A DNA stretch of 64,000 nt, taken from positions 3,610,800-3,674,799 of the forward strand of contig CP126122.1 of NCBI GenBank assembly GCA_030123565.1. The letters are read 5' to 3'. A program made the position numbers and the translations under genes. The notes under the pieces were generated by a model. The model did no database searches. It saw nothing but the letters and a program-made list of their open reading frames with translations, and was not told where the DNA came from. This document shows, piece by piece, positions 1-64,000 of the stretch. The first letter of the stretch is position 1. Each line of letters starts with the position of its first letter. The stretch is from Nitrospira sp. GTDB taxonomy: Bacteria > Nitrospirota > Nitrospiria > Nitrospirales > Nitrospiraceae.

Positions 1-292
1 CGATCAGGGAGCCGATTTCGTCGCCGACCTCTGCGCCCTCGTCATATTGGCGCGCTTCCTTCAGGGAGATTTCGGCTTTCGGATTGGCGACCGTATCGAC
101 GATCACCTTCTTCGACACGACCGAGATCTCGCCGGTTTTGGGATCGATTTCTACCTGGATGTTCTCTGCCTGGCCAAATCGTTTCTTCGCAGCGGTCTGA
201 AGTGCGGACTCGATCGCGCCAATGACCCTGGCCTTGTCGATTCCTTTTTGGCGGCCGATTTCATCGATGACTGCGATCAACTCTCGGTTCAT
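1..292 (-). CDS. nusA: transcription termination/antitermination factor NusA (N-terminal part, cut by window edge)
   Basis: The first 97 codons of NusA, the RNA-polymerase-binding elongation factor that modulates pausing, termination and antitermination. The visible protein starts MNRELIAVIDEIGRQKGI and continues with an acidic N-terminal domain (AIESALQTAAKKRF, then VEIDPKTGEISVVSKK), typical of the NusA N-terminal RNAP-binding domain. The S1 and KH domains lie outside the window. The ATG is preceded by GAGGTGTGATCC, a reasonable ribosome-binding site. It follows rimP by 59 bases, the usual rimP-nusA order, so cotranscription is likely. Confidence 0.93.
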   Translation of the reverse strand, partial: MNRELIAVIDEIGRQKGIDKARVIGAIESALQTAAKKRFGQAENIQVEIDPKTGEISVVSKKVIVDTVANPKAEISLKEARQYDEGAEVGDEIGSLI

Positions 293-351
293 GGATCACA
301 CCTCATGGTTAACACTGCGCCCCGGCACCCCTTGCCGCCCATTTAAAACTC

Positions 352-867
352 CTAAAACTCCACGTTCCGACGCGCCAAGGCAATCTGCTCAAGCTCAACC
401 CGAACGGTTTCCGTATTTTTTTTCTGTTGTACCGCAAGTGTCACGGCATGCTCCTCAACATCGACCAAGGTTCCCACGAGCCGCCATTGCCCCTGCATCG
501 GCCGGCGCAACTTGAGGTTCACCGGCTGCCCGATCAGGCGCCGATAGTCCTCCGGTCCCCGTAAGGGACGATCCAGGCCGGGTGATGAAACTTCCAGCGT
601 ATAGGCGTGCGGGAAGGGATCGATGACATCCAGCGCCGGACTCAGCGAGCGATGCGCCTGCTCGCAGTCCGTCAGCGTGATACCGCCCGGCTTGTCGATA
701 AAGACACGAATCACGGTCCTGGGGCCCTGGCCGACACAGACTGTCTCGACTAACTCAAGGCCATGGGACCGTAAAATAGGAGCCGCGAGTTCTTGCACTC
801 GCAGGTGGAGGGCCTCGGTCCTTTTCATCGAGGACTTGCCCGCCGACAGTGCTCCCGCTTCACTCAT
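352..867 (-). CDS. rimP: ribosome maturation factor RimP
   Basis: Cytoplasmic factor needed for 30S subunit maturation. The N-terminal alpha/beta domain has the family pattern (LELVETVCVGQGPRTVIRVFIDKPGGITLTDCE in two parts), then SSPGLDRPLRGPEDYRR, a RimP hallmark, and a C-terminal SH3-like barrel. Length (171 aa from ATG 867) is slightly above average because of about 13 extra N-terminal residues. A TTG at 873 is in frame, and an ATG at 828 (MKRTEALHL) would give a more typical length; no clear ribosome-binding site decides. It lies directly upstream of nusA. Confidence 0.93.
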   Translation of the reverse strand: MSEAGALSAGKSSMKRTEALHLRVQELAAPILRSHGLELVETVCVGQGPRTVIRVFIDKPGGITLTDCEQAHRSLSPALDVIDPFPHAYTLEVSSPGLDRPLRGPEDYRRLIGQPVNLKLRRPMQGQWRLVGTLVDVEEHAVTLAVQQKKNTETVRVELEQIALARRNVEF

Positions 868-885
868 AGACAAAAAAGAAGCTCA

Positions 886-912
886 AACAAAAAAGTGGGC
901 CTGGGCCCACTT
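886..912 (-). terminator. Rho-independent terminator after the aminotransferase gene
   Basis: Perfect 20-base palindrome AAGTGGGCCTGGGCCCACTT (893-912), followed on the minus strand by a run of six T residues. It lies between the stop of the class IV aminotransferase gene and the start of rimP, so it closes the four-gene unit 3026-958 and separates it from rimP-nusA. Confidence 0.85.
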
Positions 913-957
913 AAAGCGCAGGAACCATACCACGCCGCTTTATTGAAAGCAAGGGCA

Positions 958-1797
958 CTAGCCGATCAACGCGTCCCATCGGCGCGCCAAGATCTGCGAG
1001 ACAGGTCCCGGTCCACCGGTTCCGATCACCCGCCCGTCGATCAGGACCACCGGCAGCACCTCCACCGTCGTACCAGTCAGAAAGACTTCCGAGGCCGTGA
1101 ACAATTCTTCCCTGGTCACGAAAGCTTCGGAAACCGGGAGCCCTTCTTTTCGCGCCAACTCCAAGACGATCGCGCGCGTCACGCCGGAGAGAATTCTGGG
1201 CCCTTCCGGCGCAGTCTGGACCGTGCCGTTCCGCACGACCATCACATTACTCACCGATCCCTCCGTCACCAGTCCCTCACGAATCAGGATCGCCTCGAAC
1301 ACCCCGGCCTCCTTGGCCTGCTGACGTGCCAACACATTCGGCAACAGATTCACGCTTTTGATGTCGCAACGTCCCCAGCGAATGTCGTCGGTCGTGATGG
1401 CCCGCACCCCGGCATGCCGAACCGCTGCCTCCAGCGGACGAAGTTCTCGAAAGGTCAAGACCGTGGTCGGTGCAAGATCAATGGGAAAGGGGTGGTCGCG
1501 AGGGGCCGGTCCGCGGGTGATCTGCAGATAAATTTTGGTCTCTGGGCATCGGCTCAACCGCAGTCCCTCATGAATCAACGAGGTCCACTGAGTCGCCGTA
1601 TGCCCGATTGGAAGCTGTAGCGCCCGCGCACTCCGTTCGAGTCTGGCCAGATGCGCCTCCAGGGAGAAGGGCTGCCCGCGATAGGTGCGGATGACTTCAT
1701 AGACGCCGTCGCCGAATTGAAATCCACGATCCTCGATGCCGACGACCGCATCAGCCAACGGACTGAACCGACCATTCACACAGGCGATGTCAGGCAT
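958..1797 (-). CDS. class IV PLP aminotransferase (D-amino-acid / branched-chain type)
   Basis: Pyridoxal-phosphate fold-type IV transaminase of 279 aa, full length. The N-terminus (VNGRFSPLADAVVGIEDRGFQFGDGVYE) is the family signature. The cofactor lysine is K147 in CDIKSVNLLPNV, closest to D-alanine aminotransferases, whose equivalent is DIKSLNLL. The C-terminal glycine loop and SGVTRAIVLELAR are also conserved. The likely reaction is transamination of D-alanine/D-glutamate with 2-oxoglutarate. IlvE-like or aminodeoxychorismate-lyase-like activity cannot be excluded, because substrate choice is not readable from these motifs. It is last in the unit with DUF192, Rieske and chagasin-like genes, 25 bases after the latter. 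Confidence 0.87.
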   Translation of the reverse strand: MPDIACVNGRFSPLADAVVGIEDRGFQFGDGVYEVIRTYRGQPFSLEAHLARLERSARALQLPIGHTATQWTSLIHEGLRLSRCPETKIYLQITRGPAPRDHPFPIDLAPTTVLTFRELRPLEAAVRHAGVRAITTDDIRWGRCDIKSVNLLPNVLARQQAKEAGVFEAILIREGLVTEGSVSNVMVVRNGTVQTAPEGPRILSGVTRAIVLELARKEGLPVSEAFVTREELFTASEVFLTGTTVEVLPVVLIDGRVIGTGGPGPVSQILARRWDALIG

Positions 1798-1822
1798 AGC
1801 GCATTTCTCACCGCCCCATTCC

Positions 1823-2155
1823 TCAGGACACGGTCACATAAAAAATTTGCCGGTCTTCAGCCGTGAATTTCCACCCCATTCGTTTTTCAAACACCAGCCG
1901 GTGGGTTCCGACCGCCACGGGCCTGAACTCGAACGTGCGTTGCCCGTTATCGACCGCGTTATTGCTGGCGATGCGAAGAAAATCGTCTTCGACCAGAGGC
2001 ATGACGGCCGCATCATAGATCGGGACCCACTGCTCCCCCCTCGTGCGATCCTCCCATAAATGAATGTGGACGGACGCCCCTATTCGGGCAGTCAGGACCT
2101 TGGCTCCCGGTTCTCGCTCAGTTCCTGTCGGATAGGGCTTGCTGGATGGACTCAT
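1823..2155 (-). CDS. small protein, possible chagasin-type (I42) protease inhibitor
   Basis: A 110-aa protein beginning MSPSSKPYPTGTEREPG. It is a single beta-rich domain: VLTARIGASVHIHLWED, then DFLRIASNNAV, then FEFRPVAVGTHRLVFEKR and a final strand IFYVTV. The FRP..GTHRL motif and the overall strand order resemble chagasin-family cysteine-protease inhibitors, but the NPTTG loop is not recognisable, so the assignment is tentative. No signal peptide is seen from this start. The frame stays open upstream to 2335, but that extension overlaps the Rieske gene and has low-quality composition. It lies 37 bases after the Rieske gene. Confidence 0.72.
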   Translation of the reverse strand: MSPSSKPYPTGTEREPGAKVLTARIGASVHIHLWEDRTRGEQWVPIYDAAVMPLVEDDFLRIASNNAVDNGQRTFEFRPVAVGTHRLVFEKRMGWKFTAEDRQIFYVTVS

Positions 2156-2192
2156 GACACGCTCTTGCGACTCCGTAGGGATGATTCGTACG

Positions 2193-2510
2193 CTAGACCT
2201 TGCGCCGCCCTCCGATGAACACCTGGCCGTCCTCCACGCGCACGTCGTAGCTGCCGACGCAGTAGCCTCCGCCGTCGGTCCCCTGTCCGTTTCGAACATC
2301 GAACGCCAGATCATGCCAAGGACAAGAGACGACATGCCCCTTCACGCGCCCCCTGTTCAAAGGGCCGCCTTCATGAGGACAGACATTGTAGATCGCGTGA
2401 AAACGCCCCTCGATATTGAAGACCGCGATGGCGCGTTCGTTCACCTTCACGACCTTGACCTGGCCGGGCGGAATATCCTCGACCTTGGCCACGCATTGAA
2501 ACCCTTCCAT
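2193..2510 (-). CDS. Rieske [2Fe-2S] ferredoxin
   Basis: Small soluble electron carrier of 105 aa with both Rieske ligand boxes: C44-P-H46 (NVCPHEGGPL) and C63-PW-H66 (VSCPWHDLAFD). The fold and length match NirD/BphF-type stand-alone Rieske ferredoxins. No signal peptide or membrane anchor is present, so it should act in the cytoplasm. Its electron donor or acceptor cannot be read from the context: the neighbours are a DUF192 protein 18 bases upstream and a small beta-domain protein downstream, with no oxygenase or nitrite reductase alongside. Confidence 0.92.
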   Translation of the reverse strand: MEGFQCVAKVEDIPPGQVKVVKVNERAIAVFNIEGRFHAIYNVCPHEGGPLNRGRVKGHVVSCPWHDLAFDVRNGQGTDGGGYCVGSYDVRVEDGQVFIGGRRKV

Positions 2511-2528
2511 AAGGCGACTCCGGTTCCG

Positions 2529-3026
2529 TTACATACGAAGCGTAAATTTGAGCTCCATCCCAGTCGTGATCCCTTCGCGTCGGACGTACCCTGCCTCCGC
2601 CTCGATCAGATAGCGCACCGGCTCTGACGGAGGCCCATAGAGCGGACAAGGGTCCTGCGCGCAAGGCGGTACCTGCTCCAGGAGGTGTACCACGTGATGG
2701 CTTTCATCGACCCATACCATATCGACCGGAATGCGAAACTGCCTGGTCTGAACTCGATGCAATCCGGTCGACTCAAAGATATAAAGCATCCCCGTGCCGG
2801 CTGGCAATCCTTCTCGAAACGCCAGGCCGAAGAGCAGCTTCTCGGGAGTGCTGGCCACTTCCGTTTCCATGGTCTTCCCGTTCGGAAATTCCACGATGAT
2901 GATTTCGGATTCCTTCGGCCCGCCGAGAAACAGGCTCACACTCACCAGCAACATCACCAAGAGCACGAGCGTGACGATTTTCTTGCGGCGCTGCTCCGAT
3001 TCAGGCCCGCTCGTCCTCGTCACCAT
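2529..3026 (-). CDS. membrane-anchored DUF192 family protein
   Basis: 165 aa. A basic N-terminus (EQRRKK) precedes one membrane segment (about residues 16-35, IVTLVLLVMLLVSVSLFLGG), then a periplasmic DUF192 domain: FPNGKTMETEVASTPEKLLFGLAFREGLPAGTGMLYIF (split here), then FRIPVDMVWVDESHHVVHLLEQVPPC. The family function is unknown. It is the first gene of the unit that continues through the Rieske, chagasin-like and aminotransferase genes. The start is the ATG of MVTRTSGPES. Confidence 0.88.
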   Translation of the reverse strand: MVTRTSGPESEQRRKKIVTLVLLVMLLVSVSLFLGGPKESEIIIVEFPNGKTMETEVASTPEKLLFGLAFREGLPAGTGMLYIFESTGLHRVQTRQFRIPVDMVWVDESHHVVHLLEQVPPCAQDPCPLYGPPSEPVRYLIEAEAGYVRREGITTGMELKFTLRM

Positions 3027-3150
3027 CGCGAAACATTGCCCGACATGGAATCATCCTCGATCGATCGCACATGCGCAGAGCCGCATGTACATTGGGCCCA
3101 AAGGCCCATGACTTTCAGCGCCCTAGGCCTTCTTCCCAAGTCTCCCTCTG

Positions 3151-3180
3151 TTGACTTGCCGAAGAAACGCAGCTTAGAAT
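3151..3180 (+). promoter_or_regulatory. sigma70-type promoter for the ferredoxin gene
   Basis: TTGACT at 3151-3156 and TAGAAT at 3175-3180, separated by 18 bases, about 90 bases before the ferredoxin start. Both boxes are close to consensus and there is no other gene between. Confidence 0.6.
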
Positions 3181-3272
3181 GCCCCCCTGCTTCGTCGCGA
3201 ACTATGGTCGCGGCGGCACGAAATTGTCAACATTTTATCCGTCATCAAGGAACTGAGAAGGAGGCACGGGCC

Positions 3273-3620
3273 ATGGCGCTTCTGATCACCGATGAATGTA
3301 TTTCCTGCGGAGCATGCCTACCGGAATGTCCGAATGAAGCGATCTTCGAAACGCGTAGCGACGCCGAAGGGAAGGGCAATCATGTCGGCGATGGCCAGGG
3401 AGTCGGCGACAATATTTACGTCATCACGCATGATCGTTGCACCGAGTGCGTAGGACATTTCGACGAACCACAATGTGCGGCGGTTTGCCCGGTGGACAAT
3501 TGCTGCATTTCCGATCCGGCTTATCCGGAAACGACCGAGGTCCTGCTGGAAAAAGCCAAGACGTTGAACCCTGATAAGCAAATCGATCCAGCCAAGGTCT
3601 GGAGCGGCGTCCGCAACTAA
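3273..3620 (+). CDS. YfhL-type ferredoxin with two [4Fe-4S] motifs
   Basis: 115-aa soluble ferredoxin. The first cluster motif is at the N-terminus (C9-x2-C12-x2-C15-x3-C19P in DECISCGACLPECP). The second is CTEC-x8-C-x3-CP, which carries the longer loop characteristic of YfhL/Alv-type ferredoxins. The start at ATG 3273 has a perfect AAGGAGG site 9 bases upstream; the frame is open far upstream, but that region overlaps the DUF192 gene on the other strand. It is monocistronic: promoter at 3151-3180, terminator just after. It carries electrons for unknown partners. Confidence 0.93.
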   Translation: MALLITDECISCGACLPECPNEAIFETRSDAEGKGNHVGDGQGVGDNIYVITHDRCTECVGHFDEPQCAAVCPVDNCCISDPAYPETTEVLLEKAKTLNPDKQIDPAKVWSGVRN

Positions 3621-3653
3621 CTCCACCTATCCCTCACCATAAGCTGTCGCCAT

Positions 3654-3685
3654 GCGAAGGCTCCTCCGGGAGCCTTCGCTTTTTT
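3654..3685 (+). terminator. Rho-independent terminator of the ferredoxin gene
   Basis: Stem GCGAAGGCT/AGCCTTCGC with an eight-base loop, followed by TTTTTT, 34 bases after the ferredoxin stop. Confidence 0.9.
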
Positions 3686-3862
3686 CGATTGCCCGCTGGT
3701 TCGAGCCGCAGGTTGGCACACAAATGTATTCCCCTCTGGCTTTCCTCGGTTGACCGCTGTAGACTTTAATTAAAAGGGGTACGCAGTACAGACGTGCGAC
3801 CACCTTCTCATGCCTGTGTGGCCACCCCAACCCATCAGCCACCCTCTCACCCGGAGGTGCCC

Positions 3863-4198
3863 ATGACACACTTCACCCGCCTGATTTTGCTCGGCTGCCT
3901 CGCCGGCCTCATACTTCCAGGCCAGGCCATGTCCAGCACCGGTGACGTCGGCACCATTATCGAGAGTTTCGTCACGAAACAATTTCCTGACGCGGCCAGT
4001 CACTTTTGGGTCGTGAATGAGACGCAATGGGATGGCGATGAAATGATTGTGGATGTGAATGCGATCGTCACAGATCGCGTGCAAGCGGAGCCTACGGCGA
4101 GTCGTTTCTTGCTGTTGATCGTGGCCGGTACCCTGAAGGGCTCCCAGAGTATCCCCTTGGATGCTGCGGCCGAATGTCAGAAGGAGCAAGAGGTCTGA
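3863..4198 (+). CDS. small exported protein of unknown function
   Basis: 111 aa. A signal peptide (MTHFTRLILLGCLAGLILPGQAMS) is followed by an alpha/beta segment (GTIIESFVTKQFPDAASHFW, then DEMIVDVNAIV, then RFLLLIVAGTLKG) that I do not recognise. The C-terminus is charged. The ATG at 3863 follows CCGGAGGTGCCC, a good ribosome-binding site; an upstream in-frame start at 3794 would bury the signal peptide. The gene stands alone and ends at a strong bidirectional hairpin. Confidence 0.75.
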   Translation: MTHFTRLILLGCLAGLILPGQAMSSTGDVGTIIESFVTKQFPDAASHFWVVNETQWDGDEMIVDVNAIVTDRVQAEPTASRFLLLIVAGTLKGSQSIPLDAAAECQKEQEV

Positions 4199-4246
4199 TC
4201 AAGGGCCCGTTCAATGCCTCGCCGAAACCATCCATACTGAAACATG

Positions 4247-4284
4247 ACGACGCCCCATCTGCATCACTGCAGATGGGGCGTCGT
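4247..4284. terminator. bidirectional hairpin terminator between convergent genes
   Basis: Perfect 17-base-pair stem (4247-4263 with 4268-4284) around the loop TCAC. It sits between the stops of the small exported protein (plus) and the cupredoxin (minus). There is no long T run on either side, but its position and strength suggest it blocks transcription from both directions. Confidence 0.7.
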
Positions 4285-4307
4285 GCTTCACACCCTGTGC
4301 GAATCGA

Positions 4308-4787
4308 CTACTTGAGCATCAAAATCTTTCCACCAACGTGGGCCGGATGCAAGTGGCAGCGATAGTTCAACGTGTTCCCCTGCGTGGCATAGAACATGTC
4401 GCTGGTCGGAACACCGATGTACTTGGTCTCGCCCGGCTTCAGGACCACTTCCGCCTTCATCACGAATGGTGAACCGGCATTGGGGGCGTCGGTCATCTGA
4501 AACCCATGCTCCGAAGAAGAGTTGTTCGTGACCTTGAGCACCACCGGACGGCCCGGACGAACTTTGAAATCGATCACGGTGACCGGTGGATACCAGGCCT
4601 TTATATTGCCGATCTCCACGGAATACAATTCCGCATCCACTACCAACTCCTTAAACGGCTGGCCGACGACGGAACCGGTTTCCAGATCACCGATCTCGAC
4701 ACCGCCAGCTTGCAGCGCATATGCGCCGGATGCCCCAGCCACCAGCATGACCAGGCTAAAGAACACTGCTACCATCGTCTTACCCAT
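4308..4787 (-). CDS. periplasmic cupredoxin-domain protein
   Basis: 159 aa: signal peptide (MGKTMVAVFFSLVMLVAGASGAYA), then one cupredoxin beta-barrel. The copper ligands are readable: H94 in SSEHGF and the C-terminal loop YRC144HLHPAH150VGG, which supplies Cys and His; a Met axial ligand is not obvious and extra histidines (145, 147) crowd the loop. This resembles the single-domain periplasmic copper proteins abundant in nitrite oxidisers. Its role is electron transfer or copper handling (inference). The ribosome-binding site AAGGAGG lies just upstream of the ATG, and a promoter candidate lies about 150 bases further up. Confidence 0.88.
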   Translation of the reverse strand: MGKTMVAVFFSLVMLVAGASGAYALQAGGVEIGDLETGSVVGQPFKELVVDAELYSVEIGNIKAWYPPVTVIDFKVRPGRPVVLKVTNNSSSEHGFQMTDAPNAGSPFVMKAEVVLKPGETKYIGVPTSDMFYATQGNTLNYRCHLHPAHVGGKILMLK

Positions 4788-4936
4788 GACCTACCTCCTT
4801 AAAGAGATTAAGAAGAGATGTGATTAGGTTGGTGAATAATGACCACCGCGCTCAGTAACCCCTGTCGCACGCTCTGCACCGGAGCACAGTCGCTACGAAT
4901 CGAAAATATCCTAAATAATAGGTTAGCGAGGGACAC

Positions 4937-4966
4937 CTTATAGCATAGGGATGAAAAAGGAAGCAA
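4937..4966 (-). promoter_or_regulatory. candidate promoter for the cupredoxin gene
   Basis: On the minus strand, TTGCTT and TATAAG are separated by 18 bases. It would give a leader of about 140 bases before the cupredoxin start, within an otherwise gene-free stretch (4788-5060). No better pair is seen closer to the gene. Confidence 0.4.
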
Positions 4967-5060
4967 GAAAGTTCTTGAGCGCCGGCCAGCCCCATCCGCA
5001 ACCGGCTCTTCCCCGATCTCGAGGCTGTTGAAAATCAGCTTCATCTTGTATTTCAACTAA

Positions 5061-6674
5061 TTACGGCAACATTTTCGCATCAGGTAACGCTGCTTCAACC
5101 TGTGATCCGATCAGGATGTCGTAGGGGGTATAGTCGTCGGTCAATATCAAACCGGGTGACCACGGCTTCGTTCTCCGCGATGCGAGCAACGCCGTCGCCT
5201 CCGGCGGAAGTCGCCGAGCCTCGACCTGCGATTGAATGAGGGAGACCATCTCCTCGTAAGGCATGCGGTCGATCGGACTCCCGCCGAAAAAAATCAGGTT
5301 CTCTGCAGTCGTTTGATGGGCACGCCACGGCCCCTTCACTCCGAAGGATTCGATGGTGGGGAAGGCCGTTTTCAACGTCTGCACCACCGCACTTGCTCGC
5401 TGGAGATCTCCACCTTCTCCCGAGGAAGCCAGGTTGAGCGCCATGACGCCGTTCGGATTCAGTCTCCTCTTGAGCTCTGAAAAAAACTCGACCGTGGTCA
5501 GATGGAAGGGAATGAGGTGCCGGGCAAACGCATCGACCCAGATGACGTCGTAGGTCGCCGCCGTGTCCCGCAAAAACACCCTGGCATCCTTGACGAAGAT
5601 ATGGTGATTCGCAGGCGGCCGATACTCGAAATATTGCTCCGCCATCTGCACGACGACGGGGTCGAACTCGACGACGTCCAACTCCAACTCCGGCCAGACC
5701 AGAGCCAGCCACTTGGCCAGTGATCCACCTCCATGTCCCAAGATAAGCCCCCGTTTGGGCTCGGGCGCCAATGCCACAGCCGCGACCATGAGCTGGCTGT
5801 AGGGAAGAAAGAGGGTCGCAGGATCAGCCCGCCACATGACCGCGTGCCATGTTCGATCGAGCACCAGATATCGAAACAGATCGTCGTCACGGACCCGCAC
5901 CTGCTGGTAGGGGCTATCTTCCTGATGCACAAGACCGGCAACGGGAGGAGCCTGACCGAACAATTGCCAGCTCAAAATGAGCAGACCGGTCAAAAACAAT
6001 CCCGCCAGCTTCGTCCCCCTGCCGCTCCCTCGCTGCAGCCACAGTAGTCCCAATAGAAGCTGCGCGACGCCCAACGAGGCGACCAGCGTGTGGGTCCCCA
6101 GCCAGGAAAGGAGAAAAAATGCGGTGCCCCATGTTCCGGCCAAACTCCCGACCGTGGATAGAGCGATCATACTGCCCGTGTGACGACCGAGATACCCCAT
6201 GTCCACAACGGCCAAACGGAGGAGCGCCGGCATGACCCCACTCAGCCCGAAAGCAGGAGGGGCGAGCAACACGCAGGCGGCCAGGCTCGGTCCCCACCGA
6301 GGATCTTCTATGGCTCTCGCCACTTTGAGAATCGTCGTGTGCCCCACCCAGGACATCAGCAACGTCCAGGCGCCCGATCCAAGGAGCATCCACGCCAGAA
6401 CCGCCGCGACGCGATACCGATCCGACGCCCACCCACCGAAGGCATAGCCCGAACTCATGGCCGCCAATATGATCCCGATCAGCGCCCCCCAGACGAACAG
6501 GGAGTTCCCAAAAATCGGGGCAAGCAACCGGCTGCCAAGAATTTCCAGGGCCATCACAATGGCGCCGGTCACGAGCGCGGTCACGAGCAAAAACATGCGC
6601 GGAGTGGAAGGCACCGAAGGTCCCTGGCCCATCATCGACGAAGGACCGCTGAAGACAGTACCGGCGAGAGGCAC
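5061..6674 (-). CDS. membrane protein with spermidine-synthase-like domain (fused MFS/SpeE type)
   Basis: 537 aa. The N-terminal half has about seven hydrophobic segments (from LLVTALVTGAIVMALEILGSRLLAP on). The C-terminal half is a Rossmann methyltransferase-like aminopropyltransferase domain: LILGHGGGSLAKWLA (SAM-type glycine loop), LDVVEFDPVVVQMA (acidic strand end), IFVKDARVFL and YDVIWVDAF. This architecture is the widespread spermidine-synthase-like transporter fusion, whose substrate is not established. The start is GTG 6674; internal ATG codons at 6635/6632 and 6596 (MFLLVTALV) are alternatives, the last beginning right at the first membrane segment. Confidence 0.87.
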   Translation of the reverse strand: MPLAGTVFSGPSSMMGQGPSVPSTPRMFLLVTALVTGAIVMALEILGSRLLAPIFGNSLFVWGALIGIILAAMSSGYAFGGWASDRYRVAAVLAWMLLGSGAWTLLMSWVGHTTILKVARAIEDPRWGPSLAACVLLAPPAFGLSGVMPALLRLAVVDMGYLGRHTGSMIALSTVGSLAGTWGTAFFLLSWLGTHTLVASLGVAQLLLGLLWLQRGSGRGTKLAGLFLTGLLILSWQLFGQAPPVAGLVHQEDSPYQQVRVRDDDLFRYLVLDRTWHAVMWRADPATLFLPYSQLMVAAVALAPEPKRGLILGHGGGSLAKWLALVWPELELDVVEFDPVVVQMAEQYFEYRPPANHHIFVKDARVFLRDTAATYDVIWVDAFARHLIPFHLTTVEFFSELKRRLNPNGVMALNLASSGEGGDLQRASAVVQTLKTAFPTIESFGVKGPWRAHQTTAENLIFFGGSPIDRMPYEEMVSLIQSQVEARRLPPEATALLASRRTKPWSPGLILTDDYTPYDILIGSQVEAALPDAKMLP

Positions 6675-6698
6675 GGCGCGAAGTGAGCAGGCGTCATG

Positions 6699-7109
6699 TT
6701 ACAGCGTTCCCCAATTCTTGAAGTAGCGAAGCAGATCTCGCACCGAAATCATGCCGACCACACGGCCTTCTTCGGTAATGACGAGGTGTCGGATCCCTCG
6801 TTCAGCCATGACGTCGCTCGCCTCATGCGCCGATTGGGCGATATCGATCGTCATCACCGGCGCGCTCATCACCGCCCGCACCAGAACCTGATCGGCGGCT
6901 GCCCCGCTGGCCATCGCCTTTCGAACCAGATCTGCCTCACTGACGATGCCCACGTAGTCCCCATGGTCGGAAACGAGCATCGCCCCGACCCTGGCATCGC
7001 GCAGTTGTCGCGCCACAGCCAGCAAGGTATCGTCCGGATGCACCGTCCTGGTGATGGGACGCATCATCATCGCCAAGGGGCGCTGGATGGGCCCGCTCAA
7101 TGCCGCCAT
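6699..7109 (-). CDS. CBS-domain pair protein
   Basis: 136 aa consisting of two CBS motifs (MRPITRTVHPDDTLLAVARQ...VGIVSEADLVRKA and VMTIDIAQSAHEASDVMA...VGMISVRDLLRYF), i.e. one Bateman module that normally binds adenine nucleotides and acts as a regulatory sensor. No effector domain is attached. The start ATG 7109 has the site CAGGAGCGA upstream; the open frame to 7253 is a non-coding extension into the ugd promoter region. Its partner is unknown. Confidence 0.88.
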   Translation of the reverse strand: MAALSGPIQRPLAMMMRPITRTVHPDDTLLAVARQLRDARVGAMLVSDHGDYVGIVSEADLVRKAMASGAAADQVLVRAVMSAPVMTIDIAQSAHEASDVMAERGIRHLVITEEGRVVGMISVRDLLRYFKNWGTL

Positions 7110-7205
7110 TCGCCGGTCGCTCCTGTGAAGAGGGCGAAATTCTACTGAAGTGCGGCGCAATCTGCAATTCTTCCGCGAACCTCCGGCTAAAAACAAGTGA
7201 TTTGA

Positions 7206-7234
7206 TTGCTCGTCCTGGTCGACATTGTTATACT
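7206..7234 (+). promoter_or_regulatory. sigma70-type promoter for UDP-glucose dehydrogenase
   Basis: TTGCTC (7206-7211) and TATACT (7229-7234) with a 17-base spacer, about 60 bases upstream of the ugd start and divergent from the CBS gene. Confidence 0.5.
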
Positions 7235-7296
7235 GACGACTCTCCACGTACACTCACTCGAGCACCAGCGATCGTTCTGCAGAAGGAGACGTGTCC

Positions 7297-8616
7297 ATGC
7301 ATATCAGCGTGATTGGAACTGGTTATGTCGGCTTGGTCACCGGAGCCTGCTTCGCGGAATTCGGCGTGAACGTCACCTGTATGGATACGGACGAGCGCCG
7401 CATCACCAAGCTTGAGAAGGGTGAAGTCCCCTTTTTCGAACCGGGCATCACCGAACTGGTGGCCAAAGGCATCAAAGAAGGCCGGCTTCACTTCACCACC
7501 GATGTGGCCAAGGCCGTGGACAAGGCGCTGGCCATTTTTATCGCTGTCGGGACCCCGCCGAAGTCCGACGGCTCGGCCGACCTGTCGTATGTCGAGGAAG
7601 TGGGACGCGGCATCGCCAAAAACATGACCGGTTACAAGGTCATCGTCACCAAGTCCACGGTTCCGGTCGGGACCGGCGAAAAATTGCGCGAGGTGATCAA
7701 GGCCAACCAGACCGGCCGCTTCCGCTTCGATATCGTATCGAATCCGGAATTCCTCCGTGAAGGCTCCGCCATCGAAGACTTCATGCGGCCGAACCGCGTG
7801 GTGATCGGCGCCGACAGCGAGCAGGCCGTCGCGATCATGAAGGACCTCTATCGCCCGCTCTACTTGCTGGAAACCCCGATCATCGTGACCGACATTCCGA
7901 CGGCTGAAATGATCAAATACGCCTCCAACGCATTTCTCGCCGTGAAGATCTCCTTCATCAATGAAATCGCCACGGTTTGTGAAAAGGTGGGGGCCGATGT
8001 GCAAATGGTCTCCAAGGGCATGGGGCTCGACAATCGCATCGGAAGCAAGTTTTTGCATGCCGGACCGGGGTTCGGCGGTTCCTGCTTCCCGAAGGACTTG
8101 GCCGCACTGGTCCAGACCGGAGAACGGGTGGGATACCCGTTTCAGATCGCCGGCGCCGCCGCCAAGGTGAATTACGAGCAGCACCTGCGCATGGTGGCCA
8201 AGGTCCGAGAGGCTTGCGGCGGGGTGAAGGGAAAAACCCTCGGCGTGTTGGGGTTGTCGTTCAAACCCAACACCAACGACATGCGGGAAGCGCCGTCCCT
8301 GACGATCCTCAGCGAGTTGATGAAGGAAGGGGCGACGGTTCGCGCCTACGACCCGGCCTCGATGGAGGAGTCCATGAAATTGCTGCCGGGCATGGTGCCC
8401 TGCCAGGACACCTATGACGCGGCGGAAGGCGTCGACGGCCTGATCATCATGACCGAATGGAACCAGTTCAGAAATCTTGACTTCGAGCGGCTGAAAAAAT
8501 CCATGCGGCAGCCGCTTCTGCTCGATCTGCGCAACGTCTACGACACGGACCGCGTCGTCGGCTTCGGTTTCCGCCACGTCTCGGTCGGTCGCCCCACCAA
8601 AGACCCGTTCGCCTAG
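7297..8616 (+). CDS. ugd: UDP-glucose 6-dehydrogenase
   Basis: 439 aa, full length. It oxidises UDP-glucose to UDP-glucuronate with two NAD+, feeding capsule and polysaccharide synthesis. It shows the N-terminal NAD site GTGYVGLVTG, central dimerisation helix region (IKYASNAFLAVKISFINEIA), catalytic C263 in GPGFGGSCFPKDL, and the C-terminal UDP-binding domain (GLSFKPNTNDMREAPS). ATG 7297 follows AGAAGGAGA; a GTG two codons earlier is less well spaced. A UDP-glucuronate 4-epimerase gene at 37.4-38.4 kb would use its product. Confidence 0.96.
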   Translation: MHISVIGTGYVGLVTGACFAEFGVNVTCMDTDERRITKLEKGEVPFFEPGITELVAKGIKEGRLHFTTDVAKAVDKALAIFIAVGTPPKSDGSADLSYVEEVGRGIAKNMTGYKVIVTKSTVPVGTGEKLREVIKANQTGRFRFDIVSNPEFLREGSAIEDFMRPNRVVIGADSEQAVAIMKDLYRPLYLLETPIIVTDIPTAEMIKYASNAFLAVKISFINEIATVCEKVGADVQMVSKGMGLDNRIGSKFLHAGPGFGGSCFPKDLAALVQTGERVGYPFQIAGAAAKVNYEQHLRMVAKVREACGGVKGKTLGVLGLSFKPNTNDMREAPSLTILSELMKEGATVRAYDPASMEESMKLLPGMVPCQDTYDAAEGVDGLIIMTEWNQFRNLDFERLKKSMRQPLLLDLRNVYDTDRVVGFGFRHVSVGRPTKDPFA

Positions 8617-8637
8617 GCGGCGGGCAGGTCCCTACGA

Positions 8638-9348
8638 CTAGCCGAGGAGCTTCGCCGCTTCGGCCTGCGCCCCTTCTTTGGGCTTCGGTTTATAGCCCAT
8701 CCGGTCGAGCACCTTCATGATCTTGGTCTTCAGCCGATCATCCGCTTCCGCCAGGGCCGTGGCCAATGGTTCGACGGCCGGCTTTCCGATCTTCCGGATG
8801 ATTTCCGTCGCCGATTGACGCACGTCGTCCTCCTCCGCAGCCAACAACGGCACGAGGGAGGGCACGGCCGTCCCGCCGATCTTGATCAACGAGTCATAGG
8901 CCCGCTGCCGCACGTCGCCCACTTCGTCGGTGAGGGCATCGACCAGCGGCCCGACGGCGCGCGGATCTTTCAACTCACCGAGGACTTCCGCCGCATATTT
9001 GCGGTTGAGCCAATGGGAGTCTTTCAGGTCGATCAGCATGGCATCGGCCTTGGCCGCATTCGGATCCTTCGCGCGAACCCGGAAGCTCTTCGCAATGCGC
9101 TTGCCGCCTTCTTCGACCACGCGGATCGTCGCCCCGTCGCCGGGCTTGATCTTGAGGAACTCTTCGAGGGCCTCTTCCCCCACATCGAGCACGACGGTTT
9201 TCCCGTCGTACGCGAGCAGTTCGACTTCCAGCTGCTTGGCTTCCGGATTGACGGCCACGACACGCTCCGTCACCAAGTTGAAGCCGTCTTTCTTGGGGCC
9301 ACCCTTCGGTCCGATCTGAATCAGTTTTGCCGGTGCTTCATCTGCCAT
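8638..9348 (-). CDS. HEAT-repeat protein with a distinct N-terminal domain
   Basis: 236 aa. Residues 1 to about 100 form a beta-rich, lysine-rich domain (IQIGPKGGPKKDGFNLVTERVVAVNPEAKQLEVELL in two pieces) with no recognised homologue. Residues about 110-225 are four HEAT/PBS-lyase-type repeats (NRKYAAEVLGELKDPRAVGPLVDAL, VRQRAYDSLIKIG, VRQSATEIIRKIGKPAVEPLA). It is the last of five consecutive HEAT genes, 20 bases after the previous one, and converges with ugd. HEAT solenoids bind proteins; the partner is unknown. No signal peptide, so it is cytoplasmic. Confidence 0.88.
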   Translation of the reverse strand: MADEAPAKLIQIGPKGGPKKDGFNLVTERVVAVNPEAKQLEVELLAYDGKTVVLDVGEEALEEFLKIKPGDGATIRVVEEGGKRIAKSFRVRAKDPNAAKADAMLIDLKDSHWLNRKYAAEVLGELKDPRAVGPLVDALTDEVGDVRQRAYDSLIKIGGTAVPSLVPLLAAEEDDVRQSATEIIRKIGKPAVEPLATALAEADDRLKTKIMKVLDRMGYKPKPKEGAQAEAAKLLG

Positions 9349-9368
9349 AGTAGAGTTCCTTTATCCGG

Positions 9369-10130
9369 TTATGACGAGGCCGCCTGTTTCCATCCCAAAC
9401 TCGCGAGCACACCTTCGACCGTTTCCTGCACCATCGTATTTTCGTCTTCCAAGAGGGGAAGCAACGGCTCGATCGCCTGCTTCGCCCCCAGACGCGCCAA
9501 CGACTCGGCGGCATTCCGGCGCACGAGCCAATCCTCATCCTGGAGCGACCGGATCAACGCATCGGCGCTGCGTGGATCGCCGATTTTCCCGAGCGCCTCC
9601 GCCGCATGGCGCCGCACCATCCAATTGGGGCCCAAGAGACCGTCGATCAGCGCATCGACCGCCCTGCTGTCGCCGATTTTTTTCAGGACCCGCGCCACAT
9701 CTTCGCGCACCGTGCCGTCGCCGAGCGCGTCGATCAAGCCCGGCGTCGCCCGCGCGTCTCCGATGCGTTCCAACGCCCACACCGCCGCCGTCCTGACGGC
9801 GCCGTCTTTGTCTTTCAGGGCCGTCATGAGGGGCTCGACCGCGCGTGCGTCGCGCAGGCGCCCCAGCGCGTTCGCCGCCTGTTCTCGAATCGCCCATTCA
9901 TCGTCGCGGAGCGCGTCGAGCAGGTGATCGAAGGCGACGGGGCCGATGCGGACCACGGCGGTCGCCGCCGCCTCACGAACGACGGCATCCTCATCCGCCA
10001 TCAGGCCGATCAACTGGGGAACGGCCTCGATGCCCATCTGTCCCAGGCTCGCCATCGCATGGTCCCGCAACGCGTCATTGTCGTCGCGAAGCGCAGAAAT
10101 CAGTTGTGCAATTCTTTCCGCCTCACTCAT
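9369..10130 (-). CDS. HEAT-repeat protein (about eight repeats)
   Basis: 253 aa, almost entirely HEAT/PBS-lyase repeats of about 31 residues. The recurring pattern is D-x(2)-VR-x2-AA-x-ALG-x-IGD-x-RA-x2-PLI (for example WAIREQAANALGRLRDARAVEPLM). There is no enzymatic domain and no signal peptide. Its ATG lies inside the end of the upstream HEAT gene (8-base overlap), implying translational coupling. Such repeats occur in phycobilin-lyase-like proteins and general scaffolds; the former role is unlikely here. Confidence 0.88.
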   Translation of the reverse strand: MSEAERIAQLISALRDDNDALRDHAMASLGQMGIEAVPQLIGLMADEDAVVREAAATAVVRIGPVAFDHLLDALRDDEWAIREQAANALGRLRDARAVEPLMTALKDKDGAVRTAAVWALERIGDARATPGLIDALGDGTVREDVARVLKKIGDSRAVDALIDGLLGPNWMVRRHAAEALGKIGDPRSADALIRSLQDEDWLVRRNAAESLARLGAKQAIEPLLPLLEDENTMVQETVEGVLASLGWKQAASS

Positions 10131-11223
10131 GATCCTCAGATCCCTCCTGTCCGACCGGCTGCCCGCCTTCGAGCGCGGCGAGCTTGTCCGCGATGAGTCC
10201 GGCGCTGTAGGACACGATGCCGTCGCGGTCGGTTCGCAACCGGTTGAACAGCTCGTTATGCGGACGCAACACTTCGACGTCTTTGATTTTGGCCAACGCC
10301 TCGATCGCCATCACCCGCAACGGCCTGATCGGGATGGCCTCGATGTACAATTGCGCCGGACGCGGGTCGCCGATGAGGCCCAAGGACTTGAGCGCATACT
10401 CCTTCACCCCGGTATCCCGGTCGACCTGCAACCGTTTCATCAGCGGCTCGACCGCGCGGACGTCCCCAATTTTCCCCAGCAGATCGGCGGCCGCTTCACG
10501 CACCACCCAATCGTCATCCTCCAGGTACTCGATCAAGATCTCGACGCTCGGCCGTCCGATCCCGAGCAGATCCATGACGACGGCCATGCGGGCCTCTTCG
10601 CGCTCGCTCGCACCCTCGATGTCCCGCAGCGCATTGAACGACGCGTCGATCCGCTCACGAATCGCCCCCAGTTTCTTCAACGTCCGCACGGCAATGTCGC
10701 GGACGGTCGGGGACGCCATCGCATCGATCAGCCCGTCCGCCGAACGCGGATCGAGCAAATGCTCCAAAATCGTTGCTGCCGTCGTCTGCGCCTCGACTTC
10801 CTGATGGGTCAACATCTCGCACAGCGGAGCGATCGCGTTCGGAATCAAACCCAGGAGGTGGCGGACCCGGTTCCGCACATCCTCGTCCTGCGACTCGTGG
10901 AGATTGCGCACAAGGCTCGCCGCCGTCGCGTCATTCAGCACACCGGCCATTTGTTCGAGTGCGACAAACCCGGCCTGCCTCACGGTCTCATCAGCGTCGC
11001 CAAGCAGCCGGACCAAGGCAACGCCCGCGGCAGGATCTTTGATCCGCGCCAACATCCCGGCCGCTTCAACCCGGAGCGGAACGGCCCCCGTCTCCAACGC
11101 ATGCGTGAGCGCCTGCACCGCCCGCGGACCACCGGCCAGGCAGGCGGCCGTGGCCCGCATGCGCCGCCACTCTTCCTCATGGGTCAATTCGGAAACGAGT
11201 GTGTCGAGGGTCTCTTTGGGCAT
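10123..11223 (-). CDS. HEAT-repeat protein (about eleven repeats)
   Basis: 366 aa from ATG 11223 (MPKETLDTLVSELTHEEEW); a GTG at 11235 is in frame. It is a full-length HEAT solenoid with some degenerate repeats in the middle (IRERIDASFNALRDIEGASEREEARMA), where the register breaks. The last repeats contain KEYALKSLGLIGDPRPAQLY. It overlaps the next HEAT gene by 8 bases and lies 85 bases after the previous one, with an A-rich leader on the coding strand between. Cytoplasmic. Confidence 0.87.
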   Translation of the reverse strand: MPKETLDTLVSELTHEEEWRRMRATAACLAGGPRAVQALTHALETGAVPLRVEAAGMLARIKDPAAGVALVRLLGDADETVRQAGFVALEQMAGVLNDATAASLVRNLHESQDEDVRNRVRHLLGLIPNAIAPLCEMLTHQEVEAQTTAATILEHLLDPRSADGLIDAMASPTVRDIAVRTLKKLGAIRERIDASFNALRDIEGASEREEARMAVVMDLLGIGRPSVEILIEYLEDDDWVVREAAADLLGKIGDVRAVEPLMKRLQVDRDTGVKEYALKSLGLIGDPRPAQLYIEAIPIRPLRVMAIEALAKIKDVEVLRPHNELFNRLRTDRDGIVSYSAGLIADKLAALEGGQPVGQEGSEDHE

Positions 11224-11308
11224 GGTCAACGACACGGCAACAGGAACGAGTCAAAAGAACAAACCAGAAACCAGATCATGTTGCTTTTTTATTTTTCCTT
11301 TTTAACTT

Positions 11309-12391
11309 TTACACCCGTCCAGGACGCCAGCCGACGGCAGACAGGGTTTCTCGGACGTGATACCGAACATTTTCATCCTGCTCCGCGCTCAGCAACGGCA
11401 GCAGCGTCGGAATGACGGCCGGTCCGAATTTCGCCAGGGCCGCAGCCGCCTCGGCTCGCGTCACGGTGTTGCGCAGGGCTATCAGGAGCGAGGGAATCGC
11501 ATCCCGATCGGCAATCATCCCCAACGCCCGAGCCGCCATGCCCATGACCGCCATCTCATCGGTCCACCCGTCGGCGCAGGCGGCGACGGAACGGCTCGGT
11601 TCGCCCTGCGGCGCTCCTTCTACGATCCGCCGCAGCAACGGCACGGTCCGCGGATCGCCGATGTGGCCCAGCGCTTCCACCGCCAGGAGACGCAGACTCG
11701 GCTCCTTCATCGCGGCAACCAAATAGTCCACCGCCCGTGCATCCCCGATGGCACCCAACGCCCGCACCACATCTTCACGAACGGACGAGTCCCGATCGTT
11801 GAACAATGCACGCAGCAGCGGATCGACGGCATCCGGTGACTTCAGCTTTCCCAACGCCTCCACGGCATGGAGACGAACCAGCCAGTCGTCGTGTTGCAGC
11901 GCGTGGACCAACGCCGTCACGGCGGCGCCGCCGATGGCGGCCAAGGCGCCGGATGCTTCCTCACGAACGGCCTTGACCTTGTCCTGAAGCAGCGGCATCA
12001 AGGCGGCGACTGCCTCTGAATCGCCGATCCGACCCAACGCCTTCGCCGCATGCATGCGCACGATCCAATCATGACTGCCCAGCGCGGCGACGAGCGGCTC
12101 GAACACCCGCGCATCGGCGATCGAAGCCAGAATGGCCGATGCCGCTTCCTGCACGTGCAAGGCGGAATCGGCCAAACAGATACCCAGAGCGGGAACAGAC
12201 GGCTCGCCGATGGAAGAGAGGGCTCCGATCGCGGCTTCGCGCACGGCGCGATCGGCATCGCGAAGGGCCCTCGTCAGCGGCACAACCGCCCGGGGATCCT
12301 TGAGGGTCCCCAGCAGGATCGCCGCTTCTTCGCGGACCGCCCAATCATCATCCGACAGGGCTGCAATCTGTTCACTGACGCTGTCGGCCAT
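11309..12391 (-). CDS. HEAT-repeat protein (about eleven repeats)
   Basis: 360 aa from ATG 12391 (MADSVSEQIAALSDDDWAVREEAA). It consists of tandem HEAT repeats such as WAVREEAAILLGTLKDPRAVVPL and WIVRMHAAKALGRIGDSEAVAAL. A non-repeat insertion near the C-terminal third (EGAPQGEPSRSVAACADGWTDE) interrupts the solenoid. The frame is open upstream to 12574, but that part overlaps the previous gene and has no repeat pattern. It is the second of the five HEAT genes, 53 bases after the first. Confidence 0.88.
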   Translation of the reverse strand: MADSVSEQIAALSDDDWAVREEAAILLGTLKDPRAVVPLTRALRDADRAVREAAIGALSSIGEPSVPALGICLADSALHVQEAASAILASIADARVFEPLVAALGSHDWIVRMHAAKALGRIGDSEAVAALMPLLQDKVKAVREEASGALAAIGGAAVTALVHALQHDDWLVRLHAVEALGKLKSPDAVDPLLRALFNDRDSSVREDVVRALGAIGDARAVDYLVAAMKEPSLRLLAVEALGHIGDPRTVPLLRRIVEGAPQGEPSRSVAACADGWTDEMAVMGMAARALGMIADRDAIPSLLIALRNTVTRAEAAAALAKFGPAVIPTLLPLLSAEQDENVRYHVRETLSAVGWRPGRV

Positions 12392-12444
12392 GGTGCCTCG
12401 GCCAGGCTTGAAGCCCCCAAGAAACGGGCCCCTGGGAGCGGCGA

Positions 12445-13815
12445 TTACCGCACCGAGCCCTTCGCAAAATCTCCGCTGGGACCGAACCGGCCGATGTCGC
12501 CGAGAGGCCGATCGACACGCAGATTGTCCGCCTGACTGGAGTCCACCGCCGTGTCTTCGTCCGGCGGCGTCCACCCCAGTTTTTCCAACGTCTCGACCAC
12601 CAGCAGTCGCAGGGAGTCTTTGGCGGTGAGCCGGACCGACGCATAGGAGAGCACACGCTCGCCTTCAGCTTCGACCTCCGAGGCCTTGGGATCGTAGAGA
12701 AATGAAATCAGCGGTTCGATGGCCGAATCGCCGATCAGCACCAGCGCCGCCGCCGCCTTCTCCCGCAACACCCCGTCTTTCAACAGCATGATGAGATCGG
12801 GAACGACCCGCGGGTCGCGGAAATGTCCGAGCGCCGTGGCGGCCGCTTCCTTGATGAAGGCGTCTTCACTCACGATGCAGCCCGGTGTCGGCGTCCCCTC
12901 CTGGCGAATGCCCTTCCCCTTGAGGGCGGCCAAGACGGCAGGAAGAGCCCGCGGATCGCCGATCATGCCCAACGACGCGATCGCATGGCGCTTGACCGCA
13001 CCGTCCTTCATGGCCTCCAGGAGCGCATCGATGGCACGGGGGTCGCCGATCATCCCGAGCGCGATCGTGGCATCTTCACGGACGGCGCGATCCGGATCTT
13101 TCAGCGCCTCGATCAAGGCATCGACGACACGCGGCTCGCGCACCCAGCTCCGACCGATTTGATAGTCCGTCGTCATGCCGCCCAACGCACGGGCCGCATG
13201 GCACCGCACGACGAAATCCTTGTCTTTCAGCGTCTCGATCAACAGATCCACGGAAGGCTGTCCGATCGCCACCAGGGCGATGCCGGCCGTTTCACGGACG
13301 ATTTTCGACGAATCCCGGAACAGTTTGACCAGCGCAGGAACCGCTTTCGGGTCGCCGATCTTGCCCAGCGCTTCCGCTGCGGCGCTCTTCACGGCACCGT
13401 CACGATCCCGACAGGCGAAGATCAACCCATCGACCGCGCGTCGATCGCGAAGATCCCCGCACACCTTCGCCGCATGTTCCCGCACCCTCCAACGCTCATC
13501 CTTCATCGCCGTGAGCAATCGATCGAGCAGGCCCGCCCCGAGGGACACGACCGCCGCGACGGCCTCGTTGCGCACTTCCATGATGGGGTCGTTGAACAGC
13601 GTAATGAGGGCTTCGATCGCCTTGGGGCCGCCGATCTTGGCGACTCCCCACCCGGCCCGAGCCCGCACGGACCAATATTCGTCGCCACAGGCGCCCACAA
13701 GCGCATCCAACGTGGAGGGGTCCGCTAATTCTGCCAGGGCCTTCGCCGCCTCTTCGCGGGTCGCATCGTCCGCATCTTCAAGCGAATCGAGGAGATCATC
13801 GAGTGCTTGTGCCAT
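12445..13815 (-). CDS. large HEAT-repeat protein (about fourteen repeats)
   Basis: 456 aa from ATG 13815 (MAQALDDLLDSLEDADDATREEAAKALAEL). It is the longest of the five solenoids. The repeats are close to consensus in the middle (AVKSAAAEALGKIGDPKAVPALV; VREDATIALGMIGDPRAIDALLEAM). Two insertions break them: MTTDYQIGRSWVREP, and GIRQEGTPTPGCIVSED near residue 320. Its start overlaps the end of the upstream secreted-protein gene by 20 bases, so translation may be coupled. There is no signal peptide, although the two genes ahead of it encode exported proteins. Confidence 0.89.
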   Translation of the reverse strand: MAQALDDLLDSLEDADDATREEAAKALAELADPSTLDALVGACGDEYWSVRARAGWGVAKIGGPKAIEALITLFNDPIMEVRNEAVAAVVSLGAGLLDRLLTAMKDERWRVREHAAKVCGDLRDRRAVDGLIFACRDRDGAVKSAAAEALGKIGDPKAVPALVKLFRDSSKIVRETAGIALVAIGQPSVDLLIETLKDKDFVVRCHAARALGGMTTDYQIGRSWVREPRVVDALIEALKDPDRAVREDATIALGMIGDPRAIDALLEAMKDGAVKRHAIASLGMIGDPRALPAVLAALKGKGIRQEGTPTPGCIVSEDAFIKEAAATALGHFRDPRVVPDLIMLLKDGVLREKAAAALVLIGDSAIEPLISFLYDPKASEVEAEGERVLSYASVRLTAKDSLRLLVVETLEKLGWTPPDEDTAVDSSQADNLRVDRPLGDIGRFGPSGDFAKGSVR

Positions 13816-14287
13816 CACCAACCTCGCTGTTGCCGTAATAGGCATCGCGTTGACCGCCGTGGGGATAGGTGCGTTTGCACCGCACCACCAAGGTCTGGGT
13901 CCCGCGGCCTTCCACACATTGATCGAGTGACTTGGAATATTCCACCTTCCCGTCCAAACCGATCGTGAAGGGAAAGTCGAACGTAAAACTGATGAATTTG
14001 TATTGTCCCGGCTTGAGCTTCAACTCGCGCGCCTCGGTCGTCCGATAGGCGTCCGACGTCTCGGGATCCAACGTCCAGAGCTGCGGAGTCACACCGGGGA
14101 CCTGCCACCAGGACTGGGGTACCAGCGGAGTGGGATCGATCGTGATCGTATGTTCCTTGGTATAGGCGGGAGGGGGACCGGCGGCCGAAAGGCGCTCAGC
14201 ATGCCCCGCGAGCACCGCACAAGTCAGCGCCATGATCCAAAAAGAAACCTGCTGCCCGGTGGAAGGTATCCGAGACGACGAATGCAT
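13796..14287 (-). CDS. exported protein of unknown function
   Basis: 163 aa with a signal peptide (FWIMALTCAVLAGHAERLSAAG) after a short basic start. The mature part is rich in aromatic residues and beta strands (VPQSWWQVPGVTPQLWTLDPETSDAY; QYKFISFTFDFPFTIGLDGKVEYSK), then paired cysteines (QCVEGRGTQTLVVRCKR). I do not recognise the family. It lies 7 bases after the phosphodiesterase-like gene and overlaps the first HEAT gene by 20 bases, so it belongs to the same transcription unit. Confidence 0.78.
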   Translation of the reverse strand: MHSSSRIPSTGQQVSFWIMALTCAVLAGHAERLSAAGPPPAYTKEHTITIDPTPLVPQSWWQVPGVTPQLWTLDPETSDAYRTTEARELKLKPGQYKFISFTFDFPFTIGLDGKVEYSKSLDQCVEGRGTQTLVVRCKRTYPHGGQRDAYYGNSEVGDGTSTR

Positions 14288-14294
14288 ACATCCT

Positions 14295-15338
14295 CTATTG
14301 CAACAGTGGACTGACGGGAGCCGCCGAAAACGCGGTCTTGAATATTTCCTCGACTGCGTGGCTCTCCCATTCGGTGTGGGTATTAAGCCCGAGGGCCCGC
14401 ATCACCGTCGCCCCCGTATCGATGATCGACACAGGCTGGCGAATCGTATGGCCGGCCTTGATGCCGACTCCCGAGGCGATCCAGGGTACCACCGGAACGT
14501 TGCCGGCCTGTTCATCCGGCACATCGCCGGCCGAGAACTGCGTCTCGCCGACCGCGCTCAGCGAGGTGACGAACACCGTCGTCCGCTTGATCAGACCGAG
14601 GTCACGATACAGATCGAGCACCGCTCCCATCGCGTTATCCACGGCCCTCAATGCGTCCTTGTATTCAACCGATTTCCAGCCTTGCGCCTCGCCGACACGC
14701 CCGGGCGCCGGCAAGTGCACGACCAAGAGATGGGGCAACGACGGAATCGCATGGCCATAGCCGGATCCACTGGTGGCCTTCTTGAAATAGTCCCGCACAT
14801 AACTGACCAACCGGTCCGGGTTGCACTCGGCCCGCAGCGCTCCGCACATCTGATAGTCCGTGTAGGGTTCCGGCTTCGCGAGCTGATACAACGCCTCGTC
14901 CATGAAAAATATGGTGCTGTCCCGGCCGCCGCTCAGATCGAGATAGTCGAACATCGTCGGCGCGCGAGGATACCCCCGGCTGAATTCAAACACATTCCAC
15001 GTGATCCCGTGCTTGCCGACCGGCATCCCCATCAGCAACGACGCCATGGTCGGCAACCGGCGCGCCGGAGCGACGGCGGTGGCGGACCAGGTCACGGCTC
15101 CGTCCTTCACGAGATTCGACAGGACCGGCATGGCTCCGCTCTTCAGGGATTCCTGGCCGAACCCTTCCAGCACGAACAGGATGACATGTTCCGTCGTGAC
15201 GCCCGGCGCAGCGGACGGGACTTCTGCGGTACCCCTTGCGGCCAGGGCAAGGGAGGGGGACGAGGTCAAGGGAAACGCCAAGACGGTGACCATCCACAAG
15301 GCCGCCATGGCTGTACGAAGGCTGTTGATAGGATTCAT
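14295..15338 (-). CDS. exported type I phosphodiesterase / alkaline-phosphatase-superfamily protein
   Basis: 347 aa: signal peptide (SLRTAMAALWMVTVLAFPLTSSPSLALA), then an alkaline-phosphatase-like core. EHVILFVLEGFGQESLKSGAMPVLSNLVKDGAVTWSATAVAPARRLPTMASLLMG (in pieces) matches the strand-metal site-nucleophile region, but the canonical D-G at the first metal site is E-G and the nucleophile Thr/Ser position is ambiguous (RRLPTMAS). Later SLPHLLVVHLPAPGRVGE and VVPWIASGVGIKAG follow the superfamily pattern with several metal-binding His/Asp not obvious. Activity is therefore uncertain. It is first in the HEAT operon. Start ATG 15338. Confidence 0.8.
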   Translation of the reverse strand: MNPINSLRTAMAALWMVTVLAFPLTSSPSLALAARGTAEVPSAAPGVTTEHVILFVLEGFGQESLKSGAMPVLSNLVKDGAVTWSATAVAPARRLPTMASLLMGMPVGKHGITWNVFEFSRGYPRAPTMFDYLDLSGGRDSTIFFMDEALYQLAKPEPYTDYQMCGALRAECNPDRLVSYVRDYFKKATSGSGYGHAIPSLPHLLVVHLPAPGRVGEAQGWKSVEYKDALRAVDNAMGAVLDLYRDLGLIKRTTVFVTSLSAVGETQFSAGDVPDEQAGNVPVVPWIASGVGIKAGHTIRQPVSIIDTGATVMRALGLNTHTEWESHAVEEIFKTAFSAAPVSPLLQ

Positions 15339-15381
15339 TACCTGCCTCACCACGCGTTCTGTTCCAATGGAAAGAGAAGGT

Positions 15382-15411
15382 ACCTTAGCACGCTGTTTTC
15401 GGGGAAGGCAA
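15382..15411 (-). promoter_or_regulatory. candidate promoter of the phosphodiesterase-HEAT operon
   Basis: On the minus strand TTGCCT and TAAGGT are separated by 18 bases, about 45 bases before the first gene. The -10 box is weak. It is the only pair seen in the short gap between divergent genes. Confidence 0.35.
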
Positions 15412-15522
15412 GGCACGAACCCCGCCTGCAATGGCGCCGGCGCGGGATCGATGTTATCCTGAACCTGCCGGCCAAAACTCTACCGGCAACCACTGGTCGA
15501 CCGGCCTGTCCCTGGTGAAGCG

Positions 15523-16812
15523 ATGCCCTCAGAGAGTTCCGCTATAGACACCAGCCTCAGACGTCCAACCCCCTCGCAGCAGGGCCGTCTCTTTCCCCTC
15601 ATCTGTCTGTTCACGATCAACCTCGGCACCATGCTCGCCTGGCCCGATGCTGGTCGAGCCGAGATTCGCGTCGTCACCGGAACCGGGGAACATCGGATGA
15701 GCGATCGAGAGACCAAAGATGACGCCGTCAGACTTGCAACGGAACAGGCCAAGAAACAGGCGTTGGAACAGGTCGCCTCGTACCTGGAAAGCGTGACGGT
15801 GGTGCGGGATCTGGATGTCACCCAGGATGAAATCCGCAGCTACACGGCCGGCATGGTGCTGGTCCTCGATCAGCAGGTCAAAACCGATCTCGATGGAGAC
15901 CTCATCGTCATTCGAGTCGATCTGACTGCACAAGTCGATACCGACGAGGTCGCCCAAGCCATTGCCGCACTGAAACAGAATGAGGATGTCAGGGGGGAAC
16001 TCCTCGCCCTGAAACAGGAGGTGGATCAGTTGCAACAGGAGCTGGAGGCGGCAAACCAGGCCTTGGCCGCTGCCACCTCGCCGGAACAGGCCCGACAGCT
16101 AAGCCAACAGCGCAATGACCTGCTCGATCGCGCCCAGTCGAATGCCATGGTGGCCCAGGCCTGGACCGACTGGGTCTTGGTGGCGCCGCTCGTCCAACCC
16201 TATCCTCAGGGAGGCCTCGCGCAGATCCAGGTTCTGCTGAGCCTCGCAGGCCAACTGAATCCCGGCAATCCCCACCTGGCGGTCGCACAACAGGTCGTCG
16301 GAGCCAAGGCGCCGCCCTTGCCGCCGCAACCTCCACGGCCGCCGATCCCCCATACGGTCCCCTTCCTGCCGGGATACTACGTGGTTCCACAACAACCGGC
16401 ACAGCCTGGCACGACCCAGCAGCCCGCCTCAACGAATTCGCGACAGCTTTCGAGCGTCTATCAACTCAACCCGCTGCTGCCCAATCCATCGGGACAACCG
16501 CCGGTATCGGGGAACTCAACCACGATCATCCAAGTCCCCGCTCAACCAGGAATTCCCCTGCCGCAGTCCGGCCGCAGCACGATGCCGATGTATCGACAAG
16601 TCCCGGCGCCGAATAGTCCGCCGGCCCCGTCGACGCTCCATACCCATCAGCCAGGCGGCGCAGAAGGGTCACCCTCCCACCAACGACCGATCCCGCAACA
16701 TCAACAGTTCCACCCTCCGGCCATTCAGCAGGTTCCACCGGCAGCGGCGGCTCCCCCCACCCCGCCTCCGCAACACAGCCCCAACAAGGGCACCAATCAA
16801 GGAGGAAAATAG
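15523..16812 (+). CDS. exported FlgT/LPP20-like protein with Pro/Gln-rich tail
   Basis: 429 aa. The hydrophobic segment LFPLICLFTINLGTMLAWPDAGRA is a signal peptide preceded by a longer than usual n-region. Residues about 48-150 follow the LPP20/FlgT-N pattern (GTGEHRMSDRETKDDAVRLATEQAKKQALEQVASYLES, in two parts). A coiled coil follows (LLALKQEVDQLQQELEAANQAL), then a short alpha segment and about 170 residues of low-complexity Pro/Gln/Ser. The tail suggests an extended periplasmic or surface linker. It lies 2 bases before the next gene, also LPP20-like. Function unknown. Confidence 0.83.
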   Translation: MPSESSAIDTSLRRPTPSQQGRLFPLICLFTINLGTMLAWPDAGRAEIRVVTGTGEHRMSDRETKDDAVRLATEQAKKQALEQVASYLESVTVVRDLDVTQDEIRSYTAGMVLVLDQQVKTDLDGDLIVIRVDLTAQVDTDEVAQAIAALKQNEDVRGELLALKQEVDQLQQELEAANQALAAATSPEQARQLSQQRNDLLDRAQSNAMVAQAWTDWVLVAPLVQPYPQGGLAQIQVLLSLAGQLNPGNPHLAVAQQVVGAKAPPLPPQPPRPPIPHTVPFLPGYYVVPQQPAQPGTTQQPASTNSRQLSSVYQLNPLLPNPSGQPPVSGNSTTIIQVPAQPGIPLPQSGRSTMPMYRQVPAPNSPPAPSTLHTHQPGGAEGSPSHQRPIPQHQQFHPPAIQQVPPAAAAPPTPPPQHSPNKGTNQGGK

Positions 16813-16814
16813 CG

Positions 16815-17375
16815 ATGTCTCCGACGCCGAGTCCCGCTCGACCAGGATGGTGGTTCTTGTGTACCCTGCTTGCCGTACCTCCCGTCATGGCAGCTGACAC
16901 GACCGTCCCGGCTGTTCGCGAGCGTGCCGACCAGACCTTCGATCGTCTGCAAAAACGGGAACAGGCTGTCGCACCGGCGGCCATGGACCATCCGCAGCGT
17001 CAGCATGCCCTGACCTATGACTCCGAGCAGTTCCTGATCGGACGGGGTCAAGGCGATCTCGGCAAGGGAAAACTGGTCTGTCAGCGCGTCTCCGAGCTGG
17101 CCGCCCGAGCGGACATCGCCAAACAGATCCGAGTTCTGGTGAAGGAACATGCCACCGACCGGCTGCGCGAACGGACCGGCCGGGAGGCAGAACAGGATAT
17201 CGAAGTCGTCCGAGAAGAAATCGTGCAGGAGTATCTGCAGGGCGTGACCATCACGGAGCGCCGCGCCGACGAGGAGGCCAAAACCTGTTCGGCCGTCGCC
17301 GTCATGCCGAAAAACCGGCTGCCCGCAAACCCACCCACTGGATCGACCGGCCCCGATTCGTCTCCACCTCGCTGA
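16815..17375 (+). CDS. exported LPP20-like protein
   Basis: 186 aa with signal peptide (WWFLCTLLAVPPVMAAD). The core IGRGQGDLGKGKLVCQRVSELAARADIAKQIRVLVKEHATDR (in pieces) is the LPP20 domain, and EEIVQEYLQGVTITERRADEEAKTCSAVAVM matches its C-terminal half. The tail is Pro/Ser-rich. No lipobox is seen, so it is probably soluble in the periplasm. It is translated right after the longer FlgT/LPP20-like gene and likely functions with it; LPP20 relatives occur near flagellar or outer-membrane assembly genes, but none are nearby here. Confidence 0.83.
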   Translation: MSPTPSPARPGWWFLCTLLAVPPVMAADTTVPAVRERADQTFDRLQKREQAVAPAAMDHPQRQHALTYDSEQFLIGRGQGDLGKGKLVCQRVSELAARADIAKQIRVLVKEHATDRLRERTGREAEQDIEVVREEIVQEYLQGVTITERRADEEAKTCSAVAVMPKNRLPANPPTGSTGPDSSPPR

Positions 17376-17448
17376 CCGCCCCTGTCCGGACCGATCGTCG
17401 AGCACTCCATTGAACTTCGCGCGCCGTTTCGGGTAAGACAATCTTCTC

Positions 17449-18702
17449 ATGCCCATCGAGAACAATTTCCAGCACGACGAACTCTCCCGCAAGAACCCCG
17501 GCGACCGTCTCACCTCTGCGGAATGGACGACCCCGCCCGATCCTGAATCGCCCGTCTGGCAAGAGGCGATGGGCCAAGCAGGCCGGAAGCTGTCAGAAGC
17601 AGGGGTGCGACTGATCCTGTTTCTGCATGGGTCAATTCCAGGCACCGATGTCTTCGGCCTAGGACGACTCGATGAGGTGGGTGGGCTGAAGCGCGGCTAT
17701 TCGCGCGGCATCTCCGGGCTGGATTCCCTTCTGTCATTCATGCGGGAAGGCACGAACGGGATCACCCCGCTTCCAGGCGGGCTGAAGCCGCCGCTTGCCA
17801 ACAACGAGGCCACGAGGAACCTGCTCGATACACAGGTCGGCGATGCCGGAAATTTCACCAGCGCCGCCATCGAGCAATGCCGGAAGGCCTTGAACCAGCG
17901 GCTGACCAAACCCATCGCCTGCGTCCGGGAACTCTGGTCCAGCGAGCACCACCACCTCGGCCGTGCATTGGCCGCCTGTCGATTGCTGGATCGACTGCGT
18001 ACCCTTGTCGTCGAACAGCACTTGGGACCGGGCGACCGTATCCTGGTCCAGGCCCATGGCCAAGCCGGACTCCTGCTCGCGCTTTCCTCCAACCTGCTCT
18101 GTCCTTCGCCGATCACGGGGCGGAAAGCCCTCTTCGACCTCCTGTCGGCCCTTTCCGCGCAAGGACCGGACATCCAGGCGATTCAATGCATCGACCAACT
18201 GTTGGCGCAGGGCACGTTGCTGAATGGAGCGGCGCTCGACATCGTCACCTTCGGCACGCCGGTCCGTTACGGCTGGGACCCCTCCGGCATCGGGAAACTG
18301 CTCCACATCGTGAACCACCGCCACCTCCGCACCGACGGCAAAACCTGGCTCTCCAAAATGGACCTGCCGCAGATCACCGTGGAAATGCCGATCGCCTGGG
18401 GCGGCGATTACGTACAGGAGCTTGCCGTCGCCGGCAGCGATGCGCTTCCCGACGAACAGGCCAAGGCCGCCAATAAAGCCGTCTGGGAATTGCTGGAACC
18501 CTACGATGGTTTCGAACGATGGGTGGAATGTGCCAGGCGCGCCGTGCGCTTTCCCAGCGAGGGGCAATGCCTGCTCGTGGACTACAAAGACTGCACCGGT
18601 TCGACCAATGTCCGCGACCATTACTACGGCCACGCCGCCTACACGCGGACGAACGCGATGCTGTTCAACTTCAACCAGATCGTCATGCGCTTCTATTCAT
18701 AG
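17449..18702 (+). CDS. cytoplasmic alpha/beta-hydrolase-like protein lacking the nucleophile
   Basis: 417 aa, no signal peptide. The oxyanion-hole strand VRLILFLHGSIPGTD (about residue 53) and a later strand LDIVTFGTPVRYGW look like an alpha/beta hydrolase (lipase/PGAP1-like) fold. At the expected nucleophile elbow the sequence is ILVQAHGQAGLLLALSS, where the usual Gly-His-Ser-x-Gly serine is Gly. The C-terminal 100 residues include a His-rich end (DHYYGHAAYTRTNAM). It is therefore either a pseudoenzyme or a non-hydrolytic relative. It lies 73 bases after the LPP20-like gene on the same strand. Confidence 0.72.
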   Translation: MPIENNFQHDELSRKNPGDRLTSAEWTTPPDPESPVWQEAMGQAGRKLSEAGVRLILFLHGSIPGTDVFGLGRLDEVGGLKRGYSRGISGLDSLLSFMREGTNGITPLPGGLKPPLANNEATRNLLDTQVGDAGNFTSAAIEQCRKALNQRLTKPIACVRELWSSEHHHLGRALAACRLLDRLRTLVVEQHLGPGDRILVQAHGQAGLLLALSSNLLCPSPITGRKALFDLLSALSAQGPDIQAIQCIDQLLAQGTLLNGAALDIVTFGTPVRYGWDPSGIGKLLHIVNHRHLRTDGKTWLSKMDLPQITVEMPIAWGGDYVQELAVAGSDALPDEQAKAANKAVWELLEPYDGFERWVECARRAVRFPSEGQCLLVDYKDCTGSTNVRDHYYGHAAYTRTNAMLFNFNQIVMRFYS

Positions 18703-18863
18703 CCCACTCATAGCCCACACGGCTGCTTCGTCCGCGAGTAAAATCCAGCCAGCCTTCGCCAAATTGTCCGGCTATGTGAACAAAGCCTGCGGTGTGGACT
18801 ATCAGTCGCGCATCTCGTGTCGTAAGGCAACCAAAACGAGGCCAGGCAATATCGGAGGACTTC

Positions 18864-19064
18864 ATGAAACGAGAATACGATTTTCCCAACGCTGTGAAGG
18901 GAAAGTTTTATAAGAAGGGGGCGGACCTCCGCTTGCCCATCTATCTCGATATGAAGGTGCAAAGTCGACTCGAACGCATCGCCCGGAAGAAGGGGAAAGC
19001 GGTTGAAGACGTCGTGAACCAACTCCTCAAGAAAGACGTCGATTTACTCGAAACCTTGTCTTGA
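18864..19064 (+). CDS. orphan ribbon-helix-helix / BrnA-like small protein
   Basis: 66 aa. MKREYDFPNAVKGKFYKKGADLRLPIYLDMKVQSRLERIARKKGK (in two pieces) matches the small CopG/BrnA-type pattern: a basic strand followed by YLD-x2-V and two helices, ending VNQLLKKDVDLLE. Such proteins are usually antitoxins or DNA-binding repressors. No BrnT-like toxin gene lies beside it, so it is an orphan or its partner was lost; the IS element begins about 100 bases downstream. ATG 18864 has GGAGGAC upstream. Confidence 0.8.
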   Translation: MKREYDFPNAVKGKFYKKGADLRLPIYLDMKVQSRLERIARKKGKAVEDVVNQLLKKDVDLLETLS

Positions 19065-19225
19065 GTTTGCCGAGGGAGGACTCGACGAGCTATTCACATT
19101 TTGCGAGACGACCACATTCCTTGGCCTCCTGTCAATGAACCTCGAAGAATGATAATAGGAAGAGGTGGCTCCGGTTGGTTGGACAGCCTAGGCCATTCCT
19201 TAAGTGGCGCCTGGCGGATTGCTGA

Positions 19226-20056
19226 CTACGCGGCCGTGAGCTGTGTCGTCAGGTTGTCATAGTACACCTGGTCGGGCGTCTTGCCGTCAAGCGCCTGATG
19301 GGGCCGGGTCTGATTGTAGAATGTCAGGTAGCGCTCCAAGCCCTGGTGGGCTGCATTGACGGTGTCGTACTCGTGCAAATAGACCTCCTCGTATTTAATG
19401 CTCTTCCAGAGTCGCTCGACGAACACGTTGTCTCGCCAACACCCTTTTCCGTCCATGCTGATCTGGATGCCGTGCTGGGTGAGCAGTCCGGTGAATTCGT
19501 GGCTGGTGAATTGGCACCCTTGGTCAGTATTGAAGATGGTCGGAAGGCCGTGCCGGGTAATCGCCTCCTGCACCGCGTCCAGACAGAAGTCAGTCGTGAG
19601 CGTGTTGGAGAGTCGCCAGGCCAGCACCCGGCGACTGGCCCAGTCGAGCACGGCGAACAAATAGACGAAGCCCCGTGCCATCGGAATGTAGGTGATATCC
19701 GCCGCCCAGACCTGATTGGGACGACGGATCGTGAGATCGCGGAGGAGATACGGATAGATGGTGTGGGCCGGATGCCGCTGGCTAAGGTGCGGCTTGCGAT
19801 ACAGGGCCTCAATCCCCATGCGGCGCATCAATGTCGCCACATGCCGCCGTCCGATGGTTCGGCCCTCTTGCCGCAAGAGATCGCGCAGCATGCGGGCGCC
19901 GGCAAACGGATGAAGCAGGTGGAGTTCATCCAGCCGACGCATCAGCGCCAGCTCCGTCCCTGACACCGGCGTCGGCTGGTAGTAGGCCGTCGAGCGAGAC
20001 AACCCGAGGAGCTGACATTGCCGAACGACTGGCAGGGCATGGGTTCGGTTGATCAT
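19226..20056 (-). CDS. IS3-family transposase OrfB (DDE catalytic subunit)
   Basis: 276 aa integrase-core transposase. A helical N-terminal region (YYQPTPVSGTELALMRRLDELHLLHPFAGARML) precedes the RNase H-like core. The catalytic triad is visible: D in VWAADITYIPM, D in FNTDQGCQFTS and E in NVFVERLWKSIKYEEV, followed by the family end YNQTRPHQALDGKTPDQVY. The start ATG overlaps the orfA stop as ATGA. Simple coupling is therefore possible, though most IS3 elements also make an OrfAB fusion by -1 frameshift, which I could not confirm. Confidence 0.95.
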   Translation of the reverse strand: MINRTHALPVVRQCQLLGLSRSTAYYQPTPVSGTELALMRRLDELHLLHPFAGARMLRDLLRQEGRTIGRRHVATLMRRMGIEALYRKPHLSQRHPAHTIYPYLLRDLTIRRPNQVWAADITYIPMARGFVYLFAVLDWASRRVLAWRLSNTLTTDFCLDAVQEAITRHGLPTIFNTDQGCQFTSHEFTGLLTQHGIQISMDGKGCWRDNVFVERLWKSIKYEEVYLHEYDTVNAAHQGLERYLTFYNQTRPHQALDGKTPDQVYYDNLTTQLTAA

Positions 20057-20352
20057 CGCTTTGCGCTCAACAATCCCGCCTTGATGAGCGCCCCTTCTAA
20101 AAAATCATTCTCCAGGGCCAGTTGGCCAATTTTGGCGTGGAGGGTCTTGAGATCCGGCGTGTCCGCTGTCGGCGTGGTCCCGCCAAAGACAGCGGCGGCC
20201 CGCGCCAGCAATTGTTGCTTCCATTCGGTGATCTGCGTGGGATGGACTTGAAACTGCTCGGCTAATTCGGCCAGCGTTTTGTCGCCTTTGACTGCCGCCA
20301 AAGCCACCTGGGCCTTAAACGTGGCTCCGTGATTCCGTCTTGTCCTCTTCAT
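20053..20352 (-). CDS. IS3-family transposase OrfA (helix-turn-helix)
   Basis: 99 aa. MKRTRRNHGATFKAQVALAAVKGDKTLAELAEQFQVHPTQITEWKQQLL (in pieces) is the HTH_Tnp_1 domain that binds the terminal repeats, followed by a leucine-rich helix (LKTLHAKIGQLALENDFLEGAL) for dimerisation. The start is ATG 20352; the open frame further upstream runs into the inverted repeat. Confidence 0.94.
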   Translation of the reverse strand: MKRTRRNHGATFKAQVALAAVKGDKTLAELAEQFQVHPTQITEWKQQLLARAAAVFGGTTPTADTPDLKTLHAKIGQLALENDFLEGALIKAGLLSAKR

Positions 20353-20551
20353 TGCCTCGCTCCTCTCGTCTGCCACCCCTCGGTGAGGTGGGCGAAGCCA
20401 GGCTACCACTTACCACACTGTCCGAATTTCCGGAGCCCCCTCTGGAATAAATTGGCTCCGGCGATCCGAATCAGCCAGCGCATGGGACGATGCATTTGCT
20501 TATGCTCAGAAAGGAATCGAGATGACAAGCTGGGGAGCAAGAATAGTTTGT

Positions 20552-21220
20552 TCAGATTTGAGTCCCAAGGTTTTCAAGCATTGTGAGCCATTCGTTGAAG
20601 TGTTTGCAGTGGTTACGAAGGTTCTGAATCCCTGTTCTAACTGCTATTAGTGGACCATGAACGGCTTTTTGGTACTCTGAAAAAATATTCGCAATACGTT
20701 TAGAAGGAGCTGTGGAAGGGTTGTCATTTATATCTTCTGCGGTTTCGAATTGGTCAAGAACTGCACGAACATTTCGAGCTTTCCTTTGGTCAGCGAACAC
20801 GCGAGCCGTATCTTCTGGTGAGACGAACAAGAAAGCCTCGTATTCATGGGTTTGAAGGTAGGGCCTGAACCTACTGTTCCCAATGTCAACATTAAAGGCC
20901 CTTTCCAGATGCGCGACTTTCTTATGACATGATCCAGCAGGGATCGAGCCATATCCGGGGAAATCTGAAGGTAGGCCGTAAAAGTCGATCATAGTGGTCA
21001 CAAGAGATGCACTTGTGTCCATTAAGAGCAACTGAACGTCTCGCTTAATCTTTGGATAGGAGGTGACTCCGCCTCGAAAGGTTGGACCGAACTTTACCTT
21101 TTTGTTGGTTGCCAATGTGGCGCGTATGAAAACGTTGTGGTCGGCTAAATGTGGGGAGAGGACGTCTCTGACAAATGTCTCTTCGGTCTGTCCTTCAACA
21201 AGCACTAATACTCTAGCCAT
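20552..21220 (-). CDS. DUF4276 family protein (TOPRIM-like nuclease candidate)
   Basis: 222 aa. The N-terminal strand and loop RVLVLVEGQTEETFVRDVL has the glutamate pattern of TOPRIM-type nucleases (VEG-x-T-E). SLVTTMIDFYGLPSDFPG and FRPYLQTHEYEAFLF are the other conserved DUF4276 blocks and carry acidic residues suited to metal binding. Its ATG overlaps the stop of the upstream ATPase gene (TAATG), so the two are coupled. Base composition is clearly more AT-rich than the chromosome, a sign of transfer. It probably acts as the effector of a two-gene ATPase-nuclease system (inference). Confidence 0.88.
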   Translation of the reverse strand: MARVLVLVEGQTEETFVRDVLSPHLADHNVFIRATLATNKKVKFGPTFRGGVTSYPKIKRDVQLLLMDTSASLVTTMIDFYGLPSDFPGYGSIPAGSCHKKVAHLERAFNVDIGNSRFRPYLQTHEYEAFLFVSPEDTARVFADQRKARNVRAVLDQFETAEDINDNPSTAPSKRIANIFSEYQKAVHGPLIAVRTGIQNLRNHCKHFNEWLTMLENLGTQI

Positions 21221-22311
21221 TAGCTGGGACGACCGCCGAGGACGTTCTTTTCCCAAAGATCACCGAGTCCGTATTCTTCAAGCCAGTGCTGCATGTCTGT
21301 CTCATCTAATCGCTTGAAGATCGATTGATTATTGTCCCTATCGACAACAATGATTTCGGAGGGGGAAAACTGATTAACGAGTGGGACTGACTGAGTGGAA
21401 ACTATGACTTGGGTTCGCTTCCCAGCGCTCTCCAGAAGGCCAGCTAAAGTAGTGATGGCATAAGGATGAAGTCCGAGCTCCGGTTCATCAATCAATATGG
21501 TAGAGGGAAGTGTGGGTTGTAGCAGCAATGTCGCAAGGCAGATAAATCTCAATGTGCCGTCAGAAAGAGAGTAAGCGTTGAAATAAGCGTCTGAGTCCTT
21601 TTCTTTCCACTCCAACTGAATCTTGTTTGTGTTCAAAGGGTCTGGCCTCAAAACAAAATCGTCAAAGAACGGCGCGACTAACCGTATAGTTCCAACGATT
21701 CGCTCGTAATGGTCGCTTTTTTTCTTCTTCAACAGATACAAGAAGGCAGCAAGATTTGAAGCGTCTGGACGAAGCCGAACGTTATCACCTATATCGCAGA
21801 CCTTTTTTACTGCAGCTTTGTCGCTAGTATCGTGGAAATGATAAACCTTCCAGTCTCTAAGGTCGTCAATCACATAGCTTGCGATCTTTCCTTTGCGCTG
21901 AGTAGCTTCTTCGTGTAAGCCAGTTTCTTCATGACCACTCCCCAGACTTACAACGTAGGGCTTCGAATAGCCGACCCCTTGAAACCAGCAACTTTCCTCG
22001 GAGAAGAACAAGCTATTTTTTTTGGAAACTGAAAGTTTCGCTTCATACCCATTGGATCCGAAGTGGAGACGAAACACGATTTCGTTAGTTTGCCGATGCC
22101 CAAAGTAAAGTAGGGAGTCCGCACCTCCAGCATTTCCGACAAATCGCTGGAGATTATTTTCCACGATGTGGTTGAGCAGACTAAAAATCGTAATGAAGTT
22201 CGACTTTCCAGCACCATTGGCACCAATGAGGACATTCAGAGAGCGGAGCTTCAAGTCCATCTTCCTAATAGACTTGAAGCCGAGCACTTCCACTCTATCC
22301 AAAGCGCGCAT
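21220..22311 (-). CDS. AAA family ATPase (RecF/OLD-like, AAA_21) of a two-gene cassette
   Basis: 363 aa. VEVLGFKSIRKMDLKL then Walker A GANGAGKS (residues 30-37), an ABC-type signature YSLSDGTLRFICLATLLL, Walker B TILIDEPELGLHP and an H-loop-like end (VIVSTQSVPLVNQFSP): a SMC/RecF-type ATP-binding cassette as in OLD-family and PARIS/Rlo ATPases. The middle of the protein is variable and probably a sensing or coupling domain. ATG 22311 is chosen because the conserved core begins there; 23 in-frame upstream codons have no conservation value. Its stop overlaps the DUF4276 start. Low GC compared with neighbours. Confidence 0.9.
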   Translation of the reverse strand: MRALDRVEVLGFKSIRKMDLKLRSLNVLIGANGAGKSNFITIFSLLNHIVENNLQRFVGNAGGADSLLYFGHRQTNEIVFRLHFGSNGYEAKLSVSKKNSLFFSEESCWFQGVGYSKPYVVSLGSGHEETGLHEEATQRKGKIASYVIDDLRDWKVYHFHDTSDKAAVKKVCDIGDNVRLRPDASNLAAFLYLLKKKKSDHYERIVGTIRLVAPFFDDFVLRPDPLNTNKIQLEWKEKDSDAYFNAYSLSDGTLRFICLATLLLQPTLPSTILIDEPELGLHPYAITTLAGLLESAGKRTQVIVSTQSVPLVNQFSPSEIIVVDRDNNQSIFKRLDETDMQHWLEEYGLGDLWEKNVLGGRPS

Positions 22312-22347
22312 TGCGACCCCGTAGGTCCTGGAGTAATCACATGGGTG

Positions 22348-22364
22348 TAGGTTATACCAACCTA
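22348..22364. promoter_or_regulatory. small inverted repeat upstream of the ATPase gene
   Basis: TAGGTT-ATACC-AACCTA, perfect six-base arms, 37 bases upstream of the ATPase start. It could be an operator or a leader hairpin; there is no further support. Confidence 0.3.
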
Positions 22365-22517
22365 GCCAAAAACGTTCCACAGTATTTCTGATGTGACCCT
22401 ACCATTTTTAACGAGAAGCTGAGTCCTAAGTCATAATCAAATCAATTGTCCGACACGCTTTTGTAGTAATAGCTGGGGCTAGCTTATACAGGATCGACAC
22501 TTCTCTTCACCATCCTG

Positions 22518-22904
22518 CTAATACGGCATCTCGTCGTCGTCGAGGCCAAAATGGTGCCCGATCTCGTGCACGACCGTATCGCGCACTTCCTGCACCACTT
22601 CTTTCTTGGTGCGGCAGAGCCGGAGGATCGGCCCGCGATAGATGGAAATTTTTGCCGGCAACTGCCCGCCGGTCTGGAAGAAGGATTCTTTGTCGATGGA
22701 AAGGCCTTGATAGAGGCCGAGGAGGTCCTCGTCCTCCTCCATTTCCAGATCGGCCCGTACGTCTGGAGAGGGTTCTTCCTCCACTACCACCGCGACGTTG
22801 GACAGGAGCTTGGCATACTCATCCGGCAGGCCATCCAGCGCCTGCTGGACGAGCGATTGAAAGTCCTGTTCTGACACCGACAATGTTCGTGAACGGCGAG
22901 TCAT
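22518..22904 (-). CDS. Zincin_1 (DUF1025-like) putative metallopeptidase
   Basis: 128 aa, soluble. The C-terminal HEIGHHFGLDDDEM is a complete HExxHxxGxxD zinc motif at the end of the domain, as in the MtfA-unrelated Zincin_1 family, which is otherwise acidic (EEEPSPDVRADLEMEEDEDLLGLYQG). The middle block PAKISIYRGPILRLCRTKKEVVQEVRDTVV is typical. The physiological substrate of the family is not known. It is separated by about 200 bases from the ATPase gene and by 104 bases from the PIN gene, with its GC back to the chromosome level. Confidence 0.87.
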   Translation of the reverse strand: MTRRSRTLSVSEQDFQSLVQQALDGLPDEYAKLLSNVAVVVEEEPSPDVRADLEMEEDEDLLGLYQGLSIDKESFFQTGGQLPAKISIYRGPILRLCRTKKEVVQEVRDTVVHEIGHHFGLDDDEMPY

Positions 22905-23008
22905 GCTCGATCAATCATCACATTCGGATTCAGAGCGACTGACGAACCTTGATCCCCCTCTCTTGATGGGAATCGCTGATGGGAACCGCCATTTTTCCAA
23001 TAACAGCC

Positions 23009-23473
23009 TTATGGCTTCGCCGTCCTGGGAAAACACAGCGATAAGAGTTCCGCCGTCGTCACCCGCTGAACCTTGGCGATTTCAAAGTCCCTGTCATTGG
23101 TCCACAGGATTCGTTTAAGCGCCAACGCAAGAGCCAACACCTCCACGTCATTGGAATCCCGCCGGGCGATCTGCTTTCTTGCCTCTGTCAGAGCGTTGCG
23201 ATAGCTCTTGGTCGAGCAAAGGGTCAGCGGCAGGAGGTCCAACGCATAAAACAGGAACTCCGGCCCGACGCTCACTTTCTTCGCCATCCTCGGGATATAG
23301 CGTCGAACTTCTTCGATCACCACTCCGGGAACTGCAAACTCCTCAATCCCTGCTTCGAAAAAAATACGCGTTGCTTGCCCGCCCATCAGGGCAGACAAGA
23401 TCGGATTAGCGTCAACGACGAGTTTTTCTGGTTTTTTCGAAATCGGCAAGAATGGCGTCCTCAGCGAGACCAC
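23009..23473 (-). CDS. PIN-domain toxin (ribonuclease)
   Basis: Up to 154 aa. It has a PIN fold: first acidic strand LVVDANPILSAL, IEEVRRYI, a second acidic helix (ARRDSNDVEVLALALAL) and WTNDRDFEIAK. These supply the four Asp/Glu of the Mg-dependent RNase site. The longest start overlaps the antitoxin gene by 62 bases; a TTG at 23449 (PISKKPEKLVVDAN) would still overlap and gives a more usual N-terminus. It is transcribed after its Phd-like partner, the standard antitoxin-first order. Confidence 0.85.
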   Translation of the reverse strand: MVSLRTPFLPISKKPEKLVVDANPILSALMGGQATRIFFEAGIEEFAVPGVVIEEVRRYIPRMAKKVSVGPEFLFYALDLLPLTLCSTKSYRNALTEARKQIARRDSNDVEVLALALALKRILWTNDRDFEIAKVQRVTTAELLSLCFPRTAKP

Positions 23474-23669
23474 GTTCTTTCATCGTGGACCGAATCTCAT
23501 CGGTCAGCGTCGCAAAGAGATCCTTCTTGATCTCAAGCGGCAGACTTTCTCCGCCCGCGGGCAAAAAGAATCCGACGATCTTCCCATGCCGAGTGACGAT
23601 GATCGGTTCTTCCTGTTTGAGCAAGCTGGTGGCATGATCGCGGAATTGGCGAATCGTAGCAGTTTTCAT
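23412..23669 (-). CDS. Phd/YefM-type antitoxin
   Basis: 85 aa. MKTATIRQFRDHATSLLKQEEPIIVTRHGKIVGFFLPA (in pieces) is the Phd/YefM DNA-binding fold, followed by a helical C-terminal tail (EIKKDLFATLTDEIRSTMKERGL) that would wrap the PIN toxin. It likely represses its own operon. The gene is followed at once, with overlap, by the PIN gene. Confidence 0.88.
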   Translation of the reverse strand: MKTATIRQFRDHATSLLKQEEPIIVTRHGKIVGFFLPAGGESLPLEIKKDLFATLTDEIRSTMKERGLAEDAILADFEKTRKTRR

Positions 23670-23727
23670 GTGGTCACCATCGTGGGCACATTTTCACACA
23701 GGCATTTCTGAGGCGTCAAGCGCAGGC

Positions 23728-26373
23728 CTACGGATGGGCCGAACGCCAGTTGTGACCGACGCCCAGATCCACCTTGAGCGGCACCGACAACCCCAGCTTC
23801 GTACCGGTGGCTTCCATCTCCTGCCTCACCAGCCGCTTGGCCTTCTCAAGATCAAGCTCCGGCGCTTCAAAGATCAATTCGTCATGCACCTGGAGAATCA
23901 TCTTGGTGGTCGGCAGTTCGTCATGCAGCCGCCTATGGACATTGATCATGGCCACCTTGATGAGATCCGCGGCAGAACCTTGAATCGGGCTGTTCACGGC
24001 CATACGCTCGCCCATGCCGCGCTGGGCAGGGTCGCCGCTCTGCAATTCCGGGATCGGCCGCCGGCGCCCGAGGATCGTCGTGGTATACCCCTTCGTCTTT
24101 CCCTCTTCGATATTGCGATCCATCAAGGCTCGCACTGCCGCGAACTTTTCGAAAAATGTCTCGATATATTTCTTCGCATCGGCTTGCGAGACGCCGATGT
24201 TCGAGGCCAGGCCGAACGGACTGATCCCGTACACGATCCCAAACACCACGCTCTTCGCCGCGCGCCGCATGTCCCGCGTGACCTGCCCGGCCGGAAGGTT
24301 GAAGATCTCCATCGCCGTGGCCATGTGAATGTCCTCGCCCTGCTCGAACACTTGCAACAGCCGCGGGTCCTGCGAGAGGTGCGCCAGAATGCGGGGTTCG
24401 ACCTGGCTATAGTCGGCGCAGAGCAATTGATGCTCCGGCGCCGCGATGAAGGCTTCACGGATGCGGAGACCGTAGTCTCCCTTGACCGGGATGTTCTGCA
24501 GATTCGGATCGGTGGAGGACAGTCGGCCCGTGGCCGCCACCGTCTGGTTGAGTGAGGTGTGGAGCCGCTTGGTCTCGGGATTCACCAGCTGCGGCAAGGC
24601 ATCGACATAGGTTGATTTGAGCTTGGTCAAGATGCGGTAGTTCAGGATTTGCGCCGGCAGCTCATGCTGGGCGGCCAGTTGCGTGAGCGTGTCTTCATCA
24701 GTGGAGTAACCGGTTTTCGTTTTCCGCAGCGGCTTCAACCCCAATGTCTCGAAGAGCACGGTCGCGAGTTGCTTCGGCGAGCCGATGTTGAACTCACCGC
24801 CCGCCAGGCGATAAATCGTGCCCACCATCTGATCGAGTTCCCGCTCCAACTCCTTGCTCAACCCATGCAAACCCTCCACGTCCAGCAGAAACCCATTGCG
24901 CTCGATCTCGGCCAGCACCGGCACGAGGGGCATTTCCACGTCCTGAAACAACGACAGACTCCCCTCCTCCCTCAGCCGCTCGCGTAACAACGGCGCAACC
25001 TTAGCCGTCACCGCCGCTGCTTCTCCCGTCCGACGGACCAAGCCTTCATCGACATCGAACAGGGACGCAGGCCCCTTGTCTGCCTGCTCGCTCGCCCCGG
25101 TACCGAGCTGATAACTCAGTTGGTCCATGGCGACCGCTTCCAAGGTGTGTGCGCGGCGATTCGGGTTCAACAGATAGTCTGCGACCATCGTGTCGAAGCA
25201 AGGCCCCTCCACCTCCACCCCCTGACGGCGGAACGCCAATAGGGCCGGCTTGAGATCATGCACCGCTTTCGGCCTGTGGGCGTCACGCAGGAACCCGGTG
25301 ATCGGTCGTGGCCAGCCCTGCGCCTCGCCCTGCACAAATGCGGCACCGCCGTCCGGTAGGCCCAACGCACAACCCTGCACCTCCGCCCTCACGCCTGTTT
25401 CGCCGCCCAATAGGCAGGCAACCCCCACAATGTCTTCATCTCGCAGCCTCTTGAGAAAGGCCTCGGCTCCGACGGCATCGTGGATCTGCTCGACCTCGGC
25501 CCCCAACCGATTTTGCTCAGGCGTATCACCTTGAAACGTCTTGGCCAGCGTCATGAACTCCAGCTCTCGCAACAGTCCCACCAATGTCTCGGTATGCGGC
25601 ACTTTCGCCTGGAACCGAGCCAGGTCGAACTCGATCGGACAATCCAATTGAATCGTCGCCAGGCGCTTGCTCATGCGCGCGTTGTCGCCCTGCTCCAGCA
25701 AAAGATTCTTGGTTTTGGTCGAGGTCACTTCCTCAATGCGGTTCAATAGCTCATCGATGGTGCCGAACTGCGTGATCAATTTCACCGCCGTCTTCTCGCC
25801 GATCCCCTTCACACCGGGAATGTTGTCGCTCGTATCGCCCATAAGGCCCATCACCTCGACGACCCGCGCCGGCTCCACCCCGAATCGTGCCTGCGAATCC
25901 GCTTCGCCGAACCATTTGTCCTTCACCGGATCGTAAATGCGCGTCTTCGGCGTGAGCAGCTGAAACATGTCCTTGTCACTGGTCACGATCGCCACCTCAA
26001 GGCCATTGGCTTCCGCCTTGCGCGCCAAGGTGCCGATCAGATCGTCGGCCTCGTACCCCGCCTGCCTGATCACCGGCACCGACAAAGCTTCCACCACGCG
26101 ATGGATGTAAGGAACCTGCGCGCTCATGCCTTGCGGCATCGGAGGCCGCTGCGCCTTGTACTCCTTGAAGGCCTCATGGCGATGGGTCGGCCCCTTCTCG
26201 TCGAAGACCACTGCGACATAGTCAGGCCGATGGTCCCGCAGGACCTTCAACAGCATGGTCGTGAAACCATAGACGGCGTTGGTCTGCAGGCCTTTGGAAT
26301 TGGACAGCGGCGGCAAGGCAAAGAACGCCCGGTAGATGTAGGCGCTGCCGTCGATCAGATATAACGTTGGCAC
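23728..26373 (-). CDS. polA: DNA polymerase I
   Basis: 881 aa, full length. Residues 1 to about 290: 5'-3' exonuclease (LYLIDGSAYIYRAFFALPPL; DTSDNIPGVKGIGEKTA). About 310-490: 3'-5' exonuclease fold, but its metal ligands are gone: IVGVACLLGGETG replaces the D-x-E strand, HDLKPALLAF replaces NLKYD, and GEAAAVT lacks the final Asp. About 500-881: polymerase, with motif A LCADYSQVEPRILAH, motif B RRAAKSVVFGIVYG and motif C LQVHDELIFE intact. It fills gaps and removes Okazaki primers but is probably non-proofreading, like Taq polymerase. It is monocistronic. Confidence 0.97.
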   Translation of the reverse strand: MPTLYLIDGSAYIYRAFFALPPLSNSKGLQTNAVYGFTTMLLKVLRDHRPDYVAVVFDEKGPTHRHEAFKEYKAQRPPMPQGMSAQVPYIHRVVEALSVPVIRQAGYEADDLIGTLARKAEANGLEVAIVTSDKDMFQLLTPKTRIYDPVKDKWFGEADSQARFGVEPARVVEVMGLMGDTSDNIPGVKGIGEKTAVKLITQFGTIDELLNRIEEVTSTKTKNLLLEQGDNARMSKRLATIQLDCPIEFDLARFQAKVPHTETLVGLLRELEFMTLAKTFQGDTPEQNRLGAEVEQIHDAVGAEAFLKRLRDEDIVGVACLLGGETGVRAEVQGCALGLPDGGAAFVQGEAQGWPRPITGFLRDAHRPKAVHDLKPALLAFRRQGVEVEGPCFDTMVADYLLNPNRRAHTLEAVAMDQLSYQLGTGASEQADKGPASLFDVDEGLVRRTGEAAAVTAKVAPLLRERLREEGSLSLFQDVEMPLVPVLAEIERNGFLLDVEGLHGLSKELERELDQMVGTIYRLAGGEFNIGSPKQLATVLFETLGLKPLRKTKTGYSTDEDTLTQLAAQHELPAQILNYRILTKLKSTYVDALPQLVNPETKRLHTSLNQTVAATGRLSSTDPNLQNIPVKGDYGLRIREAFIAAPEHQLLCADYSQVEPRILAHLSQDPRLLQVFEQGEDIHMATAMEIFNLPAGQVTRDMRRAAKSVVFGIVYGISPFGLASNIGVSQADAKKYIETFFEKFAAVRALMDRNIEEGKTKGYTTTILGRRRPIPELQSGDPAQRGMGERMAVNSPIQGSAADLIKVAMINVHRRLHDELPTTKMILQVHDELIFEAPELDLEKAKRLVRQEMEATGTKLGLSVPLKVDLGVGHNWRSAHP

Positions 26374-26441
26374 GTGAAAGCCTCTTAGCTATCAGCTCAT
26401 GAGTGATCAAGAACGCGAGAAGAAGGTCTCCACGCCTCGCA

Positions 26442-26470
26442 ATTATAAGCAACCACCTGTCTCGAAAATC
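26442..26470 (-). promoter_or_regulatory. candidate polA promoter
   Basis: A perfect TATAAT (minus strand, 26442-26447) about 70 bases before the polA start; the -35 region 17-18 bases above is poor, so only the -10 box is convincing. Confidence 0.35.
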
Positions 26471-26504
26471 CCAACGCTGTATGCTGAGAGTTGATAACTG
26501 AATG

Positions 26505-26939
26505 CTATGGATCCGGCGCGATGACCAGCGGCGGCTTGTTAAACTTGGCCCGCATGGCGTTGATCGTGCTGAGAACGGTCGATTGCCCCACGATCTTGGC
26601 CTCCAGGCGCCGCTTGCCAGGAAATTCGATCAACGAAAGGCCGATCAACATCGTCAGCACCCCCTGCCCCGGCAGGAACAGCATGAGGAAGCCGGCAAAG
26701 AGAAAAATCGCCCCCACGACATTCTTCACGATGTGCCCGACGAGCCGAAGGATCGGATGGTGGTTCTCCATCCAGGGACGCGGTTTGCGGATGTCGAAAT
26801 AGTCGGCCGGCAGCCGCATGAGAATAATGGGAATCGCGATGAGGGTCCCCACGAACATGAACACGGAGGAGACGGCGAACCCGATCAAGACATTGGCCGG
26901 CACATAGGATTCGATCTGCGTCAGGAACTCGCTCATCAC
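26505..26939 (-). CDS. PGPGW-type small membrane protein
   Basis: 144 aa (or 143 from the second Met). There are two membrane regions: ANVLIGFAVSSVFMFVGTLIAIPIIL near the start, and NVVGAIFLFAGFLMLFLPGQGVLTMLIGLSLI, which holds the LPGQG variant of the PGPGW signature. Between them PADYFDIRKPRPWMENHHPILR is conserved in relatives. The C-terminus is basic and cytoplasmic. Function unknown. It stands alone between polA and a divergent small exported protein. Confidence 0.8.
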   Translation of the reverse strand: MMSEFLTQIESYVPANVLIGFAVSSVFMFVGTLIAIPIILMRLPADYFDIRKPRPWMENHHPILRLVGHIVKNVVGAIFLFAGFLMLFLPGQGVLTMLIGLSLIEFPGKRRLEAKIVGQSTVLSTINAMRAKFNKPPLVIAPDP

Positions 26940-27032
26940 CGGCGCATCCTAGCATGGGGCTTCGCGCGGCGGAAAGGGTGTCACGGCAAGGCGGGTTTAC
27001 GTTCCCTGCGCCCCAGGCTATAATTCCACACC

Positions 27033-27437
27033 ATGCTGCCCCAGCGACCCAGCAGCGCATTCGGGAAGACCGTCCTCTCACGAGGCTGCCGCGTGGTGGC
27101 CCTCGGCACGCTCCTGTCGCTGAGCAACGTCGGCCTGGATGGTCGTGCGGCCCAAGCGGCCGATGCCAACTCCGCTCCCACGGAATCGGATCTTCAGATC
27201 GACATCACCAAAATCGGGCTCGGCAAAGAGGTGGTCATCACCAAGGGCAGCAAAGAATGGTTCATGCGGGTGGAAGTCACGCCGGAGAATTCCGTGGTGG
27301 TGCGGCAGGAAAAGGAAGGTGAGCACTACCTCCTCGACGAGAGCGAGATGCACGATCGCGCCATGACCCCCGCTGAAGTCGATACCGCGATCACCGATTT
27401 TGTAAACAGCGTCAAAACCAGGCAACAGATCAAGTAA
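27033..27437 (+). CDS. small exported protein of unknown function
   Basis: 134 aa: N-terminal signal-like segment (GCRVVALGTLLSLSNVGLDGRAAQAAD), then a small beta-rich domain (LQIDITKIGLGKEVVITKGSKEWFMRVEVTPENSVVV in pieces) and a helical end (MTPAEVDTAITDFVNSVKTRQ). No recognised family. It lies 4 bases before the DsrE-like gene, so the two are cotranscribed; the DsrE protein is cytoplasmic, so the link is unclear. Confidence 0.75.
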   Translation: MLPQRPSSAFGKTVLSRGCRVVALGTLLSLSNVGLDGRAAQAADANSAPTESDLQIDITKIGLGKEVVITKGSKEWFMRVEVTPENSVVVRQEKEGEHYLLDESEMHDRAMTPAEVDTAITDFVNSVKTRQQIK

Positions 27438-27441
27438 CACT

Positions 27442-27861
27442 ATGTCGGCCAAGCCCAAGTTCGTCATCTTCGCGCACAACGCCACCTACGACAAACTGCA
27501 TCAGGTCGCGACCCTCGGCCTCACGGCCGCCGCCATGGGCAAGGACGTCATCGTCGTCCTCCTGTTTTGGACGATTAAGAAGCTGGCCGAGGGCAAGATC
27601 GATATGATCGACTTCCCGCCGGAATACGCCGCTTCCGCGGAACAGGTCGCCGGGCTCCTGAAGGAGAAGAAGGTTCCGACGATCTCCGAAATGTTTCACG
27701 AAGCCCGCCTCGTCGGACAGTTTCGCCTCATCGCCTGCAGCGCAGGCCTGGAATATATGGGCGTGGAGGCGGGCGCGGTGGAGCGACGCGTGGATGAAGT
27801 CCTCGGTCTCCCCTCCATCCTCTCCCTGACCGCACATGCGGAAACGAAACTGTTTATTTGA
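27442..27861 (+). CDS. DsrE/DsrF-like protein
   Basis: 139 aa. Rossmann-like DsrE fold: FVIFAHNATYDKLHQVATLGLTAAAMGKDVIVVLLFW (in pieces), then FRLIACSAGLEYMGVE with the conserved position of the sulfur-carrier cysteine (C in IACSAGLEYM). DsrE/TusD-type proteins pass persulfide sulfur in oxidation or tRNA-thiolation relays. It is similar in plan to the DsrE-like protein encoded at 30.9-31.4 kb next to a TusA. Confidence 0.85.
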   Translation: MSAKPKFVIFAHNATYDKLHQVATLGLTAAAMGKDVIVVLLFWTIKKLAEGKIDMIDFPPEYAASAEQVAGLLKEKKVPTISEMFHEARLVGQFRLIACSAGLEYMGVEAGAVERRVDEVLGLPSILSLTAHAETKLFI

Positions 27862-27929
27862 CGGCCGCGAGGCGTGAAACGTCAGGGGTGAGGCGAGCCG
27901 TCTTCCCCCTCACGCTTTCCCGTTTACGC

Positions 27930-28589
27930 CTAACGCGACTTCGTGACCCCGACCCGTTCGCAGTACTTCGCGATCTTGCACTTGCTGCAGAAGGGGGAGA
28001 CCGGTTGGCAGAGGTTCTGGCCGTAGGGCACAAGCAGATCGTTGAAGATGATCCAATATTTGCGGGGCAGTTTGTCGCGGAGTGCCTGCTCGGTCTCGTC
28101 GGGATTCTTGGTCTTCACATAGCCCCACCGGTTGCTGATCCGATGCACATGGATATCGACGCAAATCCCCGGTTTTTCATACCCGACCGTGACCACCAGA
28201 TTCGCCGTCTTCCGCCCCACTCCCGGCAACGTCAGCAACTCGTCGATCGTATCAGGCACCAGGCCTTCGTATCGTTCGAGAAGCTTGGTGCAAATCTGCC
28301 GGATCTGTTTCGCCTTGGTCCGGTAGAACCCGACTGGGTAGATGGCCTGTTCAATGGTCGAAGCCGTCAGCTTCTGCATGGTAGCCGGGGTCGAGGCGAG
28401 GGCAAAGAGCCGCGCACAGGCTTCGGCGGTCGTCTTGTCTTTGGTCCGCAGGCTGAGCAGGCAGGAGATCAATACGAGGAAGGGATCGCGTCCAGACTGT
28501 CTGGCCACGACACCGACGACCGGCTCAGGCCAGCGGGCGATTTCCCGCTGGACCGTTCGGATGACGGCGTGAATGTCTTGCGCCAGCAT
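27930..28589 (-). CDS. nth: endonuclease III (DNA glycosylase/AP lyase)
   Basis: 219 aa. Base-excision repair glycosylase removing oxidised pyrimidines. Helix-hairpin-helix LLTLPGVGRKTANLVV with the catalytic Lys, then the aspartate in ICVDIHVHRISNRWG, and the C-terminal [4Fe-4S] motif C-x6-C-x2-C-x5-C (LCQPVSPFCSKCKIAKYC). The start is ATG 28589 (MLAQDIHAVIR); an in-frame open stretch to 28688 overlaps rpsU and is rejected. It follows rpsU by 71 bases. Confidence 0.94.
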   Translation of the reverse strand: MLAQDIHAVIRTVQREIARWPEPVVGVVARQSGRDPFLVLISCLLSLRTKDKTTAEACARLFALASTPATMQKLTASTIEQAIYPVGFYRTKAKQIRQICTKLLERYEGLVPDTIDELLTLPGVGRKTANLVVTVGYEKPGICVDIHVHRISNRWGYVKTKNPDETEQALRDKLPRKYWIIFNDLLVPYGQNLCQPVSPFCSKCKIAKYCERVGVTKSR

Positions 28590-28660
28590 GGCTTTGCATG
28601 GAAAGGGAGTGGAACAGGAGCTGTGTGAAAAGGTCGACGGAGGGAGCGGATGCCGGACGA

Positions 28661-28855
28661 CTAGTCTGACCGTCTCTTCGCGAGCCACTTCTGCCGGCGA
28701 CGCTGAGCCTCTCGCTCTTTCGCCTTTTTGCGGACACTTGGCTTTTCGTAATACCGGCGGCGCTTCAGTTCGCGGAACAATCCTTCGCCCGCCAATTTCT
28801 TCTTGGCGACCTTCAGGGCTTTTTCGACATTGTTATTGAAGACCTTGATTTCCAT
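28661..28855 (-). CDS. rpsU: 30S ribosomal protein bS21
   Basis: 64 aa, very basic. MEIKVFNNNVEKALKVAKKKL then LFRELKRRRYYEKPSVRKKAKEREAQRR (in two parts) is bS21. It sits between the formiminotransferase-cyclodeaminase gene (23 bases upstream) and nth, not in the usual rpsU-dnaG-rpoD set, a common arrangement in some phyla. Confidence 0.96.
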   Translation of the reverse strand: MEIKVFNNNVEKALKVAKKKLAGEGLFRELKRRRYYEKPSVRKKAKEREAQRRRQKWLAKRRSD

Positions 28856-28878
28856 CGTCGGCTACCTTCGACCCTCTT

Positions 28879-30438
28879 TCACCGAAGTTTCAAAATATTC
28901 AACATGTTTTGCGGCCACGAATCGAAGGGCGGAGTGTAGCATAGCGATTTCGCATCTACAAGCATTTGTTCCGCGGCTGAGAATCGATCCCGGATCGATG
29001 CAATAAGCTGCTGATTTGGTTGGACTTTCATGTTCTCGTCGACCATTCCAAGGCATCCATCGATGACGGCGTCCGCCAGGCGCATCCCCATGGTGAGATC
29101 GGGCTGGACCTCCGGCTTCGCCTGCGACAAGAGCCCTCGCAGGAGCGGGATGATCTCGCATGAGAGTTTTACTATCTCCATGGGAACCTCCGTCGCCGCC
29201 AACAGGTTCGACGAAAGCTGGAGCGCGCGATCGGGGTGGGTGAGCGGAAGCTTGCTCGCCTGGAGCACCTGCGCATAGACGTCACGATCGACCTGCACCA
29301 ATTCATGGAGACGCGTTCGAATCTCGGATAGACGAGTTTCGACCGCCCGTGCCCGATTCAGCTTGGCCACCATGACTCCCAACGAGGCTGCGAACGCGGC
29401 CGAGAGGGCCCCCACACTACCCCCTGTCAATCCATGGGTTTCCACCGTCGGCCCATCGACTGCCCCGGCCTTCACCGGCGGCGGTTTTTCCTTCTGCAAC
29501 TGCGACACCGTCAGCCGTCCGAACGCCTCGCGCGACTCGGAACTGTCCAGTCGCGCTTCCAGTACCTGCCGCCCCTCGAATCGATCGAGGCGAAGCGCCT
29601 GTCGGGCGGTTTCAATGAGCGCCTGCTCCGGCACCAACCCGACGATTTCGGTCCCGGCCAATTCCACCCCATGGACCTCCGCCTCCCGCTGAACCGCGGC
29701 GAAGACAACATGGAGCGGCGTCTCCTCGTAGTTCGTCAGGTTCATCGAGACCTGCACCAGACCCTGGCTTTTCAACTCCACCCCGATCGCCTTGACGAAC
29801 GGGAGGCCGCCGCTGGATTGCCGAACGGCCTTGGCGATGGCGTCGGCGACTGCGAGGTCCCGGCTCTTCAGGTTCACGTTGAAGGCGATGAGCGGCCAAC
29901 GCGCCCCCACCACCGTGGCCCCGGCCGTCTGGTGCAGGTGCTTCGGACCGAAGTCCGGAACCCAGGCCTGGTCGGTTTCCATGCGAGCCGCCAGCCCCTT
30001 CATGCCGCCTTTGCGAATCCATTCGAGATTCGTACGCTCAGGCCGTGAGGCCGCCTGCTCGTAGAGAAACACCGGGATCTTCAGCTCGTTCCCGATCCGT
30101 TGACCGACCATCCTTGCCAGCTGCACACAATCCTGCATGCCGACACTGCGGATGGGCACGAAGGGGATGACATCCGTCGCGCCGACCCGAGGATGTTGGC
30201 CATGGTGGCTGCGTAGATCGATCAATTGGGAGGCGATCCGAGCCATCTGAAAAGCAACCTCGGCTACGGCATAGGGACGGCCGGCGAACGTGACGACCGA
30301 ACGATGGTGGTCCTGATCCATCGTCTTGTCCAATAACGCCGCACCCGGCACCGAACGGACCACGTCGACCAAGGCCCGCAGGACGTCGGGGTTCCGGCCT
30401 TCACTGAAGTTCGGCACACATTCGACGACCTGATTCAC
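28879..30438 (-). CDS. glutamate formiminotransferase / formiminotetrahydrofolate cyclodeaminase fusion
   Basis: 519 aa. Residues 1 to about 310: formiminotransferase domains (VVECVPNFSEGRNPDVLRALVD; HHGQHPRVGATDVIPFVPI; VQVSMNLTNYEETPLHVVFAAV). About 330-519: all-helical cyclodeaminase (GGSVGALSAAFAASLGVMVAKL; DAVIDGCLGMVD). It moves the formimino group of N-formiminoglutamate to tetrahydrofolate and releases ammonia, as the mammalian FTCD does with one polypeptide. No histidine-degradation genes are in view, so its role may be one-carbon folate metabolism. It leads a unit with rpsU and nth. Confidence 0.92.
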   Translation of the reverse strand: MNQVVECVPNFSEGRNPDVLRALVDVVRSVPGAALLDKTMDQDHHRSVVTFAGRPYAVAEVAFQMARIASQLIDLRSHHGQHPRVGATDVIPFVPIRSVGMQDCVQLARMVGQRIGNELKIPVFLYEQAASRPERTNLEWIRKGGMKGLAARMETDQAWVPDFGPKHLHQTAGATVVGARWPLIAFNVNLKSRDLAVADAIAKAVRQSSGGLPFVKAIGVELKSQGLVQVSMNLTNYEETPLHVVFAAVQREAEVHGVELAGTEIVGLVPEQALIETARQALRLDRFEGRQVLEARLDSSESREAFGRLTVSQLQKEKPPPVKAGAVDGPTVETHGLTGGSVGALSAAFAASLGVMVAKLNRARAVETRLSEIRTRLHELVQVDRDVYAQVLQASKLPLTHPDRALQLSSNLLAATEVPMEIVKLSCEIIPLLRGLLSQAKPEVQPDLTMGMRLADAVIDGCLGMVDENMKVQPNQQLIASIRDRFSAAEQMLVDAKSLCYTPPFDSWPQNMLNILKLR

Positions 30439-30500
30439 ACCTTCCCTCTCTCGCCGCCGCCTTCAACCGGCAGACTGCCTCGCCCCATGAATCCAAGGCA

Positions 30501-30540
30501 AGAAAAAAGCCGGAGGCTGGTGATCATGCCCTCCGGCTTT
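30501..30540 (-). terminator. Rho-independent terminator of the TusA-DsrE unit
   Basis: Stem AAGCCGGAGG/CCTCCGGCTT (30507-30516 with 30530-30539) followed on the minus strand by TTTTTTC; 44 bases after the tusA-like stop. Confidence 0.9.
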
Positions 30541-30583
30541 GCATAGCATGACAGCCTCGCACCCGCGCGCCTGTCGCTGATTG

Positions 30584-30829
30584 CTACTTGGTTTTCTTGA
30601 CGAAGGCCTTGTAGATCCGCTTGGAAGAACTCTGCTCCTCTTCCATCCCCACCATTTCATGGCCGGTGGTCTGGCACCAGGCCGGCATGTCCTTCTTAAT
30701 GCCTTCGTCGTCCGAGACGACTTCCAATACCTGGCCGGTCGTGAGTTCCTTGATCTTCTTCGAGGTCAAAATAATCGGCATGGGACAAAAATACCCCAGC
30801 GTATCGAGTTTCACATCAGCCTGCATCAT
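30584..30829 (-). CDS. TusA-like sulfur carrier protein
   Basis: 81 aa. VKLDTLGYFCPMPIILTSKKIKEL carries the CPxP motif with C15, the persulfide cysteine of the TusA/SirA/YedF family. The helix-strand order DTLGYFCPMP...VLEVVSDDEGIKKDMPAWCQTTGHEMV is complete. With the DsrE-like gene 21 bases upstream it forms a sulfur-transfer pair, as in TusA-DsrE modules of sulfur-oxidising and other lithotrophs. The gene ends at a clear terminator. Confidence 0.93.
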   Translation of the reverse strand: MMQADVKLDTLGYFCPMPIILTSKKIKELTTGQVLEVVSDDEGIKKDMPAWCQTTGHEMVGMEEEQSSSKRIYKAFVKKTK

Positions 30830-30850
30830 GCAGCTCCCTCAGCCCCTCTT

Positions 30851-31381
30851 TTATATGAACAGGTTGACCGCACCCTGCTTGGCTTCGGCCAGGTAGGTGG
30901 TCACACCGGCGAACTGGTCGATTCCGTCGATCAACGTATCCTTCGTAATGCCCATCAAACCCATCGTCGTCGTGCAGGCGATGAAACGAACCCCCAGGTC
31001 CAGCGCCGTCTCCATCAGCTCCGGCACCCCCGGCATGCGATTCTGTTTCATGACCACTTGCATCATCTTCGTGCCCAGGCCCCAGAAGTGGAAGCGAGAC
31101 AGCGGCAGGGTTTCGGCCCCGCCCTTGTTGAGGAACCCGAACATGCGGCGCAACCAGTCGGTGGCCGAGCTGGCCGCTCCCTTCTTGCGGATCGTGTTGA
31201 GTCCCCAGAAGGTAAAGAAGACCGTCACCTGCATGCCCATGGCTGCCGCGCCGGTAGCGATAATGAAGGCGGCCATGGCCCGATCCAAGTCTCCGCTCAG
31301 GAGGACGATCGTGACACGATCAGGCTTCGATTCTCGAAGTTCCGCCAGGGCAGCAGTCGGTTCGATTTGTGCGGTCGTCAT
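30851..31381 (-). CDS. DsrE-like (DsrE/F/H, peroxiredoxin-family) protein
   Basis: 176 aa. After a short disordered start, VTIVLLSGDLDRAMAAFIIATGAAAMGMQVTVFFTFWGL (in pieces) is the DsrE/TusD-like core of the DsrE2 type, with a central insertion (KKGAASSATDWLRRMFGFLNKGGAETLPLS). VRFIACTTTMGLMGI carries the conserved cysteine. It precedes tusA on the same transcript and is driven by a near-consensus promoter. The pair is likely to relay sulfur to an unknown acceptor. Confidence 0.9.
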   Translation of the reverse strand: MTTAQIEPTAALAELRESKPDRVTIVLLSGDLDRAMAAFIIATGAAAMGMQVTVFFTFWGLNTIRKKGAASSATDWLRRMFGFLNKGGAETLPLSRFHFWGLGTKMMQVVMKQNRMPGVPELMETALDLGVRFIACTTTMGLMGITKDTLIDGIDQFAGVTTYLAEAKQGAVNLFI

Positions 31382-31436
31382 CGGATCACCTCACGTCTCG
31401 GAGTGCGGACGGTGCCATCAAAATCAGTCGAAAAAG

Positions 31437-31466
31437 ACTATAGTCTCCGCTTCTTTTTCTTGTCAA
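31437..31466 (-). promoter_or_regulatory. strong sigma70-type promoter of the DsrE-TusA unit
   Basis: On the minus strand TTGACA and TATAGT with an 18-base spacer, giving a leader of about 50 bases before the DsrE-like gene. The best-formed promoter in the window, facing away from the Rieske oxygenase promoter. Confidence 0.75.
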
Positions 31467-31540
31467 GAAATACGGACCGCACGCGAGCTTCCCGAGGCAC
31501 GTCGAGCCGGGATGAGTGCTTGAGACGGGCAGGCGGTTGC

Positions 31541-31569
31541 TTGACCTGTTGCAGACCCGCCGTTATAGT
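31541..31569 (+). promoter_or_regulatory. sigma70-type promoter of the Rieske oxygenase gene
   Basis: TTGACC (31541-31546) and TATAGT (31564-31569) with a 17-base spacer; start of transcription expected near 31576, about 56 bases before the ATG. Confidence 0.7.
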
Positions 31570-31631
31570 CCATTCGTCACTCATCATCACTCACGGGCTG
31601 TTTCAGCCTATCGCAGATCGCGTCATTCTTC

Positions 31632-32720
31632 ATGAGCACAGACCTCATCACCGAACTCAAACCGACGAAGAGTGCCCCCCTCCTGGGTTTTTGGTATCCG
31701 GCCACGACGAGTTCGTCGCTGGCCGTCGGCCACATGCAAGCACAGGTGATGCTCGGGCAACCGGTTCTGATCTGTCGCGACCGCCGGGGACAGGTGGCGG
31801 CGATGCGCGATATTTGCCCGCATCGCGGGATGCCGCTGTCGTTCGGACATTTCGATGGGGAGCGTGTCGAGTGTTCCTACCACGGCTGGCAATTCGATAC
31901 GGGCGGCCGCTGCCGCCACATACCTGCCTTGATCGAAGGCTCGCCGCTCCAACCGGACAAGATCGGCATTACCTCCTATCCCTGCCAGGATCTGGACGGC
32001 TACGTCTGGGTGTTTCTCCCGGACCCGCAACAACCGTCTCAACCGGTGCCGGAAGTTCCGCGCCTTCCGTTGCCGTCCGAACCTTACCGCATGGTCCAGA
32101 TCTCGACGATGTTGGACTGCACCATCGACGACGGCATCGTGGGCCTCATGGATCCAGCCCACGGCCCCTTCGTCCACCAGAGTTCCTGGTGGCGGACGAA
32201 AGCCAGCATCCACGACAAGGCCAAAACGTTTGAACCGATCCCGAACGGATTTCGGATGGTCCCCCATGCACCCTCCAAAAACAGCGGGCCTTACAAACTG
32301 TTGAATCGGTTTTACGGCGGGCCGCTGACCACGACCATCGACTTCGTCCTTCCCAACCAACGGTTCGAGTTCGTGCAGTGCGGTTCGATGTTCGTGTCCT
32401 CGCGCGCCACCGTCACCCCGATCGGCGAGCGACAATGCCGCATCGATTTTACCGCCGCCTGGAACGCCCTTCCCTGGCTGCCCTTCGCCAAGCCCCTGTT
32501 TCGTTATTTCGCCAACATCTTCATGCAGCAGGATAAGCAGGCGATGGAGCGGCAAGCGGTCGGACTGAAATACAAGCCGGCGCTCATGCTGATCGATGAC
32601 GCAGACACTCCCGCCAAATGGTACTACAAGCTAAAGGCAGCCCATCTCGCCGCCGTGCAAACCGGCCGGCCGTTGGACCACCCCCTCAAGGGCCGCGTCA
32701 CGCTGCGCTGGAGAAGTTAG
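31632..32720 (+). CDS. Rieske non-haem iron oxygenase (PaO/Tic55-like)
   Basis: 362 aa. Rieske domain: C62-P-H64 and C81-SY-H84-GW. C-terminal catalytic domain: GLMDPAHGPFVHQSSWW holds the HxxxxH iron ligands, and an Asp near QQDKQAMERQ may be the third. This matches ring-hydroxylating-type oxygenases of the pheophorbide-a-oxygenase group. The reductase partner is not encoded nearby. It stands alone behind its own promoter and opposite the DsrE-TusA unit. Substrate unknown. Confidence 0.9.
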   Translation: MSTDLITELKPTKSAPLLGFWYPATTSSSLAVGHMQAQVMLGQPVLICRDRRGQVAAMRDICPHRGMPLSFGHFDGERVECSYHGWQFDTGGRCRHIPALIEGSPLQPDKIGITSYPCQDLDGYVWVFLPDPQQPSQPVPEVPRLPLPSEPYRMVQISTMLDCTIDDGIVGLMDPAHGPFVHQSSWWRTKASIHDKAKTFEPIPNGFRMVPHAPSKNSGPYKLLNRFYGGPLTTTIDFVLPNQRFEFVQCGSMFVSSRATVTPIGERQCRIDFTAAWNALPWLPFAKPLFRYFANIFMQQDKQAMERQAVGLKYKPALMLIDDADTPAKWYYKLKAAHLAAVQTGRPLDHPLKGRVTLRWRS

Positions 32721-32732
32721 CCGACCGCTCCG

Positions 32733-34757
32733 TCAGCCGGCCTGCCGGCTCGTGCCGTTACTCGGTTCATTCAACAGCGCCATCGCCCGCCTGATCTGAT
32801 CACGAGAGCCGAGGAGCGTGAGCACGTCGCCCGATTGCAGGCGTACCGTTTCCGACGGATTCGACTGGGTCACCTGGCTCCGGGTCCAGGCGATGATCGA
32901 CGCGCCGGTCCGTGGACGGATCGAGAGTTCCGCCAGCGACTTGCCCACCGCCGGCGCCTCATCGTCAATCCGGCAGGTTTCCACCTCGACATCGGTCAAG
33001 GTGCCCCCGCGAAGATGATGGGCCAGCTCCGGCATGTCGCTGCGACGCAGCAGGGCATAGCCCTCCCGCCGGATTTGTTCGGCCTTGCGCACTACGAATT
33101 CCTGCGGCAGGCTGTAGGTCCGCAGCACCAACGCGAAGATTTCGATCGACGTCTCGAACTCCTCCGGCACCACGTCGTCCGCACCCAGCTGATGCAACTC
33201 CTCCAACTCGCGCAAATAGCGCGTCCGCACCACGATATGCAGTTTGGGATTCAACCCCTTGGCCACCTTCACGGTCCGTCTGGCCGTGAAGGGATCGGAC
33301 AGCGCCACCACCAACACCTTGGCGTCGTCGATTCGCATGTGCCGCAGGACGTTGGCGTTCGAGCCGTCGCCGTAATAAATGGGGACACCGTGGCGCGACT
33401 CGCGGCGCACCGTGTCGCCGTCCAGGTCGAGGGCCACGTGCGGAATCTCGGTTTCGCTCAGGACGCGCGCGAGGTTTCGGCCGTTGAGCCCGTACCCCAC
33501 GATGATCACATGGTCCTTGATGCGGACCTGCTGCCCTTCCAGTTGCGCCACATGAGCGGCCGTGCGGGTGGGCAACCAGCCTCGCAGCCGTTGCATCGCC
33601 TCCACCCGCCGTCCCAGATCGGGCGACCACTGCATCAAGAAGGGGGTCACCACCATCGTGAGGACCGACGTCGCCAAGAACAACTGATAGAGGTCTCCGG
33701 TCAACAATCCTGCGTCCTGCCCCTGCTGCGCCAGGATGAAACTGAATTCTCCCACCTGCGCCAGCGCCACGCCGACCAGGACCGCCGACCTCGGCGGAGC
33801 CCCCGTCGCGACCATCGCACCGGCCCCAGTCACCAGTTTTCCGACAATCACCGCCAACAACAGCCCCAGGACGACGAAGGGATGGTCCAGCACCACACGC
33901 AGGTCCATCAAGACCCCGATCGACACGAAAAACAGGCTGTTGAAACTGTCGCGGAACGGCAGGACCTCCGCCAGCGCCTGGTGGCTGTATTCGGACTCCG
34001 CGATGACCAGCCCGGCGATAAACGCCCCGAGGGCCAGTGACAGTCCGCCCAACGAGGTGAGCCAGGCGATGCCGAGGCAGAGCACGATGATCGAGAGCAG
34101 AAACAACTCGCGGCTTCGGCTCCGTACGATGTGCCGCAATAACCGCGGTGCCAGGTACCAGGCCGCCGCGACGATCAACCCGACGACCACCGCCGCCTTC
34201 ACGAGAGTCATCAGCACCGCCCCCATCGCGCTTCCGCTGGGAGTAGCCAAGATCGGCGTGATGAGCATCATCGGCACGACCGCGAGGTCCTGGAAGATCA
34301 GAATCGCCACCGTGGCGCGGCCGTGAAACGAATCGCTCTCGCCCTGTTCGGCGAGGGCCTTGAGGACAATAGCGGTGCTGCTCAGAGATAGTAGAAAGCC
34401 CCAGAAGATCCCCTGCTGATACGAGAGTCCCACCGCCAGCGCCCCCAGCAACGCCAAGATGAGGACGCCCCCTGTCTGAATGGGAGCGGCCACCATGAGA
34501 ATGCGACGGGCCGACGCAAAGTGTGCGGATGAAAACTCCATCCCGATCGTGAAGAGGAGCAGCACGATCCCGATCTCGGCCAGCACCTGCACCTGGGACA
34601 CGTCCGGAATCAAGTGAAGCCCGTGGGGGCCGATCAGGGCTCCCGCCACCAAAAAACCGGCGATAGAGGGCAGGCGAAACTGATGGAAGACGAAGACCAC
34701 CACGGTGGACACCGCATAGATCACCAAGAGATCGCCGAGAACCGCGTAGTCACTCAT
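32733..34757 (-). CDS. CPA2-family cation:proton antiporter with TrkA domains (KefB/YbaL type)
   Basis: 674 aa from ATG 34757. The first about 400 residues hold some twelve membrane segments (LGDLLVIYAVSTVVVFVFHQFRLPSIAGFLVAGALIGP on; conserved GIGMEF-like block TIGMEFSSAHF). A TrkA-N Rossmann domain follows (DHVIIVGYGLNGRNLARVLSE; YYGDGSNANVLRHMRIDDAKVLVVAL), then a TrkA-C domain at the end. It exchanges K+ or Na+ for protons at the inner membrane. The 54-base in-frame extension upstream is rejected because ATG 34757 begins the first helix. Confidence 0.94.
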   Translation of the reverse strand: MSDYAVLGDLLVIYAVSTVVVFVFHQFRLPSIAGFLVAGALIGPHGLHLIPDVSQVQVLAEIGIVLLLFTIGMEFSSAHFASARRILMVAAPIQTGGVLILALLGALAVGLSYQQGIFWGFLLSLSSTAIVLKALAEQGESDSFHGRATVAILIFQDLAVVPMMLITPILATPSGSAMGAVLMTLVKAAVVVGLIVAAAWYLAPRLLRHIVRSRSRELFLLSIIVLCLGIAWLTSLGGLSLALGAFIAGLVIAESEYSHQALAEVLPFRDSFNSLFFVSIGVLMDLRVVLDHPFVVLGLLLAVIVGKLVTGAGAMVATGAPPRSAVLVGVALAQVGEFSFILAQQGQDAGLLTGDLYQLFLATSVLTMVVTPFLMQWSPDLGRRVEAMQRLRGWLPTRTAAHVAQLEGQQVRIKDHVIIVGYGLNGRNLARVLSETEIPHVALDLDGDTVRRESRHGVPIYYGDGSNANVLRHMRIDDAKVLVVALSDPFTARRTVKVAKGLNPKLHIVVRTRYLRELEELHQLGADDVVPEEFETSIEIFALVLRTYSLPQEFVVRKAEQIRREGYALLRRSDMPELAHHLRGGTLTDVEVETCRIDDEAPAVGKSLAELSIRPRTGASIIAWTRSQVTQSNPSETVRLQSGDVLTLLGSRDQIRRAMALLNEPSNGTSRQAG

Positions 34758-34835
34758 CGTGTAATGGGGTTCGGATGTGGTCAGGACCGAATGCCGATGC
34801 GTCGCCGTCACGCAGCATACAGTAGGGCACTGCGC

Positions 34836-34859
34836 TGAACAAGCGGAACTCCTTGTTCA
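34836..34859. promoter_or_regulatory. hairpin in the leader of the HAD gene
   Basis: Perfect eight-base arms TGAACAAG/CTTGTTCA around an eight-base loop, upstream of the HAD-hydrolase start. There is no T run; it could be a leader structure or operator. Confidence 0.3.
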
Positions 34860-34879
34860 ACGCCGCGGGCTCGGCTACA

Positions 34880-35608
34880 GTGCGCCCAGGCTCGAACAGC
34901 GCCAACCAGGAGGCAGCTCTGCGCGCGATCATTTTCGACTTCAACGGCGTCATCGCCGACGATGAAACACCGCATGTGCAATGCTTTCAGCAGGCATTGG
35001 CGGAGCAGGGACTCGCCTTGACGACAGAGGAATACTACGGCACCTACCTCGGCATGGACGAACGGACCTGTACCGCCGCTCTATTGGAAAAGCGGGACGG
35101 GTCCTGCGACGCCGCCCTACATGCCGAGATCATCGAGCGGAAGGCCGCCCTCTTCCGTGACCATACCGCACAACATCCTCCGGCATTGTTTCCGGGCGTG
35201 GTGGAATTCGTTCAACGGGCGGCGGAACGGTATCGGTTGGCGGTTGCCTCCGGCGGCAGGCGCGAACAAATTCTCGCTGCACTGAAGAACAGTCCCATCG
35301 AACAGGCGTCCGAGTTGATCGTCTCCGCCGACGAATGCGCCGTCGGCAAACCGGATCCTGCGATCTACGAGGTTACGCTTCGACGATTGAACGCGCGCAT
35401 GCCCAGGCCGCCGCTGCTCCGAGCCGGTGAATGTCTGGTGATCGAGGATTCTCGCGCCGGGATTCTGGCAGGCCTGAAGGCTGGCATGCGCGTCCTCGCG
35501 CTCATAACCACCTACCAGGCGCCCCAACTGAGCGATGCGCACCTCGTCCTTACGACCTTGAAAGACATCGACCCGGCCGACCTCGCCAGGCGAATATTTG
35601 AAGCGTAA
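34880..35608 (+). CDS. HAD-superfamily hydrolase (beta-phosphoglucomutase-like)
   Basis: 242 aa from GTG 34880, 229 aa if it starts at CTG 34919. Motif I IIFDFNGVIADDE has Asn where the second Asp usually is (D-F-N). The alpha-helical cap follows, then motif II VASGGRREQI and motif III/IV SADECAVGKPDPAIYEVT with ECLVIEDSRAGILAGLKAGM. It belongs to the PGM/phosphatase subfamily; substrate unknown. The start is unusual: AGGAGG at 34908-34913 sits 5 bases before an in-frame CTG, and the only other candidates are GTG 34880 and TTG 34853, both without a ribosome-binding site. Confidence 0.87.
   Translation: MRPGSNSANQEAALRAIIFDFNGVIADDETPHVQCFQQALAEQGLALTTEEYYGTYLGMDERTCTAALLEKRDGSCDAALHAEIIERKAALFRDHTAQHPPALFPGVVEFVQRAAERYRLAVASGGRREQILAALKNSPIEQASELIVSADECAVGKPDPAIYEVTLRRLNARMPRPPLLRAGECLVIEDSRAGILAGLKAGMRVLALITTYQAPQLSDAHLVLTTLKDIDPADLARRIFEA
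34908..34921 (+). promoter_or_regulatory. ribosome-binding site followed by possible CTG start
   Basis: AGGAGG (34908-34913) spaced 5 bases from CTG (34919-34921), in frame with the HAD hydrolase and just before its first conserved strand (RAIIFDFNG). Suggests a rare CTG initiation codon. Confidence 0.45.
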
Positions 35609-35651
35609 GGGAAAGGGAGGCTAGCAGGCTGTTGAATACAGAAGCACCCCC

Positions 35652-35882
35652 GGATGTTCAAAAAGGCCGTCCAGCGAGGACGCAGCGAGGTCCGCGACGC
35701 GAAGAATAATGAGCGTCACGTGTGCGGACGCCGGCGAGACGGTGAGCCGGCCGTGTCTTGAGGCGAACCGTTACATTCTTACCCACCCACCCTGAGCCTC
35801 CCAGGACAGGCTCTGCGCCCATGGCCGTACGTTGAGCCTCTGAACGACGCGAGAACAAAGCTGGCGGACTTTTTCAACATCC
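35652..35882. repeat. intergenic repeat with terminal inverted repeats (MITE-like)
   Basis: 231 bases bounded by GGATGTTCAAAAAGGCCGTC(CAGC) and, inverted, GGATGTTGAAAAAGTCCGCC(AGC). Its inner part (GAGCGTCACGTGTGCGGACG, then GGCGAGACGGTGAGCC) matches the second copy at 57155-57335. It lies between the HAD gene and a convergent exported-protein gene and codes for nothing convincing. This copy has an extra internal stretch of roughly 100 bases that the second copy lacks. Confidence 0.65.
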
Positions 35883-35903
35883 CCGCTAGGGATTCGGTAG
35901 GAC

Positions 35904-36299
35904 TTAGAACGGAATGCGGATACCCATCTGGAATTCGTTCGGCACCATACCCTTGTTCAACGATTCGCCCAAGAGGTGTTGTTGCGGAAACGCCGACGAC
36001 GGACCCAACGCCCGATCGCGCTCCGTCGCATACCCCCCGCCGAACCCGGCGCCGACATAGGGGATCAAGGTCTGTTCGTTGATCTGCAACCGTCCGCTCA
36101 ACGTCGGCGTCTGCCGAAACAGATCCAGGCGCTGATCGCTCAGGGCGGGAGCCTGCGGCACGGCGATCAATGACGGGGCACGAAAAACACCGCCTCCCGG
36201 AGAATCACTGGAAGGCGCTTCGGCACAGGCAATTCCACCCCCCGCAGCGAGGGACAACCCCGCGACGAACAGCGATCGGAACACCCACTCGTTCTTCAT
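35904..36299 (-). CDS. exported glycine/proline-rich small protein
   Basis: 131 aa from ATG 36299: signal peptide (MKNEWVFRSLFVAGLSLAAGGGIACAEA), then a mature part with QTLIPYVGAGFGGGYATERDRALG and a C-terminus ending MGIRIPF. The terminal Phe and short aromatic strands hint at an outer-membrane beta-barrel fragment, but the protein is too short for a porin. An ATG at 36320 would add seven residues ahead of the signal peptide. No family recognised. Confidence 0.72.
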   Translation of the reverse strand: MKNEWVFRSLFVAGLSLAAGGGIACAEAPSSDSPGGGVFRAPSLIAVPQAPALSDQRLDLFRQTPTLSGRLQINEQTLIPYVGAGFGGGYATERDRALGPSSAFPQQHLLGESLNKGMVPNEFQMGIRIPF

Positions 36300-36536
36300 G
36301 CCCACTTCCGCCCGTTCCATGATTTCTTCGCGTTCTGACCCTACCATTCACCATACTCCATCCCGCTCCCGGCGACAAGGCGCTTCCCTATCGCTCGGAA
36401 AGAATCCTGGTCGTTGTAAGGCGGACGACGGTTCTGGATTTCGGCATGACCGGCAACCTTGATTATGTCGATACGCCCGATTACTCTTCCTATAGGGCGC
36501 AGTTCCATTTGAACGGCAAAGCGGGATTTTTCGTTC

Positions 36537-36556
36537 GTGCGCGCGATCGCGCGCAC
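36537..36556. promoter_or_regulatory. perfect 20-base palindrome upstream of the deacetylase
   Basis: GTGCGCGCGATCGCGCGCAC, fully self-complementary, 25 bases before ATG 36581. If the deacetylase starts there, this is a likely operator or strong leader hairpin; if it starts at 36446, the palindrome is coding. Confidence 0.4.
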
Positions 36557-36580
36557 GCAATCCACCCATCGGGAAGTGCC

Positions 36581-37363
36581 ATGATCTGCCTGGCCGGCGA
36601 CGTTCACCATCGCTCCTACCGTGGTGTCGATACACGTTATGCCGAGCAGACCGAAGCGAATTTGGCATTGCGCTACTGCGACATTGCAGCCCGGCACCAC
36701 GTGAAGGTGACGCTCTTCGTCACCGGAAAAGCCTGTCTGGAAGAACGGGAGACCCTGGCCGACCTAGGCCGGCGAACCCACTGCGAGATCGGCGGGCACA
36801 CCTTCTGCGCCTTCCGGTCGTTTCCCCATTGGCTCTCGAAAAGCCTGGGAGGATCTGTGTTGGGATCTGCCTCGATGCAACGCAAGGATATCGAACGGAC
36901 CATCGAGGCCATCAGGGATGTCACGGGGAAACGGATCACCACCTGGCGGAACCACGCGTATCAACGCGACGCACACACCTATCCGCTGCTCGGAGAATCA
37001 GGTATCCGCATCGTATCGGATCGAGTCGCGGCCAATACCACGGCGGTCGAACGTGTGAGCCAGGAACTCCTGTCCTTGCCGATCAATACCCTTCCCGCTC
37101 ATGAACATCTGCTGCACGGCAAGTATCTGCCCGAGCGTACCCATGTCACGCAATTGGATGGGAGGAAGACCATCGACGAATGGCGGGCCGACGTAGAACA
37201 GCAGGTGGAGACGATCGAGCGGCTCGGCGGGATTGCGACGATTCTCGCCCATCCCCTCTGCATGGAAGTCGCGGACGGCATGCGGTCGTTCGAAGGACTC
37301 TGCCGATTTTTATCGCGATACAAGACCCACTGGGTGTCGGAAGTGGCGGACAGCCGCCTGTAA
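36581..37363 (+). CDS. polysaccharide deacetylase-like protein
   Basis: 260 aa from ATG 36581. MICLAGDVHHRSYRG begins at the first NodB strand (D-V-H-H, the metal-binding Asp pair variant), KVTLFVTGKAC follows, and EIGGHTFCAFRS supplies the metal-binding histidine. NHAYQRDAHTYPLLGESGIRIVSD and IATILAHPLCMEV fit the remaining motifs. The frame is open back to ATG 36446, but those 45 residues have no family counterpart. Probably removes N-acetyl groups from envelope or exported polysaccharide. No signal peptide is seen. Confidence 0.84.
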   Translation: MICLAGDVHHRSYRGVDTRYAEQTEANLALRYCDIAARHHVKVTLFVTGKACLEERETLADLGRRTHCEIGGHTFCAFRSFPHWLSKSLGGSVLGSASMQRKDIERTIEAIRDVTGKRITTWRNHAYQRDAHTYPLLGESGIRIVSDRVAANTTAVERVSQELLSLPINTLPAHEHLLHGKYLPERTHVTQLDGRKTIDEWRADVEQQVETIERLGGIATILAHPLCMEVADGMRSFEGLCRFLSRYKTHWVSEVADSRL

Positions 37364-37414
37364 CGTCTCGTTCATCAGGGCGGTAGGCTGGGCTGACAGG
37401 GTGAGCCGACCAGA

Positions 37415-38437
37415 TCAGACCTTGTAGTAGCCTCGATACCACTCGACGAAGCGGGCGATGCCGGTTTCGATCGGCGTGGCGGGCTTGAAGCCGGTGTCGC
37501 GCATCAGGTCCGCCACATCCGCATAGGTCGCCGGCACATCGCCTGCCTGGAGCGGAAGAAAGTTCTTCTCGGCCTTCTTGCCGAGCGTCTGTTCCAACAC
37601 TTCGATGAACCGCAGCAACTCCACCGGCTGGTGATTGCCGATGTTGTAGAGTCGATAGGGAGCCGAACTGCCGCCGGGATCGGGTCTATCACTCGACCAT
37701 TGCGGATCCGGCTGCGCAGGACGATCCAGCACCCGCACCACCCCTTCGACGATATCATCGACATAGGTAAAGTCGCGTTGCATTTTGCCGTGATTGAAGA
37801 CATCGATCGGCTTCCCTTCCAGAATCGCTTTCGTGAACAGAAACAGCGCCATGTCGGGACGGCCCCAGGGCCCGTACACGGTGAAAAAGCGGAGCCCCGT
37901 GATCGGAAATCGATAGAGGTGCGCATAACAATGCGCCATCAGCTCGTTGGCCTTCTTCGTGGCGGCGTAGAGCGAGACAGGGTGATCGACATTGTCATGC
38001 ACCGAGAAGGGCATGTGCGTGTGGCCGCCGTACACCGAACTCGTGGATGCGTAGACCAGATGCTTGGTCTTGTGGTGCCGGCAGCCTTCGAGAATGTTGA
38101 GAAACCCGTCTACATTACTGGTGGTATAGGCATGGGGGTTGACCAATGAGTAGCGGACACCGGCCTGCGCCGCCAGGTGTACGACCCGGCTGATGGGCTG
38201 TCGTTCAAAGAGAGCCGCCATCCCGCTGCGATCGGAGAGGTCCAGCTTGGCGAATTGGAACTGTTGGTGCGGCAGGAGCTGCGCCAAACGCGCCTCTTTG
38301 AGGCGAACGTCGTAGTAGTCGTTGAGGTTGTCGAGCCCGATGACCCTGTCACCGCGACCGAGCAACCGCTTGGTCAGATGAAACCCGATGAACCCGGCCG
38401 CACCGGTGACGAGCACGCATTCCTTCAAAGACCCCAT
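37415..38437 (-). CDS. NAD-dependent epimerase, probable UDP-glucuronate 4-epimerase
   Basis: 340 aa extended [22 protein letters not shown] (NAD site), [18 protein letters not shown] (typical of UDP-glucuronate epimerases), [10 protein letters not shown] (catalytic Ser) and [13 protein letters not shown] (Tyr-x3-Lys). [22 protein letters not shown] is also diagnostic of the LspL/WbpP-like UDP-GlcA group. It converts UDP-glucuronate, the product of ugd at 7.3 kb, to UDP-galacturonate for surface polysaccharide. The adjacent deacetylase gene fits that role. Confidence 0.93.
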
Positions 38438-38484
38438 ATCGCCTCTCTCCCCTTTCCTGGCCGGTTATCCGGTGCTGCGGACTC

Positions 38485-40110
38485 TCACGAGCGCCCGCTC
38501 CGTTTCATAAACGGAGGATCTCCATGATCGAGCCGGTAGAGCGGCAGCGGAGCCAGGGCTTCGGCCGCAGAAGAGACCTGCAGCGATCCGTTGCCGTCAC
38601 TTCGAAAGAGATCCAACGCCTGGGTGCGATGATAGCCGCAGCCCCTTGTGCCGAGAAGGTCTTTCAGTTTTTCCGGCGGTTCCCAATTGGCGGTGAGCAG
38701 CGCCGTGCGGGCCGGATTGCGCCGGCTGAACATGAACGACAGATGATCGGGATACCAGTCGGCACCGCCGGTGGCATAGGACACGAACAGCCGAGCCCGG
38801 GCTGCGGCACAGAGCTCATCCAAATAACTGTTGGTGAGATAGCCGTTTTCTCCCACGTCGAGCCAGAGCCCCGGATGGGACAGGGGCGCATGGGCGGCAT
38901 AACTGCGGATTTCCTGTAACTGCTGTTGTGATGCCAACAGCAGCGAGATGGGGCCGTACTTCTGAACCAGCTGCTGAATCACGCCGTCCTTGACGGCCGA
39001 CCGTCCGCTGTTGGTCGGTCCGCTGTCGGCGTGGACCAGCACGTTCTGTCCGCGATCGGTCACGAGATAACAATTCCGAGGCATCTCCAAATCGCAGGGG
39101 TCTTCGCCGAAAAAGGGGACCGAAACCACGGCGCCGCCGTCGAACGCCCAGATCTCACCATGGGCCAGCTCGATGATGTGGGAGAACCCCAACTCCCTGA
39201 GCAACGCAATATAGTCGTAGAAATACTTCTTGCGGTTTCGGCGACTGGGAATGACGATCGGCACATCCTTCGGCACATGCAGCAACGTCCTGGGATCGAC
39301 GTGGTCGTCGTGGTCATGCGTCAGGAAGATCGCCGCCGGTTTCGGCAGCATCGAAACCCAGAGGCTCGGCACATTCGATTCCGCAAACCAGGGCAGGAGC
39401 CAGGGATCGAACAGCAGGAAGGTCTCGCGTTGCCGATACATGAGCGCGGCATGGCCCAGATGGATCGTATCCCGATCCCTGGTATTCAGGAGCCACTGCT
39501 CCCTGAGCGACGATTGCTTCGTTGGAACGAGGCATTCGTATTGAACGAACAGTTCCATCAACTTGGTCAGCAGACGCTCGCCGTCTCGACCGGCCGTCGC
39601 CACGATGGTTCGAACGGCACCGGCCTGCTGCGTGCCGTCCAACATGCCCAGCAATTTTCCCACGACCGGCCCCATCGGCCGATCGAAGGGCACCGGAATC
39701 GCCTGGCGCTTCACGGCATTGAAGATGCGCAGCCCGGTATTGACCACGGTCGCCGATTTGGTCGCATCGAACGGATGCGACCAATGGAACTGTCCATCCG
39801 GTTGACGCCTGGCCGTGATGTGTTGGCTCAACTGCGGACGGGAATTGACCAGCTCGGCATAGGCATCCTCCAACAGCAGCCTGGTGCGCGGATCACCGAG
39901 CGCGGCGCGGCGGGAGAAGACATCGCTGATCGCCGTCTCCACACAGGCGAGAAACAGGCTATGGGCTTCCTGCAGGCTCGCCACGACCTCCGGGGCGACC
40001 CCGCCGATGAACGGGAACGGACCAGGCGGCTGGTTGCTTTCCAGCTGTACCCAAACCCAGGGGGCCAAACCAATATACTGATCGTGCGAAAGTTTGTCCC
40101 ACACACTCAT
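38485..40110 (-). CDS. large metallo-beta-lactamase-fold hydrolase
   Basis: 541 aa. An N-terminal helical region of about 230 residues has no recognised domain. The MBL core begins near residue 240; the zinc motif is THDHDDH (about residues 262-267). Further histidines and Asp occur (LVHADSGPTNSG), and the C-terminal part (NGYLTNSYLDELCAAARARLFVSYATGGADWYPDHL) is distinctive. It is much longer than typical MBL hydrolases, so the N-terminal domain may fix substrate. No signal peptide. Substrate unknown; the overall plan recalls cytoplasmic MBL proteins beside biosynthetic genes. Confidence 0.83.
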   Translation of the reverse strand: MSVWDKLSHDQYIGLAPWVWVQLESNQPPGPFPFIGGVAPEVVASLQEAHSLFLACVETAISDVFSRRAALGDPRTRLLLEDAYAELVNSRPQLSQHITARRQPDGQFHWSHPFDATKSATVVNTGLRIFNAVKRQAIPVPFDRPMGPVVGKLLGMLDGTQQAGAVRTIVATAGRDGERLLTKLMELFVQYECLVPTKQSSLREQWLLNTRDRDTIHLGHAALMYRQRETFLLFDPWLLPWFAESNVPSLWVSMLPKPAAIFLTHDHDDHVDPRTLLHVPKDVPIVIPSRRNRKKYFYDYIALLRELGFSHIIELAHGEIWAFDGGAVVSVPFFGEDPCDLEMPRNCYLVTDRGQNVLVHADSGPTNSGRSAVKDGVIQQLVQKYGPISLLLASQQQLQEIRSYAAHAPLSHPGLWLDVGENGYLTNSYLDELCAAARARLFVSYATGGADWYPDHLSFMFSRRNPARTALLTANWEPPEKLKDLLGTRGCGYHRTQALDLFRSDGNGSLQVSSAAEALAPLPLYRLDHGDPPFMKRSGRS

Positions 40111-40131
40111 GGTCGTGAAGCGTGAAGCGCC

Positions 40132-40563
40132 TTATCCCTCAGGATGGAACTCGAGTTGACTGATGGTCGGCTCATAGAGCGCTTGGATCACGTTCCCGTC
40201 CGGATCGGTAAAATAGAAGGAGTAGCTGCCGTCGCGATGTTGTTTCGGAGGCTTGGCGATCGTGGCTCCATACTGCTTCGCGTCTTTCTCAACGTCGCGA
40301 AACAGTTCGTCCACCTGCGTCGGACTCTGGAGAATCACGCCGAAGTGGTCGAGCAACTGTCCACGCGGCGGTTGGTATTGTGCGAGCTCGCTCCGGGCAA
40401 TCTGATGCAGGGCCAGGTTGTCGCTGCCGGAACTGAAGTAGACATTGTCAGAATCCGGTTCCCATACCACCTTCATCGCCAGGAAACGTTCGTAGAAGGC
40501 GCGCGACCGCGCCAGATCCGTCACGCGCAGGGCCAGATGTCGCAAGCCTCGATGGGTCGACAC
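40132..40563 (-). CDS. VOC-family (glyoxalase-like) protein
   Basis: 143 aa from GTG 40563, which has AAGGAG 8 bases upstream; an ATG at 40620 is in frame but its extra residues are unconserved. Two beta-alpha-beta-beta-beta modules: HLALRVTDLARSRAFYERFLAM and FGVILQSPTQVDELFRDVEKDAKQYGA, ending SFYFTDPDGNVIQALYEP. His and Glu positions suit a metal site. Members include glyoxalase I, dioxygenases and resistance proteins; nothing identifies the substrate. It is 21 bases upstream of the MBL gene on the same strand. Confidence 0.89.
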   Translation of the reverse strand: MSTHRGLRHLALRVTDLARSRAFYERFLAMKVVWEPDSDNVYFSSGSDNLALHQIARSELAQYQPPRGQLLDHFGVILQSPTQVDELFRDVEKDAKQYGATIAKPPKQHRDGSYSFYFTDPDGNVIQALYEPTISQLEFHPEG

Positions 40564-40736
40564 ACCGGTCACTCCTTGGCCGTATAGTAGGTGGGGGCCC
40601 GTCACCCCGTCAATCCTCATTCTGCCAGGCTTGTTCGGAGCCGTTCGGCGGGACGCCCGAAGTAGCCATGTCTCTGCCGTCCACCCCTGTGGTACCATCC
40701 CCCATCACCTTCCTCGAACCAAAGGAGTTTGGAGTT

Positions 40737-41579
40737 ATGTTGGTACGATCCGTCTTGGCAGTAGTGTTGGCCCTCATCGGAGTGCACGGTGTGGGTTCGG
40801 AAGTCTTCGCAACAGAGCGGGCCGCCCTTCCCAAAGAAATCACGGGGAAGGACGGCGCCCCACTGGTGCTGATCCCGGCCGGTCCCTATCCTATGGGAGT
40901 CCCGCAGGGAGATCGCGACGGCGGCCGCGACGAGTATCCCCGCCACGTCATCGACATCGACGATTTTTATATCGACAAGTACGAAGTCACCAACGGCCGT
41001 TACCTGGAATTCGTGAAGGCGACGAACCATCGCGTCCCGCAAAACCCCAAGAACCCGACCCGCAATCTCTGGGAAGGAGTCGGCATTCCGGAATCCCTCG
41101 CCGACCGCCCGGTGGTCAACGTCGATTGGGCCGATGCCGACGCCTACTGCAAGTGGGCCGGCAGGCGGTTGCCGCGAGAGGCCGAGTGGGAGAAGGCCGC
41201 CAAGGGAAACAACGACTGGCGCTTCCCCTGGGGGAACGTGGAACCTACGGACAAACACCTCAACTTCAACCAGAAATGGATCGGCGAGAAGACCCTCATG
41301 CCGGTGGGCAGCTACGAAAAGGGAAAGAGTCCCTACGGCGCCTACGACATGGCGGGGAACGTCTGGGAATGGGTCAACGATTGGTACGACGCGAAATACT
41401 ACGAGAAGAGCCCCGGCAAGAATCCTCCCGGACCGGAGAGCGGTACCAAGCGAGTGATCCGAGGGGCCGGCTGGCAGAACGAAACCCCCACGGTGCGTAT
41501 CTTTACCCGCGTGGACAGCGATCCGACCATTCGCAATGAATCGACGGGATTCAGGTGTGCGGCGGATGCACCGAAGTAA
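40737..41579 (+). CDS. exported SUMF1/formylglycine-generating-enzyme-fold protein (non-catalytic type)
   Basis: 280 aa. Signal peptide (MLVRSVLAVVLALIGVHGVGSEVFA), then a SUMF1 domain: VLIPAGPYPMGVPQGD, HVIDIDDFYIDKYEVTNGRYLEFV, VNVDWADADAYCKWAGRRLPREAEWEKAA and YDMAGNVWEWVNDWYD, ending TGFRCAAD. The cysteine pair of true formylglycine-generating enzymes is missing (GWQNETPTVRIFTRVDSDPTIR), so it does not oxidise Cys to formylglycine. ATG 40737 follows AAAGGAG. A second such protein is at 43.5-44.4 kb. Confidence 0.9.
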   Translation: MLVRSVLAVVLALIGVHGVGSEVFATERAALPKEITGKDGAPLVLIPAGPYPMGVPQGDRDGGRDEYPRHVIDIDDFYIDKYEVTNGRYLEFVKATNHRVPQNPKNPTRNLWEGVGIPESLADRPVVNVDWADADAYCKWAGRRLPREAEWEKAAKGNNDWRFPWGNVEPTDKHLNFNQKWIGEKTLMPVGSYEKGKSPYGAYDMAGNVWEWVNDWYDAKYYEKSPGKNPPGPESGTKRVIRGAGWQNETPTVRIFTRVDSDPTIRNESTGFRCAADAPK

Positions 41580-41683
41580 CAAGTCAAAAGTATAAAGGCA
41601 AAAGTGAGTGCGAACAAATCTCTTGAGCGGCAAGCGACGAACGGGCCTAGAGACATTCAGCAACGAACGTTTACTTTGAGGCC

Positions 41684-42538
41684 ATGATGGCAGAGCCCGC
41701 AGGTTACGCCGGCCTCACGGTGGCAGCCTTTGAAAGCCGCATGGCCGCCGAGATGACGCGCCTGATCGAACGGTATGGCGGCAGGCCGCTCGTGGCGCCG
41801 GCCCTGCGCGAAATCCCGCTCGAAGACAATTCAGCCGCCCTTCGGTTCGGTGAGCGATTGCTGGCGGAAGGCATCGACGTGCTCGTCCTGCTCACCGGCG
41901 TCGGCACCACCACGCTCTTTAAGATCCTGCACAGCCGCCATTCACAAGAAGCTATCACGAGCGCGCTCACACACACGACGCTGGTCGCGCGGGGCCCCAA
42001 GCCGGTCGCGGCACTCAAAGCACTGGGGCTTCAGCCGACCTTGACGGTGCCCGAACCCAACACCTGGGTCGATGTCGTCTCGACTCTGGATCAGTACCGT
42101 CCCGTGAAAGGCCTGCGGGTGGCGGTGCAGGAATACGGCCTGTCGAACCCTGGCTTGCTGGAGGCCTTGCAGCAGCGTGGGGCCGATGTCTTTCCGGTGC
42201 CGGTCTACCGGTGGGCGCTCCCGCAAGATACGGCCCCATTGAAACGAGTCCTCAATGAGATCCTGGCAGGGCAGGTTCAGGTGCTGCTGATCACCAACGC
42301 GGCCCAGATCGATCATGTGGTGGAGATATTGGAACAGGACGGTCGAACGACGCAGTTCAAAGAAGCCTGCAACAAGTTGGTGGTCGCCTCGATCGGCCCC
42401 ACCGCCAGTGAACGGCTCCGCCTCCACGGCCTACCGGTCGATTTCAAACCTTCGCACGGCAAGATGGGGATTCTCGTGAAAGAATGTAGCGAACAGGTTC
42501 ACGCCATTTTGCTGAACAAGAGAGGACCACAGACCTAA
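41684..42538 (+). CDS. uroporphyrinogen-III synthase-like protein (HemD fold)
   Basis: 284 aa. LTVAAFESRMAAEMTRLIERYGGRPLVAPALREIPL is the HemD start, with IDVLVLLTGVGTTTLFKIL, GLRVAVQEYGLSNPGLLEALQQRGADVFPVPVYRW and VLLITNAAQIDHVVEIL following the two-domain HemD plan. Uroporphyrinogen III is the common precursor of haem, sirohaem and cobalamin. Such isolated copies occur beside regulators or as second copies, and there are no other hem genes here, so the activity should be treated as likely but unproven. Its stop overlaps the stop of the convergent lipoprotein gene. Confidence 0.86.
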   Translation: MMAEPAGYAGLTVAAFESRMAAEMTRLIERYGGRPLVAPALREIPLEDNSAALRFGERLLAEGIDVLVLLTGVGTTTLFKILHSRHSQEAITSALTHTTLVARGPKPVAALKALGLQPTLTVPEPNTWVDVVSTLDQYRPVKGLRVAVQEYGLSNPGLLEALQQRGADVFPVPVYRWALPQDTAPLKRVLNEILAGQVQVLLITNAAQIDHVVEILEQDGRTTQFKEACNKLVVASIGPTASERLRLHGLPVDFKPSHGKMGILVKECSEQVHAILLNKRGPQT

Positions 42539-43122
42539 GGTCCTGCACTGGCAGGCGGCTCCGACTTCCTCTTCTCACCTTCCGTCGGAAATTGCTTCCG
42601 GCCGACCCTCTCGATCCATGAAATGTGATCCCGCCACCTCTCCTGTAATTCTTCTGGAATATCAAACACCCCATTCGGAGAGATCAAATAGACAAACCGG
42701 TGATTAATCCCCCCTGCATTTAACCTGATGATCACATCCTGGTCTCTGGGATACGTCATCAGCACGTCTCCGGTTGCTAACCTATAGGTCACCCCTCTCA
42801 CTTGTTTAATAACTCGTTTGCCGGCCCCTTCTCCCGCAGCACTTGGATTCACGGATCCAAAGAGGCCGATCGAGTCAGGACTAATCTGGCTCGCCCCATA
42901 TTGACCATAGATCTCACCCCTCGCGGGAACTTCAGTGGTACGTTCGGTCCCATCCTCAAACACTGTCGTGATCACGATCGGGACTGGATGTCCGTTGCGA
43001 ACAATAGTGGGATAAACTCTGTCGCACCCCACCACGAGAGAGCCAGGAACTAAGACGCCAAACAATATTGTTGCGAACCGGCGGCTCATGAAACCTAGAA
43101 AGGAAGTACCTGTCTTGGCCAT
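42535..43122 (-). CDS. putative lipoprotein of unknown function
   Basis: 195 aa from ATG 43122 with GAGG upstream; a second ATG at 43089 would begin directly at the signal peptide (RRFATILFGVLVPGSLVVGC), whose lipobox LVVGC marks a lipoprotein. The mature part has a beta-rich domain (IVRNGHPVPIVITTVFEDGTERTTEVPARGEIYGQYG; TYRLATGDVLMTYPRDQDVIIRL) and a basic tail. I recognise no family. Confidence 0.72.
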   Translation of the reverse strand: MAKTGTSFLGFMSRRFATILFGVLVPGSLVVGCDRVYPTIVRNGHPVPIVITTVFEDGTERTTEVPARGEIYGQYGASQISPDSIGLFGSVNPSAAGEGAGKRVIKQVRGVTYRLATGDVLMTYPRDQDVIIRLNAGGINHRFVYLISPNGVFDIPEELQERWRDHISWIERVGRKQFPTEGEKRKSEPPASAGP

Positions 43123-43184
43123 CCCATCCTCACACCACCCGTGGTGACTCGCAACCGGGAGAAACACACTCGCAAGACAGCCGG

Positions 43185-43409
43185 TCAGGAAGCGGACTGA
43201 TAAATGGCGGGACGGTATCGGGGTTGGGGGGTTGGCTTACGCTCACTCTTGGCCGCTTGCAACCAGAGGCGCTTGGCAAGCTGAACCTGTTTCAAGGCTG
43301 CCACCGGAGTTTTTCCATAGGCCGAACAAGCTTCCAGATCAGGGTTATCCGCGATATACCCACTGTCGGCTTCGCTATAGAAGATGTTGATATGATGATC
43401 CTTCTTCAT
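43185..43409 (-). CDS. orphan HicB-like antitoxin
   Basis: 74 aa. INIFYSEADSGYIADNPDLEACSAYGKTPVAALKQVQLAKRLWLQAA matches the HicB N-terminal RNase-H-like fold (YSEEDGGYVA... DLPGCSAYGDTPEEAL-type pattern). The C-terminal DNA-binding part is short and basic. There is no HicA toxin gene on either side, so this is a solitary copy with a possible regulatory role. Confidence 0.8.
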   Translation of the reverse strand: MKKDHHINIFYSEADSGYIADNPDLEACSAYGKTPVAALKQVQLAKRLWLQAAKSERKPTPQPRYRPAIYQSAS

Positions 43410-43515
43410 CTGCCCTCATCTTCCCTGAGCGCAGCCACCGAGGGCTTAGCAAGTAATTTACGCTTGTTCACTGGTTCCGCTCAACGGCTCCTCGGCTCTT
43501 TGGTATCTCATACCG

Positions 43516-44442
43516 TTACTTGGCTTCGGTCGATTGCACTCCCGCCCCTTCCTTCACATCCCGCGCACAGCGGAAGCCGAGCCAATTCATTTTCGTGTTG
43601 GGATCAGTTCCGTTGCGTTGGGCAGACCGCACGGAAGGCGTGCTGTCGATCCAGCCGCCGCCGCGAAAGGCTTTCTGCGTCCCGGTTTCCGGTCCCTTGG
43701 GGTTCCGGTCTGGCGCTGTTTTGTAGTACTTCGGGTCGTACCAATCGGCTGTCCATTCAGCCACATTGCCCGACATCTGATAGAGGCCGTAGGGACTCAC
43801 GGAGTTTTCGTACTTGTCCACTGAGACGATCGGCGGATAGAGCAGCAGCCGTTCCGGACGATCGCGCACCGGGCCGGACAGGCCGGTCCGGCCAAAGTTG
43901 GCGCGCGAGAGACCCGCCATCTGGTTGCCCCAGGGATAGATGCGACCATCCTCACCCCTTGCGGCCTTTTCCCATTCCGCTGAAGTCGGTAATCGTTTGC
44001 CCGCCCATTTGCAATAGGCCTCCGCATCGAACCACGAGACATGCATGACCGGATGACTGACCATTGTCTCCTGGAAATTGCCTCCGTCGTATTGCCAATC
44101 GATCAAGGGATCGCGATTCGTGGCCAAGACGAACTTCAGAAATTGCACGGTCGTGACTTCGAATTTGTCGATCTCATAGGCATCGAGATACACCTTCCGT
44201 TGCGGGAACTCGGCCCCATAGGAGTTCTTGTCCACCTTCTTGTCGCTCCCCATCAAGAACGTGCCGGCCGGGATACGGATCATCTCGTCATGGGCGGGTA
44301 ACTTGATCCGTTCGGCTGCCAGTTTTTTGCCCTCCGGCGTCCATTCCCTGGTCACATCAGCCACGTCCAGCGCTGACACAGCACCGCTCAGTCCCAATAC
44401 ACTCACTACCATGACCCATGCAGTCATCCCTGCCTTTTGCAC
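43516..44442 (-). CDS. exported SUMF1/formylglycine-generating-enzyme-fold protein (non-catalytic type)
   Basis: 308 aa from GTG 44442, spaced 9 bases from AGGAGG. Signal peptide (MTAWVMVVSVLGLSGAVSALD), then the SUMF1 fold: IRIPAGTFLMGSDK, VYLDAYEIDKFEVTTVQFLKFV, MHVSWFDAEAYCKWAGKRLPTSAEWEKAARGEDGRIYPWG, YQMSGNVAEWTADWYD, FRGGGWIDSTPSVRSAQRNGTDP, ending LGFRCARD. The catalytic Cys pair is absent. It is a paralogue of the gene at 40.7 kb; both are periplasmic and their partners are unknown. Confidence 0.9.
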   Translation of the reverse strand: MQKAGMTAWVMVVSVLGLSGAVSALDVADVTREWTPEGKKLAAERIKLPAHDEMIRIPAGTFLMGSDKKVDKNSYGAEFPQRKVYLDAYEIDKFEVTTVQFLKFVLATNRDPLIDWQYDGGNFQETMVSHPVMHVSWFDAEAYCKWAGKRLPTSAEWEKAARGEDGRIYPWGNQMAGLSRANFGRTGLSGPVRDRPERLLLYPPIVSVDKYENSVSPYGLYQMSGNVAEWTADWYDPKYYKTAPDRNPKGPETGTQKAFRGGGWIDSTPSVRSAQRNGTDPNTKMNWLGFRCARDVKEGAGVQSTEAK

Positions 44443-44472
44443 AATGACCACCCTCCTGTATAGGTTCGGACA

Positions 44473-45069
44473 TCACATCGGCTGCCGACTCGGTTCCGGC
44501 GCAGCCGGCGGCTGATCAAACTCTTCCAACGGTTCGAAGTTGAGGGGCAACTGAAACAGATAGTCGATCACGGGCCGCAACTTGACGTGCTGATACTCGA
44601 CGATCCAACTTCCGTCTTTCTTGGCCAGCTTCATCGGGAAATGGATGTCCGTAGCCAGCCACTGGTAATAAAATTCCGTCCGCTCACCCTGCTTGACCGT
44701 CACTTCGTAGAGGGTCGTCGGATGCCCCTCGCGCGTTTCCGTTCCGATCTCTTCGCGCGAAACTTCTCCTTCCAACCGCTCCGACACCTTCAGGTCTTGC
44801 TCGGCGCTGTAGGGCACGGTTTTGAAATGTTTCATCCGCGACAACAACAGCCACACCAGCTGCTTGTCCTTGCGCACGATGCTGACATTGACCGGGCTCA
44901 TCGTGTGGTGTTCGATCCGCCACATGTTGTCCCGGTAATAGATGTTGGCCTTCTGGGTGCGTCCGTTGATCTTGGTCACCTGATCGGCGGTAAACTCCAA
45001 GGCCCCCGCCTCGATCGCGCCGAAGCTCCAGAGAACCGCCGCCAGTCCGAATAGTCTGCAGATCCACAT
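44473..45069 (-). CDS. exported DUF4412-like / lipoprotein-sorting-like protein
   Basis: 198 aa from ATG 45069. Signal peptide (MWICRLFGLAAVLWSFGAIEAGA), then LEFTADQVTKINGRTQKANIYYRDNMWRIEHHTMSPVNVSIVRKDKQLVWLLL (in pieces), a beta-sheet pattern like DUF4412 or LolA-type domains. An ATG at 45123 is in frame but would put 18 residues before the signal peptide. The C-terminus is Pro-rich (EEFDQPPAAPEPSRQ). It is separated from the SUMF1 gene by 30 bases on the same strand, so they may be cotranscribed. Confidence 0.8.
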   Translation of the reverse strand: MWICRLFGLAAVLWSFGAIEAGALEFTADQVTKINGRTQKANIYYRDNMWRIEHHTMSPVNVSIVRKDKQLVWLLLSRMKHFKTVPYSAEQDLKVSERLEGEVSREEIGTETREGHPTTLYEVTVKQGERTEFYYQWLATDIHFPMKLAKKDGSWIVEYQHVKLRPVIDYLFQLPLNFEPLEEFDQPPAAPEPSRQPM

Positions 45070-45437
45070 CTTGTCTATCCTACCGGGATGAGGATCGAAT
45101 TTTCCAGCGCTCTTGATGGACATGGGTGCCTTCTCCCCTTCTTCCTTTCCCCTCGAGTTCGCCCGATCCCCGGTATCATCCCGCGAACCGTCCCACCTGG
45201 GTGCCTCCGTCCGGCCCGGCTCCGAAACCGACGTGGACCGGCCTGGGCGCGAACGGACCGTCCGGAGCCGGCCTCCCTGCAACGCAACCAGCTGCTGTTA
45301 TGCCAAGATCGGCGTCACGAGAAGGGGGCGGCCTGCATCCCCTGTTCAGGGATACCCCGCCACGTGCGCCGCTTTCGCCGCGTTTACCCGGTGAGGGCAT
45401 CGGGCAGACGCACAGAACGGAAAGGAGAGATTCCTGC
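45070..45437. other. gene-free stretch
   Basis: 368 bases between two minus-strand genes. Open frames on both strands have no ribosome-binding site and no family pattern, and I see no hairpin with a T run or promoter pair of quality. Nothing supported here apart from an AGGAG just before the YceI gene's downstream end. Confidence 0.5.
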
Positions 45438-46049
45438 TTACGATTTCGCCTTGATGCACTCGATGTCCAGCTTGATGAACACCTCGTCCCCGACGACGAG
45501 CCCGCCGCTGTCGAGCGCTTTGTTCCACACCATGCCGAAGTCCTTCCGGTTCACCTTGCCCTCGGCCGTAAAGCCCGCGCGGATATTGCCCCAGGGATCC
45601 TTGGTCACGCCGTTGAAATTGCCGACCAGGGTGATCTCTTTCGTCACGCCGTGCAGCGTCAGGTCGCCCACCGCGCTGTATCCGTCACCGTTCTTTTTGT
45701 AGCTTTTCATCTTGTAGGTCATGGTCGGATACTTTTCGACATCGAAGAAATCGGGCGTGCGCAGATGGGTGTCGCGCTTTTCATGGTTGGTGGTCACCGA
45801 GGCCGTCTTGATCACGGCTTCGATGGCCTTGACGGTGCCGGCATCGGGATCCATCTCGATGAACCCGGTATAGTCCTTGAAATGCCCGGTAGTTTTGGAG
45901 ATCACCATATGGGCGACCTTGAACTCCACGATCGAATGGTCCAGATCCACATCGTAACGCGCCGTTTCGGCCTGCCCCGACGACGCACCGAACAACACAC
46001 TCGCGCCCACGCACAACATGGCCCACGCACGACCGGTCCGATTCGTCAT
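45438..46049 (-). CDS. YceI family periplasmic protein
   Basis: 203 aa. Signal peptide (AMLCVGASVLFGASSGQAE), then the YceI lipocalin-like barrel: YDVDLDHSIVEFKVAHMVISKTTGHFKDYTG (in two parts), TPDFFDVEKYPTMTYKMKSYKKNGDGYSAVGDLTLHGVTKEITL and FGMVWNKALDSGGLVVGDEVFI. Relatives bind polyisoprenoid lipids or respond to stress. It is 2 bases after the TonB-type gene, so both form one unit. Confidence 0.94.
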   Translation of the reverse strand: MTNRTGRAWAMLCVGASVLFGASSGQAETARYDVDLDHSIVEFKVAHMVISKTTGHFKDYTGFIEMDPDAGTVKAIEAVIKTASVTTNHEKRDTHLRTPDFFDVEKYPTMTYKMKSYKKNGDGYSAVGDLTLHGVTKEITLVGNFNGVTKDPWGNIRAGFTAEGKVNRKDFGMVWNKALDSGGLVVGDEVFIKLDIECIKAKS

Positions 46050-46051
46050 AG

Positions 46052-47086
46052 CTACTCCTTTGCGGCACCGCTCGCGGCGGTTCCTTCTTGTGGTGATGGT
46101 GGTGAGGCCTGGGGAGCGGTAGGTTTGGACGGCTTTTTTTCCACCGTCATCTGCACATCGCGGGTCGCGACTTTGGCCCCCGTACGCATGCGCACATGCA
46201 CGTCCACGACGTCTCCGCCCACGTCGGGCGGGATCGGAGGGAACGGATGGGCATGGATGATCGTTTGCAACCCGGCGTCGTTGATGTCTCGCGCCCCGGA
46301 GCTTTTTTCCAGTTGAATCAGCTGCGCGACGCCGCTCGCATACATTTTGAACTGCACGCGCACCGTTTCACTGCTGGGCGCGCGGCGGATGGAACGTACC
46401 TGCCGGCTCCAATTCCGGCTGATCAAGTCGCTCACCTGTTTCCAATAGGCTTTCGATTCCCCCGGCGGCGGCAAGGGCAAGAGATCTTCCTCCGCAATCG
46501 TCGCATTGACGGCCATCACCTGCTCCGTCACCTTTTGCACCGCCGCCGCGTCACCCTCGGAATTCTCGACCGGAGGCCCCGGTGGAGTCTCAACCTCGTT
46601 CGCTTCGGGCGGCTTGTCGCCGAGCGTGACATACACATCGCGCTTCAAGAACTCTTCGAGTCCGGTGATTTTGGCACGGGCAAAGGTCACTCGGACTCGG
46701 ACGGCCTTCGGGTGCACGGTCGTCCGACTCTTCAAGGTCGAATTGGGCTCCAGAATCGCCGTGCCCTGGTAGACCGCCGTCGTCGGATCTTCGCTCAGCG
46801 AAACCGTCTGGCTCTGAAACCCGTGCGATTCGATGATCGCCATGACCGATTCCATCCCGGCCGGCACGCCGCCAAGCGTGACGCTGAGTACGAGGTCTTT
46901 GCCCGCCTGCACGGTTCCATCCGCCTCGGTGCTGACCAGTTCAAATTGCGCCCATCGTTTCGGAGAGGGAGATGGCGAGGCGGGAGAGGGACCGGCTTCT
47001 GCCGGAATAGGCAGAAACGCGAGGCACAGTGCCAGCCCTAGTCCGGCGACAGAACAGCCGAGAGCCTTGTGGAGACCGCACCGCAT
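46052..47086 (-). CDS. exported TonB C-terminal-domain-like protein
   Basis: 344 aa. Signal peptide (LGLALCLAFLPIPAEA), then a beta-rich N-terminal domain of about 160 residues and a Pro/Glu linker. A TonB/TolA-like C-terminal domain follows: YWKQVSDLISRNWSRQVRSIRRAPSSETVRVQFKMYASGVAQLIQLEKSSGARDINDAGLQTI (in pieces). Its N-terminus is a signal peptide rather than the usual anchor, so it may be a soluble periplasmic relative rather than an energy transducer. It is immediately upstream of yceI-like. Confidence 0.82.
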   Translation of the reverse strand: MRCGLHKALGCSVAGLGLALCLAFLPIPAEAGPSPASPSPSPKRWAQFELVSTEADGTVQAGKDLVLSVTLGGVPAGMESVMAIIESHGFQSQTVSLSEDPTTAVYQGTAILEPNSTLKSRTTVHPKAVRVRVTFARAKITGLEEFLKRDVYVTLGDKPPEANEVETPPGPPVENSEGDAAAVQKVTEQVMAVNATIAEEDLLPLPPPGESKAYWKQVSDLISRNWSRQVRSIRRAPSSETVRVQFKMYASGVAQLIQLEKSSGARDINDAGLQTIIHAHPFPPIPPDVGGDVVDVHVRMRTGAKVATRDVQMTVEKKPSKPTAPQASPPSPQEGTAASGAAKE

Positions 47087-47248
47087 AATCGCATCCTACC
47101 CAGGCGCCCTACCCAGTTCAACCCGTTTTTTGCCTTGAGAATGTGGTGTGACCCAGGCGATGACTTCCGCCCCGCCTTCCGCGCGGAAACGTCGCCGCCG
47201 CCCATGTGCGGACGAGTTCTCGCTTCGACTGGGCATTTTTCACCGTCT

Positions 47249-47257
47249 TGTTATAAT
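47249..47257 (+). promoter_or_regulatory. extended -10 promoter of tdh, possibly leaderless
   Basis: TGTTATAAT: a perfect TATAAT (47252-47257) with the extended TGn element, ending six bases before the tdh ATG. No convincing -35 box and no ribosome-binding site lie between. Confidence 0.55.
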
Positions 47258-47263
47258 GAGCCC

Positions 47264-48298
47264 ATGCGCGCACTCGTCAAAACTTCCGCCCAGCCCGGCT
47301 TGACCTATATCGATCGCCCCGATCCCACGCCTGGTCCCTCCGAGGCGGTCATCCGGGTCAAGGCCACTTCGCTCTGTGGAACCGATGCCCACATTTACAA
47401 TTGGGATGCCTGGGCCCACAGTCGCATTCATCCTCCCAGAACGATCGGCCATGAAATGTGCGGGGAGGTCGTCGCCGTCGGGGCGGATGTGACGCTGGTG
47501 CGGGTGGGAGACTATGTCGCAGCCGAATCACACCTGACCTGCGGCGCCTGCTTTCAATGCCGCACCGGCCAGGCCCACGTCTGCAAGAACTACCGGATTC
47601 TCGGGGTCGATCTGGACGGGTCGTTCGCCGACTATGTCGTCCTTCCCGAAACGGTACTCTGGAAAACCTCGCCGGACATTCCGCCGGAGCTGGCCTCCGT
47701 ACAAGAACCCTTGGGCAATGCCGTCGATGCTGCGCTGGTTGAAGACCTGACCGGCCATACCGTCCTGATCACGGGCTGCGGCCCGACCGGTCTCTTCGCC
47801 GCCGCCGTGGCCCGTACTGCAGGAGCCGCCACGATCATCGCCACCGACGTCAGCGACTACCGCCTCGGCCTGGCGAAACAGGTGGGGGTCGATCATGTCT
47901 TGAACGCGAAGACGGACGGGCCGGACGCCGTCGCTGCCGCCATCCTGGACATCACGGCGGGAGAAGGTGTCGATGCGTCGTTGGAAATGTCCGGGCATCC
48001 CACCGCGCTGCACCATGCCTTTCACTCCGTCAAAAATGGAGGCCGTGTCACCCTGTTCGGCATTCCCACGGGACCGGTCACCTGCGACCTCGCCAACGAA
48101 GTCATCTTCAAAGGCATTCGTGTCCACGGCATCACTGGCCGCCGCCTGTTCAGTACTTGGTATCGCCTGGCCGGTCTGTTCAAGGCCGGCCTCAACATCC
48201 GCCCGGTCATCACCCACACGTTCCAGATGAAAGACTTCGCCCGGGGATTTGAGTTGATCCAGTCCGGTCAATGCGGCAAAGTAATCTTGTTTCCGTGA
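47264..48298 (+). CDS. tdh: L-threonine 3-dehydrogenase
   Basis: 344 aa zinc-dependent MDR dehydrogenase. LCGTDAHIYNWDAWAHSRIHPPRTIGHEMCGEV (in pieces) is the Tdh signature around the catalytic zinc; the structural zinc uses the four cysteines of HLTCGACFQCRTGQAHVCKN. The NAD site is ITGCGPTGLFAAAVAR. The product 2-amino-3-ketobutyrate is used by Kbl encoded next. The ATG lies six bases after an extended -10 box, with no ribosome-binding site. Confidence 0.94.
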   Translation: MRALVKTSAQPGLTYIDRPDPTPGPSEAVIRVKATSLCGTDAHIYNWDAWAHSRIHPPRTIGHEMCGEVVAVGADVTLVRVGDYVAAESHLTCGACFQCRTGQAHVCKNYRILGVDLDGSFADYVVLPETVLWKTSPDIPPELASVQEPLGNAVDAALVEDLTGHTVLITGCGPTGLFAAAVARTAGAATIIATDVSDYRLGLAKQVGVDHVLNAKTDGPDAVAAAILDITAGEGVDASLEMSGHPTALHHAFHSVKNGGRVTLFGIPTGPVTCDLANEVIFKGIRVHGITGRRLFSTWYRLAGLFKAGLNIRPVITHTFQMKDFARGFELIQSGQCGKVILFP

Positions 48299-48306
48299 CG
48301 GGTGAC

Positions 48307-48337
48307 GCGGAAGGCGTGAGAGGATTCACGCTTTCCG
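48307..48337. promoter_or_regulatory. hairpin between tdh and kbl
   Basis: Thirteen-base arms (48307-48319 with 48325-48337; GCGGAAGGCGTGA against TCACGCTTTCCGC, one G-U pair) 9 bases after the tdh stop. No T run, so it is more likely an mRNA processing or stability element than a terminator. Confidence 0.45.
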
Positions 48338-48350
48338 CCGCACGAGCACC

Positions 48351-49541
48351 ATGGCCTACAGCTCCCTCAAGAAAGCCGCCGAACAACAACTCGCCGACAT
48401 CCGCGCAGCCGGCCTCTACAAAACCGAGCGGCAGATCCTGAGTCCGCAGGGTACGGAGATCCGCGTGGCGCAGGGAGAGGTCATCAACCTCTGCGCGAAT
48501 AATTATCTCGGACTGGCGAACCATCCGGATGTGAAACAGGCAGCCGCCGACGGCCTCAAGGAATATGGTTACGGCATGGCGTCCGTCCGGTTCATTTGTG
48601 GAACTCAGCAACTGCACAGACAACTCGAACAGGCCGTCAGTACGTTCCTCGGCACCGACGACACGATCCTCTACAGCTCCTGCTTCGATGCGAACGGCGG
48701 GCTGTTCGAAACCCTTCTCGACGAGCGGGACAGCATCATCAGCGATGCCTTGAACCATGCGAGCCTGATCGACGGCATCCGCCTCTGCAAAGCCGCCCGC
48801 CTGCGGTACGCCCACGCGGACATGGCGGAGTTGGAGGCACGGCTGGTCGAATCGGCATCGAGTCGGGTGCGGATGATCGTGACCGACGGGGTCTTTTCGA
48901 TGGACGGCGATCTCGCCAAGTTGGATCGCATCGTGGAGTTGGCCGGCCGATACGACGCGGCGGTGGTCGTGGACGACAGTCATGCCACGGGAGTCTTGGG
49001 GAAGGGCGGGCGTGGGACTCCCGACCATTTCGGTGTCGCCGACAGGGTGGATCTCATCACCAGTACCTTGGGCAAGGCGCTGGGAGGGGCAGCCGGCGGA
49101 TTTACCACCGGCCGAAAGGAACTCATCGAACTGTTGCGGCAGCGATCACGGCCCTATCTCTTTTCCAACAGCCTGCCGCCGGTGATCGCCGCAGCGGCCC
49201 TGAAGGCGGTGAAGCTCGTGGCCCAGGGCGACAACCTGCGCGCCGTTCTCAAGGAGAACGCCGCGTTTTTCCGCAGCCGGCTCACGGCGCTCGGCTTCAC
49301 CCTCGTCCCCGGCGACCATCCGATCATTCCCGTGATGCTCGGCGAAGCTCGCCTTGCCGCCCAAATGGCGGATCGCCTGCTACAGGAGGGGATCTATGTG
49401 GTGGGGTTCAGTTACCCGGTGGTGCCGAAAGGACAGGCGCGCATCCGCCTGCAGCTGTCCGCCGCCCACAGCCGCACGCAGCTCGAACGGGCCGTCGCCG
49501 CCTTCTCGAAGGTGGGGCGGGAACTCAAGGTCATCTCGTAA
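48351..49541 (+). CDS. kbl: 2-amino-3-ketobutyrate CoA ligase (glycine C-acetyltransferase)
   Basis: 396 aa PLP enzyme of the alpha-oxoamine synthase family. [71 protein letters not shown] and the cofactor lysine in [14 protein letters not shown] are all diagnostic of Kbl. It splits 2-amino-3-ketobutyrate with CoA into glycine and acetyl-CoA, completing threonine breakdown with Tdh just upstream. Full length. Confidence 0.96.
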
Positions 49542-49545
49542 CCGG

Positions 49546-50523
49546 TCATTCCCTGATCTGGTTCCGCCGCTTCTGAAGATAGGCGTTCTTGACCGCCGTG
49601 TAGAGATCCAGCGTCGCCTCCTCCACCCCCTGAAATTTCTCCAGGTTCAGCGACCGTTCGTTCAAGACTTCCTCGACCCGGCCGCCGATCTGGGCGATGG
49701 AAGAGGTCGTACGATTGTGATGGGCGATCACCGAAGGAATGCCGTTCACCTCGATGATGGGAAACACCATCCAATTGATGGGATTCAGGGCGATATCTCC
49801 GAAGTAGCCGACAAAATCCCGCAGTGTGAAGGGTGGAAGGAACGGCACAATCAAATAGGGCCCCGGCCCCACGCCGTAATACCCGAGGGTCTGTCCGGTG
49901 TCTTCTTCCGGAGTCGTGATGTTCAGATACTTCGCCACATCGACAAACCCGCCGAGCCCGATGGTACTGTTCAGCAGAAACCGGCCGACTTCGGTCCCCG
50001 CACCGTGCAATTTCCCCTGTGCAAGATTATTGATGAATCGCGGGGGAAAACGAAGGTTGTAGAAAAAATTGCTGATGCCGATCTGGACCGGGTTGGGAAT
50101 GATCGCGTCATAGCCCTGGGCGACCGGTTTGAGCGCCCACCGATCCACTTGCCGGTTGAATTCGAATATTTTCGTGTTGAGCGGTTCCCAGGGATCGTAC
50201 TCCTCTCCCCCCGCCGCCTCGTCGCTTTTGGCAAAGGGATCGTAAAACGGATCTTCAACCGGCTCGTTGGCCGGTTCCGCTGCAACTGCCGGAGCCTCTT
50301 TGTTTGCCACCAACAACGGGATCGGAGGGGCCGACGGCGCAACTCCGTCCGACAAGGGTTCCGTTCCAACCTGCCGATGGTCGGCTTGTCTGTCGGATTC
50401 AAGCCCGGCACCGGAATTCATCGTGGTGCGGGACGGCCCTCCGGCACATCCCACCACCATCATCACCGCGACCACATAGACAACCCCGACGAACCATCTC
50501 ACAGTCACAGCTGTCCGATGCAC
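49546..50523 (-). CDS. mlaA: MlaA (VacJ) family outer-membrane lipoprotein
   Basis: 325 aa from GTG 50523, four bases after AAGGAGG; the signal sequence is WFVGVVYVVAVMMVVGC with lipobox VVGC. A low-complexity linker precedes the MlaA domain: DPWEPLNTKIFEFNRQVDRWALKPVAQGYDAIIPNPVQIGISNFFYNLRFPPRFINNL (in pieces), TGIGGF-like IGLGGFVDVAKYL, and PYLIVPFLPPFTLRDFVG. It pairs with an inner-membrane Mla ABC system to keep outer-membrane lipid asymmetry; no mla transporter genes are in the window. Converges with kbl. Confidence 0.93.
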   Translation of the reverse strand: MHRTAVTVRWFVGVVYVVAVMMVVGCAGGPSRTTMNSGAGLESDRQADHRQVGTEPLSDGVAPSAPPIPLLVANKEAPAVAAEPANEPVEDPFYDPFAKSDEAAGGEEYDPWEPLNTKIFEFNRQVDRWALKPVAQGYDAIIPNPVQIGISNFFYNLRFPPRFINNLAQGKLHGAGTEVGRFLLNSTIGLGGFVDVAKYLNITTPEEDTGQTLGYYGVGPGPYLIVPFLPPFTLRDFVGYFGDIALNPINWMVFPIIEVNGIPSVIAHHNRTTSSIAQIGGRVEEVLNERSLNLEKFQGVEEATLDLYTAVKNAYLQKRRNQIRE

Positions 50524-50754
50524 CGTTCCTCCTTGTCCCGCTCCCGCTGTTCTCCCGCTGCATTCCGCGTCCGTGATCGCGCGCGACGACAAACGGACGC
50601 ACTGTACCAGAACGGCCGGTGATCCCGCCAGATGGCGCCTTGGCCCACGCCGGTCCAGGGGCGGTGGCACGGCCTCGCCATACGCAATGCATCTTACCAA
50701 GCGAAATGATCGTGAACAGAAAAAACGCAGAAGGCGCGTGGTTCGAGCCGGACA

Positions 50755-51516
50755 TTAACGCCGGAGTGCGGACGCGATGAATTCGGACCATTTGGTAAAG
50801 TAGGCCCGCCCCCCCACCGAGGTCACATTGTTGTGGTCGGCTCCGACCACGACATAGAACTCCTTCGGATCCTTCGCCGCGGCAAAGGCCTGCCGGCCCA
50901 ATTCGATCGGGATGATGTCGTCGCGATCTCCATGGATGAACAGCTTGGGCAGGAAGAGGTGCGGCAACCGATCCTCCAATCGAAACGCGGCGCCCAGCAA
51001 CCAATGCAGCGGCAGCCCCATATAGTGCCGGCGCGCCACCGCCTCGATCGAGGGGAAGCAAGATTCCAGCAGCAGACCAACGGCAGGCCGTTGCGTCGCC
51101 AGTTCTCCGGCGACGGCGCCGCCCAACGACCGGCCGAAGATCACCACCCGTTCCGGCCTGATCCGACGAACCCGCGCAAGATAATCATAGGCGCCCAGCG
51201 CATCCTGGTAGAGCCCGTCTTCAGAGGGACGCCCCTGACTCTTCCCATACCCTCGATAGTCGAAGAGGAAGATCGACAGTCCGAGCCGATACAGTTCGCG
51301 AAGATTCTCCAATCGATGGATCATATTGCCGGCATTGCCGTGACACCAGAGCAGGACCGCAGAGGTCGCAGACTGCTCCGCATACCACCCGAACAACTTC
51401 GTGCCGTCGGCGGCTTGAAACCACACCTCTTCCAATGGCAGGCCGCTGAGCGTCACCCAGTCCCGTTCTTCCCATGGGTAGGGGTGATAGACGAAGAATT
51501 GATCGAGCACGCTCAT
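50755..51516 (-). CDS. alpha/beta hydrolase (BEM46/YfhR-type)
   Basis: 253 aa. Nucleophile elbow FGRSLGGAVAG (G-R-S-L-G-G), strand VLLWCHGNAGNMIHRLENL with the oxyanion HGNAGN signature, LFDYRGYGKSQGRPSE, LFIHGDRDDIIP (acid) and GADHNN (histidine). Cytoplasmic or membrane-associated; relatives are peptidases/esterases of unknown substrate. It ends 231 bases before the mlaA start on the same strand. Confidence 0.91.
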   Translation of the reverse strand: MSVLDQFFVYHPYPWEERDWVTLSGLPLEEVWFQAADGTKLFGWYAEQSATSAVLLWCHGNAGNMIHRLENLRELYRLGLSIFLFDYRGYGKSQGRPSEDGLYQDALGAYDYLARVRRIRPERVVIFGRSLGGAVAGELATQRPAVGLLLESCFPSIEAVARRHYMGLPLHWLLGAAFRLEDRLPHLFLPKLFIHGDRDDIIPIELGRQAFAAAKDPKEFYVVVGADHNNVTSVGGRAYFTKWSEFIASALRR

Positions 51517-51530
51517 GGCATCCCTGCCGG

Positions 51531-53432
51531 TCAGAAAAACGCCTGCACCGTCAATACTACATCGTTATCGTGGTCGCGATGGTTGTATTCCAGACGCAAC
51601 GCCCAATTCTGCGCAAGGGTGTATCGTTGCCCCACCGACCAACGAAAGTCATCGGACCTGTCGCCCAATGCATACCGCAGATAGCCGGCCGTGGCCAACA
51701 GCCTCCAGCGTTCGGCGAGGTCGACATAGAAGCCCGCCGATGCCCCGCCGCCGATACGGTGGCGCTCCTCATAGGCCCGGCTATAGTTTCCCTCCACCTC
51801 CGCGAACGCAAAGAGCACCTCGCGGCGGAGCAGATGCGTTTCGGTCGCAGCACCGATACCGCCGTTGAACACCCAATTGCTGCACAGCCGGCATCCCCCA
51901 TGGGTGATCGTCTGCATCCCGACGTTCACCTTCCACGAAGGCACATGAAACAGGCTGTCCATCGGCGACAGAGACAGGACATTCGCCAAGGTCACCCGCT
52001 CGATCCTGCTCTGATCGGCCCGGTTATAGTGTCGCAGGCTGATCGAACCGAGTTCGATTTGTGCGCCGGGCGTATAGCCCCTCTCGGGATCGAGCAGGTC
52101 ATGGTAGCCGGCCCGCATCGTGATCTCTTCGAAGGTGTCGTTGTTGCGCCAGCCGCCCCCCAGGCTCGCGCGAGAGGTCTTGTGGCCCAGTTCAGGCTGC
52201 TGAGCGAAGGGGAGCACCAGGAGATCTTCGGAGGGAATCCGCAAAAGACTCCGAGCCGTCAGAATCTGTCGGTTGCGTTCCCGTGAGACCGTCGCCTGCG
52301 CCTCGTCGTGCTCGCCCTGATAACGGACATAGTCGGACGCCACATCTAACACGAAGGCCCGGCGGGGCAGCGGTAAACTTCTGATCTCAGCCGACTGACT
52401 GGCCGACGGATCACGCACCACCCGTTTGACCAACTCATGTTCCGGTTCCGATAGATATTCACGTTTGCGTCGTATGAGCGTCACCCGCGAGGGTCGGAAT
52501 GCGATATCACTCACGAGCCCAGGCTGGGCCGCAAGCAGACGGACGGTATCGGCGGGAACGGTCCAGAACAGGAATTGGTCGGTCAGGTGTAACGACGGGT
52601 CCGCATATTCCAACAACGACAACAGGTGGTAGGAACAATTCTCCTTGAAGAAAAAATAATCAAAGGATGCGTTCCCGAGTTCCCAGGCGTGCATGAGCAA
52701 GCGCCTGATCTGCGCCTGACTGAAGTTCAGTCGATATTCCCAGATGTCGCGGTTTTCGATGTCGCGATACTCCTGCACCTTGAGGTAGTAGGGAATGGTC
52801 GAAAAATACCCTCGGTAGCCGCCGAAGATGCCGCGCACGGGATAGGCGACGCCCTCTTCCGGCGGGACATCTGCCGCGTAATTGATGGTGTAGGCCAGGA
52901 TACGGGTCTGGGCCGTCTGCCCTTCCTGATCGATCCGCAACAACGTGTGGCCGAACATGGAGGCCGGGTTGTTCATAAAGGCAGCCGGAAACACCAGCGT
53001 TACGGAGCGGGCATGAAACTCTTCGATCCAGCGCTCGAACCGTTCGCAGTGCATGGGCATGAGCCTGGTCCGGTCGAAATCCAATTGCTGCTTGAGCCAT
53101 TGATACCGCGCGACAAAGGCACATTGGGCCGGCTGTTTCGAGCGGCCGACGAAGTCGGCCGAAAAGAATTTGGTCAGGGTCGCATCGAGTTCCGCTTGGG
53201 GATCGGTCTTCCCGTTCGGAGCCATGAAAAACCCTGGGTCGTCCTGCTCGCTCGTATAGCCTCCGAACAGATTGGCGCGATAATGGAGCAGGAGATGCCA
53301 TTCGCGCTGGTCGGCGAGGCGAGCCGAACGGGCCTGCTCAATGAGTTGTTGCAGGTAGGGCCCTGTCGAATCTTCCGCCTCGACAGGGGTGGTCAAAAGA
53401 AGACCGGCCAACAGGGAGAACAGAATGTGCAC
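51531..53432 (-). CDS. exported DUF4105 family protein with C-terminal beta-barrel
   Basis: 633 aa from GTG 53432; the frame is open to 53537 but that part crosses a terminator. After a short hydrophobic start (LFSLLAGLLLTTPVEA), the DUF4105 domain: TLVFPAAFMNNPASMFGHTLLRIDQ, YTINYAADVPPEEGVAYPVRGIFGGYRGYFSTIPYYLKVQEYRDIENRDIWEYRLNFS (pieces), FFFKENCSYHLLSLLEYAD. The C-terminal 250 residues alternate strands (LRHYNRADQSRIERVTLANVLSLS) and end in F, suggesting an outer-membrane barrel. The start lacks a clear ribosome-binding site. Confidence 0.85.
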   Translation of the reverse strand: MHILFSLLAGLLLTTPVEAEDSTGPYLQQLIEQARSARLADQREWHLLLHYRANLFGGYTSEQDDPGFFMAPNGKTDPQAELDATLTKFFSADFVGRSKQPAQCAFVARYQWLKQQLDFDRTRLMPMHCERFERWIEEFHARSVTLVFPAAFMNNPASMFGHTLLRIDQEGQTAQTRILAYTINYAADVPPEEGVAYPVRGIFGGYRGYFSTIPYYLKVQEYRDIENRDIWEYRLNFSQAQIRRLLMHAWELGNASFDYFFFKENCSYHLLSLLEYADPSLHLTDQFLFWTVPADTVRLLAAQPGLVSDIAFRPSRVTLIRRKREYLSEPEHELVKRVVRDPSASQSAEIRSLPLPRRAFVLDVASDYVRYQGEHDEAQATVSRERNRQILTARSLLRIPSEDLLVLPFAQQPELGHKTSRASLGGGWRNNDTFEEITMRAGYHDLLDPERGYTPGAQIELGSISLRHYNRADQSRIERVTLANVLSLSPMDSLFHVPSWKVNVGMQTITHGGCRLCSNWVFNGGIGAATETHLLRREVLFAFAEVEGNYSRAYEERHRIGGGASAGFYVDLAERWRLLATAGYLRYALGDRSDDFRWSVGQRYTLAQNWALRLEYNHRDHDNDVVLTVQAFF

Positions 53433-53441
53433 GATCGGAAG

Positions 53442-53478
53442 AAAAAAAGAACAGGGCCCCGGCTGATGGCCGGAGCCC
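53442..53478 (-). terminator. Rho-independent terminator after the DUF3015 gene
   Basis: GC-rich stem of about 10 pairs (53454-53463 with 53469-53478, one G-U pair) followed on the minus strand by CTGTTCTTTTTTTC, 13 bases after the DUF3015 stop. Confidence 0.75.
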
Positions 53479-53490
53479 CGGCATGAAAGG

Positions 53491-54000
53491 TCAGCGACTG
53501 ACGACTTGGGCGAGGACAGGGTTCTTGGCAACCGCATCGTTCAGGGCCTTCACCAAGGCCACCGATGAGGTTTCGCCTGCCTGGACCAGAGCCGTGTAAC
53601 GCTCCTGGGTCAACGCAAAGAACGCCGCATGCTGCTCGTCCGGAATCCCCATCAGAGAGGCCAGAGAAGCCAGGTGCTCGCCCTTGCCTTGAGCCATTTC
53701 CTGGGTCAAGTTCTCAAAGTTCATCAGCGCGAACATGGTCGTCTTTTGATCCGCCCACACCTGTCCGTCGTTCGTGCAGCCGGAGGTCCCGGAGCTGATG
53801 CCGAACGTGTTGCTGCCGAAGGTGCCGTTGGTGGTCGCCATCATGACCTGCGGTGCGATGTTCTTCTGGTTCTTGAAATCCGCCCAGGCCAGTTTCCCAA
53901 GGCCGCAGCCCGGTCCCGTATCGGGATTGGCCGCCATGGCCAACCCTGCCTGAGACGCAACCGCCACGGCACCCAAGACCAGGAATAGTTTTCTCAGCAT
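53491..54000 (-). CDS. exported DUF3015 family protein
   Basis: 169 aa from ATG 54000, preceded by GGAGGAGG at ideal spacing. Signal peptide (MLRKLFLVLGAVAVASQAGLAMA), then GPGCGLGKLAWADFKNQKNIAPQVMMATTNGTFGSNTFGISSGTSGC (pieces), the DUF3015 hallmark with its two cysteines, and EMAQGKGEHLASLASLMGIP. The family is periplasmic with no known function. It ends in a terminator. Confidence 0.93.
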   Translation of the reverse strand: MLRKLFLVLGAVAVASQAGLAMAANPDTGPGCGLGKLAWADFKNQKNIAPQVMMATTNGTFGSNTFGISSGTSGCTNDGQVWADQKTTMFALMNFENLTQEMAQGKGEHLASLASLMGIPDEQHAAFFALTQERYTALVQAGETSSVALVKALNDAVAKNPVLAQVVSR

Positions 54001-54110
54001 AAGTCCTCCTCCGTTCATCAAGTGAATGACTCCTCCCGGACGGTCGTTCGTCCAGAGCCTGCGGCATTATAGCGAACCACAGGATTCATGTAGAGAAAAA
54101 TTTCGCGCGC

Positions 54111-54788
54111 CTAGAAACTCCAGCCGATCCCGGCGAGTACGTACTGCGCGTGGTAATCGAGCGAGGCGTCGCTCCAGTGGAAATTAGTGGTCAGCCGCTT
54201 GTACTCGGAAAACAGAAACGTCCGGCCGCCGACATGGTACTGGAGGCCCGCGATCACTTGATAGGCAAATGCAGCGGTCGAATCGAAATCCTTGTTCGAC
54301 CGCCCTGGGAAATCAGCCCCATGGAGAATCCCGGAGGAATAGCCTATCCCGAATCCGACGTAGGGATGGAAGGCTCCTCCCGGTTTTCTCACGACGAGAT
54401 TGGTCATGCTGTTCGTCACGGTCAGCCCCGAGGTGGCCGCCCCCCCATTGCTTCCGGCCGTCAGCGCCGACAGTCTGCCGGTCGCCCCAAAGTATTCGAG
54501 TTCAATTCCCACGACTCGATGGGTGAATTGGGGAAAGATTCCGATCTTCAGTCCGGCGCCGAGGCTATCGTGCAGCGTGACCTTCCTGGCGTCCTGTCCC
54601 CCAATACTCAGTCCCCGATTATCGGGAAATCCACTCACCAGGGAAAGGCTCAGATAGACATCCGCCGTGTCCGTTGCGCCGGCAATCGATGGCCCCAGAA
54701 CTCGGCCATGACCCTGCAGTCCCACCACCACCGCACCGGCAATAAGGAGCCTGGCCGATCTCCGCACCCCGGACGTCCACTGTTTCAT
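54111..54788 (-). CDS. outer-membrane beta-barrel protein (OmpW/Opa-like)
   Basis: 225 aa from ATG 54788 with signal sequence (SARLLIAGAVVVGLQGHGRVLG). Alternating amphipathic strands: VYLSLSLVSGFPDNRGL, VGIELEYFGATGRLS, FHPYVGFGIGYSSGI, TAAFAYQVIAGLQYHVGGRTFLFSEYKRL, and a terminal strand ending in F (YVLAGIGWSF), as in eight-stranded barrels. The frame is open to 55013 but that part is antisense-like and overlaps the TRL terminator. Function unknown. Confidence 0.82.
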   Translation of the reverse strand: MKQWTSGVRRSARLLIAGAVVVGLQGHGRVLGPSIAGATDTADVYLSLSLVSGFPDNRGLSIGGQDARKVTLHDSLGAGLKIGIFPQFTHRVVGIELEYFGATGRLSALTAGSNGGAATSGLTVTNSMTNLVVRKPGGAFHPYVGFGIGYSSGILHGADFPGRSNKDFDSTAAFAYQVIAGLQYHVGGRTFLFSEYKRLTTNFHWSDASLDYHAQYVLAGIGWSF

Positions 54789-54891
54789 GAAGCAACGAGA
54801 TCTCATCCCCATTCGCGATCGGCTCAGCCTCTCGCGTCGTCGATCATAGTGATGTCTTCTTCGGAAACCTAGGACTGCCGGCAGCGACGCG

Positions 54892-54928
54892 AAAAAAAAG
54901 CGTGGATGGCAATGACGCCATCCACGCT
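54892..54928 (-). terminator. Rho-independent terminator of the TRL-like gene
   Basis: Perfect 12-base stem AGCGTGGATGGC/GCCATCCACGCT with a six-base loop (54899-54928), followed on the minus strand by TTTTTTTT. Confidence 0.93.
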
Positions 54929-54972
54929 CCTTCCTTCTCTTCCCAAAAAGAGAATGGGGTTCCGTTTCGAGA

Positions 54973-55314
54973 CTAGTTCCCCTTGGCGATGGTGCACACT
55001 TCCACGTACACACCCAGGATCGACTTGATGTACTGTTCGGTGTATACGACCTTCTTGATGCCGCCGTTGTTCATAGCTGCTTCCACACTGGTATCGCCGG
55101 TGGCCACAATGCCCAGGATGCCCGTCCCACAAGACTTGCCGGTCTTGCTTGGGGTCGCGCCATTATCATTGAGAATGCTTCCCGAGGTGGTTTCATGGAA
55201 AATCCATCCGGTTGGGAAGAGGCCGGCCGGCTGGTAGTAGCCCCCGACACCGCTACATCCGTAGAGTGACGCAGCACAAGCAACTATGCCCAATGACATC
55301 AGGATACGTTTCAT
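54973..55314 (-). CDS. TRL-like lipoprotein
   Basis: 113 aa. Lipoprotein signal MKRILMSLGIVACAASLYGC (lipobox SLYGC). The mature part, GLFPTGWIFHETTSGSILNDN then KSCGTGILGIVATGDTSVEAAMNNGGIKKVVYTEQY (pieces), is the TRL-like pattern (tRNA-locus-associated name only). No tRNA gene lies near. The gene is monocistronic with its own strong terminator. It is probably exported to the periplasm or outer membrane. Confidence 0.92.
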   Translation of the reverse strand: MKRILMSLGIVACAASLYGCSGVGGYYQPAGLFPTGWIFHETTSGSILNDNGATPSKTGKSCGTGILGIVATGDTSVEAAMNNGGIKKVVYTEQYIKSILGVYVEVCTIAKGN

Positions 55315-55501
55315 ACAGACATCCTCCCTGTGTGGTTGAGATTGAACGGACTAGAGACACGGATTGTCGCGAGGAATTGTGGACTTTTCTTAGGCATGAC
55401 GGCTCAAGATGGCGCCACTATATTCAGAGTACGTAAGAATGTCAACTTTCTTCCAATGAAGCGGAACGTTCCGGTGCCGGTCGAGTAAACCGGCCCGACG
55501 G

Positions 55502-55987
55502 TCATTCCGCCCGGTCTTCCAACAGGATGTGCCGCGGTTCGATCGTCTCATTTTGGAACAGCAGCAGGCCGACGGCGCGCGGGAGATGAAACCGTTTCGG
55601 TCCGGCGGAACCGGGATTGAACAATAACACCCCCTCGCGCCATTCGGCCTTCGGCTGATGGCTGTGCCCGTACACACAGATCACCGGTTTCGTTCGCTCT
55701 AAAAATCCGGCGCCGTCGCGCGTCAGTTTTCCTTTTTCATAGAGGCGGTGATAGAGGGCGATCCGCCGGCCCGCCAATTCGATCACCTGTTCCACGGGCA
55801 CGCCGCTCGCCTCGAATCCATCCACGTTGCCCGAGACGGCCGTCACCGGTGCGATCCGTTCCAGCTGCTCGATGACCTCCCGCTTGCCGATGTCTCCTGC
55901 GTGCAGGATATGATCGACCCCGGCAAAGTGGCGGAGAAGCGCCCGATCGAACAGTCCATGCGTATCCGACACCACCCCGATGCGCAT
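55502..55987 (-). CDS. YfcE/MJ0936-type metallophosphoesterase
   Basis: 161 aa. Motifs IGVVSDTHG (D-x-H), LHAGDIG (GD-x2), VSGNVD (GN-x-D), YGHSHQP (GHSH) are the complete dimetal phosphoesterase set. Relatives hydrolyse phosphodiesters; the natural substrate is unclear. Cytoplasmic. It is 15 bases after the M48 peptidase gene on the same strand. Confidence 0.94.
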   Translation of the reverse strand: MRIGVVSDTHGLFDRALLRHFAGVDHILHAGDIGKREVIEQLERIAPVTAVSGNVDGFEASGVPVEQVIELAGRRIALYHRLYEKGKLTRDGAGFLERTKPVICVYGHSHQPKAEWREGVLLFNPGSAGPKRFHLPRAVGLLLFQNETIEPRHILLEDRAE

Positions 55988-56002
55988 CCTTCCGACCCCG
56001 CC

Positions 56003-57136
56003 TCATTTTTTTGGTTCGGCCCCCGCCAGTGATTCCTGGACCTTTACCCACTCGAAGCTGAACGGCTCAGGGCTGCGTTTAGGCAAGGCTGCCAATTCCG
56101 CCTTCAACCGTTCCGCACGGGCTGCGCTCATGGGATGCGTCGAGAGCAGCTCCACGCGCCCCTTGTCGTTGTCCGAGAGGCGTTCGAAGAACCGTATCAT
56201 TCCGTCCGGCGCGATACGCGCATCGGACAACAGTTTGATGCCGGTCACATCCGCCTCCGTCTCCTGTGCGCGACCGAACTTCAACGTCGCAAGCTCCAAT
56301 CCCAACTGCCTCGCCAGTCCGATCAGGCCCTGCTGGTCTCCCACGACGATACTGACCACCGCCGCCAACCCCAGCATCTTGACCATGCGCTCCATGCCGT
56401 GCCGTTGCAACACATGGTTCAGTTCATGACTCAAGACCCCGGCGACTTCCTCTCCGCTCTCGGCCTTCTTGATCAGGCCGGTGAAGACGACGACATAGCC
56501 TCCCGGCAGCGCAAAGGCGTTGACGACCGGACTCTGCACCACTGAAACTTTGAAGTGATAGGGGTTGTCGAGAATCTTGGCCGTCATGCGCTGTGTCATT
56601 TCCTCCACGGCGCCGACCGCCGGCCCTTCTTTGAGCACCGTTTCCTTGGACAGGAAATCCTGGTAAACCGCCTCGCCGAGTTTCTGTTCCCACTCGATGG
56701 GAATCCTGGCGACCGCCCATTCGACGATCACGTCAGACCCAAGCCAGAGCAACAGGCCGAGGGCGACCACGAGCCCCACGGCACTGCCCCACCACAAGCG
56801 ATGGCTGTGACGCGCGCGCCGGACCTGTTCTGCCGCCCGTTCCAAATGCGCCGTCAATTCAGGCGGTGCGGCGCGACGGAACGCGACGATCAACGCAGGA
56901 TCTTTCAGGTAGAGGGTGCGGGCCGACGTACCGGCTCCCCATGACAGCACGAGCTGGTCGTGATCCAGCCCACCTGCTGCGACCGACAGGGCCGAGAACG
57001 CCACCGACTCTTCCACGAAATCGGAAGGGTAGGAGGGACTCACGCGCAGCCCATCCGCCGACAGCAAGACATGGCAAGGCGCCCCGGCTGCCGGCAGCCC
57101 CTCCCCGAAACAGAGGGCATTAGGGGTGAGATTCAT
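56003..57136 (-). CDS. M48-family membrane-linked metallopeptidase
   Basis: 377 aa. An N-terminal region of about 110 residues precedes one membrane segment (WWGSAVGLVVALGLLLWLGSDVIV). The peptidase core has VLSHELNHVLQRHGMERM (HExxH) and QETEADVTGIKLL with the third zinc ligand Glu. LLSTHPMSAARAERL is also typical. Similar to BepA/LoiP-type proteases of envelope quality control, but with a single span and a long N-terminal domain. It is followed at 15 bases by the phosphoesterase. Confidence 0.93.
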   Translation of the reverse strand: MNLTPNALCFGEGLPAAGAPCHVLLSADGLRVSPSYPSDFVEESVAFSALSVAAGGLDHDQLVLSWGAGTSARTLYLKDPALIVAFRRAAPPELTAHLERAAEQVRRARHSHRLWWGSAVGLVVALGLLLWLGSDVIVEWAVARIPIEWEQKLGEAVYQDFLSKETVLKEGPAVGAVEEMTQRMTAKILDNPYHFKVSVVQSPVVNAFALPGGYVVVFTGLIKKAESGEEVAGVLSHELNHVLQRHGMERMVKMLGLAAVVSIVVGDQQGLIGLARQLGLELATLKFGRAQETEADVTGIKLLSDARIAPDGMIRFFERLSDNDKGRVELLSTHPMSAARAERLKAELAALPKRSPEPFSFEWVKVQESLAGAEPKK

Positions 57137-57154
57137 CGGATGCGATCTTGCGGC

Positions 57155-57335
57155 TGATCAAAATGGTTGTGAACGAGGCCGCAGGTGAACGCAAACCGGA
57201 GGCGTACCCTTGGGGGTACGTTGAGGGGGCACGGCGCGATGGACAAAGAGCGCCACGTCTGTGCGCGCCGCCGAGACAGTGAGGCGGCAAGGCACCCTAT
57301 AGCTCGAACAAAGTTGGCAGGCGTTTTCAGCACCC
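57155..57335. repeat. second copy of the MITE-like intergenic repeat
   Basis: About 180 bases matching the 35652-35882 element in order: GATCAAAATGG, then GAGCGCCACGTCTGTGCG and GCCGAGACAGTGAGGCGG, ending GAACAAAGTTGGCAGGCG and TTTTCAGCACCC. The imperfect terminal symmetry is weaker than in the first copy. It lies between the AIM24-like gene and the M48 peptidase gene. Confidence 0.6.
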
Positions 57336-57336
57336 G

Positions 57337-58020
57337 CTACTCCGATACGGGAATGAATTGACGTATCCACGCCCCAAAACTTCCCGGATTGCGGCTCTGA
57401 ATATAGACGACACCGGGTCCGCGGAAGCGGCAGACAAGCCCTTCGCCAGACGTGAGGCTGGCGATCCAGCCGGATGAAGCCTTCTCGATGTTGTAGGTCG
57501 TGGTGGCGGTCCAGGCGACCAGGTGGCTGTTATCGACGATGTATTCCTCGTTCGGCTTGAGCTCGATTTTGTGCACCGCGCCGAAACTGTTGAGGATGAG
57601 CTGGCCGGTTCCGCTGATCTTCAGAATGAAAAATCCCTCCCCGCCCAGCAAGCCGCGCGTGAAGCTCTGCATCTTGCTCTCGATCTTCACGCCTTCCGCC
57701 CCGGCCAGGAATCCGTCCTTCTGCACCATGTATTCGTTGACGCCGTCGAGATCCATCACGACGATTTCGCCCGGCACCGTCGGCGCCAACAGAACCTCTC
57801 CCGCGCCCCGGCTTGCCCGCAGCGTTTGAAAGAAAAACTTCTCGCCGCTCAGCATTTTGCGCGAGAGGGCGCCCAGGAAGCCTCCCTCCATCTTGCTTTC
57901 GATGTCGATGGTCGGCGAGGCCGCCACCATCGCGCCGGACTCAGCCTTGACCGTTTCACCGTCGTTCAAATAGACGCGCACCATCGGGAACGCGCCGGGG
58001 TAGAGAATCTCGCTCTTCAT
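57337..58020 (-). CDS. AIM24/TIGR00266 family protein
   Basis: 227 aa all-beta protein. VRVYLNDGETVKAESGAMVAASPTIDIESKMEGGFLGALSRKMLSGEKFFFQTLRASRGAGEVLLAP (pieces) is the TIGR00266 signature, with repeated GGF/GGEG turns and WIASLTSGEGLVCRFRGPGVVYIQSRNP at the end. The family is conserved but functionally unassigned in bacteria, with a trypsin-like barrel related to mitochondrial AIM24. No signal peptide. Confidence 0.93.
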   Translation of the reverse strand: MKSEILYPGAFPMVRVYLNDGETVKAESGAMVAASPTIDIESKMEGGFLGALSRKMLSGEKFFFQTLRASRGAGEVLLAPTVPGEIVVMDLDGVNEYMVQKDGFLAGAEGVKIESKMQSFTRGLLGGEGFFILKISGTGQLILNSFGAVHKIELKPNEEYIVDNSHLVAWTATTTYNIEKASSGWIASLTSGEGLVCRFRGPGVVYIQSRNPGSFGAWIRQFIPVSE

Positions 58021-58095
58021 TCCGTTCTCCTTTTTGCGAATCTCGTGAGGGGTAAGGCGTGAGGCGTAAAGTGATCTGGGCCAAAGGCCGCAAAA

Positions 58096-58482
58096 CTACG
58101 ATCGCACCTCCACACGCTTCACATTTTTTGTTTTTTGATGGCGAATCAGGCCGCTCAACATCTTGTCGATGCGATCAAGGTGCTGATCAAACTTGGTCCA
58201 TTCTTCCCGCGCTAGATAGTCCAATCTTTTCGCCGGTTCGAGGTGAGTATCCAATTCGCTGAGAGACCCTTGGGCCATATGCAGATAGTTCATAAATTCT
58301 TTTCTTGTCTGTCTCGCTGCCCCTTCAGCAATGTTGCTGGGAACACTGAGTGCCGCTCGTCTCATTTGGTTCGTCAGACCGAACCTCTCTTCCTTCGGAA
58401 AGGATTCGGATACGTGATAGATTCCCAGCGTCAGATCTATCGCCATGTTCCACACGTCGAGCTTCTTATGTGGCTTTTCCAT
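58096..58482 (-). CDS. four-helix-bundle protein of the 23S rRNA IVP-like family
   Basis: 128 aa. KLDVWNMAIDLTLGIYHVSESFPKEERFGLTNQMRRAALSVPSNIAEGAARQTRKEFMNYLHMAQGSLSELDTHLE (pieces) is the S23/IVP pattern, originally an intervening-sequence protein of 23S rRNA but here a stand-alone gene. These proteins are pentameric helix bundles of unknown function. Its flanks carry short CACGCTTCACG-type repeats. Confidence 0.93.
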   Translation of the reverse strand: MEKPHKKLDVWNMAIDLTLGIYHVSESFPKEERFGLTNQMRRAALSVPSNIAEGAARQTRKEFMNYLHMAQGSLSELDTHLEPAKRLDYLAREEWTKFDQHLDRIDKMLSGLIRHQKTKNVKRVEVRS

Positions 58483-58572
58483 CCGACCCCGTTCCGTGAC
58501 CTCACCTTACGCCTCGCGCTTCACGCTTCACGGCTTCCGTCTAGCTTCTCTTGGCGCCTCACCCCTTACGCT

Positions 58573-60069
58573 TCACACCTGACGATCTTCCTGCGCCACC
58601 CACCCATACAGCCGGTGGCTCGGCTCCGGGCCTTCCTCCCGATAACTCATCCGGATGCGGCCCAGGTAGTCGGACGGCACGGCGTTGCGCGTCGCGCCCA
58701 CATCGACGCCGAAGAGCTTCGCCGCGTTCAACCCGAAGACCTTCTCCTTCACCTCGCGCGTCAACGGCTGGTAACGATGGCGCTCGATGAGTTCTGCCGG
58801 GATGGTAAATCGGCGGAAGGCCTCGATCTGCCACTGCGGCGTGCCGGACCAAATCGAATCGGTCCCCCACAACACATGGTCCACTCCGAAGGCCTCGATG
58901 ATCTGCCCGAGCAGGTGGGCGCAGACCGCCGGATGTGTCGTCACGAGCTGACCGAACGTGGAACCCAACTCCATATAGATGTTCTGAATGGAAGGCTCAG
59001 CCTGTTTCATCCGGCAAAACTCCGTCGTCCAAGGGATGGCTCCGGTCTTGGCAAAGGTCTCATCGATCGAGGCCGAGGTCAGCAGGCCGGAGTGGTAGAC
59101 CAAAAATTGCAGATCGGGAAAGTCCTTGGCGGCCTTGATGAGATCGCGAGGATGGTTGTACTCGGGGACCGGGCCGAGCGGAAGGCCCTTATGCACACAG
59201 ACGCGAGGAATCTTCAACTTCCGCGCCTGCTCCAGCATGGGATAGGCGATCTTCTCGTCATCCATCCACCAGCCGTGGTCGAACCCGACCGGACAGGAGC
59301 CCGTATAACACTTCCAGGCATCCACCTTGAGCGTTTCAGCCTGCATGGCCATGAACTCCAAATCCTTGAGCCCCAGTTGCGGCGTCGCCAAGCCGTGCGC
59401 CAGCATCCGCTGCGAGCCGGCCAGGCGGTTGACTTCATCACGGATGTGGGCCATTTCCTTCGGGGGCACGACGGCCTCCTGAGGATAGGGCCCCGGCGGG
59501 GTGCTGATCAATCCAATGGAGGTCTCGCTGTCCAGGAACACTTCCTTGATGAAGTTGCGCCAGGACAGATCGTCGATCGTACCGCGGTCGGCGGAGAGCT
59601 TGGGATTCAGCCCCGCCTCCCGTATCCGCCGGCGCAGCGACAACAGGGCCTGTTTCGTGACCGCCCCTTTGCGCCGCTCCTCGGCACCGGCCGCATCATA
59701 GTGGGTCCCGACATAATGCGTTTGCACATCGAAGATGAACGAAGGCTCGCCGGTGCGCTCCGTAAACGCAGCCGCTTCAACCGTCTCGACCTCCAGCACG
59801 TCGAAAAATTTGCCGAACACGCTGTTCATGGCCAGGAACGCCGCGGCCATCCCGCCGGTCGTGCGAAGAAAATCGCGCCGCGTCATTCCCAAGGAAGCGG
59901 CAGCCCGATCGGCGGCTTCGCGGACCAGATGATCGACCAGGGCCTGGTCTTCTGTCTGAGGATGCGGGGGGAACTCTTCGTTCGACACGACTTGAGTGGG
60001 AATGGGTGACGCGGACAATACCCCTCGCTTCAGGCCCTTGCCGCTCTCCATGCGCATTGATCGACCCAT
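58573..60069 (-). CDS. Tat-exported amidohydrolase-2 family protein
   Basis: 498 aa from ATG 60069 with CAGGAG 11 bases upstream; another ATG at 60117 is in frame. MTRRDFLRTTGGMAAAFLA is a twin-arginine motif but lies about 60 residues in, so the N-terminus is unusually long. The TIM-barrel core has FIFDVQTHYVG (D-x-x-TH metal block), CVHKGLPL, LQFLVYHSGLL, and HVLWGTDSIWSGTPQWQIEA (catalytic Asp), as in amidohydrolase-2 (ACMSD/uronate-type) enzymes. Substrate unknown. A Tat substrate suggests it folds with its metal before export. Confidence 0.88.
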   Translation of the reverse strand: MGRSMRMESGKGLKRGVLSASPIPTQVVSNEEFPPHPQTEDQALVDHLVREAADRAAASLGMTRRDFLRTTGGMAAAFLAMNSVFGKFFDVLEVETVEAAAFTERTGEPSFIFDVQTHYVGTHYDAAGAEERRKGAVTKQALLSLRRRIREAGLNPKLSADRGTIDDLSWRNFIKEVFLDSETSIGLISTPPGPYPQEAVVPPKEMAHIRDEVNRLAGSQRMLAHGLATPQLGLKDLEFMAMQAETLKVDAWKCYTGSCPVGFDHGWWMDDEKIAYPMLEQARKLKIPRVCVHKGLPLGPVPEYNHPRDLIKAAKDFPDLQFLVYHSGLLTSASIDETFAKTGAIPWTTEFCRMKQAEPSIQNIYMELGSTFGQLVTTHPAVCAHLLGQIIEAFGVDHVLWGTDSIWSGTPQWQIEAFRRFTIPAELIERHRYQPLTREVKEKVFGLNAAKLFGVDVGATRNAVPSDYLGRIRMSYREEGPEPSHRLYGWVAQEDRQV

Positions 60070-60327
60070 CGATTCGTCGGCTCCTGATGATGGGCACGAT
60101 TCTGTGGAATGTCCCAAGCCCTGTCAAGTCACGCCTGTATCCGGTTGACCGTTGCGCCTCCTTCTGCCTGGCGCGGTTCCACCTGCTCCGCTCAAGATCG
60201 GCCTTGTTTCAGCCGATAGAGATCAACCGAACGCCCCTACTCTTTTTCAGGTCGGCACAGTCCCGGCAGCCATGGAGCCGATCCAACAGGCCGCCTCGGA
60301 CCTATCAAACGGCAATGAGAGGGTCCC

Positions 60328-60663
60328 ATGCGACGAGTGGTACTTGAAGAACTCACGCCCGGCATGGTCCTCGCCAAACCTGTCACCAACGCAGCCGGAC
60401 TTGTGGTCCTTGCCGCCGGCGCCGAACTGGATGAGGCGACCCTCTCGCGATTGCAGCGCTTGGGGACGGCCTTCGTCTTCGTCGAGGGAGAGGCGGGCGA
60501 AGCGAGCGGCAAGACCCTCGCCGAACTGGAAGCAGAACTCGATCACCGTTTTCGCCTGGTGAACAACGATCCGCGTCAACTCACCATCTTGGAAGCGATC
60601 CGTCTCCACCTTCGGAACAGCCAAGGGGTCGGCGATCGGCCGGCCGAGACGCCGTCATCATGA
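60328..60663 (+). CDS. small protein preceding the HDOD gene
   Basis: 111 aa. MRRVVLEELTPGMVLAKPVTNAAGLVVLAAGAELDEATLSRLQRLG resembles the short beta domain often found ahead of HD-GYP domains. The remainder is helical (LAELEAELDHRFRLVNNDPRQ). Its last codons overlap the start of the HDOD gene (ATGA), so the two are translated together. Regulatory, no enzyme motif. Confidence 0.8.
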   Translation: MRRVVLEELTPGMVLAKPVTNAAGLVVLAAGAELDEATLSRLQRLGTAFVFVEGEAGEASGKTLAELEAELDHRFRLVNNDPRQLTILEAIRLHLRNSQGVGDRPAETPSS

Positions 60664-61496
60664 GTCCTCTCGCCAAGGTCGATCTCCAGCGACGGATCGA
60701 ACAGGTCGGCGAATTGCCGACCCTGCCCCACGTCGTCCAGAAACTCGCCTCGATGATCGGCCGCCCCAACGTGTCGGCGGAAGACATCGGAGCCCTGATC
60801 GAAAAGGATCAAGTACTGTCCGCTAAGGTCTTGCGGCTGGCCAACTCCCCGTTCTATGGATTCCCTTCGCGCATCGGGTCGGTCGCCCACGCCGTGGTCG
60901 TGTTGGGATTGAACGTGGTGAAGGGCCTGACGCTCTGCGCGACCGCCTTCGACATGATGAAGGCCGCCGGCATGGGCCAGCTCTGGCGCCATTCACTGGG
61001 CGTCGCCATCACCGCGCATATCCTGGGGACAAAGGTCGCGATGAAAAACCCGGAGGAGGTCTTTGTCGCAGGCCTGATGCACGACATCGGCAAGGTGGTC
61101 CTGTACGTCAAATGGCCCGATGTCGGCAGCCGGATCATGGCGGCCGCTCACCAGACCTCCCGCTATCTGATGGAAACGGAGCAAGCACTCTTCGAGGTGA
61201 CGCATGCGGATGTCGGCGGATGGCTGGCCGCAGCCTGGCATCTTCCGACCGGCTTGCGTGAACCGATTCTCTATCACCACCGGCCTACCGCAGCCCAGGA
61301 AGCGCCGCTCCAAACCGCGATCGTGCATGTCGCCGACGTGCTGGTGAAGGGTCTCGCCTGCGGCAATCCCGGCGACGACCTCGTGCCTCCGCTGTCCCGC
61401 GAGGCCTGGGACCTGGTCGGCTTGGATTGGCCGAGCCTCGCCCATTGCATCGCCAAGGCGACGGAAGAATTCCAGACCATCGACGACTACTTATGA
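60660..61496 (+). CDS. HDOD-domain signalling protein
   Basis: 278 aa. HDOD core: VGELPTLPHVVQKLASMIGRPNVSAEDIGALIEKDQVLSAKVLRLANSPFYG (pieces), then FVAGLMHDIGKVVLY with an intact HD pair and ILYHHRPTAA. HDOD proteins usually relay chemosensory or c-di-GMP signals and often do not hydrolyse. It overlaps both neighbours by four bases, being second of a three-gene operon ending in a GGDEF protein. Confidence 0.93.
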   Translation: MSPLAKVDLQRRIEQVGELPTLPHVVQKLASMIGRPNVSAEDIGALIEKDQVLSAKVLRLANSPFYGFPSRIGSVAHAVVVLGLNVVKGLTLCATAFDMMKAAGMGQLWRHSLGVAITAHILGTKVAMKNPEEVFVAGLMHDIGKVVLYVKWPDVGSRIMAAAHQTSRYLMETEQALFEVTHADVGGWLAAAWHLPTGLREPILYHHRPTAAQEAPLQTAIVHVADVLVKGLACGNPGDDLVPPLSREAWDLVGLDWPSLAHCIAKATEEFQTIDDYL

Positions 61497-62494
61497 ACAG
61501 GCTTCCTTCCAACCGCCGCATCCTGCTCCTGCACAGCGATCCGACTGAAATCGAGCGGCTGACGGCAGGGCTCAGCCGTTCGGGGTTCAGCGTGGCGGCC
61601 GCCAATGCCGACAACGTGGCGATCCATGAGCTGGTCCATGATCCGCCCTGTTTGGTAGTGGCTGCAGAAGGCGCGAACGGACGTTCCGCGGGCAGCTTGG
61701 CCTGCGACCTACGTGCCGATCCCTTCTTGGGTCGGCTGCCGCTGATCATCCTGGTGCGGGATATTCGGATCAACGACTTGGACTGGGCGACGCTCGGCGT
61801 CGACGACTACATCGCCGTCCCCTACCGCCTCGAAGAAGTCACGCAGCGGGTGCGTCTCTGCCTCAGCCGTCTGACCCGCTCGCTGGACGCCAATCCGCTC
61901 ACCAGGCTGCCGGGCAACAGCACGATTCTCCATGAAACGACGGCGCGCATCGACAGCCGGGCGCCCTTCGCCCTGGCTTACCTGGACATCGACAACTTCA
62001 AATCCTTCAACGACCGCTACGGCTATGCCCGCGGCGACGAGGTACTGGTCGTCACCTGCCGGATCCTCACGACCGTCGTCAGTGAATTGGCCGGCACGGA
62101 CGGGTTCGTCGGCCATGTGGGCGGAGACGATTTTGTATTTATGAGCGCGCCCTCGACCATCGATGCGATTTGCCGGACCCTCATCAAACGCTTCGATCTG
62201 GTGATCCCGGATTTCTACGATCCGGACGATCGGCAGAAGGGCTGCATCGATTCCGTCGATCGCCGCGGCAATCGCGAGCGGTTCCCCATCATGAGCCTCT
62301 CCATCGCCGTCGTCACCAACGAAGGGCGCACGATCTCTCACCCCGGCGATGTCAGCAAGATCGCCTCGGAGCTGAAGAAGGTCGCCAAGGGCCTGCAGGG
62401 CAGCGTCTTTGTGAAGGATCAACGGCGGGCGGACGGGACCGGTCCGACCACCCACACCGGCCTGGCGGGAGGAGAGTCCCTTGCTCCTCGCTGA
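61493..62494 (+). CDS. GGDEF protein (diguanylate cyclase-like) with degenerate receiver
   Basis: 333 aa. An N-terminal receiver-like domain (RRILLLHSDPTEIERLTAGLSRSGFSVAAANADNVAIHEL) lacks the phosphoacceptor Asp at its usual strand (CLVVAAEGANG). The GGDEF domain follows: LAYLDIDNFKSFNDRYGYARGDEVL and HVGGDDFVFM, a GGDDF variant that keeps the catalytic Gly-Gly-Asp and acidic position. The RxxD inhibitory site is absent (AGTD). It may make c-di-GMP or only bind GTP. Its ATG overlaps the HDOD stop. Confidence 0.9.
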   Translation: MNRLPSNRRILLLHSDPTEIERLTAGLSRSGFSVAAANADNVAIHELVHDPPCLVVAAEGANGRSAGSLACDLRADPFLGRLPLIILVRDIRINDLDWATLGVDDYIAVPYRLEEVTQRVRLCLSRLTRSLDANPLTRLPGNSTILHETTARIDSRAPFALAYLDIDNFKSFNDRYGYARGDEVLVVTCRILTTVVSELAGTDGFVGHVGGDDFVFMSAPSTIDAICRTLIKRFDLVIPDFYDPDDRQKGCIDSVDRRGNRERFPIMSLSIAVVTNEGRTISHPGDVSKIASELKKVAKGLQGSVFVKDQRRADGTGPTTHTGLAGGESLAPR

Positions 62495-62827
62495 AGCGTG
62501 ATGGTCCACCTGACCGTCACCCATCGGTGAAGCTTCCTCCGCACCGGCATACCGAACCTCAGACCTATTCCCTCCCGAAAGCATCCGACACCTCATCACC
62601 AGTTCCGCACCCATCGAGATTCCGCTGAAAGGTCCTCACGGGCGGAGTGCGTTCTCGCTCCCGGTAGGATGCCGCAGTTCGGCAGGGATCACCGCCGACC
62701 TGCACAGGGGACGAGGGGAACCGTGCCACCTGCCGCCGATCGGACGGTTCGACAAGCATAGGCGCGGGTTTGTGTGGAAACCCCTATGGCAGAAATGATA
62801 CGTTCCCGTCGTCGATGGGGTGCCTCA
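62495..62827. other. gene-free stretch
   Basis: 333 bases between the GGDEF gene and a lipoprotein gene. No promoter pair of quality, T-run hairpin, tRNA or credible small gene is visible. The short upstream frame into the DUF4136 gene (from 62774) has no ribosome-binding site. Confidence 0.5.
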
Positions 62828-63397
62828 ATGGACTACCGACGATTGAAATGGCTGTTGGTTGTCGTAGCGCTCGGTTTGCCTGCCTGTACGACGTTCGATG
62901 TGAAAACCGACCATGATCCCACCGCGGATTTCGACAGATTCAAGACCTTCGCCTTCGTCGGACTGGTCGCGGCCGAAAAAGGCGGACTCTACGACAATTC
63001 GTTGATGCACAAACGGGTGGAGGCAGCCGTGGTGCGTGAACTCACGAACAAGGGACTGCGGCAAGTCGAGGTGCATCAGCATCCGGATCTGTCGGTCCAC
63101 TATTGGATCGGCGTGAAGGAAACACAGCGCATCGAGGGTGGCGGAACGGCCGTCGGCGCCCATGGTTGGCGAGGCGGATACGGGTGGGGGGCGGGATACG
63201 GGGGCGGGGTCACAACGTACGAATATCGGAAAGGCACCTTGATTCTGGATCTGGTGGAACCGGCCAAGAAAGAGCTGATGTGGCGCGCGACGATCGTCGG
63301 TGCGCTGGAAGATACGGTCGGCAAAAATATCGAGATCGGGAACAAAGCCATCACGAAGGCATTCCAAGACTATCCGCCCAAGAAACAGGGGCGGTGA
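62828..63397 (+). CDS. DUF4136 family lipoprotein
   Basis: 189 aa from ATG 62828 (MDYRRLKWLLVVVALGLPAC; lipobox GLPAC). The mature domain VKTDHDPTADFDRFKTFAFVG...NSLMHKRVEAAVVRELTNKGLRQVEVHQHPDLSVHYWIGVKE and LILDLVEPAKKELMWRATIVGALEDT is the DUF4136 pattern. A Gly/Trp/Tyr-rich loop (GWRGGYGWGAGYGGG) interrupts it. An in-frame ATG at 62774 would bury the signal peptide. Anchored to the periplasmic face; function unknown. Confidence 0.9.
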   Translation: MDYRRLKWLLVVVALGLPACTTFDVKTDHDPTADFDRFKTFAFVGLVAAEKGGLYDNSLMHKRVEAAVVRELTNKGLRQVEVHQHPDLSVHYWIGVKETQRIEGGGTAVGAHGWRGGYGWGAGYGGGVTTYEYRKGTLILDLVEPAKKELMWRATIVGALEDTVGKNIEIGNKAITKAFQDYPPKKQGR

Positions 63398-63474
63398 AGT
63401 TCGAACAGGGCCGGCTCCCCGGCCGGGAGCTGTTCCGAAGACTTCGATCACACCTTTAACCAAGGAGATGCTCG

Positions 63475-63990
63475 ATGAAGGTTTTGATGACTTTGATGAC
63501 CGGAATGGTTCTGATGGCCGCCCCTGCCATGGCGCAGAGCACAGAGCCGGGCACCGGTCTCGGAGCGGCGGGCGGAGGCGGCACCGACTCAAACATGGAA
63601 ATTTTTATTCAAAAGGTGAAGGCCGACAAGAAACTGCTGGTCGCGAGCAACATGGATTTGAGCGACGCGGAAGCCAAGAAATTCTGGCCGCTCTACGAGA
63701 CCTATCAAAAGGAATTGGAGCAGCTCAATCAACGGCTCGACAGGACGATCAAGGGCTACGCCGATGAGTTCAACGCGGGCAAGGGAACGATTTCCAACGA
63801 CACGGCCAAGAAATTGTTGAACGAGGCGTTATCGCTCGAAGAGGCGGAGCTGAAGCTCAAGCGAACCTATGCGGGCAAGATCGGGAAGGTGCTGCCGGCG
63901 ACCAAGACCGCCCGCTACATACAGATCGAGAATAAAATTCGGGCCGTCCTCAAAGCGGAGCTGGCTCAGCAGATTCCCTTGGTCTATTGA
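63475..63990 (+). CDS. exported helical protein (Spy/CpxP-like appearance)
   Basis: 171 aa. Signal peptide (MKVLMTLMTGMVLMAAPAMAQS), a Gly-rich linker, then three long helices: AEAKKFWPLYETYQKELEQLNQRLDRTIKGYADEF, DTAKKLLNEALSLEEAELKLKRTYAGKI and ARYIQIENKIRAVLKAELAQQIPLVY. The hinge and helix order resemble the periplasmic chaperone Spy/CpxP, but the LTxxQ motif is not seen, so this is only a structural impression. ATG 63475 follows AAGGAGATGCTCG. Confidence 0.8.
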   Translation: MKVLMTLMTGMVLMAAPAMAQSTEPGTGLGAAGGGGTDSNMEIFIQKVKADKKLLVASNMDLSDAEAKKFWPLYETYQKELEQLNQRLDRTIKGYADEFNAGKGTISNDTAKKLLNEALSLEEAELKLKRTYAGKIGKVLPATKTARYIQIENKIRAVLKAELAQQIPLVY

Positions 63991-64000
63991 GGTGGATGGC

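Follow-up and report, generated by a model that had tools for sequence, protein, structure and literature searches.

Palindromic elements of Rickettsia and Wolbachia nest in other sequence, and non-autonomous elements of the IS200/IS605 type carry hairpins near both ends, insert 3' of a short motif and fold in a strand-specific manner. As portrayed in the accounts cited here, the IS-derived MITEs RUP, Correia/NEMIS and ERIC are, like the family described below, short, bounded by inverted ends and mostly intergenic. The ends of RUP resemble those of IS630-Spn1, its proposed mobiliser, and the 155-bp form of the Correia element contains a 50-bp internal sequence (PMC2229807). RUP, BOX and SPRITE insert into one another (PMC10969869), and the Rickettsia RPE are small palindromes that insert into other sequence (PMC2229807, PMC3733652). 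E. coli IS5 duplicates a 4-bp target of the CTAG/CTAA kind (PMC11677980). GTAG and CGTC REPs are small palindromes of 20–40 bp present in many copies, some of whose dimers lie within larger palindromes; the CGTC type is described as having no dedicated transposase, with stems of 8–9 bp and loops of 4–5 nt (PMC3733652). The main text of that article contains 0 mentions of Nitrospira, and in the literature on Nitrospira repeats, judged by titles and abstract openings, we recognised no description of the repeats reported here. In its table, RepRanger (PMC12306157) includes N. moscoviensis, and palindromes of the genus have thus at least been counted.

The window analysed here is a stretch of 64,000 nucleotides from a Nitrospira genome, in which an initial annotation had described a MITE-like repeat with matched ends at 35652–35882. 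The inverted ends can be read directly from the sequence as a left hairpin arm at 35652–35676 (+; GGATGTTCAAAAAGGCCGTCCAGCG) and a right arm at 35860–35882 (−), the parts whose variable dinucleotide is compared across copies below; in this copy the arms read GGATGTTCAAAAAGGCCGTCCAGC and the near-complement GCTGGCGGACTTTTTCAACATCC. The limits, however, were drawn too narrowly. From the sequence, and from filled versus empty orthologous sites, the complete A-type MITE spans 35621–35889 (no strand assigned), CTAG to CTAG, with its body at 35625–35885. The left CTAG (35621–35624, +) is a probable 4-bp target copy, judged by the equal tetranucleotides that flank members across the family, and the right CTAG (35886–35889, +) is likewise probable from the family's tetranucleotide counts. 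Between the left CTAG and the left arm lies a diverged outer left end, CAGGCTGTTGAA..., with a short tail (35625–35651, +; sequence and copy comparison), and by eye this tail is longer in several other copies. The element sits between two convergent genes, upstream at 34853–35608 (+) and downstream at 35904–36347 (−), both open reading frames and each a flank conserved in relatives.

No transposase lies inside the element, as the annotation had stated. What it does contain is a nested two-hairpin module, hereafter the core, at 35688–35759 (+), which matches our covariance model R1 with 99.3 bits (E 5.6e-19). The related copy that had been reported at 57155–57335 is a degenerate A-like element at approximately 57150–57338 (+; sequence and copy comparison), with degenerate ends and a core at 57225–57292 (+; R1 73.8 bits, E 3.5e-13); both window cores belong to the training set of R1. 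The inner blocks common to both copies are real, yet the copies do not simply represent the same element twice, because the shared blocks constitute a separate module. The nesting had thus been missed: there are two things, one within the other, and the shared inner blocks are the inner one. A second internal palindromic insert (CACCCTGAGCCT..AGGACAGGCTCTG) occupies approximately 35770–35824 (+), as delimited by eye from long versus short copies; by eye it is present in the long copies (CACCCTGAGCCT...AGGACAGGCTC).

The further claim of an end fragment near 5030–5050 could not be confirmed. There, GGCTGTTGAAAA is exact at 5023–5034 (+), and no second end or interior was seen alongside. End-like 12-mers have 6 matches in the window (3 of them within the element itself) against 0.44 expected, and the 17-mer at the 5030 site recurs twice genome-wide, with 2 mismatches each time; on these 12-mer and 17-mer searches the site is a lone 12-base match of only putative family membership. 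An ungapped inverted-repeat finder returned 0 pairs on the window element, where mismatches probably break its 9-base seeds. Terminator-like sites numbered two on the minus strand of 35560–35960 against 0.4 expected, one of them within the element (35682–35668), and none was found on the plus strand of the same interval. Any effect on the neighbouring genes, such as the ending of transcripts, would be a by-product.

The repeat is abundant in its own genome, a single contig of 4,616,681 bases. A search with the window element gave 66 BLAST pieces, with 40 of 75 first-look candidates scored and the last ones at chance level, and the second copy as query gave 43, the last again at chance level. 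By eye the copies form a mosaic of short hairpin elements, one-module forms and long forms with the second insert; the window copy is a long form, and some other repeats have just the internal module in common with it. Comparison of the enclosing inverted ends separated class A, CTAGCAGG[AC]TGnnGAAAAA, class B, CTAGCCCGCATTATTCATGA, and class C, in which the outer stems are GC-rich and of no fixed sequence; in the remaining rows of the comparison the best inverted pair was no better than one shuffle. At 0–1 mismatch the A pattern has 55 matches in the genome and the reversed pattern 0, and the B pattern has 26 at 0–3 mismatches against 0 for its control. The window copy, whose diverged ends are more than 1 base off the A pattern, is absent from those 55. 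Among A-type copies the same variable dinucleotide occurs in both arms in 48 of 59, where permutation gave a mean of 13.7 and none of 10,000 permutations reached 48. Many additional copies with conserved ends were recovered genome-wide, and the annotation's own refuting condition, a lack of such copies and of conserved ends, was checked and did not apply.

Class B itself represents a second MITE-like family, with copies at G000:C1:184999-185195, 934050-934266, 2544333-2544596 and elsewhere (L265–L273), some of them flanked by TTAG..TTAG or CTAA..CTAA. At G000:C1:949230-949300 (L274) lies an element of about 70 bp made of two A-type ends and hardly anything between them; on the right it ends at a predicted stop codon.

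A-end pairs in the genome are spaced either about 205–320 bp apart, enclosing MITEs, or 1,323 bp apart, enclosing an insertion sequence of 1,325 bp from CTAG to CTAG. Two copies of this autonomous element are present, each bounded by CTAGCAGGCTGCGGAAAAAC on either side, and the element's 363-aa protein matches the IS5-family transposase model NF033581 (285 bits against a cut-off of 140) and contains the Pfam domains DUF772 and DDE_Tnp_1. Similar insertion sequences occur in the relatives G023, where the copy is flanked by TTAG..TTAG, and G026, where the contig ends within the copy. As a separate observation, another insertion sequence of the IS5_4 type is present at G000:C1:365386-366243 and 1792657-1793514, with different ends in L356 and L359 and 14 equal-scoring copies in G003.

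Orthologous sites show the window copy as an insertion. Its slot was compared in 19 of 28 relatives, one of them unreadable, and in 16 of the 18 readable ones it is empty, with 24–60 bases between the aligned flanks; the empty-slot relatives include G006 (flanks 89–91% identical). The other two slots are occupied by a different A insertion (G014) and by a B-type insertion (G028). Empty slots in G025 and G005 hold a single CTAG at the stop of the right-hand gene, and in G014 the insert is flanked by CTAG left and right. Ends (at the level of the family), transposase family, 4-bp duplication and filled versus empty sites all agree with membership in the class of IS5-derived MITEs. The proposal of a non-autonomous element is borne out by the further copies, the conserved ends shared with an IS5-family partner, the empty slots and the equal 4-bp flanks, the last of which, found around many copies, also answer the question of target-site duplications. 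The annotation's other proposal, a regulatory RNA-type repeat, is neither favoured nor disfavoured by these results. As judged from sequence, the repeat forms a true MITE family of an ordinary kind for which a good candidate transposase exists, and Nitrospira, a genus central to nitrification, gains a MITE family with a likely mobiliser. We consider it probable that the MITE is moved in trans by this IS5-family DDE transposase and carries a second, nested mobile module.

The MITEs often end on stop codons. Across 89 loci scanned in the own genome, 42 A or B elements had both ends recognised, and in 22 of these (0.52) the terminal tetranucleotide coincides with a neighbouring gene's stop codon, as called by codon-usage gene predictions made in this analysis; a smaller first set of 55 loci and 26 elements had 14 on stops. 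YTAR is present at both ends of 24 of the 42 and missing at one or both ends of 18. The two tetranucleotides are equal in 19 of the 24 (12 CTAG, 2 TTAA, 4 TTAG and 1 CTAA, of which 5 pairs are non-palindromic) and unequal in 5. The neighbouring genes are tandem for 22 elements, convergent for 6, divergent for 1 and unclassified for 13, and window gaps of at least 60 bp comprise 27 tandem, 5 convergent and 8 divergent. The window copy lies outside the 42 and does not sit on a stop codon.

Such positions could reflect survival in place of targeting, with only harmless insertions persisting, and we give this reading somewhat less than an even chance. Stops already hold 15 of the 65 stop-located or intergenic YTAR sites of the window (0.23) and 6 of the 19 CTAG sites (0.32), but the observed share exceeds this availability (binomial p 3e-5 at 0.23 and 0.005 at 0.32), for caller-predicted genes and an expected share drawn from one 64-kb window. 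A stop-codon target would give the gene-end location a plain reason: the IS5-family transposase would move the MITEs, and duplication of the 4-bp target would leave the stop codon intact.

The core is a different kind of object. It measures about 70 nt and folds into two hairpins, each delimited by pair counts: P3 (35690–35729, +), with stems of 6+5 bp, a 12-nt loop that is mostly GA-N-GAATAA-N'-GA and a 6-nt 3' bulge that is mostly ACGTNT, and P4 (35730–35751, +), with a 6-bp stem and a 10-nt loop that is mostly GAGNYGGTGA. Predicted folding energy is within chance (z −0.82 and −1.04), and the structural evidence is the covariation. In 24 own-genome cores, the same sequences from which the structure was drawn, 97.5% of 404 cells are paired, 10 of 17 pairs have changed on both sides, and double-change cells number 49 against 15.2 in shuffles. 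A further 109 distinct cores, found on other contigs and in other genomes, were aligned to the model and gave 1772 Watson–Crick, 26 G-T, 8 A-C and 13 other cells, which are not independent of one another. The stems thus covary strongly and the loops are largely conserved, and the excess of G-T over A-C cells suggests that one strand probably folds, as RNA or single-stranded DNA.

At E ≤ 0.5, R1 matches the own genome in at least 37 places (150 of 3,553 first-look candidates scored), on both genome strands. Matches at E ≤ 0.001 occur in 37 of 61 genomes: the own genome and all 28 further genomes of its genus, 7 of the 8 family members outside the genus and, weakly, 1 of 24 genomes from elsewhere in the order; with at most 81 candidates scored per genome, high core counts are lower bounds. 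Stretches of the inner motif carry labels of Nitrospira, Nitrospirae, Nitrospirota or Nitrospiraceae in 117 of 120 cases among the matches listed. The other three listed (L141, L147 and L193) lie in MAGs whose labels are Gaiellales, Aquabacterium and Acidobacteria, and these core matches may reflect binning errors or contamination, or horizontal transfer.

Cores are found in both arms of A elements, in B elements, in C units and, in two loops, inside other cores. Among 143 distinct cores, the five-letter junction reads GCGAG 66 times and CTGAG 14 times, and at least 96 junctions end in GAG, with GGG, AAG and more among the others; the last two junction letters are model positions 1–2, which imposes them in part, and many rows stem from one and the same host site. 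The 3' end is mostly GTGTCTT or GTGTCC-like, and by eye about 1–4 host bases after the junction are missing where a core is present. When the flanks of an inner core were joined, 5 of 6 candidates regained a nearly full outer core spanning the join (own 1048083, own 907275, L171, L178 and L141; 42.6–51.1 bits), and the sixth (L186) gave a partial match of 28.0 bits. Since the profile was trained on own-genome copies, it does not provide an independent test of the two own cases. Control joins gave no match across the join in 108 trials; 8 of the 108 matched wholly on one side, at up to 50.0 bits, because a second core lies close by. L171, L178 and L186 share one junction and look like one lineage.

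A C unit occupies the orthologous place upstream of prfC in many species and has no recognised IS-type ends. Nine of 29 prfC loci have a core match there, some degenerate, and many others show, by eye, a C hairpin without a core (the region is not visible in L343 and L354). In 21 of the 29 loci the outer stems could be parsed, and an arm matches its own partner better than those of other copies on average (means 29.3 vs 16.4), with its own partner the best match in 8 of the 21. The unit at this place (L327–L355) is a hypervariable palindrome whose outer stem varies between species and is often still complementary, and it is closely followed by a conserved stretch that resembles a promoter, TCCGACTGATAAAAG.

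The core seems able to move on its own and would be recognised through its structure, on one strand. Tentatively, we suggest that a Y1 (HUH) tyrosine transposase supplied in trans is what most likely moves it, with single-stranded DNA as the substrate. Across 29 genomes of the genus the mean number of cores is 28.7 with Y1 (n = 19) and 6.6 without (n = 10), and core counts follow Y1 matches (Spearman 0.76) and not those of IS5_4 (0.28), the latter including many below the family cut-off. In a PGLS on the prfC tree of 27 genomes (G001 and G026, which have no usable prfC, are left out), Y1 presence gave p = 0.0009 and IS5_4 p = 0.29; the link is a correlation across 27–29 genomes in which core counts are partly lower bounds. 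Our confidence is kept low because no core lies within about 1–1.5 kb of the 23 Y1 genes examined (of 75 matches listed), the only hits being at chance level (E 1.9), and because cores persist in the 10 of 29 genomes without a Y1 match. No autonomous element with core-like end hairpins was seen at these 23 loci either. The loss of 1–4 host bases likewise speaks against an HUH mechanism, since a clean HUH insertion would not predict it. Under three assumed replichore borders no replication-strand bias of cores was found, with an uncertain origin and terminus (the locus-sampled skew changes sign near 1.6 and 4.0 Mb).

The fullest version of this idea, to be taken with still more caution, sees the core as a hyperparasite, a mobile pair of hairpins some 70 nt long. 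It would be a minimal single-stranded DNA transposon that cellular Y1 transposases move in trans, inserting after GAG in other mobile palindromes and in itself and so building nested composite hairpins across the family that includes Nitrospira. Two Y1_Tnp-domain proteins of the own genome, of 296 and 284 aa (L062 and L063; G000:C1:3772153 and 2042258), have no cores alongside. A gene carried beside the core was sought by clustering adjoining ORFs and inspecting the 25 top clusters by eye, and was rejected: no recurring gene family was seen, the largest cluster (14 loci) being frames through the repeat and the next reaching 6 loci.

Three other readings compete with a mobile core, all of which we regard as unlikely. 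One holds that the core is a structured RNA domain, at an mRNA 3' end, as an insulator or as a protein-binding RNA, kept by selection and spread by the elements as a ready-made module. Stems that change while loops and bulge are largely conserved would fit it, as would the 26 G-T against 8 A-C cells that point to one folded strand, and the C-type unit that many species have ahead of prfC, whether or not it holds a core. Yet outer cores are interrupted by nested ones, just 9 of 29 prfC loci have a core, and cores lie on both genome strands with ordinary folding energy. A known structured RNA, for its part, is ruled against by Rfam, which gave 0 matches over the window at the gathering cut-off and, at E ≤ 5 over 35600–35900, a lone match of 13.6 bits at the edge of the element, outside the core. 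Of about the same low probability is the view that only the MITE is mobile, the core having been captured a few times and then spread with its hosts. A elements, and the B element of one slot, do come and go between species, one nested junction recurs in three loci, and most core junctions repeat a few host sites. Still, the core would have had to enter two A arms, B and C hosts and two core loops, and C units, which have no recognised IS-type ends, stand at the same prfC place with and without it.

The least probable of the three attributes the matching arms to template switching in replication, which would copy one arm onto the other and yield covariation without a selected structure. Matching is indeed seen in MITE arms (48 of 59) besides the core stems, and the variable outer stems at prfC match on average; the conserved loops, the ACGTNT-like bulge and the G-T excess would be left unexplained, and the own partner at prfC is the best in only 8 of 21 loci. 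The link between cores and Y1 genes makes the question of movement testable in vitro with short oligonucleotides.

Set beside the described systems, the MITE is ordinary, and the self-nesting core is unusual, with a mechanism that is only proposed. Unlike RUP, Correia and ERIC, the Nitrospira MITE has an IS5-family partner and a target that is often a stop codon, and its internal insert is itself repeated and structured, occurring in different hosts and inside itself. Palindromes of Rickettsia and Wolbachia differ from the core in sequence and host, and a narrow query on the nesting of those elements returned nothing. Like CGTC REPs, as far as these are described in the article cited above, the core seems to be without a dedicated transposase. 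It differs from REPs in having two unlike hairpins, a bulge, loops of 10–12 nt and no terminal GTAG/CGTC tag, and no core flanks the 23 Y1 genes examined, for which reason a classical REPtron was rejected. With IS200/IS605-type elements it shares hairpins and a probable fold on one strand, and its numbers follow Y1 genes; it departs from them in its loose motif, in the host bases that seem lost and in having no autonomous relative at the 23 Y1 loci. Some of the tested defining features of each group fail in the core. Its occurrence across different repeats and inside itself makes it a natural case for studying how repeats without their own transposase move. On present comparisons it would be a family without a match in Rfam or in the literature searched, closest in spirit to REPs and to mini-elements of the IS200/IS605 type.
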